Positions 1 to 51,053 of a stretch of DNA of 51,053 nucleotides are shown piece by piece (position 1 is the first letter of the stretch; the number at the start of each line of letters is the position of its first letter). Made by a program: the position numbers and the translations under genes. Origin of the DNA: Pseudomonadota bacterium (GTDB lineage Bacteria; Pseudomonadota; Gammaproteobacteria; Burkholderiales; JAKAFK01); NCBI GenBank assembly GCA_021817985.1, contig JAKAFK010000020.1, positions 1 through 51,053 on the forward strand. Direction: 5' to 3'. A model generated the notes under the pieces. That model saw only the letters and a list, made by a program, of their open reading frames with translations, was not told the origin of the DNA and ran no database searches.

Positions 1-215
1 ATCTGCACCGGGCATCACGGACCAAGGCTGCGGCGGCACGGCTGAGCGAAAAAGATCTCGGGAAGGAGCTCAAGCGGCTCGAGAAGGAAATGCTCGCGTG
101 CGCCCGTAATCTCGAATTCGAGCGCGCCGCGCAGCTGCGCGATGAGTTGGCGAGCCTCAAGGCCCACGCGTTTGGAACGGGGCCGAGTGGGGAAACCCCC
201 GCTGCGGCGGGGTGA
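1..215 (+). CDS. uvrB: UvrB, excinuclease ABC subunit B, C-terminal fragment
   Basis: The reading frame is open from the window edge (first complete codon at base 3) to TGA at 213-215 and encodes about 70 residues. It contains the UVR domain that ends UvrB, with the recognisable pattern [10 protein letters not shown] then [16 protein letters not shown]. In nucleotide excision repair this coiled-coil hairpin contacts UvrC. UvrC and some other proteins also carry a UVR domain, but its position at the extreme C-terminus with only a short Gly/Ala tail after it fits UvrB. The helicase body lies outside the window. Confidence 0.85.
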
Positions 216-322
216 GCACCCCGGCACGGCGTATTCGAGCCATGGCCCGGCGGGGATAAGACGGATCACCGGGGCAATCCCACGGATTCGGCCCGAGGGG
301 TTTTTCCAAAGGAATTTTCGTT

Positions 323-856
323 GTGCAGCGCAATATGATTGATGAAGAAAGGATTGGCGTTCTTTTCGTGTGCATGGGCAACATTTGCCGTTCCCCCACG
401 GCAGAAGGCGTATTCCGGCGCATGGTGGCGCAAGCCGGTCTGGAGGCGCACGTCCGGATCGATTCGGCGGGGACCCACGCCTATCACGTCGGCGCGCCGC
501 CCGACAGGCGGGCGCAGGCCGCGGCCCACCAGCGAGGCTACGACTTGAGCGCATTGCGCGGGCGACAGGTGGAGGCGCGTGATTTTGCAGATTTTGACTA
601 CATCCTGGCCATGGACGACGACAATCTGTCGCTGTTGAGCCAGCGCTGTCCCGCCGATCACGCGCACAAGCTGGCTCTTTTCCTGAGCTTCAGTGCGCGC
701 TTTCCTCATGAAGTGGTGCCCGACCCCTATTATGGCGGCCCACAGGGTTTCGAAAGTGTGCTCGATCGGGTGGAAGATGCGGGGAGGGGGCTGCTGGAGG
801 AAGTCCGGGCGCGTCTTGCGACGCGCTCCGGCAAGGATGCGCCAAGCATAGCCTAG
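323..856 (+). CDS. Low-molecular-weight protein-tyrosine phosphatase
   Basis: This 177-residue protein has the whole LMW-PTP fold. The phosphate loop CMGNICR (Cys17 to Arg23, C-X5-R, followed by Ser24) carries the nucleophile, and PDPYYGG (Asp134) supplies the general-acid loop. Such enzymes dephosphorylate phosphotyrosine; bacterial members often act on tyrosine kinases for exopolysaccharide, but no such kinase lies here. I chose GTG at 323 because AAAGGA (308-313) sits 9 bases upstream; an in-frame ATG at 335 has no ribosome binding site at proper spacing. A run of five T at 301-305 precedes the gene and may mark the end of uvrB transcription. It converges on rne. Confidence 0.9.
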   Translation: MQRNMIDEERIGVLFVCMGNICRSPTAEGVFRRMVAQAGLEAHVRIDSAGTHAYHVGAPPDRRAQAAAHQRGYDLSALRGRQVEARDFADFDYILAMDDDNLSLLSQRCPADHAHKLALFLSFSARFPHEVVPDPYYGGPQGFESVLDRVEDAGRGLLEEVRARLATRSGKDAPSIA

Positions 857-862
857 CGCCAC

Positions 863-919
863 CCGACGCACGAGGGCGCAGCAGGTCGAGTGGACCGCTG
901 CTGCGCCCTGTCCCGTCGG
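863..919. terminator. Long hairpin between convergent phosphatase and rne genes
   Basis: A perfect 12-bp stem (873-884 with 898-909, arm AGGGCGCAGCAG, 13-base loop) is extended by an outer 6-bp stem (863-868 with 914-919, CCGACG/CGTCGG) across a 4x4 internal loop. It fills almost all of the space between the phosphatase stop and the rne stop. There is no T-tract on either side, so it may act as a bidirectional transcript-end stabiliser rather than a classical intrinsic terminator. Confidence 0.55.
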
Positions 920-3544
920 TTACTTCCGGGTCTCGATTTGGACGAGATCGGCAGGAGCCGGAGTCGCCGCGGGGTGCGGCTGGCCGTGGCGGGGTCTCGC
1001 CGTCTGCTCGTGGCCGGTCGCCGTTTCCTCGACTGCGGGGGAGGCGCTGCCCCGTTTCTCCGGATCCGTTTCCACCTGCTGCAACGCGCTCGCGGCCGGG
1101 GCCGCAGGGGAGGACGGACGCGAGCGACGCTTCGCCGGCGAGTGTTGTGCGGGCTCGCTCATTGCGTCTTCTGCGGCGGGCGAGGCGGCGGAGCGGGTTT
1201 CCACCTGTTGCAGGTGGCTCAGGGGTGCCGCATCGGCCGCTGCGGATGCCGGCATCGCGGCTGGTGCCGGGCTGACAGGTACCGGCGTCGCCTCCTTGGT
1301 TTCGACCGGCGCCACGCTCGGCATTTCACGGACAGCCTCTTCGGCGCGTTGCGGCGGCGTCTCTGCGGGTGCGGCAGGCGCAGCGCCGTGGACCGGTTCG
1401 AGTTGCGGCCCCGAGGGCGCCGGTGTCTCGGCTACGGCCGGGCGGGCCTCGCGCGGCGGCCTCGGCTCACGCCGTTCGCCCGTGCGCTCGCGCCTGGGCT
1501 GACGTGCCGGTCGTCTTGCTTGGCCCTCGCCGGTCGCCGGTGCACCTTCCTCTGCGCGCACCGGTTTGGCGCCTTCGCTGCCCGCGGGTTGCGCCGCCCC
1601 GAGTGCGGGAGCTGCCTGCGGCTGGGTGCGGGGCGGGCGCGGCGGGCGCGGCGGGCGCTCACGCCGTTCGGCCGGGGCGGATGCCCGGGGTGCCTGTCCG
1701 GCGCGCTCGCCCGCTGCAGCCGGCCGTGGCTCTCCGCGCTCACGGGGTTCCCTGCGCGGACGGCGCGGCTCATGACGCGCCTCGCGTTGCGGCTGGCGCG
1801 GCGCGGGTTTGACCTCCGGTGCCGGCTGCTCTTTTTCTTCGCCCAGGCGCTTGAACCAGCTGAAGAGCTTGCCCATCAAGGAAGATTGCCGTGCCGCCTC
1901 AGGGGCAGGCTGCACCGGGATGGGCGGCGGCGCGACCGGGGTAATGCCCCGTACGGCGGCCACCTGCGGTGGGTTCCTCGGCTCCTGGGGTCCGGTTGCC
2001 GTTTCCGTTTCTTCGGCGGGTAGCTCCACGAGCTGGTAGCTGGGCTTCGTGGGTTCCGCCATGCGCAGATCGTCATGCTTGAGGCGCACGACGGTATAGT
2101 TCGGCGTCTCCAGGTGGATATTCGGGATCAGCAGCACTTCCACCTTGAGGCGCGACTCGACGGCATAAATGTCGGCGCGCTTTTCGTTGAGGAGGTAAGT
2201 GGCGACATCCACGGGCACCTGGGCGTGGATGGCCCCGGTGTTCTCCTTCATGGCCTCTTCCTCGAGGATGCGCAGGATATGCAAGGCCGAGGACTCGGTC
2301 CCCCGGATATGGCCCGTGCCGTGGCAACGGGGGCAGGGGATGTGGCTCGTCTCGCCGAGCGAGGGGCGCAGCCGCTGGCGGGAAAGCTCCAGAAGCCCGA
2401 AGCGGGAGATCTTGCCCGTCTGGACGCGCGCGCGGTCGAAGTGCAAGGCGTCGTGCAGGCGATTCTCCACTTCGCGTTGATTGCGCTGGCTTTCCATGTC
2501 GATGAAGTCGATCACCACCAGCCCGCCCAAGTCGCGCAGGCGGAGCTGGCGCGCGATTTCCTCGGCGGCCTCGAGATTGGTGTTGAACGCCGTCTGCTCG
2601 ATATCGGCGCCCCGCGTGGCGCGGGCCGAGTTGACGTCGATCGAAACCAGCGCCTCGGTATGGTCGATGACCACGGCTCCCCCGGAGGGCAGTGAAACCT
2701 CACGCGAATACGCCGTCTCGATCTGGTGTTCGATCTGGAAACGGGAAAAAAGCGGGATGTCGTCCTTGTAGAGCTTGACCTTGCCGACGTTGCCGGGCAT
2801 CACGTGGCCCATGAACTGGTGGGCCTGCTCGTAGATTTCCTCGGTATCGATGAGGATCTCGCCGATATCCGGCTGGAAATAGTCCCGGATCGCGCGGATG
2901 ACCAGGCTGCCTTCCTGATAGATGAGGAAAGGCCCGTTCTGCTGGCGGGAGGCGGTTTCGATGGCTCGCCACAACTGCAGCAGATAGTTGAAGTCCCACT
3001 GCAACTCCTCGAGCGAGCGGCCAATCCCGGCGGTGCGGGCGATGATGCTCATGCCCTGGGGCACTTCCATCTGCGCCATGATGTCGCGCAGCTCGGCACG
3101 GTCTTCGCCTTCAATCCGGCGCGACACGCCGCCCCCGCGCGGGTTGTTGGGCATGAGGACCAGATACCGGCCGGCGAGGCTGATGAACGTGGTCAGGGCA
3201 GCGCCCTTGTTGCCACGTTCGTCCTTGTCGACCTGAACGATGACTTCCTGGCCCTCGCGCAACGCCTCCTGGATCCGGGCACGCGGGCCGTCACCCCCGT
3301 CTTCGCCCTGGTAATTGGCGCGCGAGACTTCCTTGAAGGGGAGAAACCCATGACGATCCGTGCCATAGTCGACGAAGGCCGCCTCCAGGCTGGGTTCGAT
3401 GCGGGTGATCACCCCCTTGTAGATATTGCCCTTTCGTTGCTCCTTGCCAACCGACTCGATGTCGAGGTCAATCAGTTTCTGGCCATCGACGATCGCAACG
3501 CGCAGCTCTTCAGCCTGCGTTGCGTTAAACAGCATTCTCTTCAT
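920..3544 (-). CDS. rne: Ribonuclease E
   Basis: This 874-residue protein is the endoribonuclease that starts mRNA decay and processes rRNA and tRNA, acting at the inner membrane as degradosome scaffold. The catalytic half (about 1-510) holds an S1 domain (about 38-120), the metal-binding Asp303 (SIDVN) and Asp346 (VVIDFID), and the zinc-link CPRC at 404-407; these positions coincide with those of the E. coli enzyme. The rest (about 560-874) is a low-complexity Pro/Arg/Ala/Glu tail with arginine-rich segments typical of RNA-binding microdomains. It is shorter than the roughly 1060 residues of E. coli. The tail ends with three copies of a short LxQ(V/I)ET motif. The start ATG has GGGAG about 10 bases upstream on the minus strand. 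Confidence 0.95.
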   Translation of the reverse strand: MKRMLFNATQAEELRVAIVDGQKLIDLDIESVGKEQRKGNIYKGVITRIEPSLEAAFVDYGTDRHGFLPFKEVSRANYQGEDGGDGPRARIQEALREGQEVIVQVDKDERGNKGAALTTFISLAGRYLVLMPNNPRGGGVSRRIEGEDRAELRDIMAQMEVPQGMSIIARTAGIGRSLEELQWDFNYLLQLWRAIETASRQQNGPFLIYQEGSLVIRAIRDYFQPDIGEILIDTEEIYEQAHQFMGHVMPGNVGKVKLYKDDIPLFSRFQIEHQIETAYSREVSLPSGGAVVIDHTEALVSIDVNSARATRGADIEQTAFNTNLEAAEEIARQLRLRDLGGLVVIDFIDMESQRNQREVENRLHDALHFDRARVQTGKISRFGLLELSRQRLRPSLGETSHIPCPRCHGTGHIRGTESSALHILRILEEEAMKENTGAIHAQVPVDVATYLLNEKRADIYAVESRLKVEVLLIPNIHLETPNYTVVRLKHDDLRMAEPTKPSYQLVELPAEETETATGPQEPRNPPQVAAVRGITPVAPPPIPVQPAPEAARQSSLMGKLFSWFKRLGEEKEQPAPEVKPAPRQPQREARHEPRRPRREPRERGEPRPAAAGERAGQAPRASAPAERRERPPRPPRPPRTQPQAAPALGAAQPAGSEGAKPVRAEEGAPATGEGQARRPARQPRRERTGERREPRPPREARPAVAETPAPSGPQLEPVHGAAPAAPAETPPQRAEEAVREMPSVAPVETKEATPVPVSPAPAAMPASAAADAAPLSHLQQVETRSAASPAAEDAMSEPAQHSPAKRRSRPSSPAAPAASALQQVETDPEKRGSASPAVEETATGHEQTARPRHGQPHPAATPAPADLVQIETRK

Positions 3545-4142
3545 CGTTTATATTCTCCCGCGCTCTTCACACGGGCAAGGCAAAGCGTTTGCATGGCGGG
3601 CGCCGAATCTGCGGCCGGCCGCCATGGCGGGGTCTAGTCAGGAAAGAGTCATCGCTGCGATCACGATTGCCAAACGTCCCGGTTTGCCTTCTTTGCTTTG
3701 AATTTCCGGCAGGATTGCGAAGGTCGCGCCTTGAGAGGCCTGACGTCCCGGCAAGCGCCTCGGCGCGCACGGGCGTATCCGCGGGCTCGCCTCAAGCGGT
3801 GCAACGGCTTCCGTTCAAACGGGCGCATACCCGATCCGGCCGTGCCATTCCGTCGGCTGCCCGCCCAACAGCGCTTCGTTTCCTGCTGGCGTCATCCCGC
3901 GCAATCGCTCGCGCGGGACTTCAAAATTAAGTGCTTTGAGCGCGTAAATCCATTACTATCGCTACTTGAACCGCCAACCTTTGGTGAGCGAACTTAACCA
4001 ATAAATCCCAGCTCGTCGGCGTCTCCTCGTCAATCGCGTGCAAGCGAGACTTGTCCAACGCTATCCCAAGCCCCATGTTATGGTCGATCCGGAGATGTCC
4101 GGTGTCGCCTGAGGCAATATTGGGTTGATTAGTATAAGCAAA
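3545..4142. other. 598-bp divergent intergenic region between rne and rluC
   Basis: No credible gene lies here. The part next to rne would be its 5' leader. In E. coli a leader of several hundred bases lets RNase E regulate its own mRNA, and the equivalent divergent gap is of similar size. The strip 3920-4000 is clearly AT-richer than its surroundings (TTAA, TTACTATC) and is the best place for promoters, but I could not assign -35/-10 pairs with confidence. Confidence 0.5.
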
Positions 4143-5099
4143 ATGACAGCGTTAAGCAAAGAATCCGTGACGTGGCTCGAAATCGGCGAGGAAGCCGCGA
4201 CGCAACGGATTGACAATTATTTGACCCGGCACCTCAAAGGAGTTCCAAAAAGCCGCATCTACCGCATCGTGCGCAGCGGGGAAGTGCGGGTCAACAGCAA
4301 GCGGGTCGACTGCGCGTATCGCCTGCAGGTGGGCGATAGGCTGCGCATTCCCCCCGTTCGGACCGCGCGACGCGACGACACCCGGGTGGCCCCCGCCGGC
4401 AGCCGGCTGTCCCGGCATGTCGTGTTCGAGGACGAGGCGATGCTGGTGCTCGACAAGCCCGCCGGACTCGCGGTGCACGGCGGAAGCGGCATCAGCCGAG
4501 GGGTGATCGAGCAGTTGCGGCAAGAGCGGCTGGAGCTTCCGTTCCTGGAGCTTGCACACCGTCTGGACCGGGAGACCTCTGGTCTGCTGATCCTCGCCAA
4601 GCGGCGCCCCGCGCTCACGGGCTTGCACCGGATGATGCGTGAAGGGACGATCGACAAGCGCTATCTTGCGCTGGTTCGCGGCCACTGGCGCGATGCGTTG
4701 CGCCATGTGCGCCTGCCCTTGCACAAGTATCTGACGCCCGAAGGGGAGCGGCGGGTGCTCGTGCGCGAGGACGGGCTGGCGGCCCATACCGTTTTTCGTC
4801 TTCAAGGGAGCTATGACGGGTTCAGCCTCCTGGAAGCCGAGCTGAAGACGGGCCGGACCCACCAGATCCGTGTGCACCTCGCCCATCTGGGGTACCCGAT
4901 CGCCGGCGACGAGAAATATGGGGATTTTGCCCTCAACCGGGAATTGGCGCCCCAAGGCTTGAGACGAATGTTCCTGCACGCGCACGCGATTGCGTTCGTT
5001 CATCCGCTGGACAGCCGGCTCATCGAATTGTCGGCGCCGTTGCCGGCCGAGCTCGCGGCTTTTCTGGACACGCGCGCAGAAGCCGCCGTCAGGGGATAG
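4143..5099 (+). CDS. rluC: Ribosomal large-subunit pseudouridine synthase C
   Basis: The 318-residue product is an RluA-family pseudouridine synthase. An N-terminal S4 RNA-binding domain (about 20-75, with RIDNYL and GEVRVN) is followed by the catalytic domain with the signature HRLDRETSGLL; Asp142 is the catalytic aspartate. RluC modifies 23S rRNA uridines near the peptidyl-transferase centre (955, 2504 and 2580 in E. coli). ATG 4143 gives the usual family N-terminus. A TTG at 4125 in the same frame has GAGG 10 bases upstream and is a real alternative. Divergence from rne is the arrangement seen in E. coli and supports RluC over RluD. Confidence 0.9.
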   Translation: MTALSKESVTWLEIGEEAATQRIDNYLTRHLKGVPKSRIYRIVRSGEVRVNSKRVDCAYRLQVGDRLRIPPVRTARRDDTRVAPAGSRLSRHVVFEDEAMLVLDKPAGLAVHGGSGISRGVIEQLRQERLELPFLELAHRLDRETSGLLILAKRRPALTGLHRMMREGTIDKRYLALVRGHWRDALRHVRLPLHKYLTPEGERRVLVREDGLAAHTVFRLQGSYDGFSLLEAELKTGRTHQIRVHLAHLGYPIAGDEKYGDFALNRELAPQGLRRMFLHAHAIAFVHPLDSRLIELSAPLPAELAAFLDTRAEAAVRG

Positions 5100-5102
5100 G
5101 TC

Positions 5103-5759
5103 ATGCCGCAGCGATTTGAATTGTTGGTGTTCGATTGGGACGGGACGCTCATGGATTCCGCCGCGAGCATCGTCGCGTCCTTGCAATGGGCGGCCGGGGA
5201 TCTCGGGCTGCCCGTGCCCAGCGAGGCGCAAGCACGCCACATCATCGGGCTGGGGCTGCAGGAGGCCATAGCCGAGATCATGCCCGACCTGCCGCTCGCG
5301 GACTATCCCAAACTGATTGATCGCTATCGCTTCCATTACCTCGCGCGCGATCACGAGATCGCGCTTTTTGCCGGGGTCGCAGAGGGCATACCCGCGCTCG
5401 CGGCGGCCGGCTTCACGCTCGCCGTGGCAACCGGCAAGAGCCGCCGGGGACTCGATCGCGCCCTGGTGCATTCGGGGCTCGGACCATGCTTCCAGGCGAC
5501 GCGCTGTGCCGACGAGAGCTTCTCGAAGCCGCATCCGGCCATGCTCGAGGCCCTGATGACCGAACTCGGCATCGCCCCTTCGGCGACCTTGATGATCGGG
5601 GATACGACGCACGATTTGGCGATGGCAAGAAACGCCGGTGTGCAAAGCCTCGCAGTGGCTTATGGGGCGCACGAGAAGGAGGTGCTGGTGCCATTCGAGC
5701 CTTTGCTGTGTGCCGAGCGCTTCCCGGAGGTCACGCGATGGCTGCACGAGAACGGCTGA
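5103..5759 (+). CDS. HAD-superfamily phosphatase, phosphoglycolate-phosphatase-like
   Basis: This 218-residue protein carries motif I DWDGT (nucleophile Asp11, acid/base Asp13), a cap domain (about 18-80), motif II around VATGKS, and motif IV IGDTTHD. It resembles the Gph/PGMB branch of HAD hydrolases, which remove phosphate from small phosphorylated metabolites; the substrate cannot be read from the sequence. It starts 3 bases after the rluC stop and its 3' end overlaps the Rieske gene by 22 bases, so the three genes are very probably one transcript. Confidence 0.85.
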   Translation: MPQRFELLVFDWDGTLMDSAASIVASLQWAAGDLGLPVPSEAQARHIIGLGLQEAIAEIMPDLPLADYPKLIDRYRFHYLARDHEIALFAGVAEGIPALAAAGFTLAVATGKSRRGLDRALVHSGLGPCFQATRCADESFSKPHPAMLEALMTELGIAPSATLMIGDTTHDLAMARNAGVQSLAVAYGAHEKEVLVPFEPLLCAERFPEVTRWLHENG

Positions 5760-6088
5760 TCTGCGCCTCTGCCGCCCTCGAAGAGGGCGGGCGCGGCGTC
5801 CGGTTCGAGCTTTCGCACCGCGGCAGGCGCATGCCGGCCTTCGGCGTTCGCCATCGGGGGCGCGTCTATGCTTACCTCAACCAGTGTGCGCACGCGCCTT
5901 CGGAGCTGGATTGGCCGGCAGGTGAATTTTTCGAGCATTCCAAGGTATACTTGGTGTGCTCCCGCCATGGCGCGCTCTATCGCCCCGAAAGCGGCTTGTG
6001 CGTCGCCGGGCCGTGCGTCGGGCAAAGCCTCATCAAACTGCCGGTGTCGGAGCGCGGCGGACAGGTATTCGTGACAGAAACCGCATAA
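5738..6088 (+). CDS. Small Rieske [2Fe-2S] ferredoxin-like protein
   Basis: The 116-residue protein is almost entirely a Rieske domain. The cluster ligands are CAH (C-x-H) and, 21 residues later, CSRH (C-x2-H). It has no signal peptide or membrane segment, so it is a soluble cytoplasmic ferredoxin-type Rieske and not part of a bc1 complex. The redox partner is unknown. ATG at 5738 lies inside the end of the HAD gene, giving a 22-base overlap and probable translational coupling. Confidence 0.85.
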   Translation: MAARERLICASAALEEGGRGVRFELSHRGRRMPAFGVRHRGRVYAYLNQCAHAPSELDWPAGEFFEHSKVYLVCSRHGALYRPESGLCVAGPCVGQSLIKLPVSERGGQVFVTETA

Positions 6089-6123
6089 GCTCGCTTGGCC
6101 CCCCCTGTGCAAAGGAAAACGCA

Positions 6124-7056
6124 ATGCCCGAATCCGGCAACTGGGAACGCGATGTCCTGGAAAAGCTCGTCTTGGCCTCGATCAAGGAGCAGCGTCGGGC
6201 GCGCCAGTGGAGCATCTTCTTCCGGCTGCTCTTGTTCGCCTTCCTGTTCATCGTGCTCTTCGGCGCGCTCGGATGGCTCGGCACCGGCATCCCGGTCGGC
6301 AAGCACACGGCGCTCGTCAACCTCGATGGGGAGATCGGCGCCGACCAGGTCAGCGCGGACAGGATCATCAAGGGACTCGACGATGCGTTCAAGGACAAGA
6401 ATACCAAGGGCGTGATCCTGGCGATCAATAGCCCGGGCGGCAGCCCGGTCCAGGCGGGCTATATCAACGACGAGATCTGGCGCCTGCGCCGAAAGTACCC
6501 GAAGATCCCCATCTATACGGTGGCTGAGGATCTGTGCGCCTCCGGCGGCTATTACGTGGCAGTGGCCACGGATCGCATCTATGTCAACAAGGCGACCCTG
6601 ATCGGCTCCATCGGGGTGCTCATGGATGGCTTCGGCTTCACCGGCCTGATGAACAAGCTGGGCATCGAGCGGCGCTTGCTGATCGCCGGAAAGAACAAGG
6701 GCTTCCTCGACCCGTTCTCGCCCGAAGACCCCACTCAGGTGGCGTATGCCAAGACCATGCTTCAGGACATTCACCAGCAATTCATCCAGGCCGTGCGCAA
6801 AGGGCGGGGCAACCGCCTCAAGGAAACGCCCGGACTCTTCTCCGGCCTGATCTGGACAGGCGATCAAAGCATCGCGCTGGGTCTTGCGGACGGGTATGGC
6901 AGCGTGCAGTCCGTCGCGCGCGATGTGATCAAGGCCCCCACGATCGTGGACTACACGCCGCAGGGCGGTTTCGTCAATCGCTTTGCCAAGCACTTCGGCG
7001 CGGCTCTGGTCAACGACCTCCTGCCGCTTGCGCGCTCCGGCTTGACCTTGCGGTAG
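6124..7056 (+). CDS. sppA: Signal peptide peptidase SppA, S49 family
   Basis: This 310-residue membrane-anchored serine protease degrades signal peptides left after export. One transmembrane helix (about 33-52) anchors it. The catalytic Ser140 is in LCASGGYY and the general-base lysine is probably Lys192, 52 residues later as in the short single-domain SppA type; NSPGG precedes them. The length fits the short SppA class, not the doubled E. coli form. AAAGGA at 6111-6116 is 7 bases before the ATG. It follows the Rieske gene by 35 bases. Confidence 0.92.
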   Translation: MPESGNWERDVLEKLVLASIKEQRRARQWSIFFRLLLFAFLFIVLFGALGWLGTGIPVGKHTALVNLDGEIGADQVSADRIIKGLDDAFKDKNTKGVILAINSPGGSPVQAGYINDEIWRLRRKYPKIPIYTVAEDLCASGGYYVAVATDRIYVNKATLIGSIGVLMDGFGFTGLMNKLGIERRLLIAGKNKGFLDPFSPEDPTQVAYAKTMLQDIHQQFIQAVRKGRGNRLKETPGLFSGLIWTGDQSIALGLADGYGSVQSVARDVIKAPTIVDYTPQGGFVNRFAKHFGAALVNDLLPLARSGLTLR

Positions 7057-7061
7057 GGCTC

Positions 7062-7301
7062 ATGACCGGGGATTATCGACCGATCTCATGCGCGCAGCAC
7101 GAGCGGCTTGAATGGAGCTGCTTGCGTGCGGTGGTTTTGCCGCTCGCGTGGGAGGGATCTTCCGGACGAGTGCGCGAGGACGTGCTGCCGCTCGACGTGG
7201 CCACCCTCGACGGCGCGGAATGGCTCACCTTTCGGCGGGCGAACGGTCAGGTCGAGCGGGTGCGGCTGGACCGTTGCGAGGTCTGTGACTCGACGGCGTA
7301 G
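7062..7301 (+). CDS. rof: Rof-family Rho-binding inhibitor/antiterminator
   Basis: This 79-residue protein matches Rof (YaeO) in layout: an N-terminal YRPISCAQHERLEWSC segment corresponding to Rof's YQPINC...LELAC, a strand-rich middle, and a C-terminal RVRLDRCEV strand corresponding to RELRLDKI. Rof binds the primary RNA site of Rho and blocks termination. It starts 5 bases after the sppA stop. The last 55 bases overlap, on the opposite strand, the end of the methyltransferase gene. The protein is small and divergent, so the family assignment rests on pattern, not on a search. Confidence 0.75.
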   Translation: MTGDYRPISCAQHERLEWSCLRAVVLPLAWEGSSGRVREDVLPLDVATLDGAEWLTFRRANGQVERVRLDRCEVCDSTA

Positions 7302-8014
7302 AACAGGAATACCGCAGGACGGCGCTCGATGTCCGGGACCTCCCGGGTCCAGGCCGCAATGGGCTGCATGCGAATCGTTTCTCCCGCACCCGTCAGGTCG
7401 GCGGCGATGCAAAGCAGGGTATCGGGCCGCAGCACGCGGACCAGAGACTCGAAAAGCGCCCGGTTTCGGTAGGGGGTTTCGATCACCATCTGTGTTTGGC
7501 CCTGGAGGCGCGATTGCGCTTCCAGTTCCTTCAGCTTGTGTTCACGCCCGGCGGTGTCGGGCGGCAAATACCCATGGAAGGCGAACCGCTGGCCGTTGAG
7601 TCCGGAGGCCATGAGCGCAAGCAGCAGCGCGGAGGGTCCCACCAGCGGCACCACCTTCACGCCGCTTGCATGGGCATGCCTCACGAGCTGGGCTCCGGGA
7701 TCGGCCACCGCCGGGCAGCCTGCCTCGGACAACAGCCCCATATCATGACCTGCCAGCAGCGGTTCCGCCAGGCGGGGAATGTCCTCGGGACGCGTGTGTT
7801 CGTTCAGGGCGGCAAGGCTTAGGGATTGGAGCGGAACCGCGGTGCCGAGCCGCTTCAGGAAGCGGCGTGCCGATTTGGCATCTTCGACGATGAACCGGGC
7901 GAGGGACGCGATCCGCTGCCGGACCCCGGGCGGGACCGTCCAGGCGACATCGCCCTCGGCCAGGCTCGAGGGGATGAGGTACAGGGTTCCCGGGCGGGGG
8001 GGCGTCGTGTCCAT
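7247..8014 (-). CDS. SAM-dependent methyltransferase, RsmI-like tetrapyrrole-methylase fold
   Basis: The 255-residue protein belongs to the family of RsmI (16S rRNA C1402 2'-O-methylation) but is the divergent form usually found beside maf/yceF. Seen motifs are GTLYLIPSSL at the N-terminus, LLSEAGCPAVADPG, VVPLVGPSA, and ETPYRN. The substrate of this subgroup is unknown to me. After RRPAVFLFYA, where family members normally end, about 16 polar residues follow, translated from the antisense of rof. It lies 14 bases after yceF in the same direction. Confidence 0.8.
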   Translation of the reverse strand: MDTTPPRPGTLYLIPSSLAEGDVAWTVPPGVRQRIASLARFIVEDAKSARRFLKRLGTAVPLQSLSLAALNEHTRPEDIPRLAEPLLAGHDMGLLSEAGCPAVADPGAQLVRHAHASGVKVVPLVGPSALLLALMASGLNGQRFAFHGYLPPDTAGREHKLKELEAQSRLQGQTQMVIETPYRNRALFESLVRVLRPDTLLCIAADLTGAGETIRMQPIAAWTREVPDIERRPAVFLFYAVESQTSQRSSRTRST

Positions 8015-8028
8015 GCCGCGCGCCTGCC

Positions 8029-8622
8029 TCAGGGCAGGTCCAGGCCCTCGTTGTTCAGCAGGCGGACCAGCGTGATCAAGGGGAGGCCGATCAGCGCGGT
8101 GGGATCGTCTCCCGTCATGGCTTCCAGAAGACTGATCCCGAGCCCTTCGGTGCGTGCCGATCCGGCGCAGTTGTATGGCTGTTCCTTCGCCAGGTAGCGC
8201 TCAATCTGGGCTTGGGTCAAGGGGCGGAAACGGACCCGATAGGGGACGAGCTCGCATTGCGCGCGGTCGGACAGGCTGTTGTAGACGCACAGGCCGGTGT
8301 GGAAGGACACGCCCTTGCCTTGCATCCGGGTGAGTTGCCGAATGGCGTTTTCGCGGGATATCGGCTTGCCGATCGCCTCCCCGTCGAGGTCGGCCACCTG
8401 GTCCGAGCCGATGATCAAGGCATGGGGAAAGCGATCCTTGACCGCGCGTGCCTTGGCCTCCGACAGGCGCAGCGCGGTGGCCGCCGGCGGCTCCCCCGGT
8501 CGCGGCGCTTCGTCGACATCGGGGGAGGCAACCACGAAGGGGATCTGCAGGCGGCTCAGGAGCTCACGGCGGTAGACGGACGTCGAGGCGAGAACCAGTT
8601 CGGGCAAGGCCTTTGTCTTCAT
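8029..8622 (-). CDS. yceF: Maf-family nucleotide pyrophosphatase YceF
   Basis: The 197-residue product is a Maf-like house-cleaning NTP pyrophosphatase. The N-terminal LVLASTSVYRRELLSRL, the PDVDE segment, the catalytic IIGSDQVADLDG and the GKP loop are all present. The SVYRREL form marks the YceF subgroup, which in E. coli hydrolyses 7-methyl-GTP, rather than YhdE. It is the third gene of the minus-strand group pycA-pycB-yceF-methyltransferase, 49 bases after pycB. Confidence 0.88.
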   Translation of the reverse strand: MKTKALPELVLASTSVYRRELLSRLQIPFVVASPDVDEAPRPGEPPAATALRLSEAKARAVKDRFPHALIIGSDQVADLDGEAIGKPISRENAIRQLTRMQGKGVSFHTGLCVYNSLSDRAQCELVPYRVRFRPLTQAQIERYLAKEQPYNCAGSARTEGLGISLLEAMTGDDPTALIGLPLITLVRLLNNEGLDLP

Positions 8623-8671
8623 AATGCTTAATGCTGTCGGGACGTGCGGGCAGGCGGATAGACCCGGGTCC

Positions 8672-10525
8672 CTATTCCGGCTGAATTTCGATCAACGCCT
8701 CGTCGGGCGTCACCGCATCGCCTTTCGCGACCGATACGGCAATCACCGTTCCGCTGAGCGCGGCTTGAACCTCGTTTTCCATCTTCATCGCTTCGATGAC
8801 GAGCACGGCATCGCCGGCCTTGACCGACTGGCCCGGCTTGACGAGCACGTCCACCACCGTTCCGGGCATGGCGGCGGTCACGTGCCCCTGATGGGTGGCG
8901 CGCGGGCGCCGCCCGTTTCCGTTGGCGGCAGGCTTGGTGCGCGCGCCGGCTTGCGCGCCGCCGGCGACCGGGGCGAGTTCGAGCTCGCTCAAGGTCTCGA
9001 TCAGGACTTCTTCGGGGACGCCATCCACGGAAACGTAGAAGGGACGCTGTTCCTCGCCCGCGTGGCCGCTTCCGGTGAGCTTGATGTGGTAAGTCTCGCC
9101 GTGCAGCGTGATGCGAAACTCGTTGGGCGCGTATCGCGGGCCGGCGCTCGCCTCCTTCGCGCCGGGCGGCAGGAGCGGTTCGGGCTTGAGGGTGCCGGCC
9201 GCGCGCTCCTGCAGGAAGGTCCGCCCGATGTCCGGGAACATGGCGTAGGTGAGCACGTCGTCCTCGGTCTTGGCGAGCCCTTCGACCTCCGTCCGCAATT
9301 TGTCGAGTTCATCATCCAGAAGGTCAGCCGGGCGGCAGTCGATCACCGCCTGGTTGCCGACGGCGATCGCGCGAACCTGCGCATTGATCGTGCCCGGGGC
9401 GTGGCCATAGCGGCCCAGCAGGTAGTGCTTGACCTCCGTGGTGACGGATTTGTACCGGCTGCCGGTGAGCACGTTGAGCACGGCCTGCGTGCCGACGATT
9501 TGCGAGGTGGGCGTCACCAGGGGCGGGTAGCCCAAATCCTCGCGAACGCGGGGAATCTCAGACAGCACCTCGTCCATGCGCGCGAGCGCCCCTTGCTCCT
9601 TGAGCTGGTTGGACAGGTTGGAAATCATCCCGCCGGGCACTTGGTTCACCAGCACGCGGGTGTCGACTCCGGTGAAGGCGCTTTCGAACTGCCAATACTT
9701 CTTGCGCACCTCGCGGAAGTAGGCGGCGATCTCCTGCAGCAGTCCCAGGTCGAGACCCGTGTCGTGGGGCGTTCCTTGCAGGGCCGAGACGATGCTCTCG
9801 GTGGTGGGATGGCTTGCCCCTTCCGAGAAGGCGCTGTTGCAGGTGTCCACGATCGACGCGCCGGCTTCGACGGCCTTGAGGTGGCACATCGAGGCGAGGC
9901 CCGATGTCGCATGCGAATGGAGATTGATGGGCAGGCGCACGGCGTTCTTGAGCGCGCGAACGAGCTCGCCTGCGGTGTACGGGGTCAAAAGGCCTGCCAT
10001 GTCCTTGATGGCGAGGCTGTCGCAGCCCATGCCTTCAAGCTCCTTGGCGAGCGCGACAAAATGGGGGATGTCGTGCACCGGGCTCGTGGTATAGCAGATC
10101 GTGCCCTGGGCATGCTTGCCCGCCTGCTTGGCGGCATCGACCGACACGCGCAGATTGCGCAGGTCGTTCATCGCGTCGAAAATGCGGAACACGTCGACGC
10201 CGTGATCGGCCGCAAGCTTGACGAAGGCCCGCACGACGTCGTCGGAGTAATGCCGATAGCCGAGCAGGTTCTGGCCGCGCAACAGCATTTGGATGGGGGT
10301 GTTCGGCAAAGCCTTGCGCAGTCTGCGCAGGCGCTCCCAAGGATCCTCCTTGAGAAACCGCACGCAGGCATCGAAGGTGGCGCCGCCCCATGCCTCCAGG
10401 GACCAGAAGCCTACGCGGTCGAGCGAGGGGCATATCGGCAGCATATCGTCCGTCCGCATGCGCGTTGCGATGAGCGACTGATGCCCGTCCCGCAAGACGA
10501 GGTCGGTGATGAATACCTTGGTCAT
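8672..10525 (-). CDS. pycB: Pyruvate carboxylase subunit B (carboxyltransferase and biotin carrier)
   Basis: The 617-residue chain has a carboxyltransferase TIM barrel (about 1-300, with LRDGHQS and metal-site motif HSHATSG), a conserved PYC/OadA domain (about 300-460), a Pro/Gly/Ala-rich linker (about 520-545) and a biotinyl domain with EAMKMEN (biotin on Lys581). The same architecture serves as oxaloacetate decarboxylase alpha subunit, but no oadB or oadG is nearby and a biotin carboxylase gene lies 28 bases upstream. A two-subunit pyruvate carboxylase making oxaloacetate is therefore the best reading; 2-oxoglutarate carboxylase is the main alternative. Confidence 0.85.
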   Translation of the reverse strand: MTKVFITDLVLRDGHQSLIATRMRTDDMLPICPSLDRVGFWSLEAWGGATFDACVRFLKEDPWERLRRLRKALPNTPIQMLLRGQNLLGYRHYSDDVVRAFVKLAADHGVDVFRIFDAMNDLRNLRVSVDAAKQAGKHAQGTICYTTSPVHDIPHFVALAKELEGMGCDSLAIKDMAGLLTPYTAGELVRALKNAVRLPINLHSHATSGLASMCHLKAVEAGASIVDTCNSAFSEGASHPTTESIVSALQGTPHDTGLDLGLLQEIAAYFREVRKKYWQFESAFTGVDTRVLVNQVPGGMISNLSNQLKEQGALARMDEVLSEIPRVREDLGYPPLVTPTSQIVGTQAVLNVLTGSRYKSVTTEVKHYLLGRYGHAPGTINAQVRAIAVGNQAVIDCRPADLLDDELDKLRTEVEGLAKTEDDVLTYAMFPDIGRTFLQERAAGTLKPEPLLPPGAKEASAGPRYAPNEFRITLHGETYHIKLTGSGHAGEEQRPFYVSVDGVPEEVLIETLSELELAPVAGGAQAGARTKPAANGNGRRPRATHQGHVTAAMPGTVVDVLVKPGQSVKAGDAVLVIEAMKMENEVQAALSGTVIAVSVAKGDAVTPDEALIEIQPE

Positions 10526-10553
10526 GTTCTCCCCACTGCTGGAATACTTTGCC

Positions 10554-11972
10554 TCACATGCCCTCGTGCGCGGCGATGGCGGCGGAAATGGCGACTGCCA
10601 ATAGCTCGGGCGGCCGGCGAACGGGGTATTTTATCAGCTCGCTGTGCGTTTCCACAAAACTCGTGTCGAAGCGGCCGCCGCGGAAATCGGGATTCTTGAG
10701 GATCTCCTGATAGTAGGGGATCGTCGTCTTGACGCCATAAACGATCATGTCCGTCAGTGCGCGGCGGCTGCGCTCCACCACACCCTGCCAGGACAGGTTC
10801 CAGACCGTGAGCTTGGCGCACATGGAGTCATAATAAGGCGGGATGACGTAGCCCGTGTACATGGCGGCATCGGTGCGCACCCCCGGCCCGCCGGGCGCGT
10901 AGTAGCGCGTGATGCGCCCGAAGCTTGGGAGGAATTCGTTTTGCGGGTCTTCCGCGTTGATGCGGAACTCCATGGCAAAGCCCCGGTGCTCGATGTCGGC
11001 CTGCTTGTACTGCAAGGGCAATCCGCTGGCGACGCGGATCTGCTCCTGCACGATGTCGACGCCGGTGATGGTCTCCGTGACGGTGTGCTCGACCTGCAGG
11101 CGCGTATTCATCTCCATGAAATAGAATTGATTGTCGGAATCGAGCAGGAATTCGCAGGTTCCCGCGTTGACGTAGCCGACCGCCTTGGCGGCCTGGACCG
11201 CCAGGAGGCCGATGTATTTGCGCTGCGCTTCGGTCAGCTGCGGGGAGGGCGCGATCTCGATCAGCTTCTGGTGCCGCCGCTGGATGGAGCAATCCCGTTC
11301 ATAGAGGTGGATGACGTTGCCGAAGTCATCGCCCATCACCTGGACTTCGATGTGGCGTGGATTGACCACGCATTTTTCCATGAACACCTCGGGCTTGCCG
11401 AACGCCTTGCTGGCCTCCGACACCACGCGGTCGAAGTTGCGGATGAGTTCCTCTTCGTTGTTGCAGCGGCGGATGCCGCGCCCGCCGCCGCCGTTGGTCG
11501 CCTTGAGCATGACCGGATAGCCGATGCGGGCGGCCAGCACGCGGGCCTCCTCCGCCGACTCGAGGTTATGGTCGCTCCCCGGCACCACCGGGATGCCCGC
11601 CTTGATCATCGCGCGGCGCGCCTCGATCTTGTCGCCCATGGCGCGGATCACCTTGGCCGACGGCCCGATGAACTTGATGCCCCGACGCGCGCAGATCTCG
11701 GCCAGCATGGGATTCTCGGACAGGAAGCCGTAGCCCGGATGCAGCGCATCGCAGCCGGAGGCCACCGCGAGATTGACGATGTTGTGGGCGTTGAGATAGC
11801 CCAGGACCGGATCGGCGCCGATGTTGTAGGCCTCGTCCGCCTTCTTGACGTGCAGCGCGTGACGATCGGCGTCGGTGTAGATGGCCACCGACTTGATGTC
11901 GAGTTCCGCGCAGGCGCGCACGATGCGAACGGCGATTTCGCCGCGATTGGCGATGAGGATTTTCTTGATCAC
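10554..11972 (-). CDS. pycA: Pyruvate carboxylase subunit A (biotin carboxylase)
   Basis: This 472-residue biotin carboxylase uses ATP and bicarbonate to carboxylate the biotin of the partner subunit. It starts with the family signature KKILIANRGEIA, has the ATP-grasp glycine loop KATNGGGGRGIR, the catalytic EMNTRLQVEH and the RINAEDP segment. It could be mistaken for AccC, but the partner is a carboxyltransferase of pyruvate type. I set the start at GTG 11970-11972 because AGAAGGA lies 7 bases upstream; an in-frame TTG eight codons earlier has no such site. A perfect TATAAT on this strand lies 33-38 bases upstream of the start codon. Confidence 0.88.
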   Translation of the reverse strand: MIKKILIANRGEIAVRIVRACAELDIKSVAIYTDADRHALHVKKADEAYNIGADPVLGYLNAHNIVNLAVASGCDALHPGYGFLSENPMLAEICARRGIKFIGPSAKVIRAMGDKIEARRAMIKAGIPVVPGSDHNLESAEEARVLAARIGYPVMLKATNGGGGRGIRRCNNEEELIRNFDRVVSEASKAFGKPEVFMEKCVVNPRHIEVQVMGDDFGNVIHLYERDCSIQRRHQKLIEIAPSPQLTEAQRKYIGLLAVQAAKAVGYVNAGTCEFLLDSDNQFYFMEMNTRLQVEHTVTETITGVDIVQEQIRVASGLPLQYKQADIEHRGFAMEFRINAEDPQNEFLPSFGRITRYYAPGGPGVRTDAAMYTGYVIPPYYDSMCAKLTVWNLSWQGVVERSRRALTDMIVYGVKTTIPYYQEILKNPDFRGGRFDTSFVETHSELIKYPVRRPPELLAVAISAAIAAHEGM

Positions 11973-11985
11973 GCCAAGTCCTTCT

Positions 11986-12014
11986 TTGACAGCCAAAGCG
12001 GAAAATTATATCAT
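11986..12014 (+). promoter_or_regulatory. Sigma-70-type promoter for the yceD-rpmF-plsX operon
   Basis: A perfect -35 TTGACA (11986-11991) is separated by 17 bases from TATCAT (12009-12014). The predicted start at about 12020-12022 is 2-4 bases before the yceD ATG at 12024. The -35 lies in the pycA leader and the -10 overlaps the opposing TATAAT. Confidence 0.6.
12005..12010 (-). promoter_or_regulatory. TATAAT -10 element for the pycA operon
   Basis: The minus strand reads a perfect TATAAT, placing transcription start near 11998 and giving a leader of about 26 bases with a good ribosome binding site. The -35 region (minus-strand TTCAGA or GTTCAG, inside yceD) is weak. The element overlaps the plus-strand -10 of yceD. 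Confidence 0.5.
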
Positions 12015-12023
12015 GCGCTGCTT

Positions 12024-12497
12024 ATGTCTGAACAGGCCGCCATCGACGCGATGGAGTTCGCGCGCAACCGCCGCGCGTTGCATGGTAAAATCCCAGTGGC
12101 TCAGCTTGAGCGGCTGAGCGAGGTGGTGGCCGGCGATGACGCGGTGGTGGAGTATAGCGTGTCCGGAGGCGTCGACGACGATGGTCGCCCGGCGCTGGAC
12201 CTGGAGTTGCGCGCCGTCTTGCCGCTGGTGTGCCAGCGTTGCCTGGAACCGTTCGACTTTGCGTTGGACCGGCGCTCCCGGCTCCTGCTGGCAAAGGATG
12301 AGACGCAATATAACGCGCTCGACCGCGACGAGGCGGTCGAGGTGATTCTGGCGGAGCGTCGGTTGCGCGTGGATCGGCTTGTGGAGGACGAAATCCTGCT
12401 CAGTCTTCCCATGGCGCCCATGCACCCCCTGTCGCAGTGCGCGGCGGCGCAATGGATCGGGGAACCCGAGGCGAAGGCACCAGGCGACGGCGCCTGA
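12024..12497 (+). CDS. yceD: YceD / DUF177 family protein, large ribosomal RNA accumulation protein
   Basis: The 157-residue protein has the DUF177 core, with ALDLELRAVLPLVCQRCLEPF containing the family CxxC, then acidic DEAVEV and VEDEILLSLPMAP with a late Cys. It is found upstream of rpmF in most bacteria and is linked to 23S rRNA accumulation. No Shine-Dalgarno sequence precedes the ATG, and the promoter at 11986-12014 predicts an almost leaderless mRNA. Confidence 0.85.
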   Translation: MSEQAAIDAMEFARNRRALHGKIPVAQLERLSEVVAGDDAVVEYSVSGGVDDDGRPALDLELRAVLPLVCQRCLEPFDFALDRRSRLLLAKDETQYNALDRDEAVEVILAERRLRVDRLVEDEILLSLPMAPMHPLSQCAAAQWIGEPEAKAPGDGA

Positions 12498-12575
12498 AGG
12501 ACCCGCGCGTCGGGCGATCGCCCGGACCGAACGGCGCCCCCCTGACGGGCGGCTGGATATTTTGAGGAGTTTGAC

Positions 12576-12755
12576 ATGGCAGTGCAGCAAAACAAGAAGT
12601 CCCCTTCCAAGCGTGGCATGCACCGTGCGCACGACTTTCTCACCAATCCTCCGCTGGCCGTGGAGCCGACCACCGGCGAGGCTCATCTGCGCCATCATAT
12701 CAGCCCCAACGGGTATTATCGCGGCCGAAAGGTCACGCGTGCCAAGGGCGAATAG
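12576..12755 (+). CDS. rpmF: 50S ribosomal protein L32
   Basis: This 59-residue ribosomal protein opens with [20 protein letters not shown] and ends with GYYRGRKV, the usual L32 shape. The zinc Cys residues found in some L32 proteins are absent, so this is the zinc-independent form. TTGAGGAG precedes the ATG by 5 bases. It lies between yceD and plsX, its standard place. Confidence 0.95.
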
Positions 12756-12804
12756 CCGACTGGCCACCCTCCTGACGGTTCTGGGCGGGCCTGCCGCGTA
12801 GCTC

Positions 12805-13818
12805 ATGAGCAGCGTTACCATCGCGGTCGATGCCATGGGCGGCGACCATGGCCCCCGGGTCACGGTGCCGGCTGCCTTGCAGTTCTTGGGCCGGGACCCC
12901 GATGTTCACATCATCCTGGTCGGCGGGCGCGGAGACATCGAAGAACACCTTCGCGGGCATCGCGACTTCGGGCGGATCACCGTCCGGCACGCGAGCGAAG
13001 TGGTGGAGATGCACGAGCCCCCCGCGTCGGCCATGCGCAACAAGAAAGACTCCTCGATGCGCGTGGCGGTGGACCTGATCAAGGACGGGCAGGCCGACGC
13101 TTGCGTGAGCGCGGGCAATACCGGCGCCCTGATGGCCATTTCGCGTTTCGTTCTCAAGATGCTTCCCAACATCGAGCGCCCGGCGATTGCCACGGTGCTG
13201 CCCACCATAAAGGGCCATACCCACGTCCTCGATCTGGGCGCGAACGTCGACTGCACGGCGACGCACCTGCTGCAATTCGCCATGATGGGGGCCATGCTGG
13301 TGTCGGCGGTGGAGAGAAAGCCTGCACCCACGGTCGGCCTTCTCAACATCGGCGAGGAGGCGATCAAGGGCAACGAGGCCGTCAAGAAGGCGGGCGAGCT
13401 TTTGCGCGCCAGCCCGCTCAACTTCTATGGCAACGTGGAAGGCGACGACATTTACAAGGGAACGACCGATGTGGTCGTCTGCGACGGCTTTGTCGGGAAT
13501 GTGGCGCTCAAGACTTCGGAAGGACTGGCCCAGATGATCGCGACCTTCTTGCGCGAGGAATTCAAGCGGAACTGGAGGACGCGCCTGATGGGCCTTTTCG
13601 CCTCGCCCGTGCTCAGATCGTTCAAGCGCCGGGTGGACCATCGCCGCTACAACGGGGCGAGCCTGCTGGGCTTGCGGGGCATCGTGATCAAGAGCCATGG
13701 CTCTGCGGATCCTTTCGCCTTCGAGTGCGCGATCGGGCGCGCCGTCGAGGAGGTCCGAAGCGGCGTCCTCTCGCGCATCACCGAACAGGTGGCCTTTGGG
13801 CTGGAAGGGGCCGCCTGA
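12805..13818 (+). CDS. plsX: Phosphate acyltransferase PlsX
   Basis: PlsX makes acyl-phosphate from acyl-ACP for phospholipid synthesis. The 337-residue protein begins [12 protein letters not shown], has [17 protein letters not shown] and [10 protein letters not shown], all family hallmarks, and full length. It follows rpmF by 49 bases and overlaps fabH by one base (TGATG), so the two are translationally linked. Confidence 0.95.
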
Positions 13819-14774
13819 TGCGCGCTCGCGTGACGGGGACGGGCAGCTATCTGCCCGAGCGCGTTTTGAGCAATACCGATCTCGAGCGCATGGTGGAGAC
13901 CACCGACCAATGGATCGTCGAGCGCACCGGGATCCGCAGCCGGCATCTGGCGGCCGAGGATGAGGCGACCAGCGATCTCGCGGCGCACGCCGCCCGGCGC
14001 GCGCTGGAGGCCGCCGGAAAAGGCGCCGACGCGGTCGATCTCGTCATCTGCGCCACCACCACGCCGGATCTCGTATTCCCCAGCACGGCCTGCCTGCTGC
14101 AAGCCAAGCTCGGGATCCATAGCGGCGCACCGGCCTTCGACGTGCAGGCCGTGTGCAGCGGCTTCGTCTATGCGTTGTCGATCGCGGACAAATTCATTCG
14201 GAGCGGGCAAAGCCGCTGCGCCCTGGTGATCGGTGCCGAAACGCTCTCGCGCATCACCGATTGGTCGGATCGGTCCAACTGCATCCTATGGGGCGATGGC
14301 GCCGGCGCCGTCGTGCTCGAGCCTTCGAGCGAGGGGGGAATCATCTCCACCCATCTGCACGCAGACGGAAGATACGCCGGTCTGCTGCGCGTATCCGGCG
14401 GGGTGTCGAGAGCGACTCTGGGGCCCAACGTCATGCGCATGGAGGGCAACGCGGTGTTCAAGGTCGCCGTCAACACGCTGGATGCCATCGTCGACGAGAC
14501 GCTCGCCGCCAACCAGATGTCGAAATCCGACATCGATTGGCTGGTGCCCCATCAGGCCAATATCCGCATCATCCAGGCGACGGCGCGCAAGCTCGGGATG
14601 GGGATGGAGCGCGTGGTCGTCACGGTGGACCGCCACGGCAATACCTCGGCGGCCTCCATTCCGCTCGCGCTCGATGTGGCGGTGCGGGACGGACGCGTGA
14701 AACGCGGCGAGACGCTGCTTATGGAAGCGTTCGGGGGCGGGTTTACCTGGGGTTCGGCACTGCTCACTTGGTAG
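13818..14774 (+). CDS. fabH: 3-oxoacyl-ACP synthase III
   Basis: FabH condenses acetyl-CoA with malonyl-ACP to start fatty-acid synthesis. The 318-residue protein shows the Cys in [14 protein letters not shown], His in VPHQANIRI and Asn in [12 protein letters not shown], forming the Cys-His-Asn triad, and ends in the usual [11 protein letters not shown]. The start ATG overlaps the plsX stop. Confidence 0.95.
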
Positions 14775-14812
14775 GTGGATCGCCTGCGGGAGAGGGGTTT
14801 GGAGGGATTTGA

Positions 14813-15742
14813 GTGAGTCATCTGGCGTTCGTGTTTCCGGGGCAGGGATCCCAGTCGGTGGGCATGATGCAAGGCTATGGGGCGAACTGCGTGCGGGAGG
14901 CCTTCGCCGAGGCGTCCGACGCGCTGGGCTACGATTTGGGCGCCCTGGTGGCGGGAGGGCCTGTGGAATCGCTCAACCAGACGGTGCACACGCAACCGGC
15001 GATGCTGGCGGCGGGCGTCGCGGTCTGGCGGGCGTGGCAAGCGCTGGGGGGCAAGGCGCCCGCGGTTATGGCCGGGCACAGCCTGGGCGAGTATACGGCC
15101 TTGGTGGCAGCCGGCGTGCTGTCGTTTGCCGATGCCCTCGTGCTGGTTCAGGCGCGCGCGAGACTGATGCAGGAGGCCGTGCCGGAAGGGACCGGCGGCA
15201 TGGCCGCGATTCTCGGGCTTGAGGATGAGGCCGTGCGGGCGGTGTGCCGCGAGGCCGCAGATTCCGAGGTCCTGGAACCGGTGAACTTCAATTCGCCCGG
15301 CCAAGTCGTCATCGCCGGCCATCGGGCGGCGGTCGAGCGGGGCATGGCCCTTGCCAAGGCCAAGGGCGCCAAGCGCGCCCTGCTGTTGCCGGTGAGCGTG
15401 CCCTCCCACTGCGCGCTGATGCGTCCGGCCGCCATGGCCCTGCGCGAGCGGCTCGCGGGCGTGCCGTTCAAGACGCCGCGCATTCCCGTGCTGCACAATG
15501 CCGACGTCGCCGCCTATGACGATGTCGAGGCCATCCGGGATGCGCTGTCCCGCCAGCTCTATAGCCCGGTGCGGTGGGTGGAAACCGTCCGCGCCATGGG
15601 GGCGCGCGGCGTGACGCACATGGCGGAGTGCGGGCCGGGCAAGGTGCTCGCCGGACTCAATAAAAGAATAGACAGCACGATGGAGACTTTCGCCCTGACC
15701 GACGACGCGCAACTGGCGCAGCTGGCAGGGCTTGCGATCTGA
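14813..15742 (+). CDS. fabD: Malonyl-CoA:ACP transacylase
   Basis: The 309-residue protein loads malonate onto ACP. FVFPGQGSQ opens it, GHSLGEYTALVAAG carries the catalytic Ser, and SVPSHCALM supplies the second catalytic His. The start is GTG at 14813, 6 bases after GGAGGG. It lies 38 bases after fabH. Confidence 0.95.
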   Translation: MSHLAFVFPGQGSQSVGMMQGYGANCVREAFAEASDALGYDLGALVAGGPVESLNQTVHTQPAMLAAGVAVWRAWQALGGKAPAVMAGHSLGEYTALVAAGVLSFADALVLVQARARLMQEAVPEGTGGMAAILGLEDEAVRAVCREAADSEVLEPVNFNSPGQVVIAGHRAAVERGMALAKAKGAKRALLLPVSVPSHCALMRPAAMALRERLAGVPFKTPRIPVLHNADVAAYDDVEAIRDALSRQLYSPVRWVETVRAMGARGVTHMAECGPGKVLAGLNKRIDSTMETFALTDDAQLAQLAGLAI

Positions 15743-15806
15743 CCCCGGGGCGGTCGAGGGGCCTGGCCGCGGCGGGTTTTTTCCTTTTCGTTCGTAGGAC
15801 TACGGT

Positions 15807-16547
15807 ATGCTGAATGGACAAGTGGCGCTGGTGACCGGCGCGAGTCGCGGCATCGGGCGTGCGGTTGCGATGGCCCTCGGGCGGGCTGGTGCGGTCGTCA
15901 TCGGGACGGCGACCAGCGAGACCGGCGCGCAGGATATTCGTGCCGCGCTGGATGAGCAGGGCGTCAAGGGGGGAGGCGTCGCGCTCGACGTCACCGATTC
16001 GGCACGTCTCGACGAAGTGCTTGCCGACATCGAGAAGCAGTGGGGCAGCGTGGCGATTCTCGTCAACAATGCCGGCATCACGCGCGACAATCTCCTGATG
16101 CGCATGAAGGATGAGGAATGGGACGCCATCATGGCGACCAACCTGACGTCGGTGTTCCGTCTCTCCCGTGCGGTGATCCGCGGCATGATGAAAGCGCGCT
16201 ATGGCCGGATCATCAACATCAGCTCGGTCGTCGGGGCGACGGGCAATGCCGGGCAGACCAACTATGCGGCTGCCAAGGCGGGCGTCGTCGGCTTCGCCAA
16301 ATCGCTGGCGCGCGAAGTCGGCAGCCGCAACATCACGGTGAACTGCGTCGCGCCCGGCTTCATCGATACCGACATGACGCGCGGGCTCACGGCCGACCAG
16401 CGTAACGCCTTGCTGGAGCGGATCCCGGCGGGACGGCTCGGCGAACCCGAGGATATCGCCGCGGCCGTCGTGTTCCTGGCATCGCGCAACGCGGGCTATA
16501 TCACCGGCGCCACGCTGCATGTCAATGGCGGGATGCACATGGAGTGA
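15807..16547 (+). CDS. fabG: 3-oxoacyl-ACP reductase
   Basis: This 246-residue short-chain dehydrogenase performs the NADPH-dependent first reduction of the elongation cycle. TGASRGIGRA is the cofactor loop, NNAGITRDNLL holds the catalytic Asn region, Ser is in INISSVVG and the Tyr-Lys pair in YAAAK. Length and position between fabD and acpP are standard. Confidence 0.95.
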   Translation: MLNGQVALVTGASRGIGRAVAMALGRAGAVVIGTATSETGAQDIRAALDEQGVKGGGVALDVTDSARLDEVLADIEKQWGSVAILVNNAGITRDNLLMRMKDEEWDAIMATNLTSVFRLSRAVIRGMMKARYGRIINISSVVGATGNAGQTNYAAAKAGVVGFAKSLAREVGSRNITVNCVAPGFIDTDMTRGLTADQRNALLERIPAGRLGEPEDIAAAVVFLASRNAGYITGATLHVNGGMHME

Positions 16548-16743
16548 CCCGTGTCCCGGCGGGCTCCCGGGGCGGCTCTCATGACCGATGGGTGGAGCAT
16601 GGGACGCGAGTTTGATAGAATGCCAACGCCTTGCGGGTGTTGAACGGTCTGAAAGAGCGTGATGGAAGCTCGGTAGCGGCAGACGTGAACCGGTTCGTGG
16701 GTGGTGGCAAGTGGATTTTGCATTATCTCGAGAGGGTCTATAC

Positions 16744-16980
16744 ATGGAAAACGTGGAACAGCGAGTAAAGAAGATCGTAGCTGAACAGTTGGGCGTCAAC
16801 GAGGCGGAGGTCAAAAGCGAATCGTCGTTCGTTGATGACTTGGGCGCGGATTCCTTGGATACCGTGGAGCTCGTGATGGCGCTCGAGGAAGAATTCGACT
16901 GCGAGATTCCGGACGAAGAGGCCGAGAAGATCACGACGGTCAAGCAAGCGGTGGACTACATCAATAACGCCTCGAAGTAG
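16744..16980 (+). CDS. acpP: Acyl carrier protein
   Basis: The 78-residue acidic protein carries the phosphopantetheine site [10 protein letters not shown], with Ser in DSL as attachment residue. The gap to fabG is 196 bases, larger than elsewhere in the operon; TGATAGAAT at 16613-16621 could be a -10 of an internal promoter, which is common for highly expressed acpP, but no good -35 pairs with it. Confidence 0.96.
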
Positions 16981-17031
16981 CGTCGCGAGCCTTCGCGGCC
17001 TATTCACCCGTCAGCCATTGGGGAGCTTTGC

Positions 17032-18270
17032 TTGTCTAGACGAAGAGTTGTGGTCACTGGCCTGGGGATCATTTCGCCGGTAGGGATCGGGGTGCAGGAG
17101 GCGTGGTCAAACATCGTGGCCGGCAAGTCGGGGATCACCCGGATTACCCGCTTCGACTGCTCGGCCTTCGCCTCGCAAATCGCGGGGGAGGTCAAGGGAT
17201 TCGATGTCACGCGTTACCTCAACCCCAAGGACGCGCGTCGAATGGATCTCTTCATCCAGTATGGGCTGGCGGCTGGCATCGAAGCGGTCAAGGACGCGGG
17301 GCTCGATGCCGTGGCCGGGAACCCGGAGCGCATCGGCGTGAACATCGGCTCCGGCATCGGGGGCTTGTCGACGATCGAAGAGACGCACTCCACCTTCCTG
17401 GCCGGAGGGGCGCGCAAGATCTCCCCGTTCTTCATCCCAGGCACCATCATCAACATGATCTCAGGCAACCTGTCGATCATGTTCGGCTTCAAGGGACCGA
17501 ACCTCGCCATGGTGACGGCGTGCGCCACGGCAACTCACTGCATCGGCGATTCCGCCCGCCTGATCGAGTATGGCGACGTGGATATCATGGTGGCGGGGGG
17601 TGCGGAAGCCGCGGTCACGCCGCTGGCCGTGGGCGGATTCGCCTCGGCGCGGGCGCTGAGCGGCCGCAATGACGATCCGGCGACCGCAAGCCGGCCGTGG
17701 GATACCGGCAGAGACGGCTTCGTCATCGGCGAAGGGGCGGGCGTCATGGTGCTGGAGGAATACGAGCATGCGCGCGCCCGCGGGGCCAAGATTTACGCCG
17801 AGCTCGCGGGGTTCGGCATGAGCGCGGACGCCTATCACATGACCGCGCCCAGTGAAGACGGAGAGGGCGCGGCGCGCTGCATGCACAACGCGCTGCGCAA
17901 TGCGGGCCTGAACACTGACGAGATCGATTACATCAACGCGCATGGAACCTCCACGCCGCTCGGCGACTTGGCCGAATCGGCCGCGATGAAGCGCTGCCTG
18001 GGGCACCATGCGGGACGGACGGCAATCAGTTCGACCAAGTCGATGACCGGACATCTCCTGGGAGCTGCCGGCGGTGTCGAGGCGATCTTTGCGGCATTGA
18101 GCATTCGCGACCAGGTCGCGCCTCCGACCATCAACATTTTTGAGCAGGATCCGGCGTGCGACCTGGATCTTGTGCCGAATGCCGCGCGCGAGATGCCCAT
18201 CCGCGCCGCCTTGTCGAACTCCTTCGGCTTCGGCGGCACCAATGGAACCCTGGTCTTTCGCAAGCTCTGA
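17032..18270 (+). CDS. fabF: 3-oxoacyl-ACP synthase II
   Basis: The 412-residue elongating condensing enzyme has the Cys-His-His active site: Cys in VTACATATHC, His in NAHGTSTPLGD and His in KSMTGHLLGAAGG. The start is TTG at 17032 with GGGGAG 6-7 bases upstream; no ATG or GTG fits the conserved N-terminus RRVVVTGLG. The rare start codon next to a very highly expressed acpP may keep FabF output low. Confidence 0.95.
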   Translation: MSRRRVVVTGLGIISPVGIGVQEAWSNIVAGKSGITRITRFDCSAFASQIAGEVKGFDVTRYLNPKDARRMDLFIQYGLAAGIEAVKDAGLDAVAGNPERIGVNIGSGIGGLSTIEETHSTFLAGGARKISPFFIPGTIINMISGNLSIMFGFKGPNLAMVTACATATHCIGDSARLIEYGDVDIMVAGGAEAAVTPLAVGGFASARALSGRNDDPATASRPWDTGRDGFVIGEGAGVMVLEEYEHARARGAKIYAELAGFGMSADAYHMTAPSEDGEGAARCMHNALRNAGLNTDEIDYINAHGTSTPLGDLAESAAMKRCLGHHAGRTAISSTKSMTGHLLGAAGGVEAIFAALSIRDQVAPPTINIFEQDPACDLDLVPNAAREMPIRAALSNSFGFGGTNGTLVFRKL

Positions 18271-18338
18271 GGGCGCGCCGGCGCGGCCGAGCCCTCGGTG
18301 GCGCCCGCCTCCTGTCCGCATGATGCTCAAGGCGTTTC

Positions 18339-19382
18339 ATGGGTAAACGACGAGCGCGACGCACGAAGCCCAGGCGAGGGCCCGTCGGGCTGCTGCTGGC
18401 CGGGTTTCTGGTCGTCTGCCTGGCCGGTCTCATCGCCTATCTCAATTGGCCGGTGCCGCTGCCGGAAACCCCTTACCCCTTCACGATCACGCAGGGCAGC
18501 AGCCTCAAGGCAACGGCCCGTCAGCTGACGCGGGCGCATCTGCTGCGTGAGCCCTGGACCTTCATTGTGCTCGCCCGGGTCATGGGCGAGGCCGCGGACG
18601 TCAAGGCGGGCAGCTACACGCTCGCGAGCGGGGTCAGCCCGGTCGAGCTTCTGCGCAAGATCACGCAGAACGATGCGACGCAAAGCGAGATCACGTTCAT
18701 CGACGGGTGGACCTTTTCGCAGATGCGGCAAGCGCTCGACAAGGATCCGGCCGTCGCCCATGAGAGCGAAGGCCTCAGCCGGGCGCAGCTCATGCAGCGC
18801 ATCGGCGCGCGGGAAACCGACCCGGAAGGGCTTTTTTTCCCGGACACCTATTTCTTCCCGGTCGGGACGAGCGACCTGTCGATTCTTGCCCGCGCCTATC
18901 AGGCCATGCGGGCCCACCTGGCGCGCGAATGGGCGATGCGCGCGGCCGGACTGCCTTACACGAGGCCGTATCAGGCCTTGATCATGGCCTCCATCATCGA
19001 GAAGGAGACGGGGCAGCCCGCGGAGCGGGCCCGGATCGCGGCGGTGTTCGTGAATCGGCTGCGCCTCGGCATGCGCCTGCAGTCGGATCCGACGGTCATC
19101 TATGGCTTGGGCCCCCGGTACGACGGCAAGCTGCATGTGCGCGATCTCACGCACGACACGCCGTACAATACCTATACGCGCAACGGACTGCCGCCGACCC
19201 CGATCGCCATGCCAGGGCTTGCTTCCATTCATGCGGCGTTGCATCCTGCGCAGTCGAAGGCGTTATACTTCGTGGCCAAGGGCAATGGAACGCATGCGTT
19301 CTCGGACAACCTTGCCGAGCATGATCGCGCGGTGATGAAATATCAGATTCGTGGTCGCCGGGGGCCGCACAAAGCCGGATGA
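18339..19382 (+). CDS. mltG: Endolytic murein transglycosylase MltG
   Basis: The 347-residue inner-membrane protein cleaves nascent glycan strands. A basic N-terminus is followed by one transmembrane helix (about 17-36), a LysM-like region (about 45-125) and the YceG catalytic domain with the Glu in [11 protein letters not shown]. The pabC gene that precedes mltG in E. coli is missing here; fabF is followed directly by mltG. Confidence 0.93.
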
Positions 19383-19389
19383 GGGCGCG

Positions 19390-19995
19390 GTGAGAGGAAA
19401 ATTCATTACGATCGAGGGCATCGATGGGGCGGGCAAGAGCACCCATCTGGACTGGCTCGCCCGGCAAATCGGCGCCATGGGGCATGCCGTCAAGGTCACC
19501 CGTGAGCCCGGCGGGACGCCGCTGGGCGAGAAGCTCCGCACCCTGCTGCTGAGCGAACACATGCATGCGGACACCGAGGCCCTTCTGATGTTCGGCGCCC
19601 GCCGCGAGCACTTGGCACAGGTCATCGCGCCGGCCCTGGCCGGCGGGACGTGGGTCCTGTGCGACCGTTTCACCGACGCGAGCTACGCCTACCAAGGCGG
19701 CGGACGCGGGCTCGAGACCTCCCGGCTCGCCCAGCTGGAATCATGGGTGCAAGGGGACTTGCAGCCGGATCTGACGCTCCTTTTCGATGTGCCCCCGGCG
19801 GTGGCGAGGACGCGACTTGCGCACGCGCGCGCCCCGGACAAATTCGAGCAGGAGCAGGGCCTTTTCTTCGAGCGCGTGCGGACGGCCTACCTCGAACGCG
19901 CCCGGCAGTTCCCCCGGCGCATCCACGTGATCGACGCGAGCCGTTCCGTGGAGGCGATTCGCGAGACGCTGGCCGGGCTTCTGGACGCCTTCTGA
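19390..19995 (+). CDS. tmk: Thymidylate kinase
   Basis: This 201-residue dTMP kinase has P-loop [10 protein letters not shown], the [16 protein letters not shown] motif and a lid rich in basic residues (about 140-155). I place the start at GTG 19390, with GAGG 5 bases upstream and 7 bases past the mltG stop. A GTG at 19351 would add 13 residues and overlap mltG. Confidence 0.93.
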
Positions 19996-19998
19996 GGC

Positions 19999-21036
19999 AT
20001 GGATGCTCTGCCCTGGCAGCACGAGGCGCTAGACAGCCTGCTCGGGCGTGCGGGCCTGCCGCAGGCACTGCTGCTGGCCGGCAGCAAAGGGATCGGCAAG
20101 CGCACCTTCGCGGCTGCCCTGACCGCCGCCATGCTGTGCGAATCGCCTCGCCCGCAGGGGAGGGCGTGCGGCGCCTGCCCCTCATGCGAATGGCTGCGGG
20201 CCGGCACCCATCCGGATTTTCGCCTCGTTGTCCCGCAATCCGAGAGCGAGGGCGAGGCCGCGCAGGGGGCAGACGAGAGCCGTTCGGCCCCCAGGAAGGC
20301 AAGCCAGCAGATCGCCGCCGAACAGGTGCGTATGCTCGCCGATTTCGTGAACCTCTCTGCGCACCGGGCAGGACGAAAGGTCGTTCTCATTGCGCCGGCC
20401 GAGGCGATGAACAGCTTTGCCGCGAACAGCCTGCTCAAGATCCTTGAAGAACCGCCGGGCGAGACGACGTTCCTCCTGGTCACGCACCACTCGCAGCGCC
20501 TCCTCCCCACGATACGCAGCCGTTGCCAGCGTCTGGACATGGCGGCGCCGCCACCGGCGCAGGCGATGCAATGGCTCGAGTCTCAGGGTGTTGCCGATGC
20601 TGAAGCGGCGCTTGCGCACGCCGGCGGCGCGCCCCTTGGGGCGCTCGATGCCTTCCGGGACAATGAGGGAAGCCGCCGCAGCGCCCTGTTGACGCCCCTG
20701 TGCGAGCCGGCGACGCTCGACGTCCTCGGCCTTGCGGAAACACTGGCGAAGGAAGAGATGCCGTCCCTGGTGAGCTGGCTGCAGAAATGGGTGTATGATC
20801 TGATCGCCTCGCGTCTCGCGCGGCGCATCCGCTACAATGTAGCGCTGGCTCCGGCGATTGAGCGGCTGGCGCGGGCGGCCGACGTCTCCCGGCTGCTGGC
20901 CTACCAGAGGATGCTGGCCGAGACGCAAGCGGTGGCCGGTCACCCCCTGAATGCACAGCTCCTGCTGGAGCGCCTGTGCTTTGACTACGCTGATATATGG
21001 AACGCAGGGCAAGGAGAGATCGATGGTCGAGCCTAA
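19999..21036 (+). CDS. holB: DNA polymerase III subunit delta'
   Basis: This 345-residue clamp-loader subunit has an AAA+ domain with LLAGSKGIGKRTFA, a four-Cys zinc module (C-x9-C-x2-C-x2-C, ending CGACPSC), ILEEPP and the SRCQR sensor region. An insert of about 25 Ser/Glu/Ala-rich residues (about 78-100) follows HPDFRLV. It starts 3 bases after tmk and its end overlaps pilZ by 14 bases. Confidence 0.9.
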   Translation: MDALPWQHEALDSLLGRAGLPQALLLAGSKGIGKRTFAAALTAAMLCESPRPQGRACGACPSCEWLRAGTHPDFRLVVPQSESEGEAAQGADESRSAPRKASQQIAAEQVRMLADFVNLSAHRAGRKVVLIAPAEAMNSFAANSLLKILEEPPGETTFLLVTHHSQRLLPTIRSRCQRLDMAAPPPAQAMQWLESQGVADAEAALAHAGGAPLGALDAFRDNEGSRRSALLTPLCEPATLDVLGLAETLAKEEMPSLVSWLQKWVYDLIASRLARRIRYNVALAPAIERLARAADVSRLLAYQRMLAETQAVAGHPLNAQLLLERLCFDYADIWNAGQGEIDGRA

Positions 21037-21388
21037 TATGCCTGCCGGTGGGCGCCCAGGTGTCTTGTCCCTGAGCATCAAGGAGAAATCCGCCCTTTTT
21101 GCGGCCTACATGCCGTATGTCAAGGGCGGCGGCATTTTCATTCCGACGACGAAGCCCTATCACCTCGGCGACGAAGTGTTCATGCTGATCAGCCTGATGG
21201 AGGATCCGGTGCGCATCCCCGTTGCCGGGAAAGTGGTCTGGGTGACGCCAGCCGGGGCGCAGGGCAACAAGAGTCAGGGCATCGGCGTCCGGTTCAACGA
21301 CAATGAGGGCAGCGTCGCCGCGCGCAACAAGATCGAAGGACTGCTTGGCGGATCGCTGAAGTCGACGCGCCCGACCCACACGTTGTGA
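21023..21388 (+). CDS. pilZ: PilZ-domain type IV pilus assembly protein
   Basis: The 121-residue product is the stand-alone PilZ found after holB in many Beta- and Gammaproteobacteria and needed for type IV pilus assembly. It lacks the RxxxR motif that binds cyclic-di-GMP, as true PilZ does, so it probably works through protein contacts. AAGGAGA stands 5 bases before ATG 21023. The gene starts inside holB in another frame. Confidence 0.88.
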   Translation: MVEPNMPAGGRPGVLSLSIKEKSALFAAYMPYVKGGGIFIPTTKPYHLGDEVFMLISLMEDPVRIPVAGKVVWVTPAGAQGNKSQGIGVRFNDNEGSVAARNKIEGLLGGSLKSTRPTHTL

Positions 21389-21469
21389 GCGGCCAGATCC
21401 GCGGCGTATCGTTTTCCGGCTCTCTCCTGAGGATGTTTTCTTTGCAGCCGAATGCACACGGACGGCCCC

Positions 21470-22249
21470 ATGAGCGCTGAGGCGTGGCTCGTCGATTCGC
21501 ATTGCCATTTGAACTTTCCGGAGCTGGCGGGCCGCCTGCCGGAGATCTTCGCCCGCATGCGCGAGAACCGTGTCGCGCATGCCTTGTGCGTCGGGGTTAA
21601 TCTGAAGGATCTGCCCGAGATTCTGGCGCTCGCGGAGAGCCATGCCTTCATCTCGGCTTCCGTGGGGGTGCATCCGGACTACGAAGACGCCCCGGCGCCC
21701 GACGAGGAGACCCTTGCCCGCTGGGCTTCGCATCCCAAGGTGGTGGCCATCGGGGAGACCGGACTCGATTACTACCGCCTGAAAGAGGGGCTGGAGTGGC
21801 AGCGGGAACGGTTCAGGGTCCACATCCGCACGGCGCGCGCCTGCGGGAAACCGCTCATCGTGCATACGCGAGAGGCCGCCGCCGACACGCTCGACATCAT
21901 GGCGGCGGAGGGGGGCGATGCGGTCGGAGGCGTCATGCACTGCTTCACGGAGAGCTGGGAAGTGGCGCAGCGGGCGATGGACCTCAATTTCCTGATCTCC
22001 TTTTCGGGGATCGTGACCTTCAAGAGCGCCGACGCCGTGCGCGAGGTCGTGAAGAAGGTGCCATTGAGCCGGATGCTGGTGGAAACCGATTGCCCCTACC
22101 TGGCCCCGGTTCCCTTTCGGGGCAAGGTGAACGAACCGGCTTTCGTGAGGCATGTGGCGGAAGAAATCGCACGCATCAAGGAAGTCCCCTTCGAAGAGGT
22201 GGCGCAGGCGACCACGGATAATTTCCGCCGTTTGTTCGGCTGCGCCTGA
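21470..22249 (+). CDS. tatD: TatD-family metal-dependent hydrolase
   Basis: This amidohydrolase-fold DNase has the N-terminal metal motif DSHCHL, GETGLDYYR, HTREA, and VETDCPYL near the end. Family members act as 3'-5' DNases or in quality control. ATG 21470 gives the standard N-terminus (259 residues); ATG 21452 in frame is possible and neither has a strong ribosome binding site. The stop overlaps the next start by one base. Confidence 0.9.
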   Translation: MSAEAWLVDSHCHLNFPELAGRLPEIFARMRENRVAHALCVGVNLKDLPEILALAESHAFISASVGVHPDYEDAPAPDEETLARWASHPKVVAIGETGLDYYRLKEGLEWQRERFRVHIRTARACGKPLIVHTREAAADTLDIMAAEGGDAVGGVMHCFTESWEVAQRAMDLNFLISFSGIVTFKSADAVREVVKKVPLSRMLVETDCPYLAPVPFRGKVNEPAFVRHVAEEIARIKEVPFEEVAQATTDNFRRLFGCA

Positions 22250-23019
22250 TGGAGATCGTTTTTCTCGGGACCGGCTCGAGCACCGGGACGCCGGTGATCG
22301 GCTGCGACTGTGCGACATGCCGTTCGGCAGACCCGCGCAACAAGCGGACGCGGGCGTCGGTGGCCGTTTCGCTCCCGCAGGGGCCGACCCTTCTGATCGA
22401 CACGGGGCCGGATCTTCGGCTGCAGGCCTTGCGCGAAGGCCTCCTGCGGGTGGACGGCGTCCTTTATACCCACACCCACGCCGATCATTTGAACGGTATC
22501 GACGACCTGCGCAACTTCTGTTACCTGCAGCGCGCGCCGATCCCCATCTTCGGCAACGAGACCACCGTCCGCGACATTGAGGCACGCTTCCGCTATGCCT
22601 TCGCGGCCCCGGGCCAGCATTGGGACAAGCCTGTGCTGACCGCCCACGCGGTGTGCGCGCCGTTCCATGCCGCCGGACTGGAAGTGACGCCGCTGCCCGT
22701 CTTGCATGGAAGGCTGCCCATCCTGGGCTACCGCATCGGGGACATCGCCTACATCACGGACGTCTCGGAGATTCCTGAGGCAACCCTGCCGCTCCTGCGG
22801 AATCTCGATGTGCTGATGCTCGACTGCCTGCATGATCTCCCGCATCCCACCCACATGCATCTTGCGCGCTCGCTGGAGTATGCACAGGCGATTGCGGCGC
22901 GCCGGACCTATTTCATCCACATGACCCATCGGATGGAGTTCGTCGCCGCCAGCAGGCAGCTTCCCGACGGGGTCGAACTGGCCTACGACGGCCTTCGCGT
23001 CAGCGTCCCCCAAGGTTAG
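22249..23019 (+). CDS. Metallo-beta-lactamase-fold hydrolase, PhnP-like
   Basis: The 256-residue protein has the MBL metal motif THTHADHLNGID, the N-terminal FLGTGSSTGTP and a Cys cluster CDCATCRS reminiscent of the zinc site in PhnP phosphodiesterases. It likely cleaves a cyclic or linear phosphodiester; the substrate is unknown. It is coupled to tatD and ends the long fab-holB-tatD transcription unit. Confidence 0.85.
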   Translation: MEIVFLGTGSSTGTPVIGCDCATCRSADPRNKRTRASVAVSLPQGPTLLIDTGPDLRLQALREGLLRVDGVLYTHTHADHLNGIDDLRNFCYLQRAPIPIFGNETTVRDIEARFRYAFAAPGQHWDKPVLTAHAVCAPFHAAGLEVTPLPVLHGRLPILGYRIGDIAYITDVSEIPEATLPLLRNLDVLMLDCLHDLPHPTHMHLARSLEYAQAIAARRTYFIHMTHRMEFVAASRQLPDGVELAYDGLRVSVPQG

Positions 23020-23392
23020 TGTTGTCCGATGCGGACAGGGTGCGGATTGAGCGCCACCGCGCGCCCATGGATCCGGAGGGCACCCGGCGGCCGCGGGGGC
23101 GCACACCCGTCCATGCAAGCGACCCCGATGCGTCCGCCTGTGCTCGCTATAATTACTTCATTCCCGTCTAACGGGGGCGTCCCAAGCGGGACGACAGACG
23201 CTCGTCTCGCCACGGCGCTTTGAGTTGTCGGCGGCCCCCGTTCCCCAGAAGCTTCTACGCGCCGCCAAGATGGCTTTCGTTCAGAGGGGCGTTGGCTTGG
23301 GCATCAGCGCAGGGGCCTCGCGCCGGGGCGGAAAACCGTCCCGGCAGGTGCATCCGCCGAGCTGCAGGCGCTCGGCATTCTCGGAGATCGAT
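23020..23392 (+). other. 373-bp intergenic region with a -10 element and three tandem hairpins
   Basis: No gene is visible. TATAAT at 23148-23153 has no good -35. Just downstream lie three adjacent hairpins: 23163-23175 (CCCGT/ACGGG), 23178-23193 (CGTCCC/GGGACG, loop AAGC) and 23196-23207 (AGAC/GTCT). They would form the start of a leader of about 230 bases before the oxidoreductase gene. Confidence 0.45.
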
Positions 23393-24319
23393 ATGGCAAC
23401 GATGAAGGCGGTTCGCATTCACGAATACGGCGGCCCCGATGTCATGCGGGTCGATGATGTCCCCATTCCGGAGCTGACCGCAGGGCGCGTGCTGGTTCAG
23501 GTCCACGTGGCCGCCGTCAATCCGGTGGACTGGAAAATCCGCGAAGGTCATCTGGGCAGGGATCGGAGCATGCCGCTCGTGCTCGGCGGAGACTTCGCCG
23601 GGCGGGTCGTGGCGGCTGGCCACGGCGTTGTCGACTATCAGCAGGGCAACGCGGTGTTCGGACACTGCTCCGAGGGCGCCTATGCCGAATACCTGCTCGC
23701 GGCCCCCAAGGAGATTGCGCATAAGCCCAATGGCTTGGGGATGATCGAAGCGTCATGCCTGCCTATCGCGGGATTGACGGCTTGGCAGGCGCTTTTCGAT
23801 ACGGCTGACTTGAAGGGCGGACAGACGGTGCTGATTCATGGGGGCGCGGGGGGCGTCGGTCATTTCGCCATCCAGCTGGCGAAATGGAGAGGCGCGACCG
23901 TGTGGGCCACCGCGAGCACGCCTCAGCACACATTCTTGCGCCGCATGGGCGCCGACCGGGTCGTGGATTACCGCGCGGAACGCTTCGAGGATCTGGGTCT
24001 TGCGGACGTCGTGCTGGACACGATCGGCGGCGAGACGCAGACGCGTTCCTGGGCGGTCCTCAAACCCGGCGGTATACTCGTTTCGCTCGTCGAGCCGCCG
24101 GTTCCGGAGCTCGTCCAGGCCGCCAAGGCACGGGGCAAGATGATCTTCCGGCACGATGATCCGGAGGAACTGGCCGAGCTTGGGCGGCTGGCCGCCAGGG
24201 GCGAGATTCATGTCCATGTCGGCAAGGTGCTGCCCTTGTCCGAGGCCCGACAAGCGCTGGAGCTCAGTCAGTCTCGCCACGCCACGGGCAAGATCGTCCT
24301 GCAGCTCGCCGAGGATTGA
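23393..24319 (+). CDS. Medium-chain quinone-oxidoreductase-like NADP-dependent protein
   Basis: The 308-residue protein belongs to the zinc-independent MDR branch. It has the GroES-like N-terminal half (MKAVRIHEYGGPDVMRV, NPVDWKIREG), then the Rossmann loop IHGGAGGVGHFAIQLAK and a C-terminal GKIVLQL. No structural zinc cysteines are present. It probably reduces quinones or enones with NADPH. I start it at ATG 23393, with GGAG 7 bases upstream; the frame runs open further upstream without homology. It converges on the phospholipase D gene. Confidence 0.85.
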   Translation: MATMKAVRIHEYGGPDVMRVDDVPIPELTAGRVLVQVHVAAVNPVDWKIREGHLGRDRSMPLVLGGDFAGRVVAAGHGVVDYQQGNAVFGHCSEGAYAEYLLAAPKEIAHKPNGLGMIEASCLPIAGLTAWQALFDTADLKGGQTVLIHGGAGGVGHFAIQLAKWRGATVWATASTPQHTFLRRMGADRVVDYRAERFEDLGLADVVLDTIGGETQTRSWAVLKPGGILVSLVEPPVPELVQAAKARGKMIFRHDDPEELAELGRLAARGEIHVHVGKVLPLSEARQALELSQSRHATGKIVLQLAED

Positions 24320-24344
24320 GACGCGCGCCGTCGGGCCCGCGGTG

Positions 24345-25760
24345 TCAGAGCCAATGCCGGAACAGACGGGCGAAGAACTCTCTGAACCGCTCCTTGAACG
24401 GGCGTCTTTCCCATTGCGAGAGCGTTATTTGCCGTGAGTGCTTGATATCCTGCTCGAACATCGCCTCCATTTTCCCGGCGAAATCCTTGCCCAGGATGAT
24501 GGCATTGACTTCGTTGTTGCTGGCGAAGCTCCACATGTCCATGTTGGTGGATCCGACGGTGGACCAGACGCCGTCAATGGTGGCGGTCTTCGCGTGAAGC
24601 AGCGCATGCTTGCGTTCGTAGATCTTCACCCCCGCCTTGAGCAGTCGCGTGTAGAAGGAGCGGCCGGCATACATGGCGAGCGGGACGTCGCTGCGGCTCG
24701 GCAGAATGAGTTTCACGTGGACTCCGCGCCTGGCCGCGTCGATTAGCGCGGACAGCGTCTGCCGGTTCGGTACGAAATAGGCGGAGGTCACGTGGATATA
24801 CCGCACGGCCGCCGCAAAGGCCGTCTCATACATCTCGTAGGTGAGGCGGTGTCTCTTGCCCGGGCTGCTCCCGATGACCATGACGTAATCCTTGCCCTGA
24901 GGGGTGAGTCGCGGAAAGAAGTCCCTGTGCGGAAGGGGGGGGCCGTCCTGGCGGCGCCACGTCGAAAAAAACAACCGTTGAAACTGCGCGACCACCGGCC
25001 CCCGGATCTCCACGTCGGTATCCCGCCAAGGGAGTCTGAGGCCGGTCGGCGTACTTGAGTAGACGTTGCCGATGTTGACGCCGCCGGTAAAGGCGATCCT
25101 TCCGTCGACCACGAGGATCTTCCGGTGGTCGCGCCGGGTGATGAGCCACTTTCGGCGAACCTGAAAGGGATTGATCGGGTTGAATTCCAGCACGTGCACC
25201 CCGCCGCGGCGAAGCGCCTGAAAGACGCTGGCGGGGGTATCGCGGCTTCCCACCGCGTCATAGATCAGATTCACATCCACCCCCTGCGCACTTTTTTGAA
25301 TGAGCAGGCGTTCCAGGGCGCGATCGCTGTGCGCGTCGCCGAAGATGTAGGTCTCCAGATCGACGGAATTGCGAGCCGCGCGAATGGCGCTCTCCATTGC
25401 GGTCGTGACTTGCTTGCCGGTGAGCAGGGTCACGGCGTTGCCGGCAACGAGCGGCACCCTGCTGACGGACTCCATGAGCCGGATTTGCCGCCGCAGGATC
25501 GGGCCTGCTCCGGTGCGCCGCGCCAGGCGGGAGATGGTGGCGGCGCTGACTGCAGGGTTCTCGCGGCGGCCGTCACGGATGATGATCGGCGGGCCGTTGA
25601 CCGGGCGTTTCTCGAGTGTGCTGACGTTGGGCAGGGGAGGGGTGCAGCCGGTGACGAGCAAGGCGCAGAGAACGGCGCCAAGGAATGGCCTGATGCGCCG
25701 CGCACGCGCTTTCGCCGCCGATTCTCCTTGTCCACGGAGGGCCGCCGAACGCCACCCCAT
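24345..25760 (-). CDS. Phospholipase D-family cardiolipin-synthase-like lipoprotein
   Basis: The 471-residue protein has two PLD domains with catalytic motifs HRKILVVDG and HAKTATIDG, the usual pair for cardiolipin synthases, which join two phosphatidyl groups. Unlike ClsA, the N-terminus (about 25-39) is a signal peptide ending in the lipobox LLVTGC, so it should be a lipid-anchored periplasmic protein. The start has no clear ribosome binding site and could be a little downstream. Confidence 0.8.
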   Translation of the reverse strand: MGWRSAALRGQGESAAKARARRIRPFLGAVLCALLVTGCTPPLPNVSTLEKRPVNGPPIIIRDGRRENPAVSAATISRLARRTGAGPILRRQIRLMESVSRVPLVAGNAVTLLTGKQVTTAMESAIRAARNSVDLETYIFGDAHSDRALERLLIQKSAQGVDVNLIYDAVGSRDTPASVFQALRRGGVHVLEFNPINPFQVRRKWLITRRDHRKILVVDGRIAFTGGVNIGNVYSSTPTGLRLPWRDTDVEIRGPVVAQFQRLFFSTWRRQDGPPLPHRDFFPRLTPQGKDYVMVIGSSPGKRHRLTYEMYETAFAAAVRYIHVTSAYFVPNRQTLSALIDAARRGVHVKLILPSRSDVPLAMYAGRSFYTRLLKAGVKIYERKHALLHAKTATIDGVWSTVGSTNMDMWSFASNNEVNAIILGKDFAGKMEAMFEQDIKHSRQITLSQWERRPFKERFREFFARLFRHWL

Positions 25761-25846
25761 GGCAGGCGCAATGTGCGCGATGCGCTCTGGGGCCCTGCGA
25801 ACCTGACCGGATCGTTCAGCGTTTGAATCGATGGAGCCTCCCTTGG

Positions 25847-25878
25847 CGCTTTAGGACCCCGGAAACGACCCTAAAGCG
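25847..25878 (-). terminator. Perfect 9-bp inverted repeat after the DUF72 gene
   Basis: Arms CGCTTTAGG (25847-25855) and CCTAAAGCG (25870-25878) enclose 14 bases. It lies 25 bases past the DUF72 stop, in the gap before the phospholipase D gene on the same strand. There is no T-tract, so it may be an mRNA-end hairpin or an operator for the downstream gene. Confidence 0.4.
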
Positions 25879-25902
25879 GCCTACTGGCACGAGGGCGGGG
25901 GC

Positions 25903-26646
25903 TTAAGGCGCGCCCTCTGTATCGAGCGTCAACAACCCCGCCAGCGCCAGCGCATTGCGCGGCGCATGCCCTGCCTCGTCGTTGTCAAAATAAAAGAAGA
26001 CGTCCTTGTGCTCTTTTATCCACGCGCGGCAACGAGCGGCCCATTGAGCCAGGCGCTCTTCGCCGTAGCTGCCGCGATAGGGGCCGTCGGGACCATGCAG
26101 GCGGACGTATACGAAGTCGGCCGTCACCTCCATGGGTGCCGTCTGGCCATCAAATTCATAGATGCACAGTGCGGCGTTTTGCGCTGCCAGCAGCCGGTAC
26201 GTGCGATCGTTGAACCAGGCGCAGTCGCGGAACTCGAATGCGTAGGCAAAGCCCGCCGGCAGGGCGTGAAGAAATTCTGCCAGCCGGTCGGGCGAAAAGG
26301 GGAAGCGCGCCGGCAGCTGAAAGAGGATGGGGCCGAGTTTGCCTTGCAGGTGCGTGACCCGTTCGAAGAACGGCGGCAGCGTTTGGCGCGGTTCCAGCAG
26401 CCTCTTCACATGGGTGATGAAGCGACTCGCCTTCACCGCGAACACAAAATGCGTGGGCGTGGCATCGCGCCACGACGCAATGGCTTGCGGGCTCGGCAGG
26501 TGGTAGAAGGTATTGTTGATCTCCACCGATCTCAGGCGTCTGGCATAGTATGCAAGCCACTGGTTTTGAGGAACCGTGTCGGGGTAGAACGGACCGACCC
26601 AGTGCGCATAGGACCAGCCCGAAGTGCCAAGGTGGATCGTGCTCAT
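25903..26646 (-). CDS. DUF72 (YecE-type) family protein
   Basis: This 247-residue protein has the DUF72 TIM-barrel hallmarks: IHLGTSGWSYAHW, FYP, SVEINNTFYHLP, FVFAVKASRFITH, AFEFRD, YVRLHG and the late FYFDNDEAGHAP. The biochemical role of the family is not established; conserved acidic and aromatic residues suggest an enzyme. It follows the small unrecognised gene on the same strand after an 88-base gap. Confidence 0.85.
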   Translation of the reverse strand: MSTIHLGTSGWSYAHWVGPFYPDTVPQNQWLAYYARRLRSVEINNTFYHLPSPQAIASWRDATPTHFVFAVKASRFITHVKRLLEPRQTLPPFFERVTHLQGKLGPILFQLPARFPFSPDRLAEFLHALPAGFAYAFEFRDCAWFNDRTYRLLAAQNAALCIYEFDGQTAPMEVTADFVYVRLHGPDGPYRGSYGEERLAQWAARCRAWIKEHKDVFFYFDNDEAGHAPRNALALAGLLTLDTEGAP

Positions 26647-26734
26647 CTCGTTTCGTCGAGTCTCTCGCCTTCATGGGCCCAGGCGAGGTTCGCGGACGCC
26701 CCCCTGGGCCAGGCCGCCGGTTCCCTCACGCCGC

Positions 26735-27088
26735 TCAGCCGTCCCGGGCCGGGAAATCGAAGAGGATGCGCGGGCTTGGACTTCTCAGCCTGAGCGCTGC
26801 CGTGCGCATCGCCTCCATGCCCAGCATCTCGGCGAAGCCTTCCAGTCCCCGAATGCCGGCAATGCGGCGAAGCAGTTCGGTCCCACCGGCAAGGTCGACG
26901 TTTTCGGGGACGCCGGAATGGGCCTCGGGATGCAGATGGGTGAAGAGGACGTGATTCATGTCGGGAGGCAGCAAGACCTCAAAGGGCCTGCGCTGCTCGA
27001 TGAACGCGCGCATCGCGGCGCAGGCGCCTGCCCGGGTCCAAACCAGCGATGCCACCGGGACGTTGTCCATGGCTTTCGGGACGATCAC
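26735..27088 (-). CDS. Unrecognised 117-residue protein coupled to transaldolase-transketolase
   Basis: I do not recognise this protein. It is soluble with no membrane segment or signal peptide. The middle holds PFEVLLPPDMNHVLFTHLHPEAH, with several His residues, and the C-terminal half looks helical (LAGGTELLRRIAGIRGLEGFAEMLG). Its GTG start overlaps the TGA stop of the transaldolase-transketolase gene (GTGA at 27085-27088), which argues for a real, translationally coupled gene. A chance open frame cannot be excluded. Confidence 0.5.
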   Translation of the reverse strand: MIVPKAMDNVPVASLVWTRAGACAAMRAFIEQRRPFEVLLPPDMNHVLFTHLHPEAHSGVPENVDLAGGTELLRRIAGIRGLEGFAEMLGMEAMRTAALRLRSPSPRILFDFPARDG

Positions 27089-30039
27089 GCGTTTTGCGAG
27101 AGCGCGGACAGCACGCGCGCCTCGATGGCGTGACGGGAGATGCCAAAGCGATCCAGGAGTTCCTGCTCGCCTCCCGAACGCGGCTCCTCGCTGACGGCGA
27201 GCTTATGAACCGTTCCCAGGCCGCTGATGGCCGAGGCCACGGCATCGCCGAGTCCGCCATCCATCCAGTGGTCTTCCACGACGAAAATCGTCGCCGTCTC
27301 GCGCGCGGCGGCCTGCAAGGTCTCGGTATCCAGCGGTTTGACGCAGTATGCGTCGATCACGCGCACCATGACGCCTTTTTGTTTCAAGGCGTCGTGGGCG
27401 GCGAGCGCCTCGTGGACGGTGATGCCCGCGGCGACGAGGGTGGCCCGGTCATGCCCGGAGTGCCGCAAGACCTTGGCGCCGCCCGCGGGAAAGGCTTCGG
27501 CGTTGCCGTAGAGCACCGGCGTGGCCGCGCGCGTGGTACGGAGGTATACGAGGCCTGGGCGAGTGACCGCCTGTTCGGTCACGCGTTCGGCGGATACGGC
27601 GTCGCAGGGATAGAAGATCGTGCTCCCATGGATGGCGCGAAACATCGCCAGATCCTCCAATCCCATCTGCGATGGGCCGTCCTGCCCGATCGAGATGCCG
27701 GCATGGCTGCCGCAGAAGACCAGATGCCAGGGCGCGCTGTGGCCTGCCATGCGGATGAAGTCATACGCACGCGACAGGAAGCAGGCAAAGGTCGCGACGA
27801 TGGGAATCTTGCCGCCAGCCGCCAGTCCCAGGCCGACGCCTGCCATATTCTGTTCGGCGATGTAGCCTTCGAAGAAGCGCGAAGGATAGGCCTTGGCGAA
27901 CGCCTTGGTGCGCGTCGAGTCCTGCACGTCGCCGTCCAGGGCCACGATGTCCGGATACAGCGCGCCCAGTTTATTCAGCGCATGTCCGAAGGCGTCGCGG
28001 GTCGCGACCGGCTGGCCCATGGCGTAGGCCATTTCGATCGGCGGGGCGGCGGCAGGCGCTGCCTGTTCCGGCATGCCGAGGCGCTGAACGACGACCCTCA
28101 TCGGGACTGCCGGCGGCGCTCCCAGTTCGGACAGCGCCCGGGCCATCTCCTCCTGATCGAGGGCCTTGCCGTGCCACCCGGGCGCGCCTTCCAGGAAGGA
28201 TATCCCCTTTCCTTTTTCGGTGCAGGCGATGATGGCGGTCGGTCCATGGGCATGCGCATCGTATAGGGCATCCAGCAGTTCGTTCACGCGGTGCCCATTG
28301 ACCACCTGCGTACGCCAGCCGAACGCGGCGAAGCGGCGCGCCAGCACCTCGGCATCGTGCCGGTACGGCGTCGGGCCGCTTTGGCCGAGCGCGTTGAGGT
28401 CAACGATCGCGATGAGCCGCTGCAGGCGATTGAGTGCGGCGAACTGGGCCGCCTCCCAGACCGATCCTTCCGAACACTCGCCGTCGCCCAGCAGGCAATA
28501 GACGCGGGCATCGATGCCGTCGAGCCGGTTGGCAAGCGCCACGCCGTTGGCTGCGGCGAGGCCCTGCCCCAAGGAACCGGTGGCCACCTTCACCCAGGGG
28601 TTGCGCGGCGTCGGGTGGCCTTCGAGGATGCTGTCGATCCGCCTGAGCGTGAGCAGATCCTCCGTGAGGGCGCCCGCCGCGTGCAGCGCCGCCCACAGGA
28701 TAGGAGCGGCGTGCCCCTTCGACAGGATGAAGGTATCGGTGTCGCGCGCGTGAGGGTCGGACGGATCCCAGCGCATGTCGTGGAAGAACAAGGTGGCCAT
28801 GATTTCCGCGCAGGACAGGCAGGAGGTCGGGTGCCCCGAGCCCGCCGCCGTCGTCATGCGGATGCTGTCGATGCGCAGCAGTCGGGCCATCTCCCGCAGG
28901 GGCTCCTCGTCGCTCCGGTTGAGCCGCCTTTGGCGCTGGAGGTCCAGATTCCTCATCAGCTGATCGTAGGGGTCGATGAACTTCTGGATGCCTTCGTTCT
29001 CCAGCTGCGATGTCACCAGATGGATATCGATGCCGAGGGTGGCGAGCTGCTCCAAGGCCTGCCGGGCGTCGTCCACACCTTGTGCGAGGGTCTCGCCTAC
29101 GGTTCCGTGGCTGGCAAACGCCGCGATGGTCTCCGGCGGCATCGTGTTGATCGTGTGCGGCCCGATCAACGGCTCGACGTAGAAGGTATCGGGATAGGCG
29201 GGGTTCTTGGCGCTCGTACTCGCCCAGAGCAGGCGTTGCGGTCGGGCGCCTTGCGCGCTCAGGTCCTTCCAGCGCGGGCTTTCCAGCATCGCCTGGAAGC
29301 TCGCATAGGCAAGTTTGGCATTGGCGATGGCCGCGTGCCCGAGCAGGCTTTCGGGCATGCGATTATCCCGGGGATGGCCCGGCCGTGTGCGATGCGCGAG
29401 CAACTCGTCGACCAGCGTGTCGATGCGGCTCAGGAAGAAGCTCGCGACCGAGTGAATGTTCTGGAGGGGGTGGCCGGCATGCAATCGCCGCTCCAGCGCC
29501 CGCATGTAGGTCTGCGCCACAGCCTCGTAGCGCTCGATTGCGAACAGCAAGGTGATGTTGACGTTGATCCCGCGAACGAGCAATTCCTCGACCGCCACCA
29601 GGCCCTCGGTCGTGCCGGGGATCTTGATGAGGAGATTCGGCCGCCCGACCATCTGGGCAAGGCGCTGGGCTTCGTTGATCGAGCCTTGCGCATCGCGTGC
29701 CAGATGGGGCGAGACTTCCAGGCTCACGTAACCGTCCGCGCCGGCGGTGCGCTCATAAACCGGCCGCAGGACGTCGCACGCCTGGCGCACGTCGGTCGTG
29801 GTGAGCTCGTCGTAGATGGCTTCCGTGGTGAGATGGTGGTCGGCGCCTTGCTCGATCTGGCTGCGATACTCGTCGCTGCCCAAGATCGCCTTGTTGAAAA
29901 TGGCCGGGTTCGACGTGACCCCGCCCAGGCCTTCGTACTCCACGCGGCGGGCGAGTTCGCCTTGCGTCAGCAGGGCGCGGGTCAGATTGTCGAGCCAGTA
30001 GCTCTGGCCGTGTTCCTTCAGCATGAGAAGCGGATTCAT
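27085..30039 (-). CDS. Fused transaldolase-transketolase
   Basis: One 984-residue chain carries both non-oxidative pentose-phosphate enzymes. Residues 1-365 are a transaldolase of the TalB/Tal type, with TSNPAIF and the Schiff-base Lys139 in LLIKIPGTTEG. A short linker (about 366-385) rich in Gln, Arg and Asn leads to a transketolase (386-984) with SGHPTSCLS, the thiamine-diphosphate motif GDGECSEG (518-525) to Asn549, and AEQNMAG holding the cofactor-activating Glu. Linking them would allow direct exchange among sedoheptulose-7-P, fructose-6-P and erythrose-4-P. ATG 30037-30039 has AGGAG 6 bases upstream; the open frame extends 30 codons further without homology. Confidence 0.9.
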   Translation of the reverse strand: MNPLLMLKEHGQSYWLDNLTRALLTQGELARRVEYEGLGGVTSNPAIFNKAILGSDEYRSQIEQGADHHLTTEAIYDELTTTDVRQACDVLRPVYERTAGADGYVSLEVSPHLARDAQGSINEAQRLAQMVGRPNLLIKIPGTTEGLVAVEELLVRGINVNITLLFAIERYEAVAQTYMRALERRLHAGHPLQNIHSVASFFLSRIDTLVDELLAHRTRPGHPRDNRMPESLLGHAAIANAKLAYASFQAMLESPRWKDLSAQGARPQRLLWASTSAKNPAYPDTFYVEPLIGPHTINTMPPETIAAFASHGTVGETLAQGVDDARQALEQLATLGIDIHLVTSQLENEGIQKFIDPYDQLMRNLDLQRQRRLNRSDEEPLREMARLLRIDSIRMTTAAGSGHPTSCLSCAEIMATLFFHDMRWDPSDPHARDTDTFILSKGHAAPILWAALHAAGALTEDLLTLRRIDSILEGHPTPRNPWVKVATGSLGQGLAAANGVALANRLDGIDARVYCLLGDGECSEGSVWEAAQFAALNRLQRLIAIVDLNALGQSGPTPYRHDAEVLARRFAAFGWRTQVVNGHRVNELLDALYDAHAHGPTAIIACTEKGKGISFLEGAPGWHGKALDQEEMARALSELGAPPAVPMRVVVQRLGMPEQAAPAAAPPIEMAYAMGQPVATRDAFGHALNKLGALYPDIVALDGDVQDSTRTKAFAKAYPSRFFEGYIAEQNMAGVGLGLAAGGKIPIVATFACFLSRAYDFIRMAGHSAPWHLVFCGSHAGISIGQDGPSQMGLEDLAMFRAIHGSTIFYPCDAVSAERVTEQAVTRPGLVYLRTTRAATPVLYGNAEAFPAGGAKVLRHSGHDRATLVAAGITVHEALAAHDALKQKGVMVRVIDAYCVKPLDTETLQAAARETATIFVVEDHWMDGGLGDAVASAISGLGTVHKLAVSEEPRSGGEQELLDRFGISRHAIEARVLSALSQNA

Positions 30040-30153
30040 CCTGAACTCCTGAAGAACACAGAGGTGAACGGTCGGCCGGATGAGCGGTTTTTGCGCGGCA
30101 GGCTGTGATGCGTTGATCGCGGTGCGCACGCGTCAGGCGGCTTCGCGAATGGT

Positions 30154-30170
30154 TATACTCTTAGAGTATA
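30154..30170. promoter_or_regulatory. Perfect inverted repeat between the tal-tkt and nicotinamidase genes
   Basis: The sequence TATACTCTTAGAGTATA is a 7+7 bp dyad with a 3-base centre, in the 226-bp divergent gap between the tal-tkt start (30039) and the nicotinamidase start (30266). Each arm contains a -10-like hexamer (TATACT on both strands, TATAGA overlapping). Good -35 hexamers are not seen, which would fit activator-dependent or repressed promoters sharing one operator. Confidence 0.45.
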
Positions 30171-30265
30171 GAACAGGTGTTTCGCACGAACAGTCAAGGA
30201 CGGGCGCCGCGTTGCGGCGGGAGCGATTCGATGGGAACTGCGCAACCGGGCGGCCGAAAGCGGGC

Positions 30266-30949
30266 ATGGCCAAGATGGCGACGATCTCTCTGGCCGATGT
30301 GATCTGGCCCCAGGCCTGCCTGGTCGTGACCGACGTCCAGGTGGATTTCCTTCCCGGCGGCGCGTTGCCGGTGCCGGAGGGCAACCAGTTGCTGCCGGTC
30401 GTGCGCGCCCTCATGGAGTCGGAGCGCTTCGGCCTCCTCGTGGCCACGCAGGATTGGCATCCGCCCGATCACGTTTCCTTTGCCAGCAGCCATCCGGGCC
30501 GTCTCGCCTATGACGTCGTCGACCTGTACGGGCACAGCCAGGTGCTCTGGCCGGATCATTGCGTGCAAGGCTCGTCGGGCGCCCGGTTGCACCCGTATCT
30601 GCCCTGGGTGCGTTGCGCGGCGATCATCCGCAAGGGGATGGATCGGTCGGTCGATTCGTACAGCACCTTCCGGAACAATTGGGACGCCTCGGGCCACCGC
30701 GCGTCGACGGGCCTGGTGGAGTATCTGCGGGGGCGCGGCGTGCTCGATGTCTTCCTTTGCGGGCTGACGCGCGAATTCTGCGTCAAATGGAGCGCGGAAG
30801 ATGCGGCCCAGGCGGGCTTCCGCGTCTGGGTGGTGTGGGACGCAACGCGGGCACTAGACCCCACGACGGACCAGGGCATCGCGACCGCGCTGAAGGGACT
30901 GGGCGTTGGCATCGTCCGCTTCGCCGAACTTCAGGCCGCGGCGGGCTAA
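30266..30949 (+). CDS. pncA: Nicotinamidase, isochorismatase-like family
   Basis: The 227-residue protein should hydrolyse nicotinamide to nicotinate for NAD salvage. It has the catalytic Asp in VVTDVQVDFLPGG, the metal motif TQDWHPPDH, the WPDHCVQGS segment, Lys in IIRKGMDRSVDSYS, and the nucleophile Cys in GLTREFCVK. ATG 30266 lacks a strong ribosome binding site; ATG 30275 is a close alternative. It is divergent from the tal-tkt gene. Confidence 0.88.
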   Translation: MAKMATISLADVIWPQACLVVTDVQVDFLPGGALPVPEGNQLLPVVRALMESERFGLLVATQDWHPPDHVSFASSHPGRLAYDVVDLYGHSQVLWPDHCVQGSSGARLHPYLPWVRCAAIIRKGMDRSVDSYSTFRNNWDASGHRASTGLVEYLRGRGVLDVFLCGLTREFCVKWSAEDAAQAGFRVWVVWDATRALDPTTDQGIATALKGLGVGIVRFAELQAAAG

Positions 30950-30977
30950 CGTCGCTCCGCCGCAAGAACCCATGGCC

Positions 30978-30992
30978 CCGCGCTGTGCGCGG
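30978..30992 (+). terminator. Short GC-rich hairpin after the nicotinamidase gene
   Basis: CCGCGC and GCGCGG pair across a TGT loop 28 bases past the stop. There is no T-tract. TATACT at 31001-31006 just beyond could be a -10 for the following ftsH gene, though no fitting -35 is present. Confidence 0.35.
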
Positions 30993-31218
30993 ATGCGCTC
31001 TATACTGGAAATATTCGATGTTGTGCCGCCGGAGGCCGTCCGAGAAGTCACGCGTGTCCGCGATGGGGAAATTGGTCGGCGCGAGGGGTCCTGTTCCTGA
31101 GGGGCTGCCCTTCGGTCATAAGCCACGCGGACCGGGAAGCCTCCTTCCGCGCGGCGGGATCCGGTGAACACGACGCGCGGGCGCTTTTGTTCCCTGTTGC
31201 CGAAGAGGGGTGCACGGT

Positions 31219-33096
31219 ATGGCCGAGCCAAGCACCGAGGGTCCCCGGGCGGGACCCGGTTCGCCGGGGAAGTGGTCGTTCGTCTGGTGGCTCGTGGCCG
31301 CCGTCTTGGCCATGGCGTACGTGCAGTACCTGGCGCAGGAAGGGGCGGCGCCCGATATTTCATACACCGCGTTCAAGCAGGACGTCGCGCAGGACCAGGT
31401 TGCATCGATCGTCCTCACCGGGCACCGGGTCGACGGTGTATTTCGCGCCCCCGCGGGGAAAAAGCCAACGCGCTTTGCCACGGTCATCCCGGCCATCCCG
31501 GATGCTGGATTGATGGGGCTTCTCGAGCAGCACCATGTGGCGATTTCTGCCCAACCTCCCCGGCATTGGGGGTTAGGCGAACTGTTGCTCGGCCTGCTGC
31601 CGTGGATGGCGCTCGGCCTGCTGTTTTATTGGGGGATGCGCCGCTTGCGCGACGGCATGCCGGGTGCCGGCGGGGGGCTTTTCAGCTTTGGGAAATCGCG
31701 CGCCAAGCGTTTCGAGAAGGGGACGACGTCGGTGACCTTCGCGGACGTGGCGGGGCTCGACGAGGCCAAACAGGATCTTCGGGAGGTCATCGGGTATCTG
31801 AAGGAACCTGAACGCTATCAGGCGCTGGGGGCCAAGATTCCCCGCGGCCTCCTCCTGATGGGGCCGCCCGGCACCGGAAAGACACTGCTGGCCAAGGCCG
31901 TGGCGGGGGAGGCGGAGGTCCCGTTTTTCAGCATCAGCGGCTCTGAATTCATCGAAATGTTTGTCGGCGTGGGCGCGGCACGGGTGCGTGACATGTTTGA
32001 GAGCGCCAAGCGGGAAGCGCCGGCCGTCATTTTCATCGACGAGATCGATTCCGTCGGACGGGCCCGCGGCACCGGGTTGGGGGGCGGTCACGACGAGCGC
32101 GAACAGACGCTCAACCAGATCCTGTCCGAGATGGACGGCTTCGCGCCCCATGAGGCGGTCGTGGTGCTGGCCGCGACCAACCGCCCGGACGTCCTGGACT
32201 CCGCGTTGCTCAGGCCCGGCCGGTTCGATCGCAAGCTCACGCTGGACTTGCCCGAGAAGGCGGCGCGGCAGAAAATTCTGGCCGTGCACACGCGACATGT
32301 CCCCTTGGCCCCGGATGTGGATTTGGCGGCCATGGCCGCGCGGACCGTGGGTTTCTCAGGGGCGGAGCTGGAAAACCTCGTCAACGAAGGGGCGCTCCTT
32401 GCGGCCAGGGACCGCCGCTCGACGGTCGATGGCGCCTCCTTCGAGAAGGCGCGCGACAAGATCTTGCTGGGCGCTCCGCGCGAATCGATCCGCAACGAGG
32501 AGGAGAAGCGCATCGTCGCCTACCATGAGGCCGGACATGCCTTGCTGGCGAGCCTGCTGCCCGGGACGGATCCGCTGGAAAAGGTGACGATCATCCCGCG
32601 CGGCCGGTCGCTGGGCGCCACCGAACAGACGCCAGAGGAAGAGCGGCACAATCTCCGGCGAAGCTACCTGCTCTCGCGCTTGGGCGTGATGCTGGGCGGG
32701 CGAATCGCCGAGCGCCTCGTGTTCGGGGAGGTCTCTTCCGGGGCGGAGGAGGATTTGGTCCAAGCCACGCAGCTGGCGCAGCGGATGGTCGCGCGGTGGG
32801 GCATGAGCGAGCGCCTGGGGGCGGCCGCCTTTCGCCATGCCGAGGCGCATGTTTTCCTGGGGCGAGACGTGGCCCAGCCGCGCGACTTCAGCGAGCACAC
32901 CGCCCGGTTGATCGACGATGAGGTGCGCTCGCTTCTGGCCGGCGTAGAGGACCATGCGGTGCGCCTGCTGGGCGCGCATCGTGGGGCACTGGACGCGGTC
33001 GCCGGCGGGCTTCTCGAGCGGGAGACGCTGTCCGCCGAGGAGGTCCGACGGACCCTCTCCGCCGAGCCGGCGAACACCTTGGAAGCGGCGCGATGA
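31219..33096 (+). CDS. ftsH: FtsH-family membrane AAA+ zinc metalloprotease (paralogue type)
   Basis: This 625-residue hexameric protease extracts and degrades membrane proteins. Two transmembrane helices (about 20-38 and 120-140) flank a small periplasmic domain. The AAA+ part has Walker A GPPGTGKT (215-222), Walker B IFIDEID (271-277) and RPGRFDR; the protease has HEAGH (436-440) and a later Asp ligand in EEDLVQAT. The setting beside an M50 protease gene, not beside rlmE/ftsJ and folP, suggests an accessory FtsH rather than the housekeeping copy. ATG 31219 follows GAGGGG by 9 bases. The stop overlaps the next ATG (ATGA). Confidence 0.9.
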
Positions 33097-34217
33097 TCGG
33101 CAAGTCCATCACCATCTTCAGGTTGCTCGGGTTCCAGGTCAAGGTCGATGCGAGCTGGCTCCTGCTCGCCGTGCTTGTGACCTGGACGCTCGCCGTGGGC
33201 GTCTTCCCGTCCACGGCGCCCCATCTCCCGCAGGCGGCATATTGGTGGATGGGGATTGGCGGCACACTCGGGCTCCTGGTGTCGATCGTCTTCCACGAAT
33301 TGTGCCACTCGCTCGTCGCGCGCCATTTCGGGCTGCCCATGCGCGGCATCACGCTTTTCATCTTCGGCGGCGTGGCGGAGATGGAAGACGAACCGCCCAG
33401 CGCGCGTGCCGAGTTTCTCATGGCGGGCATCGGGCCGCTGGCCAGCATTGCGATCGCCCTGGTGCTCTATGGGGTGAGCGCGGCCGGCCGTTCGCTCTCG
33501 TGGGCACTGCCGGTGCTCGCGGTGACCCACTATTTGGCCTACCTCAACTTGATCCTTGCGTTTTTCAATCTCGTGCCGGCCTTTCCGCTGGACGGCGGGC
33601 GCATGCTGCGCGCGACCTTGTGGGGCTATCAGGGCGACATGGAGAGGGCCACCCGCATCTCGTCACAGATCGGCGTGGGGTTTGGCATCGCGCTGATTGT
33701 TCTGGGGCTGTTCGCGGTCCTCGAAGGCAACCTCATCGGCGGCATCTGGTGGTTCCTGATTGGGATGTTTGTGCGCATCGCGGCCAAGAGCGCTTATCAA
33801 CAGCTGCTCGTGCGCGATGCCATCGAACGGGAGCCGGTCAGCCGGTTCATGAACCGGACGCCGGTGACGGTCCCGGCTGGCATCAGCGTGCAGCAGCTCG
33901 TCGATGACTACATGTATCGCTATCACTTCAAGATGTTTCCGGTGGTCGATGGCGATGCGCTGGTCGGCTGCGTGACGACAACGGAAGTCAAGTCGCTCGC
34001 GCACGCGCAATGGCCGCAGTTGACCGTCAGGGACATCCTGGTGCAGTGCTCCCCCGATTCGGCCGTCTCCCCGAGCACCAGTGCGCTGGCAGCGCTCTCC
34101 AGCATGAGCCGCAGCGGGCGCAGTCGGCTCATGGTCGTCGATCAAGGCCGCCTCGTCGGGATCCTTTCACTCAAGGATCTGATGGATTTCCTCGCCATCA
34201 GGCTGGAGTTGAAATAG
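33093..34217 (+). CDS. Site-2-type M50 intramembrane metalloprotease with CBS pair
   Basis: This 374-residue protein has about six membrane segments in the first 225 residues. The zinc motif is FHELCH (His68, Glu69, His72), with the third ligand in FPLDGGR (Asp167). The soluble C-terminal part (about 230-374) holds two CBS domains, which usually sense adenine nucleotides. It lacks the PDZ domain of RseP. Four-base overlap with ftsH makes the two proteases a coupled pair; a joint role in membrane protein turnover or stress signalling is inferred. Confidence 0.88.
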   Translation: MIGKSITIFRLLGFQVKVDASWLLLAVLVTWTLAVGVFPSTAPHLPQAAYWWMGIGGTLGLLVSIVFHELCHSLVARHFGLPMRGITLFIFGGVAEMEDEPPSARAEFLMAGIGPLASIAIALVLYGVSAAGRSLSWALPVLAVTHYLAYLNLILAFFNLVPAFPLDGGRMLRATLWGYQGDMERATRISSQIGVGFGIALIVLGLFAVLEGNLIGGIWWFLIGMFVRIAAKSAYQQLLVRDAIEREPVSRFMNRTPVTVPAGISVQQLVDDYMYRYHFKMFPVVDGDALVGCVTTTEVKSLAHAQWPQLTVRDILVQCSPDSAVSPSTSALAALSSMSRSGRSRLMVVDQGRLVGILSLKDLMDFLAIRLELK

Positions 34218-34681
34218 CGTGCCGCACCACCGGATGCCCGCGGCCGCAATTCGATCTTGTCCCTGAAAACGCGTCCCGCACAGGACGCGTTCATCGCCGT
34301 GAGGGGCAGGCTTGAAGCGCCGCATCTCGTTGCCGCAAAGCTTCCGACGTGATGATCGATTCCGGGCGGGGATGGTGAGCGGATTCGGGACGGTTTTGGT
34401 ATTCCGCAGAGGGCGACCGAAAACCCCATGGGATTTGGGGTGCGCACCGCATGTGACCGCCGCAGGGAAGCAGGATGGCTTGCCCCCGCGGCGGAGAGTA
34501 CCGGCAGCACCGCTATCCTAGATATCCCAATGCCTCTCGGCACCGAACACCCTTAGACCGGACGCTTTGCGCCCCCGCCTTTGGGCGAGTTTGCTCTTTG
34601 ACGGCACACTTTCAATATAGCAGACGGACGCGCACATTCAAGTTCTCGGGTTCAACACGGATAGGGTGCCGGGCCGACGAA
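34218..34681. other. 464-bp intergenic region downstream of the protease pair
   Basis: No credible gene is present; short open frames here lack ribosome binding sites and family features. It holds the inverted repeat at 34268-34291, a weaker ACCCCA/TGGGGT hairpin near 34423-34441, and an AT-richer strip around 34590-34625. It lies between the M50 gene and the end of the minus-strand DUF2459 gene. Confidence 0.45.
34268..34291 (+). terminator. 9-bp hairpin after the protease operon
   Basis: AACGCGTCC (34268-34276) and GGACGCGTT (34283-34291) pair across a 6-base loop, 51 bases past the M50 stop, flanked by AAA on the left and TTC on the right. A factor-assisted or weak intrinsic terminator is likely. 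Confidence 0.5.
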
Positions 34682-35413
34682 TCAGCCGGAACATGGCGGC
34701 AGGGTCCTCAGCTGGTCCATCACCTGGGGCGCGAACACCACGCCGCGCGCATGCACCGGCAGGCCGCCCGCGCGCAGGGCTGCAGCCACCCAGGTGTTGC
34801 AGGTATGGAGCACGTCGTACGTCCCCGTCGATGCAAAGAACTCGCTGTTCGTCGACGCACCCGGCCCGACGGGCACCAGATCTTCGGCAGGCCCCCTTAT
34901 GAAATAGCCGCTCAGATCCTCCGCGAGGCGATGCATGCCGCGGCGCGGAAGACATAGCCAGCGGATGCGGGCGCCATAGAGGGCAGGCGATCGGTCGGGA
35001 AAGTGGCGCAGGCCTTGTACCAGGAGTATGCTCCGCGAAGGCGCCAGGGCGGCCAAGGCCGCGCCCAAGCCGGGGTTGGGGGCCATGTAGAAGCGCCGGT
35101 TTCCCCAGCCGATCAGCAGATAGCGTGCATGTGGAAACCAATGGCGCAGCTTCGGCAACACGCGTGCGAGCGACTGGGGGCGGACGATGAGGCCGGTGTG
35201 CCAGCCTTCGTCGGCCACCGCCACCGCGGCGCTGGCCGACGCCGCGGAACGGCGCGCCTGCGGGGAGGGCGTCAAAGCCCCCGAGCCTGCCGATGGGGTC
35301 ACGAGCAGCAGCGAGACGACGGCCGCGATGCCGGCTCGCGCCCGGCGGCCCCGTTGGCGACCGGATAACGTCCGCGCCATGGCCTGAAGTTCCATCCCCG
35401 TTGCATGATCCAC
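34682..35413 (-). CDS. DUF2459-family secreted protein
   Basis: The 243-residue product (from GTG 35413) has an arginine-rich N-terminus and a hydrophobic signal segment, then the DUF2459 core with EGWHTGLIV near its start, LLIGWGNRRFYM, and a C-terminal YDVLHTCNTWVAAALRAGGLPV with a conserved His and Cys. The His/Cys pattern suggests a cysteine-hydrolase fold, but no activity is known to me. ATG at 35395 or 35380 in the same frame may be the true start; 35380 gives a compact twin-Arg-containing signal. Confidence 0.7.
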   Translation of the reverse strand: MDHATGMELQAMARTLSGRQRGRRARAGIAAVVSLLLVTPSAGSGALTPSPQARRSAASASAAVAVADEGWHTGLIVRPQSLARVLPKLRHWFPHARYLLIGWGNRRFYMAPNPGLGAALAALAPSRSILLVQGLRHFPDRSPALYGARIRWLCLPRRGMHRLAEDLSGYFIRGPAEDLVPVGPGASTNSEFFASTGTYDVLHTCNTWVAAALRAGGLPVHARGVVFAPQVMDQLRTLPPCSG

Positions 35414-35566
35414 CCTGTTCCCATTCTAGACTGACAGACCGCCTTGCGCGCCGGGCGATCCGCGCGTCCGCGCCGGTTTTTGCGCAGGGGTTTGCAAACA
35501 GCATGCGGCCATGCTAGCACTAGGGTGTTGCGGTCCAATGGACCGTCTGACGGCAAAGGAGCGGAC

Positions 35567-36109
35567 ATGCGCAAGTCATCACGATGGACGAGCCTGGGGC
35601 TCGTGGCGACGATAACGTTGGGCGGACTCTATCCGCTCATGGGTTTCGCCGATACGACGGGCGGCGCGTCCCCGCCACCGGCAGGCACGGCGGCACGAGG
35701 ATGGAGGCCGGGGTGTGGTGGGCGCCAGAAGGCTATGTGGGGGCCGGGCGCAGGGATGATGGGCGGGGCGGTCGCTTTCGGCGAACTCCATCTCACAGCG
35801 GCTCAGCAACGGCAGATCGAGCAGATCCAACGCTCATTGTGGCAGAAGGTCAGGCCGCTCATGCGGGACATGTTTCGTGAGCGCGCGTCGCTGCAGGACA
35901 TGTACCTGGCCAAGACCCCGAATGCCTCGGACATCAAAGCCGCCTATGGGCGTCTGCAGGATATTCGCCGGCGAATTTTCGATGCGCGCGTCGACGGCTA
36001 TGCGCGCATGGCCAACGTCCTGACGCCCGAGCAGCGGAAGGAACTCGGGGCCTGGCGCGCAAACTGGGGCGGCGGTCACGGGAGGGGCGGGATGATGGGG
36101 GGGTGGTAG
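35567..36109 (+). CDS. Spy/CpxP-like periplasmic LTxxQ protein
   Basis: The 180-residue protein has a signal peptide (about 1-28, cleaved after GFA), then a Gly/Met-rich stretch, and a helical core with two family signatures, LTAAQQRQIEQIQ and LTPEQRKELGAW. Spy/CpxP proteins are periplasmic chaperones or metal/stress sensors. The tail ends in GGHGRGGMMGGW, a His/Met-rich form that could bind copper. AAAGGAG precedes the ATG by 5 bases. Confidence 0.75.
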   Translation: MRKSSRWTSLGLVATITLGGLYPLMGFADTTGGASPPPAGTAARGWRPGCGGRQKAMWGPGAGMMGGAVAFGELHLTAAQQRQIEQIQRSLWQKVRPLMRDMFRERASLQDMYLAKTPNASDIKAAYGRLQDIRRRIFDARVDGYARMANVLTPEQRKELGAWRANWGGGHGRGGMMGGW

Positions 36110-36181
36110 GCTCGCGGATGAAAGCAAGGGATCGGTTCGGGCGGGAACTTATGCGGGCCGTTGCCGCTCCAACGGTCGACC

Positions 36182-36208
36182 AAGAGAGGATGGAAGGCAT
36201 CCCCTCTT
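36182..36208 (+). terminator. Imperfect 11-bp hairpin after the Spy-like gene
   Basis: AAGAGAGGATG and CATCCCCTCTT pair with one A/C mismatch across a GAAGG loop, 73 bases past the Spy-like stop and 67 before the next start. No T-tract follows; attenuation between the two genes is possible. Confidence 0.35.
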
Positions 36209-36274
36209 GAGGAATCGGCGGTCGGACCTCATATACGCCCATGGACCGCTTTAGAAACCCATTAGGGGGATCCC

Positions 36275-37057
36275 ATGCAAACGTTTTTCCGCAACTGGGC
36301 GCTCGGGCTCGCCGTGGCCGTCTTGCCCTTGAGTGCGATGGCCGCTCCGCTGCCGACCCCGCATCAGGTGGTCATGGCCGAGCAGGCCGGGAATCTTCAA
36401 CAGGCGCAGCAGATGATGGCCCAGGTGCTGGCAGCGCACCCCAATAGCGCAAAGGCGCATTTTGTCGAGGCGCAACTGCTCGCCCGAAGCGGACAGCGGA
36501 GCGCCGCCGCGCAGGAGTTGAGAAAAGCCGAAAGCATCGCCCCGGGACTGCCGGGGATCTCGCCTGCCGCCGTGCATGCGCTCAAGGCAAGCCTCTCGGG
36601 CGCACCGCAAGCGATGCACCGCCGCTCGCCCGGGGTGGCCCTTGCGCTCGTCCTCGCCTTGCTGGGCGGGGCCATTCTTCTGATCATGCTGATCCGCTCC
36701 GTATTCGCGCGACGGCGGGTCATCCCGGCGCCTTATCCGGGCTACAACCCGTACACTCCTGGGGGCATGATGGGCGGCTATCCGGGACCCATGGGGCCGA
36801 GTGCGGGGGGAGGACTGGGGTCGTCCTTGGGCTCCGGGCTCGCCACCGGCTTGGGGATCGGCGCCGGAATGGCGGCCGGCGAGGCACTGGCCAACGGTCT
36901 GATGGGGGGATCGAACCCCGCCGGATCGTCGAATGACGGCTGGGGTGACTCGTCCGGCGGCATCATGGGGGGCAACAATGATTTCGGCATCGGGGACAGC
37001 TCGTCCTGGGGGGACGGCGGATCCGATTTTGGCTCCGGCGGCGGCGACAGCTGGTAG
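36275..37057 (+). CDS. TPR-like membrane protein with Gly-rich tail, function unknown
   Basis: The 260-residue protein has a signal peptide (1-23, AMA then APLP), a TPR-like helical pair (about 28-85, with QQMMAQVLAAHPNSAKAHFVEAQLLARSG), one transmembrane helix (about 122-145), and a long low-complexity tail rich in Gly, Ser, Met, Pro and Trp with repeated GGMMGG, DSSGG and WGDGG. The order of domains suggests an exported, membrane-anchored scaffold. TTAGGGGGAT precedes the ATG. I do not recognise a named family. Confidence 0.65.
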   Translation: MQTFFRNWALGLAVAVLPLSAMAAPLPTPHQVVMAEQAGNLQQAQQMMAQVLAAHPNSAKAHFVEAQLLARSGQRSAAAQELRKAESIAPGLPGISPAAVHALKASLSGAPQAMHRRSPGVALALVLALLGGAILLIMLIRSVFARRRVIPAPYPGYNPYTPGGMMGGYPGPMGPSAGGGLGSSLGSGLATGLGIGAGMAAGEALANGLMGGSNPAGSSNDGWGDSSGGIMGGNNDFGIGDSSSWGDGGSDFGSGGGDSW

Positions 37058-37100
37058 GACCTCCGGGGCGCGCGAATGCCCCACGAGAGGTTTCCCGCGG

Positions 37101-37125
37101 ATCTGGGCGCCGACGGCGCCCAGAT
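37101..37125. terminator. Bidirectional 11-bp hairpin between convergent genes
   Basis: ATCTGGGCGCC (37101-37111) pairs perfectly with 37115-37125 over a GAC loop, followed by GCTTTC on the plus strand. It separates the convergent TPR/Gly-rich and kup genes and can serve both. Confidence 0.7.
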
Positions 37126-37158
37126 GCTTTCAGGGCATGCGAACCATGACGTCGAGCG

Positions 37159-39057
37159 TCAAAGCTCGATTTGCGTGCCGAGTTCCACCACGCGATTGGT
37201 CGGGATGCCGAAGAACGCCGTCGCGCTGGCGTTGTTCCTCGCCAGCATCACGAAGAGCTTCTCCCGCCAGAAGGCCATCCTGGCCGCGACCGTCGGCACG
37301 AGCGTTTCACGGGTCAAGAAGAAAGACGTTTGCTGCAGGTCAAAGTCGATCCCGCATTGCCGGCACGCCTCCAACGCCTGCGGAATATTGGGCGAATCCT
37401 TGAAGCCATAGCGCAGGGTCACCCGATAGAAGTTGAGCGGCAGACTCTCGGCCTCGATCCGATCGGCTTCGGGCACTGAGGGGACATCACGGGTACGCAC
37501 CGTCAGAATGACCACGCGCTCATGCAGGATCTTGTTGTGCGCGAGGTTATGGAGCAGCGAGTGCGGCACGCTCTGCAGGTTGGTCGTCAGGAAGATGGCC
37601 GTTCCCGGCACCCGTGGCACACTGCCCTCGGTCAGGCTCGCGATGAACGCCTCGAGCGGAATGGTATCGGCGCGAAGGCGCTCGAACAGGAGTTCTCGAC
37701 CCCGGTGCCAGGTCGTCATCAAAATGAACACGCCCAGCCCGATGGCCACGGGGAACCATCCGCCCTGAAAGAACTTGACTGCGTTGGCACTGAAATAGGC
37801 GACGTCGATGGTCAGGAAGAAAGCGATCACCGCCCCGCTCCTGAGCCAGCTCCAGCCCCATAGATGGCGCACCACGATGACGGCCAGGAGCGTGGTCACG
37901 ACCATGGTGCCGGTGACGGCCATGCCATAGGCGTTGGCCAGTGCGTCGGAGGATCCGAAGCCAATGACCAGGACAGCCACGGCCAGGAATAGGGTCCAGT
38001 TTACCCAGGGCATATAGATTTGCCCGATTTCGTGGGTCGACGTGTGCACGATGCGCAGCCGCGGCGCATAGCCCAGCTGGACGGCTTGCCGCGTCAGCGA
38101 GAATGCCCCCGAAATGACGGCCTGCGAGGCGATGACCGTGGCCAACGTCGCCAGGGCGACCATGGGATAGAGGGCCCAGGCGGGCGCGAGCAGATAGAAG
38201 GGATTCCTGAGCGCGGCGGGATCATGGAGCAGCAAGGCGCCTTGCCCGAAATAGTTGACCACCAGGGCCGGCATCACATACCAGAACCACGCGGTGCGGA
38301 TCGGCCGCCTGCCGAAATGCCCCATGTCCGCGTACAGCGCTTCGGCACCGGTGACCGCCAGGATAATGGCGCCGAGCGCAAGGAACCCTTCGGCCCTGAA
38401 GCGGGCAAAGAATTGCGCTGCATAGTAGGGATTGAGGGCGAGCAGCACCTGGGGCGCATGAAGGATATTGAGGAGGCCGAGAATCGCCAGCGCGGCGAAC
38501 CAGACCACCATGACCGGCCCGAAGAGGCCGCCGACGCGCGCGGTGCCTTTGCGCTGGATGGAAAAAAGGGCGAGCAGGACGGTAAGGGTCACGGGAACGA
38601 CGAAACGCTTCAACTCGGGCGCGGCGATCTCCAGTCCCTCGACCGCCGAAAGGACGGAAATGGCAGGGGTGATGACCCCATCGCCATAGAACAGGGACAC
38701 GCCAAGCAGCCCGGTGACCATCACGAGCCATAGCGCACGGCCTTTTGCGGAGAACTTGCGCATGGCGATGGCCATCAGCGCCATGATGCCCCCTTCGCCT
38801 TCGTTGTCTGCCCGCATGATGAACAGCACGTATTTGAACGAGACGACAAGCATGAGGGTCCAGAAGAGCACAGAAAGCACCCCCAGCATATCCGCTCGCG
38901 TGAGCGCAATGTGATAGGTCGCCGAGAAGATCACCTGCATCGTGTACAGAGGGCTCGTGCCGATATCACCGTAAACCACGCCGAGCGCGGCGAGTGTCAG
39001 GGCAAAGAAGGTCTGCTTGCCGACAAGCTGGGCGTCATGGGCGGACGTGTCAGTCAT
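37159..39057 (-). CDS. kup: Kup-family low-affinity potassium transporter
   Basis: The 632-residue inner-membrane protein takes up K+ with H+. It opens with ALGVVYGDIGTSPLYT, the family signature, has about twelve membrane segments to about residue 435, and a cytoplasmic tail (about 440-632) ending in GIPTNRVVELGTQIEL, the usual end. ATG 39055-39057 is the family-like start although no clear ribosome binding site precedes it; an in-frame TTG lies seven codons upstream. Confidence 0.93.
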   Translation of the reverse strand: MTDTSAHDAQLVGKQTFFALTLAALGVVYGDIGTSPLYTMQVIFSATYHIALTRADMLGVLSVLFWTLMLVVSFKYVLFIMRADNEGEGGIMALMAIAMRKFSAKGRALWLVMVTGLLGVSLFYGDGVITPAISVLSAVEGLEIAAPELKRFVVPVTLTVLLALFSIQRKGTARVGGLFGPVMVVWFAALAILGLLNILHAPQVLLALNPYYAAQFFARFRAEGFLALGAIILAVTGAEALYADMGHFGRRPIRTAWFWYVMPALVVNYFGQGALLLHDPAALRNPFYLLAPAWALYPMVALATLATVIASQAVISGAFSLTRQAVQLGYAPRLRIVHTSTHEIGQIYMPWVNWTLFLAVAVLVIGFGSSDALANAYGMAVTGTMVVTTLLAVIVVRHLWGWSWLRSGAVIAFFLTIDVAYFSANAVKFFQGGWFPVAIGLGVFILMTTWHRGRELLFERLRADTIPLEAFIASLTEGSVPRVPGTAIFLTTNLQSVPHSLLHNLAHNKILHERVVILTVRTRDVPSVPEADRIEAESLPLNFYRVTLRYGFKDSPNIPQALEACRQCGIDFDLQQTSFFLTRETLVPTVAARMAFWREKLFVMLARNNASATAFFGIPTNRVVELGTQIEL

Positions 39058-39376
39058 AGCGCGAGGGTCGAATGCCAAAAGGGCGTATCATACTACGGCT
39101 GGGCGGGAGAGGGGATGTCCTTATCAGGATATTATTGTCCGTAACACGCACCCTTGTGCCGGAAGCACCCCTGCCTTTAAGCCTGGTTTAAGGCGCTCCC
39201 CTTATACTGGCTGCTTGCCGCACAGCCATGCGGCAAGCCCAGCCAATGAGGCCGTGCCCAATGAGTGGCGAGAACCGCTCCCGATATTCATAAGCAAAGT
39301 CATGAGTGTGCCCTCCGTCGAGGCCGGACACCGGCCATTTCGTTCGACCGCGCCTGCGTCCGCGCCCGGCGCCCTG
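39058..39376. other. 319-bp divergent region between kup and the efflux operon
   Basis: No gene is seen. TATACT (39203-39208) on the plus strand is a possible -10 for the efflux operon, followed at once by the strong inverted repeat 39213-39238. The frame of the outer-membrane gene is open through part of this region, so its start could lie at ATG 39302. Confidence 0.45.
39213..39238 (+). promoter_or_regulatory. Perfect 10-bp inverted repeat upstream of the efflux operon
   Basis: GCTTGCCGCA (39213-39222) and TGCGGCAAGC (39229-39238) flank CAGCCA. It starts 5 bases after the TATACT hexamer, so it would be either an operator over the transcription start or a hairpin at the very 5' end of the mRNA. 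Confidence 0.5.
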
Positions 39377-40732
39377 ATGCGAGCCCGCGGCCTCTGGCTG
39401 TGCGTGGCATGCACAGTGGCTGGATGTGCGACCTACCACGCCAAGCCGCTCAATCTCAGTCCTTCGCTCGCGTCCGACGTGACCCAGGTGCGCATCGACG
39501 CCTCGAAGATGCCCTTGCCGGAACTTGCCGCACATCGTTTCAACCCCGCCGAGGGGTTGGACATGACCGACGTGGCGATGCTCGCCGTCGTCGGCAACCC
39601 GCAGCTCAAGCTTGCCCGCGACGCGGCGCGCATCTCGCGGGCGCAGGCCTTTGCGGCCGGCTTGCTTCCGTACCCGCGGCTTGACCTGAGCCAGGACTTC
39701 CCAACCGCCGGGCCCTCCACCAGTTCGGCCTTCGCCGTGGGGTTGAGTTACGATACGACGGCGTTGGCGACCTATTCCGCCCGTTCCCACGCCGCGCAGG
39801 CCGCGATGAGAAGCGTCGATCTCACGCTGCTCTGGCAGGAGTGGCAAGTCGTGAGCGAAGCGCGGCTGCTCTTCATCCGTCATGTCGAGGAACAGAAACT
39901 CGTGCGTCTCCTCCGGGCGCAGCAGGCGTTGTGGCGCGGGCGCTACCGCGACACCCAGCAGGCGCTTGCGCAGGGCAACACCACGCTCGATGTCGTGAGC
40001 GCCGATCTTTCCGCGCTGCAGGCGGTCGACAGCGCACTGGACACGGAACGGCGTCAAGAAGCCGGCACGCTGCACGCGTTGAACGCCCTGCTCGGGCTTG
40101 CGCCGGAAACGCCGCTCGACCTCAGGGGACCGATCGGTGTCCCGAGGCTGACCCGCGCCCATCTCGAGCAGGCGCTCTCTCAGCTCGCCCGCCGGCGCCC
40201 GGATCTTCTTGCATTGCGCGCGGGCTACAAGAGCGAGGACGAGCGCTACCGCGCGGCGATTCTGTCGCAGTTTCCCGCCATCGGCATCGCGCTCAACCGC
40301 GCCCGAGACACGAGCGACGTGTACACGGTCGGTTACGGATTGACTTTGCGCCTGCCGTTCTTCAATGCGAGCCGGGGACGGATTGCCGTCGCCCGCGCCA
40401 CCCGTCGCGCCTTGTACGATGCCTTTGAGGCGCGGCTCACCGCAGCCAAGGCGCAGGCCCTGCGCCTGTATGCCGACAAAAAGATGCTCGAGGCCCAGCT
40501 CGCCGGCGTCAGGCGCGGGGTGGCAACGCTTCGAAGCGCCGTGATTGAGGCGCGTCCCGCCTTCGAGGCGGGGAACATCGACGAGCTGACGTTCAGCACG
40601 TTGGAGGCGAGCCTGCTTGACCGTCGCATCGAGGCGGTGCGTCTGGACGATGCGATTTTCGAACGAAGCAATGCCCTCGAGACGCTGGTGGGCGAACGAA
40701 TCCCCAACACTTTCAGGAAGACACAGGGATGA
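39377..40732 (+). CDS. TolC/OMF-type outer-membrane efflux lipoprotein
   Basis: The 451-residue protein is the outer-membrane channel of the tripartite pump. From ATG 39377 a very short signal peptide ends in the lipobox TVAGC (Cys17), so it should be lipidated like NodT/CusC proteins. Two OEP repeats follow (about 60-245 and 260-440), each with long helices and a beta-strand segment (LDLSQDFPT; VYTVGYGLTLRLPFF). ATG 39302 would give a longer n-region. Its end overlaps the adaptor gene by four bases (ATGA). Confidence 0.8.
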   Translation: MRARGLWLCVACTVAGCATYHAKPLNLSPSLASDVTQVRIDASKMPLPELAAHRFNPAEGLDMTDVAMLAVVGNPQLKLARDAARISRAQAFAAGLLPYPRLDLSQDFPTAGPSTSSAFAVGLSYDTTALATYSARSHAAQAAMRSVDLTLLWQEWQVVSEARLLFIRHVEEQKLVRLLRAQQALWRGRYRDTQQALAQGNTTLDVVSADLSALQAVDSALDTERRQEAGTLHALNALLGLAPETPLDLRGPIGVPRLTRAHLEQALSQLARRRPDLLALRAGYKSEDERYRAAILSQFPAIGIALNRARDTSDVYTVGYGLTLRLPFFNASRGRIAVARATRRALYDAFEARLTAAKAQALRLYADKKMLEAQLAGVRRGVATLRSAVIEARPAFEAGNIDELTFSTLEASLLDRRIEAVRLDDAIFERSNALETLVGERIPNTFRKTQG

Positions 40733-41763
40733 AAGGCAGTATTCGGCAGGCGGCGATCTTCTTTTGTCTGTCGGCCGCAGCGGCTTCGCTGGCCGTCGCC
40801 GGGCAGGGGGTGACGGCTTTGGTTGAAACCACCCTCATCGCGCACGAGCGCTTTCCCGTCACCGTGCACGCCTATGGCGAAGTCATGCCGGGCGTCGGCC
40901 GCACGGTGCACCTGAGCATTCCGCGCGCAGGAAGGGTGTCGCAGGTGCGTGTGACCCTGGGCGAAGTCGTGCGCCAGGGCGAGCCGCTTCTCGACTTCAC
41001 GACGGCGCCCGCGAGCGAAGCCGCCTACCGCCAGGCGGTCGCCGCGGTGGCCTTTGCGACCGATGAGCTCGCCCGGAAGAAGCAGCTCCTCGGGGAAAAG
41101 ATGGCCACCCGCTCGGACGTCGCAATGGCGCGCCGGGCGTTGTCCGACGCCCGCTCGACCTTGCGCGCGCAGGAAAAAATCGGCGCCGGACGCGGACGAA
41201 CGACGCTGCGCGCGCCTTTTTCCGGCGTGATCACCGCGCTTGCGGTAAAGTCGGGCGACCGCGTGCAGGCGAGCAGCGTCCTCATGCAGATCGCCCGCGA
41301 TGGCGCGCTCCTCGCCACCTTGGGCGTGGATCCCGAAGAGGCCCGTAAGGTGAGGCCCGGCGCTCCGGTCGAGATCGTCTCCTCCTTCGATTCCCGGCAG
41401 CGCCTCGAGGCGCGGATCGACACCATCCACGGCGTGATCGATCCCCAGACGCGCCTGGTCGATTGCACGGCGCAACTGCCGGCGCAAGACGGGTTCCTGC
41501 CGGGCACGCCGGTGCACGCGATCATCACGGTGTCACGCCGACCGGCGTGGGTCGTGCCTCGCTCGGCTGTGCTGCGCGACCTGCAAGGCGCATACATCTT
41601 CCAGGTGGCGCATGGGCGCGCGCACCGCGTGGACGTGAAGACCGGCTTTGAAACGGATGCCCAGACCGCGATCACCGGGGCCTTCGATCCGCGCCTGCCG
41701 GTCGTGATCGTGGGCAACTATGAGCTGACCGATGGCATGCGCGTGCGGGAGCGCGCACGATGA
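40729..41763 (+). CDS. RND periplasmic adaptor (membrane fusion protein)
   Basis: The 344-residue protein has a signal peptide (about 1-24), a split lipoyl domain (GRVSQVRVTLGEVVRQGEPLL and later LRAPFSGVITALAVKSGDRV), an alpha-hairpin between them (about 95-155) and a beta-barrel with VVPRSAVL. It bridges the pump and the outer-membrane channel. ATG overlaps the upstream stop and its own stop overlaps the pump start, so the three genes are strictly coupled. Confidence 0.88.
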   Translation: MKGSIRQAAIFFCLSAAAASLAVAGQGVTALVETTLIAHERFPVTVHAYGEVMPGVGRTVHLSIPRAGRVSQVRVTLGEVVRQGEPLLDFTTAPASEAAYRQAVAAVAFATDELARKKQLLGEKMATRSDVAMARRALSDARSTLRAQEKIGAGRGRTTLRAPFSGVITALAVKSGDRVQASSVLMQIARDGALLATLGVDPEEARKVRPGAPVEIVSSFDSRQRLEARIDTIHGVIDPQTRLVDCTAQLPAQDGFLPGTPVHAIITVSRRPAWVVPRSAVLRDLQGAYIFQVAHGRAHRVDVKTGFETDAQTAITGAFDPRLPVVIVGNYELTDGMRVRERAR

Positions 41764-44700
41764 GCTTTAGCGCTTGGGTACAAAGGCATCGGCGTTCGGT
41801 CCTGTTCCTGCTGGCCACCTTGGCGCTGGCCGGGCTATTCGCCGCGTTCCATCTGCCGGTGACCCTCTTCCCCAATGTCGACTTTCCGCGCGTGCGGGTC
41901 TCCCTCGACGCCGGCGAGCGGCCCGCGAGCCAAATGGTGGTGCAAGTCACGATGCCGGTGGAGGAGGCGATACGCCGGGTGCCCGGCGTCAAGGTCGTAC
42001 GTTCGCGCACGAGCCGCGGCACGGCCGACATCGAGGTCAACTTCGGCTGGGGCACGAACATGGCGGCCGCCACGCTGGAGGTCAACTCGGCCGTGACCCA
42101 AATGCTGCCCTCGTTGCCTCGGGGCACGACGGTGACGACCCTGCGCATGGATCCCACCGTGGATCCGATTCTGGCCTATAGCTTGACGTCCGCGACACTC
42201 TCGCAGACGGCGTTGCGCGATCTGGCATGGTATCAGCTGCGTCCGCTGCTCTCGAGCGTCAACGGCGTCGCACGGGTCGGTGTGACCGGCGGGACGACGG
42301 AGGAATACCGCGTGACGGTCGACCCGGAGCGTCTGCGTGCCTATGGGCTGACTTTTGGCGATGTGACGCGGGCGCTGCGGGCCGCCAACGTGATCTCCGC
42401 GGCAGGAAGGCTTCAGGATCACTACAAGCTTTATCTCGTGGTCTCGGATACGACCTTCCAGCGCCTTGCGCAGATCCGCGAGGTCATCGTCCGCGACGGC
42501 ATCCACGGTTTGGTGCGTCTGGGCGATGTGGCGACGGTGACGCGTTCGGTGGTGCCGCAGTGGATACGGGTGACCGCGGACGGCAAGCCGGCGGTGCTGA
42601 TCAACATCTATCAGCAGCCGGCAGGCAACAGCGTCCAGATCGCGAAGCTCATCAAGCAGAAACTGCAGGGCTTTCGCTCGCAGATGCCGAAGGGCGTGGC
42701 GCTCGCCAGTTGGTACGATCAAAGCAAGCTGGTCGTGGCCTCGGCGGCGAGCGTGCGCGATGCCATACTGATCGGCATCGGCTTGGCCGCCCTCATCCTG
42801 TTTGTCTTCCTGCGCAACATCAAGATCACCCTGATCGGTATCATCGTCGTGCCCGCCGTCCTGGCAACGACTATTCTTCTGCTCGATGTGCTCGGCATGA
42901 GCTTCAACATCATGACCTTGGGCGGCATGGCGGCGGCCGTCGGGCTGATCATCGACGATGCGATCGTCATGGTGGAGCATATCATTCGGCGCCTGCGCGG
43001 CGGGGAAGGCCCGCATCACGGCAAGGTGCTGGCCGCCGCGCTGGAGTTCATCCGGCCGCTGTCGGGCTCGAGCGCCTCCACCGTGGTCATTTTTGCGCCG
43101 CTCGCCTTCCTGGGCGGCATCACCGGCGCCTTCTTCAAGGCGCTGGCGCTCACCATGGCCTCGGCGCTGGTCATCTCGTTCTTCGTGACCTGGCTGGCCG
43201 TCCCGCTGTTGGCCGACCACCTCCTGACGCAGAAGGATGCCGAACAGGAGGAGGGCGGTCGCATCACGCAGTGGCTCCATCGGCGGTACGAGGCCATCCT
43301 CCGGGTGCTCTGCCGCCGCCCCCTTTGGCTGGCCGTCGTGCTCGTGCCCCTGCTGGGCGGCGGGTTCCTGGCTTATCGACACGTGGGCTCCGGCTTCATG
43401 CCGCACATGGACGAAGGCGGCTTCGTTCTGGACTATCTGTCGCCGCCGGGGACTTCCTTGAGCGAGACCAACCGTCTGCTCAAGGAGGTGGAGGGCATCA
43501 TCCAGGCGAACCCGTACGTCCAGACCTACTCGCGGCGCACCGGCACCCAGCTGGGCGGCGGCGTGACGGAAGCGAACGAAGGGGATTTCTTCATCCGCCT
43601 GAAACCCTTTCCCCGCCCGCCGATTACCGAAATCATGAATGCGATCCGGCGCCGCGTCGAACGCAATGTGCCCGGGCTGCACATCGAAATGGCGCAGCTC
43701 ATGGAGGACCTCATCGGCGACTTGACGGCCGTCCCCCAGCCGATCGAGATCAAGATATTTTCCGACGACCCGCAGCAACTGGCCGCCCTGGCGGGGCGGG
43801 TGGCCGGGGCCATCGGCCATGTCGACGGTGTGGTCGACATTCGCAGCGGCGTCAATCCGGCAGGCGATGCACTGGACATCGACGTCAATCGCTCGGCTGC
43901 CGCCATGGAGGGAATGGATCCGGCCGGTGTCGCCGCGCAGGTCCGGGATTACATGCGCGGGGATGTTGCGACCCATGTGGTCAAAGGCGCCAAGGTCATC
44001 GGCATCCGGGTCTGGGTCCCGCGCGCTTACCGCAAGACGGACAACGACCTCGAGGACCTCGAGCTGCGCGCGCCCGACGGACATCTCTTCCCGCTCAAGC
44101 GTGTCGCCTCCATTACCGCGGTCACGGGCCAGCCCGAGATCACCCGCGAGAATCTCAAGCGGATGGTGGCCGTGACCGCCCGCATCAGCGGGCGTGACAT
44201 GGGGTCGGTGATCCGCGACGTGAAGCGCGTGCTGCATGAGCCGGGGATGATCCCGCGAGGGGTCTACTACGAATTGGGCGGGCTGTACAAGCAGCAGCAA
44301 ATCGCCTTTCGGGGGCTCATCATGGTATTCGCGGCGGCGGTTGCGCTCGTCTTCCTGCTGCTTCTTTTCCTGTACGAGCGGTTTCGCATCTCTTTCGCCA
44401 TCATGGCCATTCCGCTGCTGTCCCTGAGTTCGGTGTTCATCGGCCTGTGGGCGACCGGGACAGAACTCAACATCAGCTCCATGATGGGCATGACGATGAT
44501 CGTGGGCATCGTCACCGAAGTGGCCATATTCTATTTTTCCGAGTATCACGATCTGGTGGGTCACATGGAGCGTCGCGAGGCCCTCATCCTGGCCGGGAAG
44601 AATCGCATGCGGCCGATCGCGATGACCACCTTCGCGGCGATCCTGACTCTCCTGCCGCTGGCGCTCGGGATGGGGGAGGGGGCGGCGATGCAGCAGCCGC

Positions 44701-44813
44701 TCGCGGTCGCGATCATTTCGGGCCTCATGATCCAGCTTCCGCTGGTCCTCCTCGTGATGCCCGTCCTATTCGATCTGCTCGAGGGCCAGGACAGCCGGCG
44801 CCAGGGGCTCTAA
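41760..44813 (+). CDS. RND efflux pump permease
   Basis: The 1017-residue proton antiporter has 12 membrane helices and two large periplasmic loops. TM4 carries the proton-relay pair Asp399-Asp400 in GLIIDDAIVMVEH, the pattern of hydrophobe/amphiphile exporters and not the single-Asp pattern of CusA-type metal pumps. In TM10 the usual NNAI is replaced by GIVTEVAIFYFSEY. PNVDFPRVRV near the N-terminus and GSGFMPHMDEGGF at the second half are family features. The cargo cannot be read. Confidence 0.9.
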   Translation: MSFSAWVQRHRRSVLFLLATLALAGLFAAFHLPVTLFPNVDFPRVRVSLDAGERPASQMVVQVTMPVEEAIRRVPGVKVVRSRTSRGTADIEVNFGWGTNMAAATLEVNSAVTQMLPSLPRGTTVTTLRMDPTVDPILAYSLTSATLSQTALRDLAWYQLRPLLSSVNGVARVGVTGGTTEEYRVTVDPERLRAYGLTFGDVTRALRAANVISAAGRLQDHYKLYLVVSDTTFQRLAQIREVIVRDGIHGLVRLGDVATVTRSVVPQWIRVTADGKPAVLINIYQQPAGNSVQIAKLIKQKLQGFRSQMPKGVALASWYDQSKLVVASAASVRDAILIGIGLAALILFVFLRNIKITLIGIIVVPAVLATTILLLDVLGMSFNIMTLGGMAAAVGLIIDDAIVMVEHIIRRLRGGEGPHHGKVLAAALEFIRPLSGSSASTVVIFAPLAFLGGITGAFFKALALTMASALVISFFVTWLAVPLLADHLLTQKDAEQEEGGRITQWLHRRYEAILRVLCRRPLWLAVVLVPLLGGGFLAYRHVGSGFMPHMDEGGFVLDYLSPPGTSLSETNRLLKEVEGIIQANPYVQTYSRRTGTQLGGGVTEANEGDFFIRLKPFPRPPITEIMNAIRRRVERNVPGLHIEMAQLMEDLIGDLTAVPQPIEIKIFSDDPQQLAALAGRVAGAIGHVDGVVDIRSGVNPAGDALDIDVNRSAAAMEGMDPAGVAAQVRDYMRGDVATHVVKGAKVIGIRVWVPRAYRKTDNDLEDLELRAPDGHLFPLKRVASITAVTGQPEITRENLKRMVAVTARISGRDMGSVIRDVKRVLHEPGMIPRGVYYELGGLYKQQQIAFRGLIMVFAAAVALVFLLLLFLYERFRISFAIMAIPLLSLSSVFIGLWATGTELNISSMMGMTMIVGIVTEVAIFYFSEYHDLVGHMERREALILAGKNRMRPIAMTTFAAILTLLPLALGMGEGAAMQQPLAVAIISGLMIQLPLVLLVMPVLFDLLEGQDSRRQGL

Positions 44814-44941
44814 GGGCGGGGGCACGGGGCGCACTTCCGGGGCGATGCGGGAAGTGATCGCGCGACGGGCCTCCCGATCCGGGCAGCGATGCCCGAACCG
44901 CCGATGGGGCGCCGTGTCGAATTGTGCAGTGCAGGCGGCGG

Positions 44942-44974
44942 GTGCGGCCGCACCGATACGCCCGGTGGTATACT
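44942..44974 (+). promoter_or_regulatory. Palindrome and -10 element before the two-component genes
   Basis: GTGCGGCCGCAC (44942-44953) is a perfect 12-base palindrome, followed by TATACT (44969-44974). No consensus -35 is seen; the palindrome occupies that place and could be an activator site. It lies in the 223-bp gap between the RND pump and the response regulator. Confidence 0.4.
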
Positions 44975-45036
44975 GCGTGCGCCTGGCATCGGTAAGGCTT
45001 TTGGGGTTCCGGGCCCGAATTGGAAATGGATAGCGT

Positions 45037-45711
45037 ATGCGGCTACTGCTGGTCGAAGATGACCCCATGATCGGTGAAAGCATCCGCAGGGGCCTGCGGC
45101 TGCAGAATTTCGCCGTCGATTGGGCGCGCGACGGGAATGCGGCACGGCTGGCATTGGACGCCGCCCCCTATAGGCTGGTGGTGCTTGATCTTGGGTTGCC
45201 CGGCGAGGACGGCTTGAGCGTCCTCAAGGGATGGCGAGCCAAGGGACGTATGGTGCCGGTGCTGATCGTGACCGCTCGCGATGCGGTATCCGAGCGGATA
45301 GAGGGATTGGATGCCGGGGCGGACGACTATCTCGTCAAGCCGTTCGCGCTCGACGAATTGAGTGCGCGCGTGCGCGCGCTCTTGCGCCGCCAGGCAGGCC
45401 GTGCGGAGCCCCTGATCAGCATGGGCCCCTTGAGCCTGGACCCAAGAACCCATGCCGTGACCTATCAAGGCGCTTCGGTTGCGTTGTCGGGACGGGAATT
45501 CGCCTTGCTGCAGGTCCTGATGGAAGGACAAGGCGCCGTGCTTTCGCGCGAGCGGCTGGAAGAATGCCTGTATGGCTGGGGCGACGAAGTGGCCAGCAAT
45601 GCGGTGGAGGTCTACATCCATCACTTGCGCAAAAAGCTTGCGCCTCATGTGATTCGAAGCATCCGCGGGGTTGGATATCAAATTGTCCCGGACGACGCTG
45701 TCCATCCGTAG
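45037..45711 (+). CDS. OmpR/QseB-type response regulator
   Basis: The 224-residue regulator has a receiver domain with the acidic pair Asp8-Asp9, phosphorylation site Asp51 (VVLDLGLPG), Thr in IVTAR and Lys in LVKPF, then a winged-helix DNA-binding domain (about 125-220) with ALSGREFALLQVL and YIHHLRKKL. It likely controls the upstream efflux operon or itself, since the genes are adjacent and co-directional; this is inference. Confidence 0.92.
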   Translation: MRLLLVEDDPMIGESIRRGLRLQNFAVDWARDGNAARLALDAAPYRLVVLDLGLPGEDGLSVLKGWRAKGRMVPVLIVTARDAVSERIEGLDAGADDYLVKPFALDELSARVRALLRRQAGRAEPLISMGPLSLDPRTHAVTYQGASVALSGREFALLQVLMEGQGAVLSRERLEECLYGWGDEVASNAVEVYIHHLRKKLAPHVIRSIRGVGYQIVPDDAVHP

Positions 45712-47029
45712 CCGACTGCTGGTCTGGCTCGTGGGGGGGCTGCTTGTGGCCGTCGCCCTGGCCGGGGGCGCGACCTACCTCAAAGCGCGCAACGAGCTGG
45801 GCGAGATGCTGGATCACGAACTCACCCAAATCGCGTTCTCCATGAAGGACGGTCATTTCGCGCCCTCTGTGCGGGCAGTCGACAATCCCCGCGATGAGGA
45901 CGACGACTTCGTGGCACAGGCGTGGCGCACTGATGGATCCCTGCTCTACGACTCCAATCCGCTCTATGTTCTGCCCCGTTCCGCGCACCTGGGCTTCTCG
46001 CGCGTCGAATGGCGGGGACGAGGGTGGCGGATATTCTCGCTCTCGAGCACAGGAAGAATCCTGCAGGTGGCCCAACCGCTGGACGCGCGCGAGGACATGG
46101 CGGCGAGCGTTGCCCTGCGGATCCTCGCGCCGGATATCCTGCTGGTGCCGATTTTGCTCGCGTTCGCGTGGTTTGCGGTGGGCCGCGGCCTAAGGCCCCT
46201 CAGCCAGGTCAGCGCCGAACTGGGGAAACGTCATGCATCCTCACTGGAGCCTTTGCCCGAAGGCACGCTTCCCAAGGAAATCAGTCCCCTGGTCGGCGCC
46301 CTCAACGCCTTGTTGCAGCGCCTCGCGCAGGCGTTCGAAACGCAGCGGCATCTGGTGGCCGATGCCGCGCACGAGTTGCGCACTCCCTTGACGGCCATCT
46401 GTCTGCAGGCGCAGGTTCTGGAACGCACGCGCGATGCCGAGGCGCAGGCGCAAACGATGAGCGAACTGAAGGCCGGCGCGGAGCGCGCGACGCGTCTGGT
46501 GCAGCAGATCCTCACCATGGCGCGCCTCGAGCCTGAATCGGGGCTTCAACGCTTTGAGAGCGTCGATCTGGCGGACCTCGCCAAATCGGTGGTGGTCGAT
46601 TACGCGCCACTTGCCGAAAAGAAGGGCATCGACCTGGGGCTCGCGGAAAGCAAGTCTTGCGCGACCTTGGGCGAACCCGAAAACTTGCGTGTCCTGCTGG
46701 GCAATCTCGTCGACAATGCCATCCGCTACACCCCGGCCGGCGGGCGCGTCGATGTGCGGGTGATCGAGGAGGGGCAGGACCTGCTGCTCGAGGTCGAGGA
46801 TACCGGCCTCGGCATTCCTAAGGAGGAGCGCGAGCGCGTCTTCGACCGCTTCTACCGGCGCCTGGGAACGGGTGTTCCGGGGAGCGGGCTGGGGCTTTCC
46901 ATCGTCAAGCGCATCGCCGAGCTGCACCGGGCGAGGGTCGCTCTTGAGACGGCTGCAAGCGGTGTCGGCCTCAAGGTCACCGTCCGGATGCGCGGGCCGG
47001 GCGTAACCCCGGAACGGCGGCACGACTGA
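45671..47029 (+). CDS. QseC/PmrB-type sensor histidine kinase
   Basis: The 452-residue kinase has two membrane helices (about 15-36 and 152-172) around a periplasmic sensor of about 115 residues with a DEDDD cluster, then a HAMP-like linker, H-box VADAAHELRTPL (His234), N-box NLVDNAIRYTP, and G-boxes DTGLGIP and GSGLGLSIV. Starts at TTG 45671 or TTG 45683 both lie inside the regulator gene; there is no ATG option near, so low, coupled translation is expected. Confidence 0.88.
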   Translation: MDIKLSRTTLSIRSRLLVWLVGGLLVAVALAGGATYLKARNELGEMLDHELTQIAFSMKDGHFAPSVRAVDNPRDEDDDFVAQAWRTDGSLLYDSNPLYVLPRSAHLGFSRVEWRGRGWRIFSLSSTGRILQVAQPLDAREDMAASVALRILAPDILLVPILLAFAWFAVGRGLRPLSQVSAELGKRHASSLEPLPEGTLPKEISPLVGALNALLQRLAQAFETQRHLVADAAHELRTPLTAICLQAQVLERTRDAEAQAQTMSELKAGAERATRLVQQILTMARLEPESGLQRFESVDLADLAKSVVVDYAPLAEKKGIDLGLAESKSCATLGEPENLRVLLGNLVDNAIRYTPAGGRVDVRVIEEGQDLLLEVEDTGLGIPKEERERVFDRFYRRLGTGVPGSGLGLSIVKRIAELHRARVALETAASGVGLKVTVRMRGPGVTPERRHD

Positions 47030-47056
47030 GGCGGACGGCGCCGGATGCCGTCCGCC
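47030..47056. terminator. 10-bp hairpin between the convergent kinase and nrdD genes
   Basis: GGCGGACGGC (47030-47039) and GCCGTCCGCC (47047-47056) pair across 7 bases. It begins right after the kinase stop and ends 6 bases before the end of the small nrdD gene, so it can act for both strands. There is no T-tract. Confidence 0.6.
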
Positions 47057-47062
47057 GCAGCC

Positions 47063-47248
47063 TCAGCTTGCGGCCAGGCGAGCTTCCTGGAAGAAGGTGC
47101 GTTCGGCGTGCTCGCCTTTCTTCCCGATATTGAAGGACGCGACCGGGCGGTGATAGCCCATCACGCGGGTCCACACCTCGCACGGCTGGCGTTCGGCGTC
47201 GGTCAGCACGACGGCCGGTGATTCGACGGGGATCGATAGGTCGGTCAT
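47063..47248 (-). CDS. Stand-alone glycyl-radical segment of anaerobic ribonucleotide reductase
   Basis: This 61-residue protein matches the extreme C-terminus of NrdD: CEVWTRVMGYHRPV followed by FNIGKKGEHAERTFF. Gly31 in RVMGY corresponds to the glycine that carries the radical in class III reductases (RVCGY in E. coli). The preceding gene encodes the rest of NrdD but stops after the zinc module. AGGAG lies 5 bases before the ATG. It is in the same frame as nrdD but separated by two in-frame stops (TAG 47300-47302 and a TGA 10 codons later), so it must be translated separately. Confidence 0.85.
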   Translation of the reverse strand: MTDLSIPVESPAVVLTDAERQPCEVWTRVMGYHRPVASFNIGKKGEHAERTFFQEARLAAS

Positions 47249-47280
47249 GACATCTCCTGTTTGGGTTCAATGGACTCTTC

Positions 47281-47296
47281 GCGCCGCATGCGGCGC
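47281..47296. repeat. 16-base perfect palindrome between the two nrdD pieces
   Basis: GCGCCGCATGCGGCGC reads identically on both strands and lies 3 bases after the nrdD stop, before the ribosome binding site of the small radical-segment gene. In RNA it can form a 6-bp GC-rich stem with a CATG tetraloop. Confidence 0.8.
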
Positions 47297-47299
47297 AGG

Positions 47300-49345
47300 C
47301 TAGGACGCCTCCGCGAGGGCGGCGCGCTTCTTTGCGATGAGTTCCGCATCGCATTTCGGGCAAAACTTGTGCTCGCCCGACAGGTAGCCGTGGCGAGGGC
47401 AGATCGAGAAAGTCGGCGTGATCGTGATATAGGGCAGGCTGAAGCGTTCCAGGGCGCGCCGCACCAGGTTCTTGCAGGCATCTCCGCTGGAAACGCGCTC
47501 GCTCATGTACAGGTGCAACACGGTGCCGCCGGTGTACTTGCGCTGGAGCGGCTCTTGCCGTTCCAAGGCTTCGAAGGGGTCGTCGGTAAACCCGACCGGC
47601 AGTTGAGAGGAATTGGTGTAGTAGGGCATCTCCGCCGTTCCCGCCTGCAGGATGCCCGGAAAGCGCTTGCGGTCTTCCTTGGCGAAGCGATAGGTGGTGC
47701 CTTCCGCGGGCGTGGCTTCCAGGTTGTACATGTGTCCGGTCTCTTCTTGGAAAGCCAGCATGCGGGCGCGCACGTGATCGAGCAGACGTACTGCGAAGGC
47801 ATGCCCTGCCGGGCTCACGATGTCTTCCTGATCCTCCGTGAAGTTGCGGATCATCTCGTTGAGGCCGTTGACGCCGATGGTCGAGAAGTGGTTGCGCAGC
47901 GTGCCGAGATAGCGCCGGGTGTAAGGGAACAGTCCATTGTCCATGTGGCGCTGGATGACTTTTCGCTTGATCTCCAGGCTGTTCTTGGCCATCTCCAGCA
48001 GCTGGTCGACGCGGGCGAAAAGACCGGCTTCGTCGCTTCGGTAGAGGTAGCCCAGACGCGCGCAGTTGAGTGTCACCACACCGACCGAGCCCGTCTGCTC
48101 GGCGCTGCCGAACAGCCCATTGCCGCGCTTGAGCAGCTCGCGCAGATCCAGCTGAAGACGGCAGCACATGGAGCGGATCATGTTGGGCTTCAGATCGGAA
48201 TTGATGAAGTTCTGGAAGTAGGGCAGCCCATACTTGGCCGTCATGGCGAAGAGCAGCTTCGCGTTATCCGAGTCCCACGGAAAGTCGGGCGTCATGTTGT
48301 AGGTCGGGATGGGGAAGGTGAACACGCGCCCCAGGGCGTCGCCCTTGGTCATCACTTCGATGTAGGCGCGGTTGATCATGTCCATCTCGCGCTGTAGGTC
48401 CCCATAGGTGAAGGGCATTTCTTCGCCCGCGACGAGGGGGACCTGCTCCTTGAGATCGTCCGGGCAGGTCCAATCGAAGGTCAGGTTGGTGAAGGGCGTT
48501 TGCGTTCCCCAGCGCGAGGGGACGTTGAGGTTGTAGATCAGCTCCTGGATCGATTGGCGCACGTCGTCATAGGACAGGTTGTCCTTGCGGATGAAGGGCG
48601 CCATGTAGGTGTCGAAGGAGCTGAACGCCTGGGCACCCGCCCATTCGTTTTGCAGCGTCCCCAGGAAATTCACGATTTGGCCGACCGCACTCGACATATG
48701 CTTCGGGGGCGCGGCTTCCACCTTGCCCGGCACACCGTTCAGCCCCTCGTTGAGCAAGGTGCGAAGCGACCAGCCCGCGCAATAGCCGGCCAGCATGTCA
48801 AGATCGTGGATATGGATATCGGCGCCGCGGTGCGCTTCACCCACCTCGGGCGGATAGACGTGATTGAGCCAGTAGTTCGCGACGACTTTGCCGGATACAT
48901 TGAGGATCAAGCCGCCCAGCGAATAGCCCTGATTGGCATTGGCGTTGACGCGCCAATCCTGCTGGTCGAGGTACTCGTTGATGGCGCCGCCCACATCGAT
49001 GACGGTCTTGTGGTCTTCCCGCAGCTTGCGGTGCGTTTCGCGGTAGACGATGTATGCACGCGCGGTCTTCAGGTGATTCGCGCTGATCAGGACCTGTTCG
49101 ACAATGTCCTGGATGCCCTCGATATGGGGCGGGGTCTTGCGGAATTTGTGGATGAGGACCTTGACCGCCTGTGCCGTCAGAAGCTGCGCCTCCTGGTCGC
49201 CGAACTCGCCGCTGGCCTGGCCGGCCCGCGCGATCGCCGAACGAATCTTGTCGGCATCGAACGGCTTGCGCGCGCCGCTTCGCTTGACGACTTCCTGCGG
49301 CAAAGAAATGAGCGCGGCATCCCCATGACTTTTGTCGATATCCAT
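47300..49345 (-). CDS. nrdD: Anaerobic ribonucleoside-triphosphate reductase, main chain lacking the radical loop
   Basis: The 681-residue chain holds an N-terminal ATP-cone (about 10-105, VVKRSGARKPFDADKI) and the ten-stranded reductase barrel with YCAGWSLRTLL and SMCCRLQLD. It ends with the zinc module CPRHGYLSGEHKFCPKCD (Cys649, His652, Cys662, Cys665), then 15 residues and a stop; the glycyl-radical loop that normally follows is on the next gene. It reduces NTPs to dNTPs without oxygen and needs the NrdG activase, not present in this window. ATG 49343-49345 follows GGAGGA closely. Confidence 0.93.
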   Translation of the reverse strand: MDIDKSHGDAALISLPQEVVKRSGARKPFDADKIRSAIARAGQASGEFGDQEAQLLTAQAVKVLIHKFRKTPPHIEGIQDIVEQVLISANHLKTARAYIVYRETHRKLREDHKTVIDVGGAINEYLDQQDWRVNANANQGYSLGGLILNVSGKVVANYWLNHVYPPEVGEAHRGADIHIHDLDMLAGYCAGWSLRTLLNEGLNGVPGKVEAAPPKHMSSAVGQIVNFLGTLQNEWAGAQAFSSFDTYMAPFIRKDNLSYDDVRQSIQELIYNLNVPSRWGTQTPFTNLTFDWTCPDDLKEQVPLVAGEEMPFTYGDLQREMDMINRAYIEVMTKGDALGRVFTFPIPTYNMTPDFPWDSDNAKLLFAMTAKYGLPYFQNFINSDLKPNMIRSMCCRLQLDLRELLKRGNGLFGSAEQTGSVGVVTLNCARLGYLYRSDEAGLFARVDQLLEMAKNSLEIKRKVIQRHMDNGLFPYTRRYLGTLRNHFSTIGVNGLNEMIRNFTEDQEDIVSPAGHAFAVRLLDHVRARMLAFQEETGHMYNLEATPAEGTTYRFAKEDRKRFPGILQAGTAEMPYYTNSSQLPVGFTDDPFEALERQEPLQRKYTGGTVLHLYMSERVSSGDACKNLVRRALERFSLPYITITPTFSICPRHGYLSGEHKFCPKCDAELIAKKRAALAEAS

Positions 49346-49366
49346 CCTTCCTCCATGGCGTGTTGA

Positions 49367-49382
49367 CCACAATATGTTGTGA
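49367..49382 (-). promoter_or_regulatory. NrdR-like box 1
   Basis: The 16-mer contains CACAATATGTTGTG, a near-perfect palindrome that fits the NrdR consensus acaCwAtATaTwGtgt at the core. It lies between the predicted transcription start and the nrdD start codon. Confidence 0.7.
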
Positions 49383-49394
49383 CCGTTTTTATGA

Positions 49395-49422
49395 ACTATA
49401 CAACTACTAGTGATAGTGTCAA
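49395..49422 (-). promoter_or_regulatory. Strong sigma-70 promoter of nrdD
   Basis: On the minus strand TTGACA (49422-49417) is followed after 16 bases by TATAGT (49400-49395). The predicted start near 49388 gives a leader of about 43 bases. NrdR-like box 2 sits in the spacer and box 1 just downstream of the start. Confidence 0.7.
49398..49413 (-). promoter_or_regulatory. NrdR-like box 2
   Basis: The segment keeps the conserved outer positions CAA....TAG and the GTG flank of an NrdR box with a degenerate centre. It starts exactly 31 bp from box 1, the spacing typical of paired NrdR sites, and covers the promoter spacer. Confidence 0.55.
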
Positions 49423-49859
49423 GGGATTTCGCGATGTGCTTATCTTCAGAGAGGAGGGCTCGTGCAAGAGGGCTCTCCGGTCGGTGGTTGTCGCGAGCGG
49501 GGCGGTTGGGGGAGCGCGTGAAGCGCAACATGCGGTAAGGATCGCATCGCCGTCCTCGCCCAGCCCGAAAGCGAGGGCCGGCTTAGTCCGACGGCAGTGA
49601 TGGCGAGGTGCGTTGGCGGTGAGGACGAGCCCGATCACCGACCTCGCTTGATGAAATTCTGTGCAGGGGCCTTCGGGCGCCACCGCGCGGATCAATAGAT
49701 CCTTCGCGAACATAAAAACAATCGATGCGCCCGAGCCTGGGAAGATGCCAGAATAGCGGCTTTTCGGAAACCCCGCGCCCATAAGGCGGGGGCGATGCCG
49801 CCGCGCTCGCCGCAGGCGCGGTTTGGCGCTTCGCGGAACGAGATCGAAGGGAGACCGGC
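49423..49859. other. 437-bp divergent region between nrdD and the GalT-like gene
   Basis: No credible gene is seen. GC-rich inverted repeats occur near 49776-49797 (CCCCGC/GCGGGG) and 49800-49822 (CCGCGC/GCGCGG), the second close to the GalT-like start. AAAAACAATCG around 49712-49722 is the AT-richest part. No promoter for the GalT-like gene could be assigned. Confidence 0.4.
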
Positions 49860-50930
49860 ATGGCGAATGAAGTGCGAGAAATCCGTATCAACCCCATCGT
49901 GCCGAGCGAGTCCGTGCTGGTCGCCACGGCGCGCAGCATGCGCCCCAAGAAGGCGGAGGAACTGGCGCCGCGCGACACGCGGAAATTCGTCGAGACCTGT
50001 CCGTTCTGCGTGGGGAACGAGGACAAGACGCCGCCTGCGATTCTTGCCTTGCCCACCGAGGAAAAGTGGGAGCTTCGCATCGTCGAGAACTTGTATCCCG
50101 TGCTGGGTGACAACCGCTCCCAGACCAATCTGAGTTTTGGCCTGCAGCAGATCATCGACGGTTACGGGCGCCACGAGGTGATCATCGATCATCATTCGCA
50201 TGGCATCGCGTTGCATGAAATGAGCGTCGAGCACCTGGCGTTGGTGTTCGGCGCCTACCGGTCCCGCATGCAGCAGCTGTTCGAAAGCAACCCGCGGCTC
50301 AAGTACGTGCTGGTGTTCAAGAACTTCGGTCCTGCGGCGGGCGCCAGCATCGCCCACACCCATAGCCAGATCATCGCCATGCCGGTCGTGCCCGAGAACG
50401 TGCAACGCGAGGTGGACAATAGCTCCAACTTCTTCCGGAAGAACCATCAGTGCATTTTCTGCACCCTGATCGACGAAGCGCTCACCTTCGAGGCGACGAT
50501 CTACGACCGCGAGTCAGGAACGGTGCGGCGCAAGATCAACGTAGGACAATATGTCGTGGAGCGCGGCGAGAAATTCATCGCCGTGAAGCCCTTTGCAAGC
50601 CGTTTCGAATGGGAGGTGCACATTCTTCCCTTGCGCCATCAAAGCGACTTCCTGGACGTGGCACCGGAAGATCTCGGGGATTTCGCGCGCGTCCTGCAGC
50701 GGACCATGGCGAGGCTCGATGCCGTGATCGGGGGGGCGCAATACAACTACTTCCTGCATTCGGTGCCCCACGACCCGCAGCGCGGCGAGCATGCCCACAG
50801 CTACCACTGGCACCTGGAAATCTGCCCGCGCACCTCGATCCCTACCGGCTTCGAGCTCGGCTCGGGACTGTTCGTCAATACGCTGAGTCCAGAGGAGGCC
50901 GCAGAGCGCCTCCGGGCCGCTGAGATCTAG
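49860..50930 (+). CDS. GalT-like HIT-superfamily nucleotidyltransferase
   Basis: The 356-residue protein has the double HIT fold of galactose-1-phosphate uridylyltransferases. It has the zinc CPFC near residue 46, a second CIFC near residue 200, and the catalytic H-x-H-x-Q as AHTHSQI. A late HSYHWHLEI provides further His residues. Such enzymes move UMP (or AMP in ADP-glucose phosphorylase relatives) between hexose-1-phosphates. No galactose genes are adjacent, so the sugar is open. AAGGGAGA stands 7 bases before ATG. Confidence 0.82.
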   Translation: MANEVREIRINPIVPSESVLVATARSMRPKKAEELAPRDTRKFVETCPFCVGNEDKTPPAILALPTEEKWELRIVENLYPVLGDNRSQTNLSFGLQQIIDGYGRHEVIIDHHSHGIALHEMSVEHLALVFGAYRSRMQQLFESNPRLKYVLVFKNFGPAAGASIAHTHSQIIAMPVVPENVQREVDNSSNFFRKNHQCIFCTLIDEALTFEATIYDRESGTVRRKINVGQYVVERGEKFIAVKPFASRFEWEVHILPLRHQSDFLDVAPEDLGDFARVLQRTMARLDAVIGGAQYNYFLHSVPHDPQRGEHAHSYHWHLEICPRTSIPTGFELGSGLFVNTLSPEEAAERLRAAEI

Positions 50931-51053
50931 CCCATCTTTACCCATTCGAGGGTGTGCTTGACGTTAACCTGTTGAATTTACATGACCTCACCCCTAAAGG
51001 TCTTCACTACGCTGGGCTAGGTTCCGTAACTTCAACCAAGCGGTGCTGCGCCG
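50931..51053. other. Non-coding window end
   Basis: This stretch has lower GC than the rest, with AT-rich GTTAACCTGTTGAATTTACATG at about 50963-50984. TTGACG at 50959-50964 may be a -35 but no -10 pairs with it. I cannot assign it. Confidence 0.3.

Follow-up and report, generated by a model that had tools for sequence, protein, structure and literature searches.

An anaerobic ribonucleotide reductase with its glycyl-radical loop encoded by a separate small gene

The class III ribonucleotide reductase studied here resembles NrdD proteins of the NF006126/PRK08270 type (with an MCCR finger loop) in its ATP-cone, catalytic barrel, zinc module and radical-loop sequence. It differs from them in that the radical glycine lies on a second chain, separately translated as judged from the gene layout. 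Class II ribonucleotide reductases are B12-dependent and use no glycyl radical; that of Pseudomonas aeruginosa is reportedly split, and is thus also a ribonucleotide reductase in two pieces, but of another class. YfiD/GrcA of E. coli and Y06I of phage T4 are described, in the available part of PMC8683613, as spare parts of pyruvate formate-lyase. These bacterial and phage proteins are likewise small stand-alone repeats of a C-terminal radical segment (PMC8683613, same part), whereas the small protein described below belongs by sequence to NrdD and not to the YfiD family. The partner of YfiD has a radical glycine of its own and the NrdD considered here does not, so the small part looks obligatory. 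According to the same part of PMC8683613, spare parts have been validated only for pyruvate formate-lyase, and repair of other glycyl radical enzymes by other such proteins is a tempting speculation. A separately encoded NrdD radical loop was not found described in the open literature, most subscription papers lying outside the search.

The window, a stretch of 51,053 nucleotides, is an entire contig of a 3.97-Mb assembly of 184 contigs with a completeness rating of 96%. The features of the locus are as follows.

49367..49382, strand unassigned: NrdR-box-like palindrome 5′ of nrdD, with three mismatches to the NrdR-box consensus and 0.02 occurrences expected in the window
47300..49345, minus strand: nrdD, large chain of class III ribonucleotide reductase, 681 aa, with ATP-cone, catalytic barrel and zinc module; radical loop absent
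Residues 18–106 of the large chain: ATP-cone, match to PF03477
48158..48169, minus strand: finger-loop motif MCCR, residues 393–396, presumed cysteine partner of the glycyl radical
47351..47401, minus strand: zinc module CPRHGY...CPKC, residues 649–665, end of the large chain, read from the sequence
47249..47299, minus strand: intergenic gap of 51 bases, with an in-frame TGA at 47267–47269 and AGGAG ahead of the small gene
47063..47248, minus strand: small glycyl-radical protein, 61 aa, with Gly31 in RVMGY, codon 47156–47158

The CPRHGY...CPKC segment is presumably a zinc module, by comparison with the canonical order. The large chain stops 16 residues behind CPKC (residues 662–665), at a TAG codon (47300–47302). 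Direct reading of its 681 residues revealed no RVxGY motif; the NRDD catalytic barrel is present in this chain and the radical glycine is absent from it. The role of the finger-loop motif is taken from the accessible part of PMC9669993. The two proteins divide the profile of PF13597 (NRDD) between them, the large chain matching positions 2–529 (586 bits) and the 61-aa protein positions 530–562 (29.5 bits, cut-off 26.2). Of the 684 positions of NCBIfam NF006126, the large chain covers 3–657 (1142 bits, cut-off 548) and the small one 649–682. NRDD was the sole Pfam family found for the 61-aa protein at E up to 1, and a phmmer search of PDB sequences with it, also at E up to 1, gave no match. The genes share a reading frame with two stops, TAG and TGA, between them, and AGGAG stands directly 5′ of the small-gene ATG. 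A first-pass annotation of this DNA had described an nrdD ending after its zinc module without RVxGY, a next gene 51 bases on, with its own AGGAG, encoding the missing loop, and a common frame broken by TAG and TGA; all of this was confirmed.

A scan of one genome per species yielded at least 510 confirmed relatives of the small protein, and the best 80 were kept. In 75 of these 80 the small gene lies right after an NrdD that ends behind the zinc module (L015 being counted on a partial NrdD at a contig edge), two are fused (L037 and L083) and three have no adjoining NrdD (L018, L055 and L027, whose 21-residue match was judged spurious). The association with a zinc-module-ending NrdD, a point that the first-pass annotation had proposed to check, was seen in most of the best relatives, the two fused proteins and the three solitary genes departing from it. 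The split share among the best 80 of at least 510 is not a prevalence, for which the evenly drawn surveys below are better.

Since both genes of the window are in one frame with nothing but two stops between them, a sequencing error, a pseudogene or stop-codon read-through giving one chain might be suspected. The relatives make this explanation practically negligible, and it was rejected for the family. They keep the interruption, and the stop-to-start gap in 74 scored pairs varies from −44 to 415 nt (median 33), with 24, 26 and 24 pairs in the three classes modulo 3; a larger set has 27 in-frame pairs out of 82, which matches chance. A ribosome-binding site of at least 4 bases precedes the small gene in 70 of the 74 pairs, versus 10.6% of 8316 ATGs in the same DNA. 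Large and small genes also occur unlinked, as detailed below. The pN/pS of the small gene (38-codon core, window against 78 relatives) was 0.18, and that of the core of a second copy in the window genome 0.16, pN being lowered somewhat by the choice of cores by the motif TRVMGY; the value of 0.18 indicates that the small gene is more than a chance open reading frame. Sequence comparison establishes an NrdD without the loop and a small gene that encodes the loop, with a predicted start of its own and under purifying selection.

The prevalence of the split form was assessed in 150 genomes drawn evenly from the order of the window, the table being tallied by eye. NRDD matches were present in 42 genomes, of which 6 were fused only and 36 split, with a large chain ending near NRDD position 530 (two of the 36 matched through an in-frame TAG). 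The small piece was found in all 36, and in 33 of them it lies within 0.5 kb of nrdD or in frame behind it. In the remaining three, the distance is 2.4 kb (G065) or 9.5 kb (G008), or the gene is on another contig (G057). In G008 and G057 the small gene precedes a radical-SAM gene, taken for a putative nrdG; the G057 protein matches PF04055 and the G008 protein is alike by eye. By sequence, loop-less NrdDs of the surveyed genomes are always accompanied by the small gene. Locus L018 has the same layout, with the small gene beside a radical-SAM gene, and no large NrdD was found in a search of its assembly (G436), which counts against the two-chain reading presented below. In a phylum survey, 34 of 299 genomes matched, 11 split and 23 fused by our own reading. 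In the phylum of Sanguibacter (L083), 43 of 149 genomes matched, and none of the 149 was seen with a separate loop as its sole loop.

A quickly built tree of 87 large chains without the loop region (72 split and 15 fused) requires 6 changes of the split/fused label, at least 5 of them forced by supported branches. The tree has long branches and a root not based on data, so the direction of each fission or fusion is uncertain. The fused L037, L083, L089 and L189/L190 sit among split relatives, and the junction of the L189/L190 fusion coincides with the cut site of split relatives; judging from these chains, the small gene appears to have been re-fused at the same point in several lineages. L196, from another NrdD subfamily, is also split, in frame and with one stop between the parts.

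A structure was predicted with AlphaFold2 for the read-through chain only, in which the small protein forms residues 700–760. The model, obtained with an 83-row alignment that contains two fused and nineteen in-frame read-through homologues and including a covalent linker, had a pLDDT of 82.7 and a pTM of 0.76, with block means of pLDDT from residue 701 onwards of 63, 95, 83, 85, 87 and 68. VIA-align placed model residues 113–757 on NrdD of T. maritima (4u3e; Z 30.6, 3.1 Å over 517), 146–753 on that of P. copri (8p2s; Z 30.4, 2.8 Å over 517) and 145–737 on that of phage T4 (1h78; Z 30.2, 2.8 Å over 473). All five T4 entries end at an offset of 150, which puts Gly31 (model residue 730) on residue 580, a placement read from the ends of the alignment ranges and not residue by residue. 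We take the Gly580 of the class III radical site to be in T4 numbering. That site is given as Gly580 in the consulted part of PMC2795772. The P. copri offset, read in the same way, puts Gly31 at 712, and the radical residue is named Gly711 in the available part of PMC11226230. In the model, the small protein overlies the radical loop seen in solved NrdDs, and Gly31 falls at the radical site; a position far from the active site, which the first-pass annotation had named as grounds for abandoning its proposal, was not observed. A detached radical domain is plausible, because the domain is reported to be highly mobile, being expected to move mostly as a rigid body (PMC11226230, in the part available), and to flip out for activation (PMC12662201, likewise in part).

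A class III ribonucleotide reductase of two chains, with the radical on the small subunit acting in trans, is very probable from the sequence data. The docking in trans suggested by the first-pass annotation is well supported, because the small gene accompanies loop-less NrdDs, because it is unlinked from nrdD in two genomes, where it stands beside a putative nrdG, and because re-fusions occur at the same point and the model fits the solved radical loop. The small protein would insert its Gly31 loop into the NrdD barrel, in the place of the C-terminal tail of other NrdDs; NrdG, encoded elsewhere in the window genome, would make the glycyl radical on it, and the radical would pass to the finger-loop cysteines C394/C395, starting reduction. 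Alternatively, the large chain could hold a radical glycine of its own in the HGY of its zinc module, with the small protein as a regulator. HGY superficially resembles a radical motif, and a reported truncation of the C. necator H16 NrdD by about 3 kDa, discussed below, would agree with this. However, the fused relatives L037, L083, L089, L189 and L190 keep HGY alongside RVMGY, for which HGY was rejected as the radical site, and it is Gly31, not HGY, that occupies the solved radical site in the read-through model. This alternative is very improbable.

Contig C3 of the window genome encodes one NrdG2 above cut-off (TIGR02495, 202.6 bits, cut-off 131.15) and another ribonucleotide reductase large subunit (PF02867). 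No further large NrdD was found in this 96%-complete assembly, so that the complete second NrdD considered as an objection by the first-pass annotation did not appear. The radical loop is encoded twice in the genome, in the 61-aa frame and in a second copy (G000:C63:25608-25709; L002, L176) that is 80% identical over the matched stretch. The latter lies in a region that also has genes for a type IV secretion coupling protein, a DUF3363 relaxase, a topoisomerase and a UvrD-type helicase.

Split pairs also occur in named strains. On pHG1 of Cupriavidus necator H16, the split pair is followed by nrdG, and RefSeq labels the small gene (H16_RS32675) nrdD, ‘anaerobic ribonucleoside-triphosphate reductase’; the small gene is thus already annotated, its role not being spelled out in the annotation. 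A 1999 study of strain H16 (then Alcaligenes eutrophus) is said to have observed an oxygen-dependent loss of about 3 kDa from NrdD in air. Should the shortened protein be the large chain, this would argue against a cleavage confined to the small chain. NrdDG of H16 is reported as essential for complete denitrification in the accessible part of PMC2864759, where NrdDG of C. metallidurans is given as Rmet_5137 and Rmet_5139. The skipped locus number is probably the small gene, because the locus from the same strain (L086) is split.

Two split reductases lie near genes of nitrate or nitric oxide respiration, on pSULKU01 of Sulfuricurvum (L088) and on C. necator pHG1 (L084); the neighbours listed for these loci are NapA and NnrS, and nitric-oxide reductase. 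On pS11L-3 of Bradyrhizobium japonicum (L085), the NrdD match does not start until residue 312, and the annotation shows an IS3-like transposase upstream. This nrdD looks truncated, while the small gene and an activase gene are annotated.

Relatives of the small piece were found on 68 IMG/VR contigs, several of which are near-copies of each other. In 64 of the 68, no NrdD match was found in the DNA examined, which extended at least 252 bases upstream. Of the other four, L170 is a split pair, an NrdD lies 2 kb upstream in L174, and in L118 and L127 the copy starts at the contig end, making the neighbours uninformative. Whole records, which may be fragments, were searched with NRDD for 50 of the 68: the loop piece was found in all 50 and the large NrdD in none, one record (G450) having a second NRDD match below cut-off (11.5 bits). 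The 52 viral copies with the full motif comprise 44 distinct cores, with a pN/pS of 0.245 over 23 independent pairs. The viral cores were chosen by TRVMGY, which makes the invariance of the glycine partly a matter of construction; the eight peptides left out start with MGY, and none of the six search octamers contains the glycine. Three viral small proteins tested match positions 113–162 of PHROG 4132, a family 179 positions long with no function assigned. Searched with the window protein at E up to 0.001, the annotated phage collection yielded no match; with a viral relative as query and E up to 1, two partial matches appeared, one of them inside an annotated reductase gene.

Among 131 neighbouring ORFs at 48 loci, called mechanically, endolysin, spanin, terminase, portal and major head genes were recognised, one or two ORFs each. 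In L142, genes for major head, head-tail adaptor and neck proteins lie upstream of the small gene, and in L110 a tape-measure gene ends 0.6 kb upstream of it. Extra unlinked copies beside a split pair are present in 2 of the 36 split genomes of the order survey, that of the window and G105, and in G437 and G438, which were chosen for having one. In G105 the extra copy follows a GH19 endolysin-like gene and adjoins genes resembling holin and spanin by eye, a setting like the lysis cassette of a prophage. Plasmid pALVIN01 of A. vinosum carries one copy, and the large NrdD is absent from its record.

Six viral copies (L140, L152, L155, L158, L165 and L172) have an extra N-terminal cysteine-rich stretch (approximately C-x-H ... 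C ... C-x-x-C), which is perhaps a metal-binding module of its own.

A second kind of stand-alone loop was found in the class of G560, which we guess to be Coriobacteriia. A separate protein of about 120 aa, with the radical loop of another NrdD subfamily at its end, occurs in 14 of 149 genomes. Each of the 14 also gives a second match, which lies in a long frame of 780–890 codons and is 69–81% identical there, except that the matched stretch contains a stop in two and the open frame is 510 aa in one. This second match is a whole NRDD in G560, G548 and G636, and presumably also in the remaining genomes. In the proteins of about 120 aa (L211:3712-4074, L213 and L218), an uncharacterised N-terminal stretch is joined to an NrdD radical loop, and a fused NrdD is present in the same genomes. 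With stand-alone and fused loops in one genome, the second type comes closest to YfiD. Versions of it occur at seven IMG/VR loci that show no NrdD in the DNA examined, which in L224 extends only 0.3 kb upstream.

The small chain may be exchangeable: after cleavage by oxygen, or damage by nitric oxide in denitrifiers, its replacement would cost 61 residues and not some 740. Phages and conjugative elements would carry this piece alone, keeping the enzyme of the host running. We hold this for possible, at slightly under even odds; the exchangeable part would then exist in at least two loop types. The first-pass annotation had also raised the idea of a spare part, and it is strengthened by the copies that stand alone on viral contigs, on a plasmid, in a prophage-like lysis cassette and next to conjugation genes. 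The second stand-alone type, found in genomes with a fused NrdD, strengthens it too. Against exchange, most genomes have one copy of the small gene immediately following nrdD, which is what a permanent subunit would show. Plain gene fission could have produced such a subunit, tightly bound, doing the job of the fused tail and never exchanged, the stand-alone copies being passengers or serving another need. The close linkage in 33 of the 36 split genomes favours this, and so does the alternation of fission and fusion on the tree, by which the two forms look equivalent. It explains less readily why viral copies are under purifying selection without a large chain, or why 14 of 149 genomes hold the second type on its own in addition to a fused loop; a permanent subunit is a serious possibility, short of an even one. 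The viral and plasmid copies might also be decoys: an unattached loop could compete with the proper one for access to the barrel or to NrdG, and no large chain was found in any of the 50 viral records searched. This is unlikely: the extracted copies keep the radical glycine, and a phage would presumably gain little by blocking precursor supply.

The enzyme concerned makes DNA precursors without oxygen, and split NrdDs with their stand-alone viral relatives are concrete candidates for spare parts, some in named cultured strains. If this is right, class III reductases would have to be annotated anew, the radical glycine being not missing but in the next gene; a role could be proposed for PHROG 4132, and support of host DNA synthesis could be proposed for a phage gene of about 50–70 residues.

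In Eggerthella phage EL753P1 (OP172808.1, L220), the phage nrdD ends after the zinc module, and an unannotated downstream loop sequence shifts frame just before the radical glycine. Within a single open frame, a stretch of about 1 kb, perhaps an intein, interrupts the NrdD match of this phage. NrdD matches interrupted inside open frames of 1121–1716 codons, perhaps likewise by inteins, were also seen in G524, G553, G566, G606 and G638.
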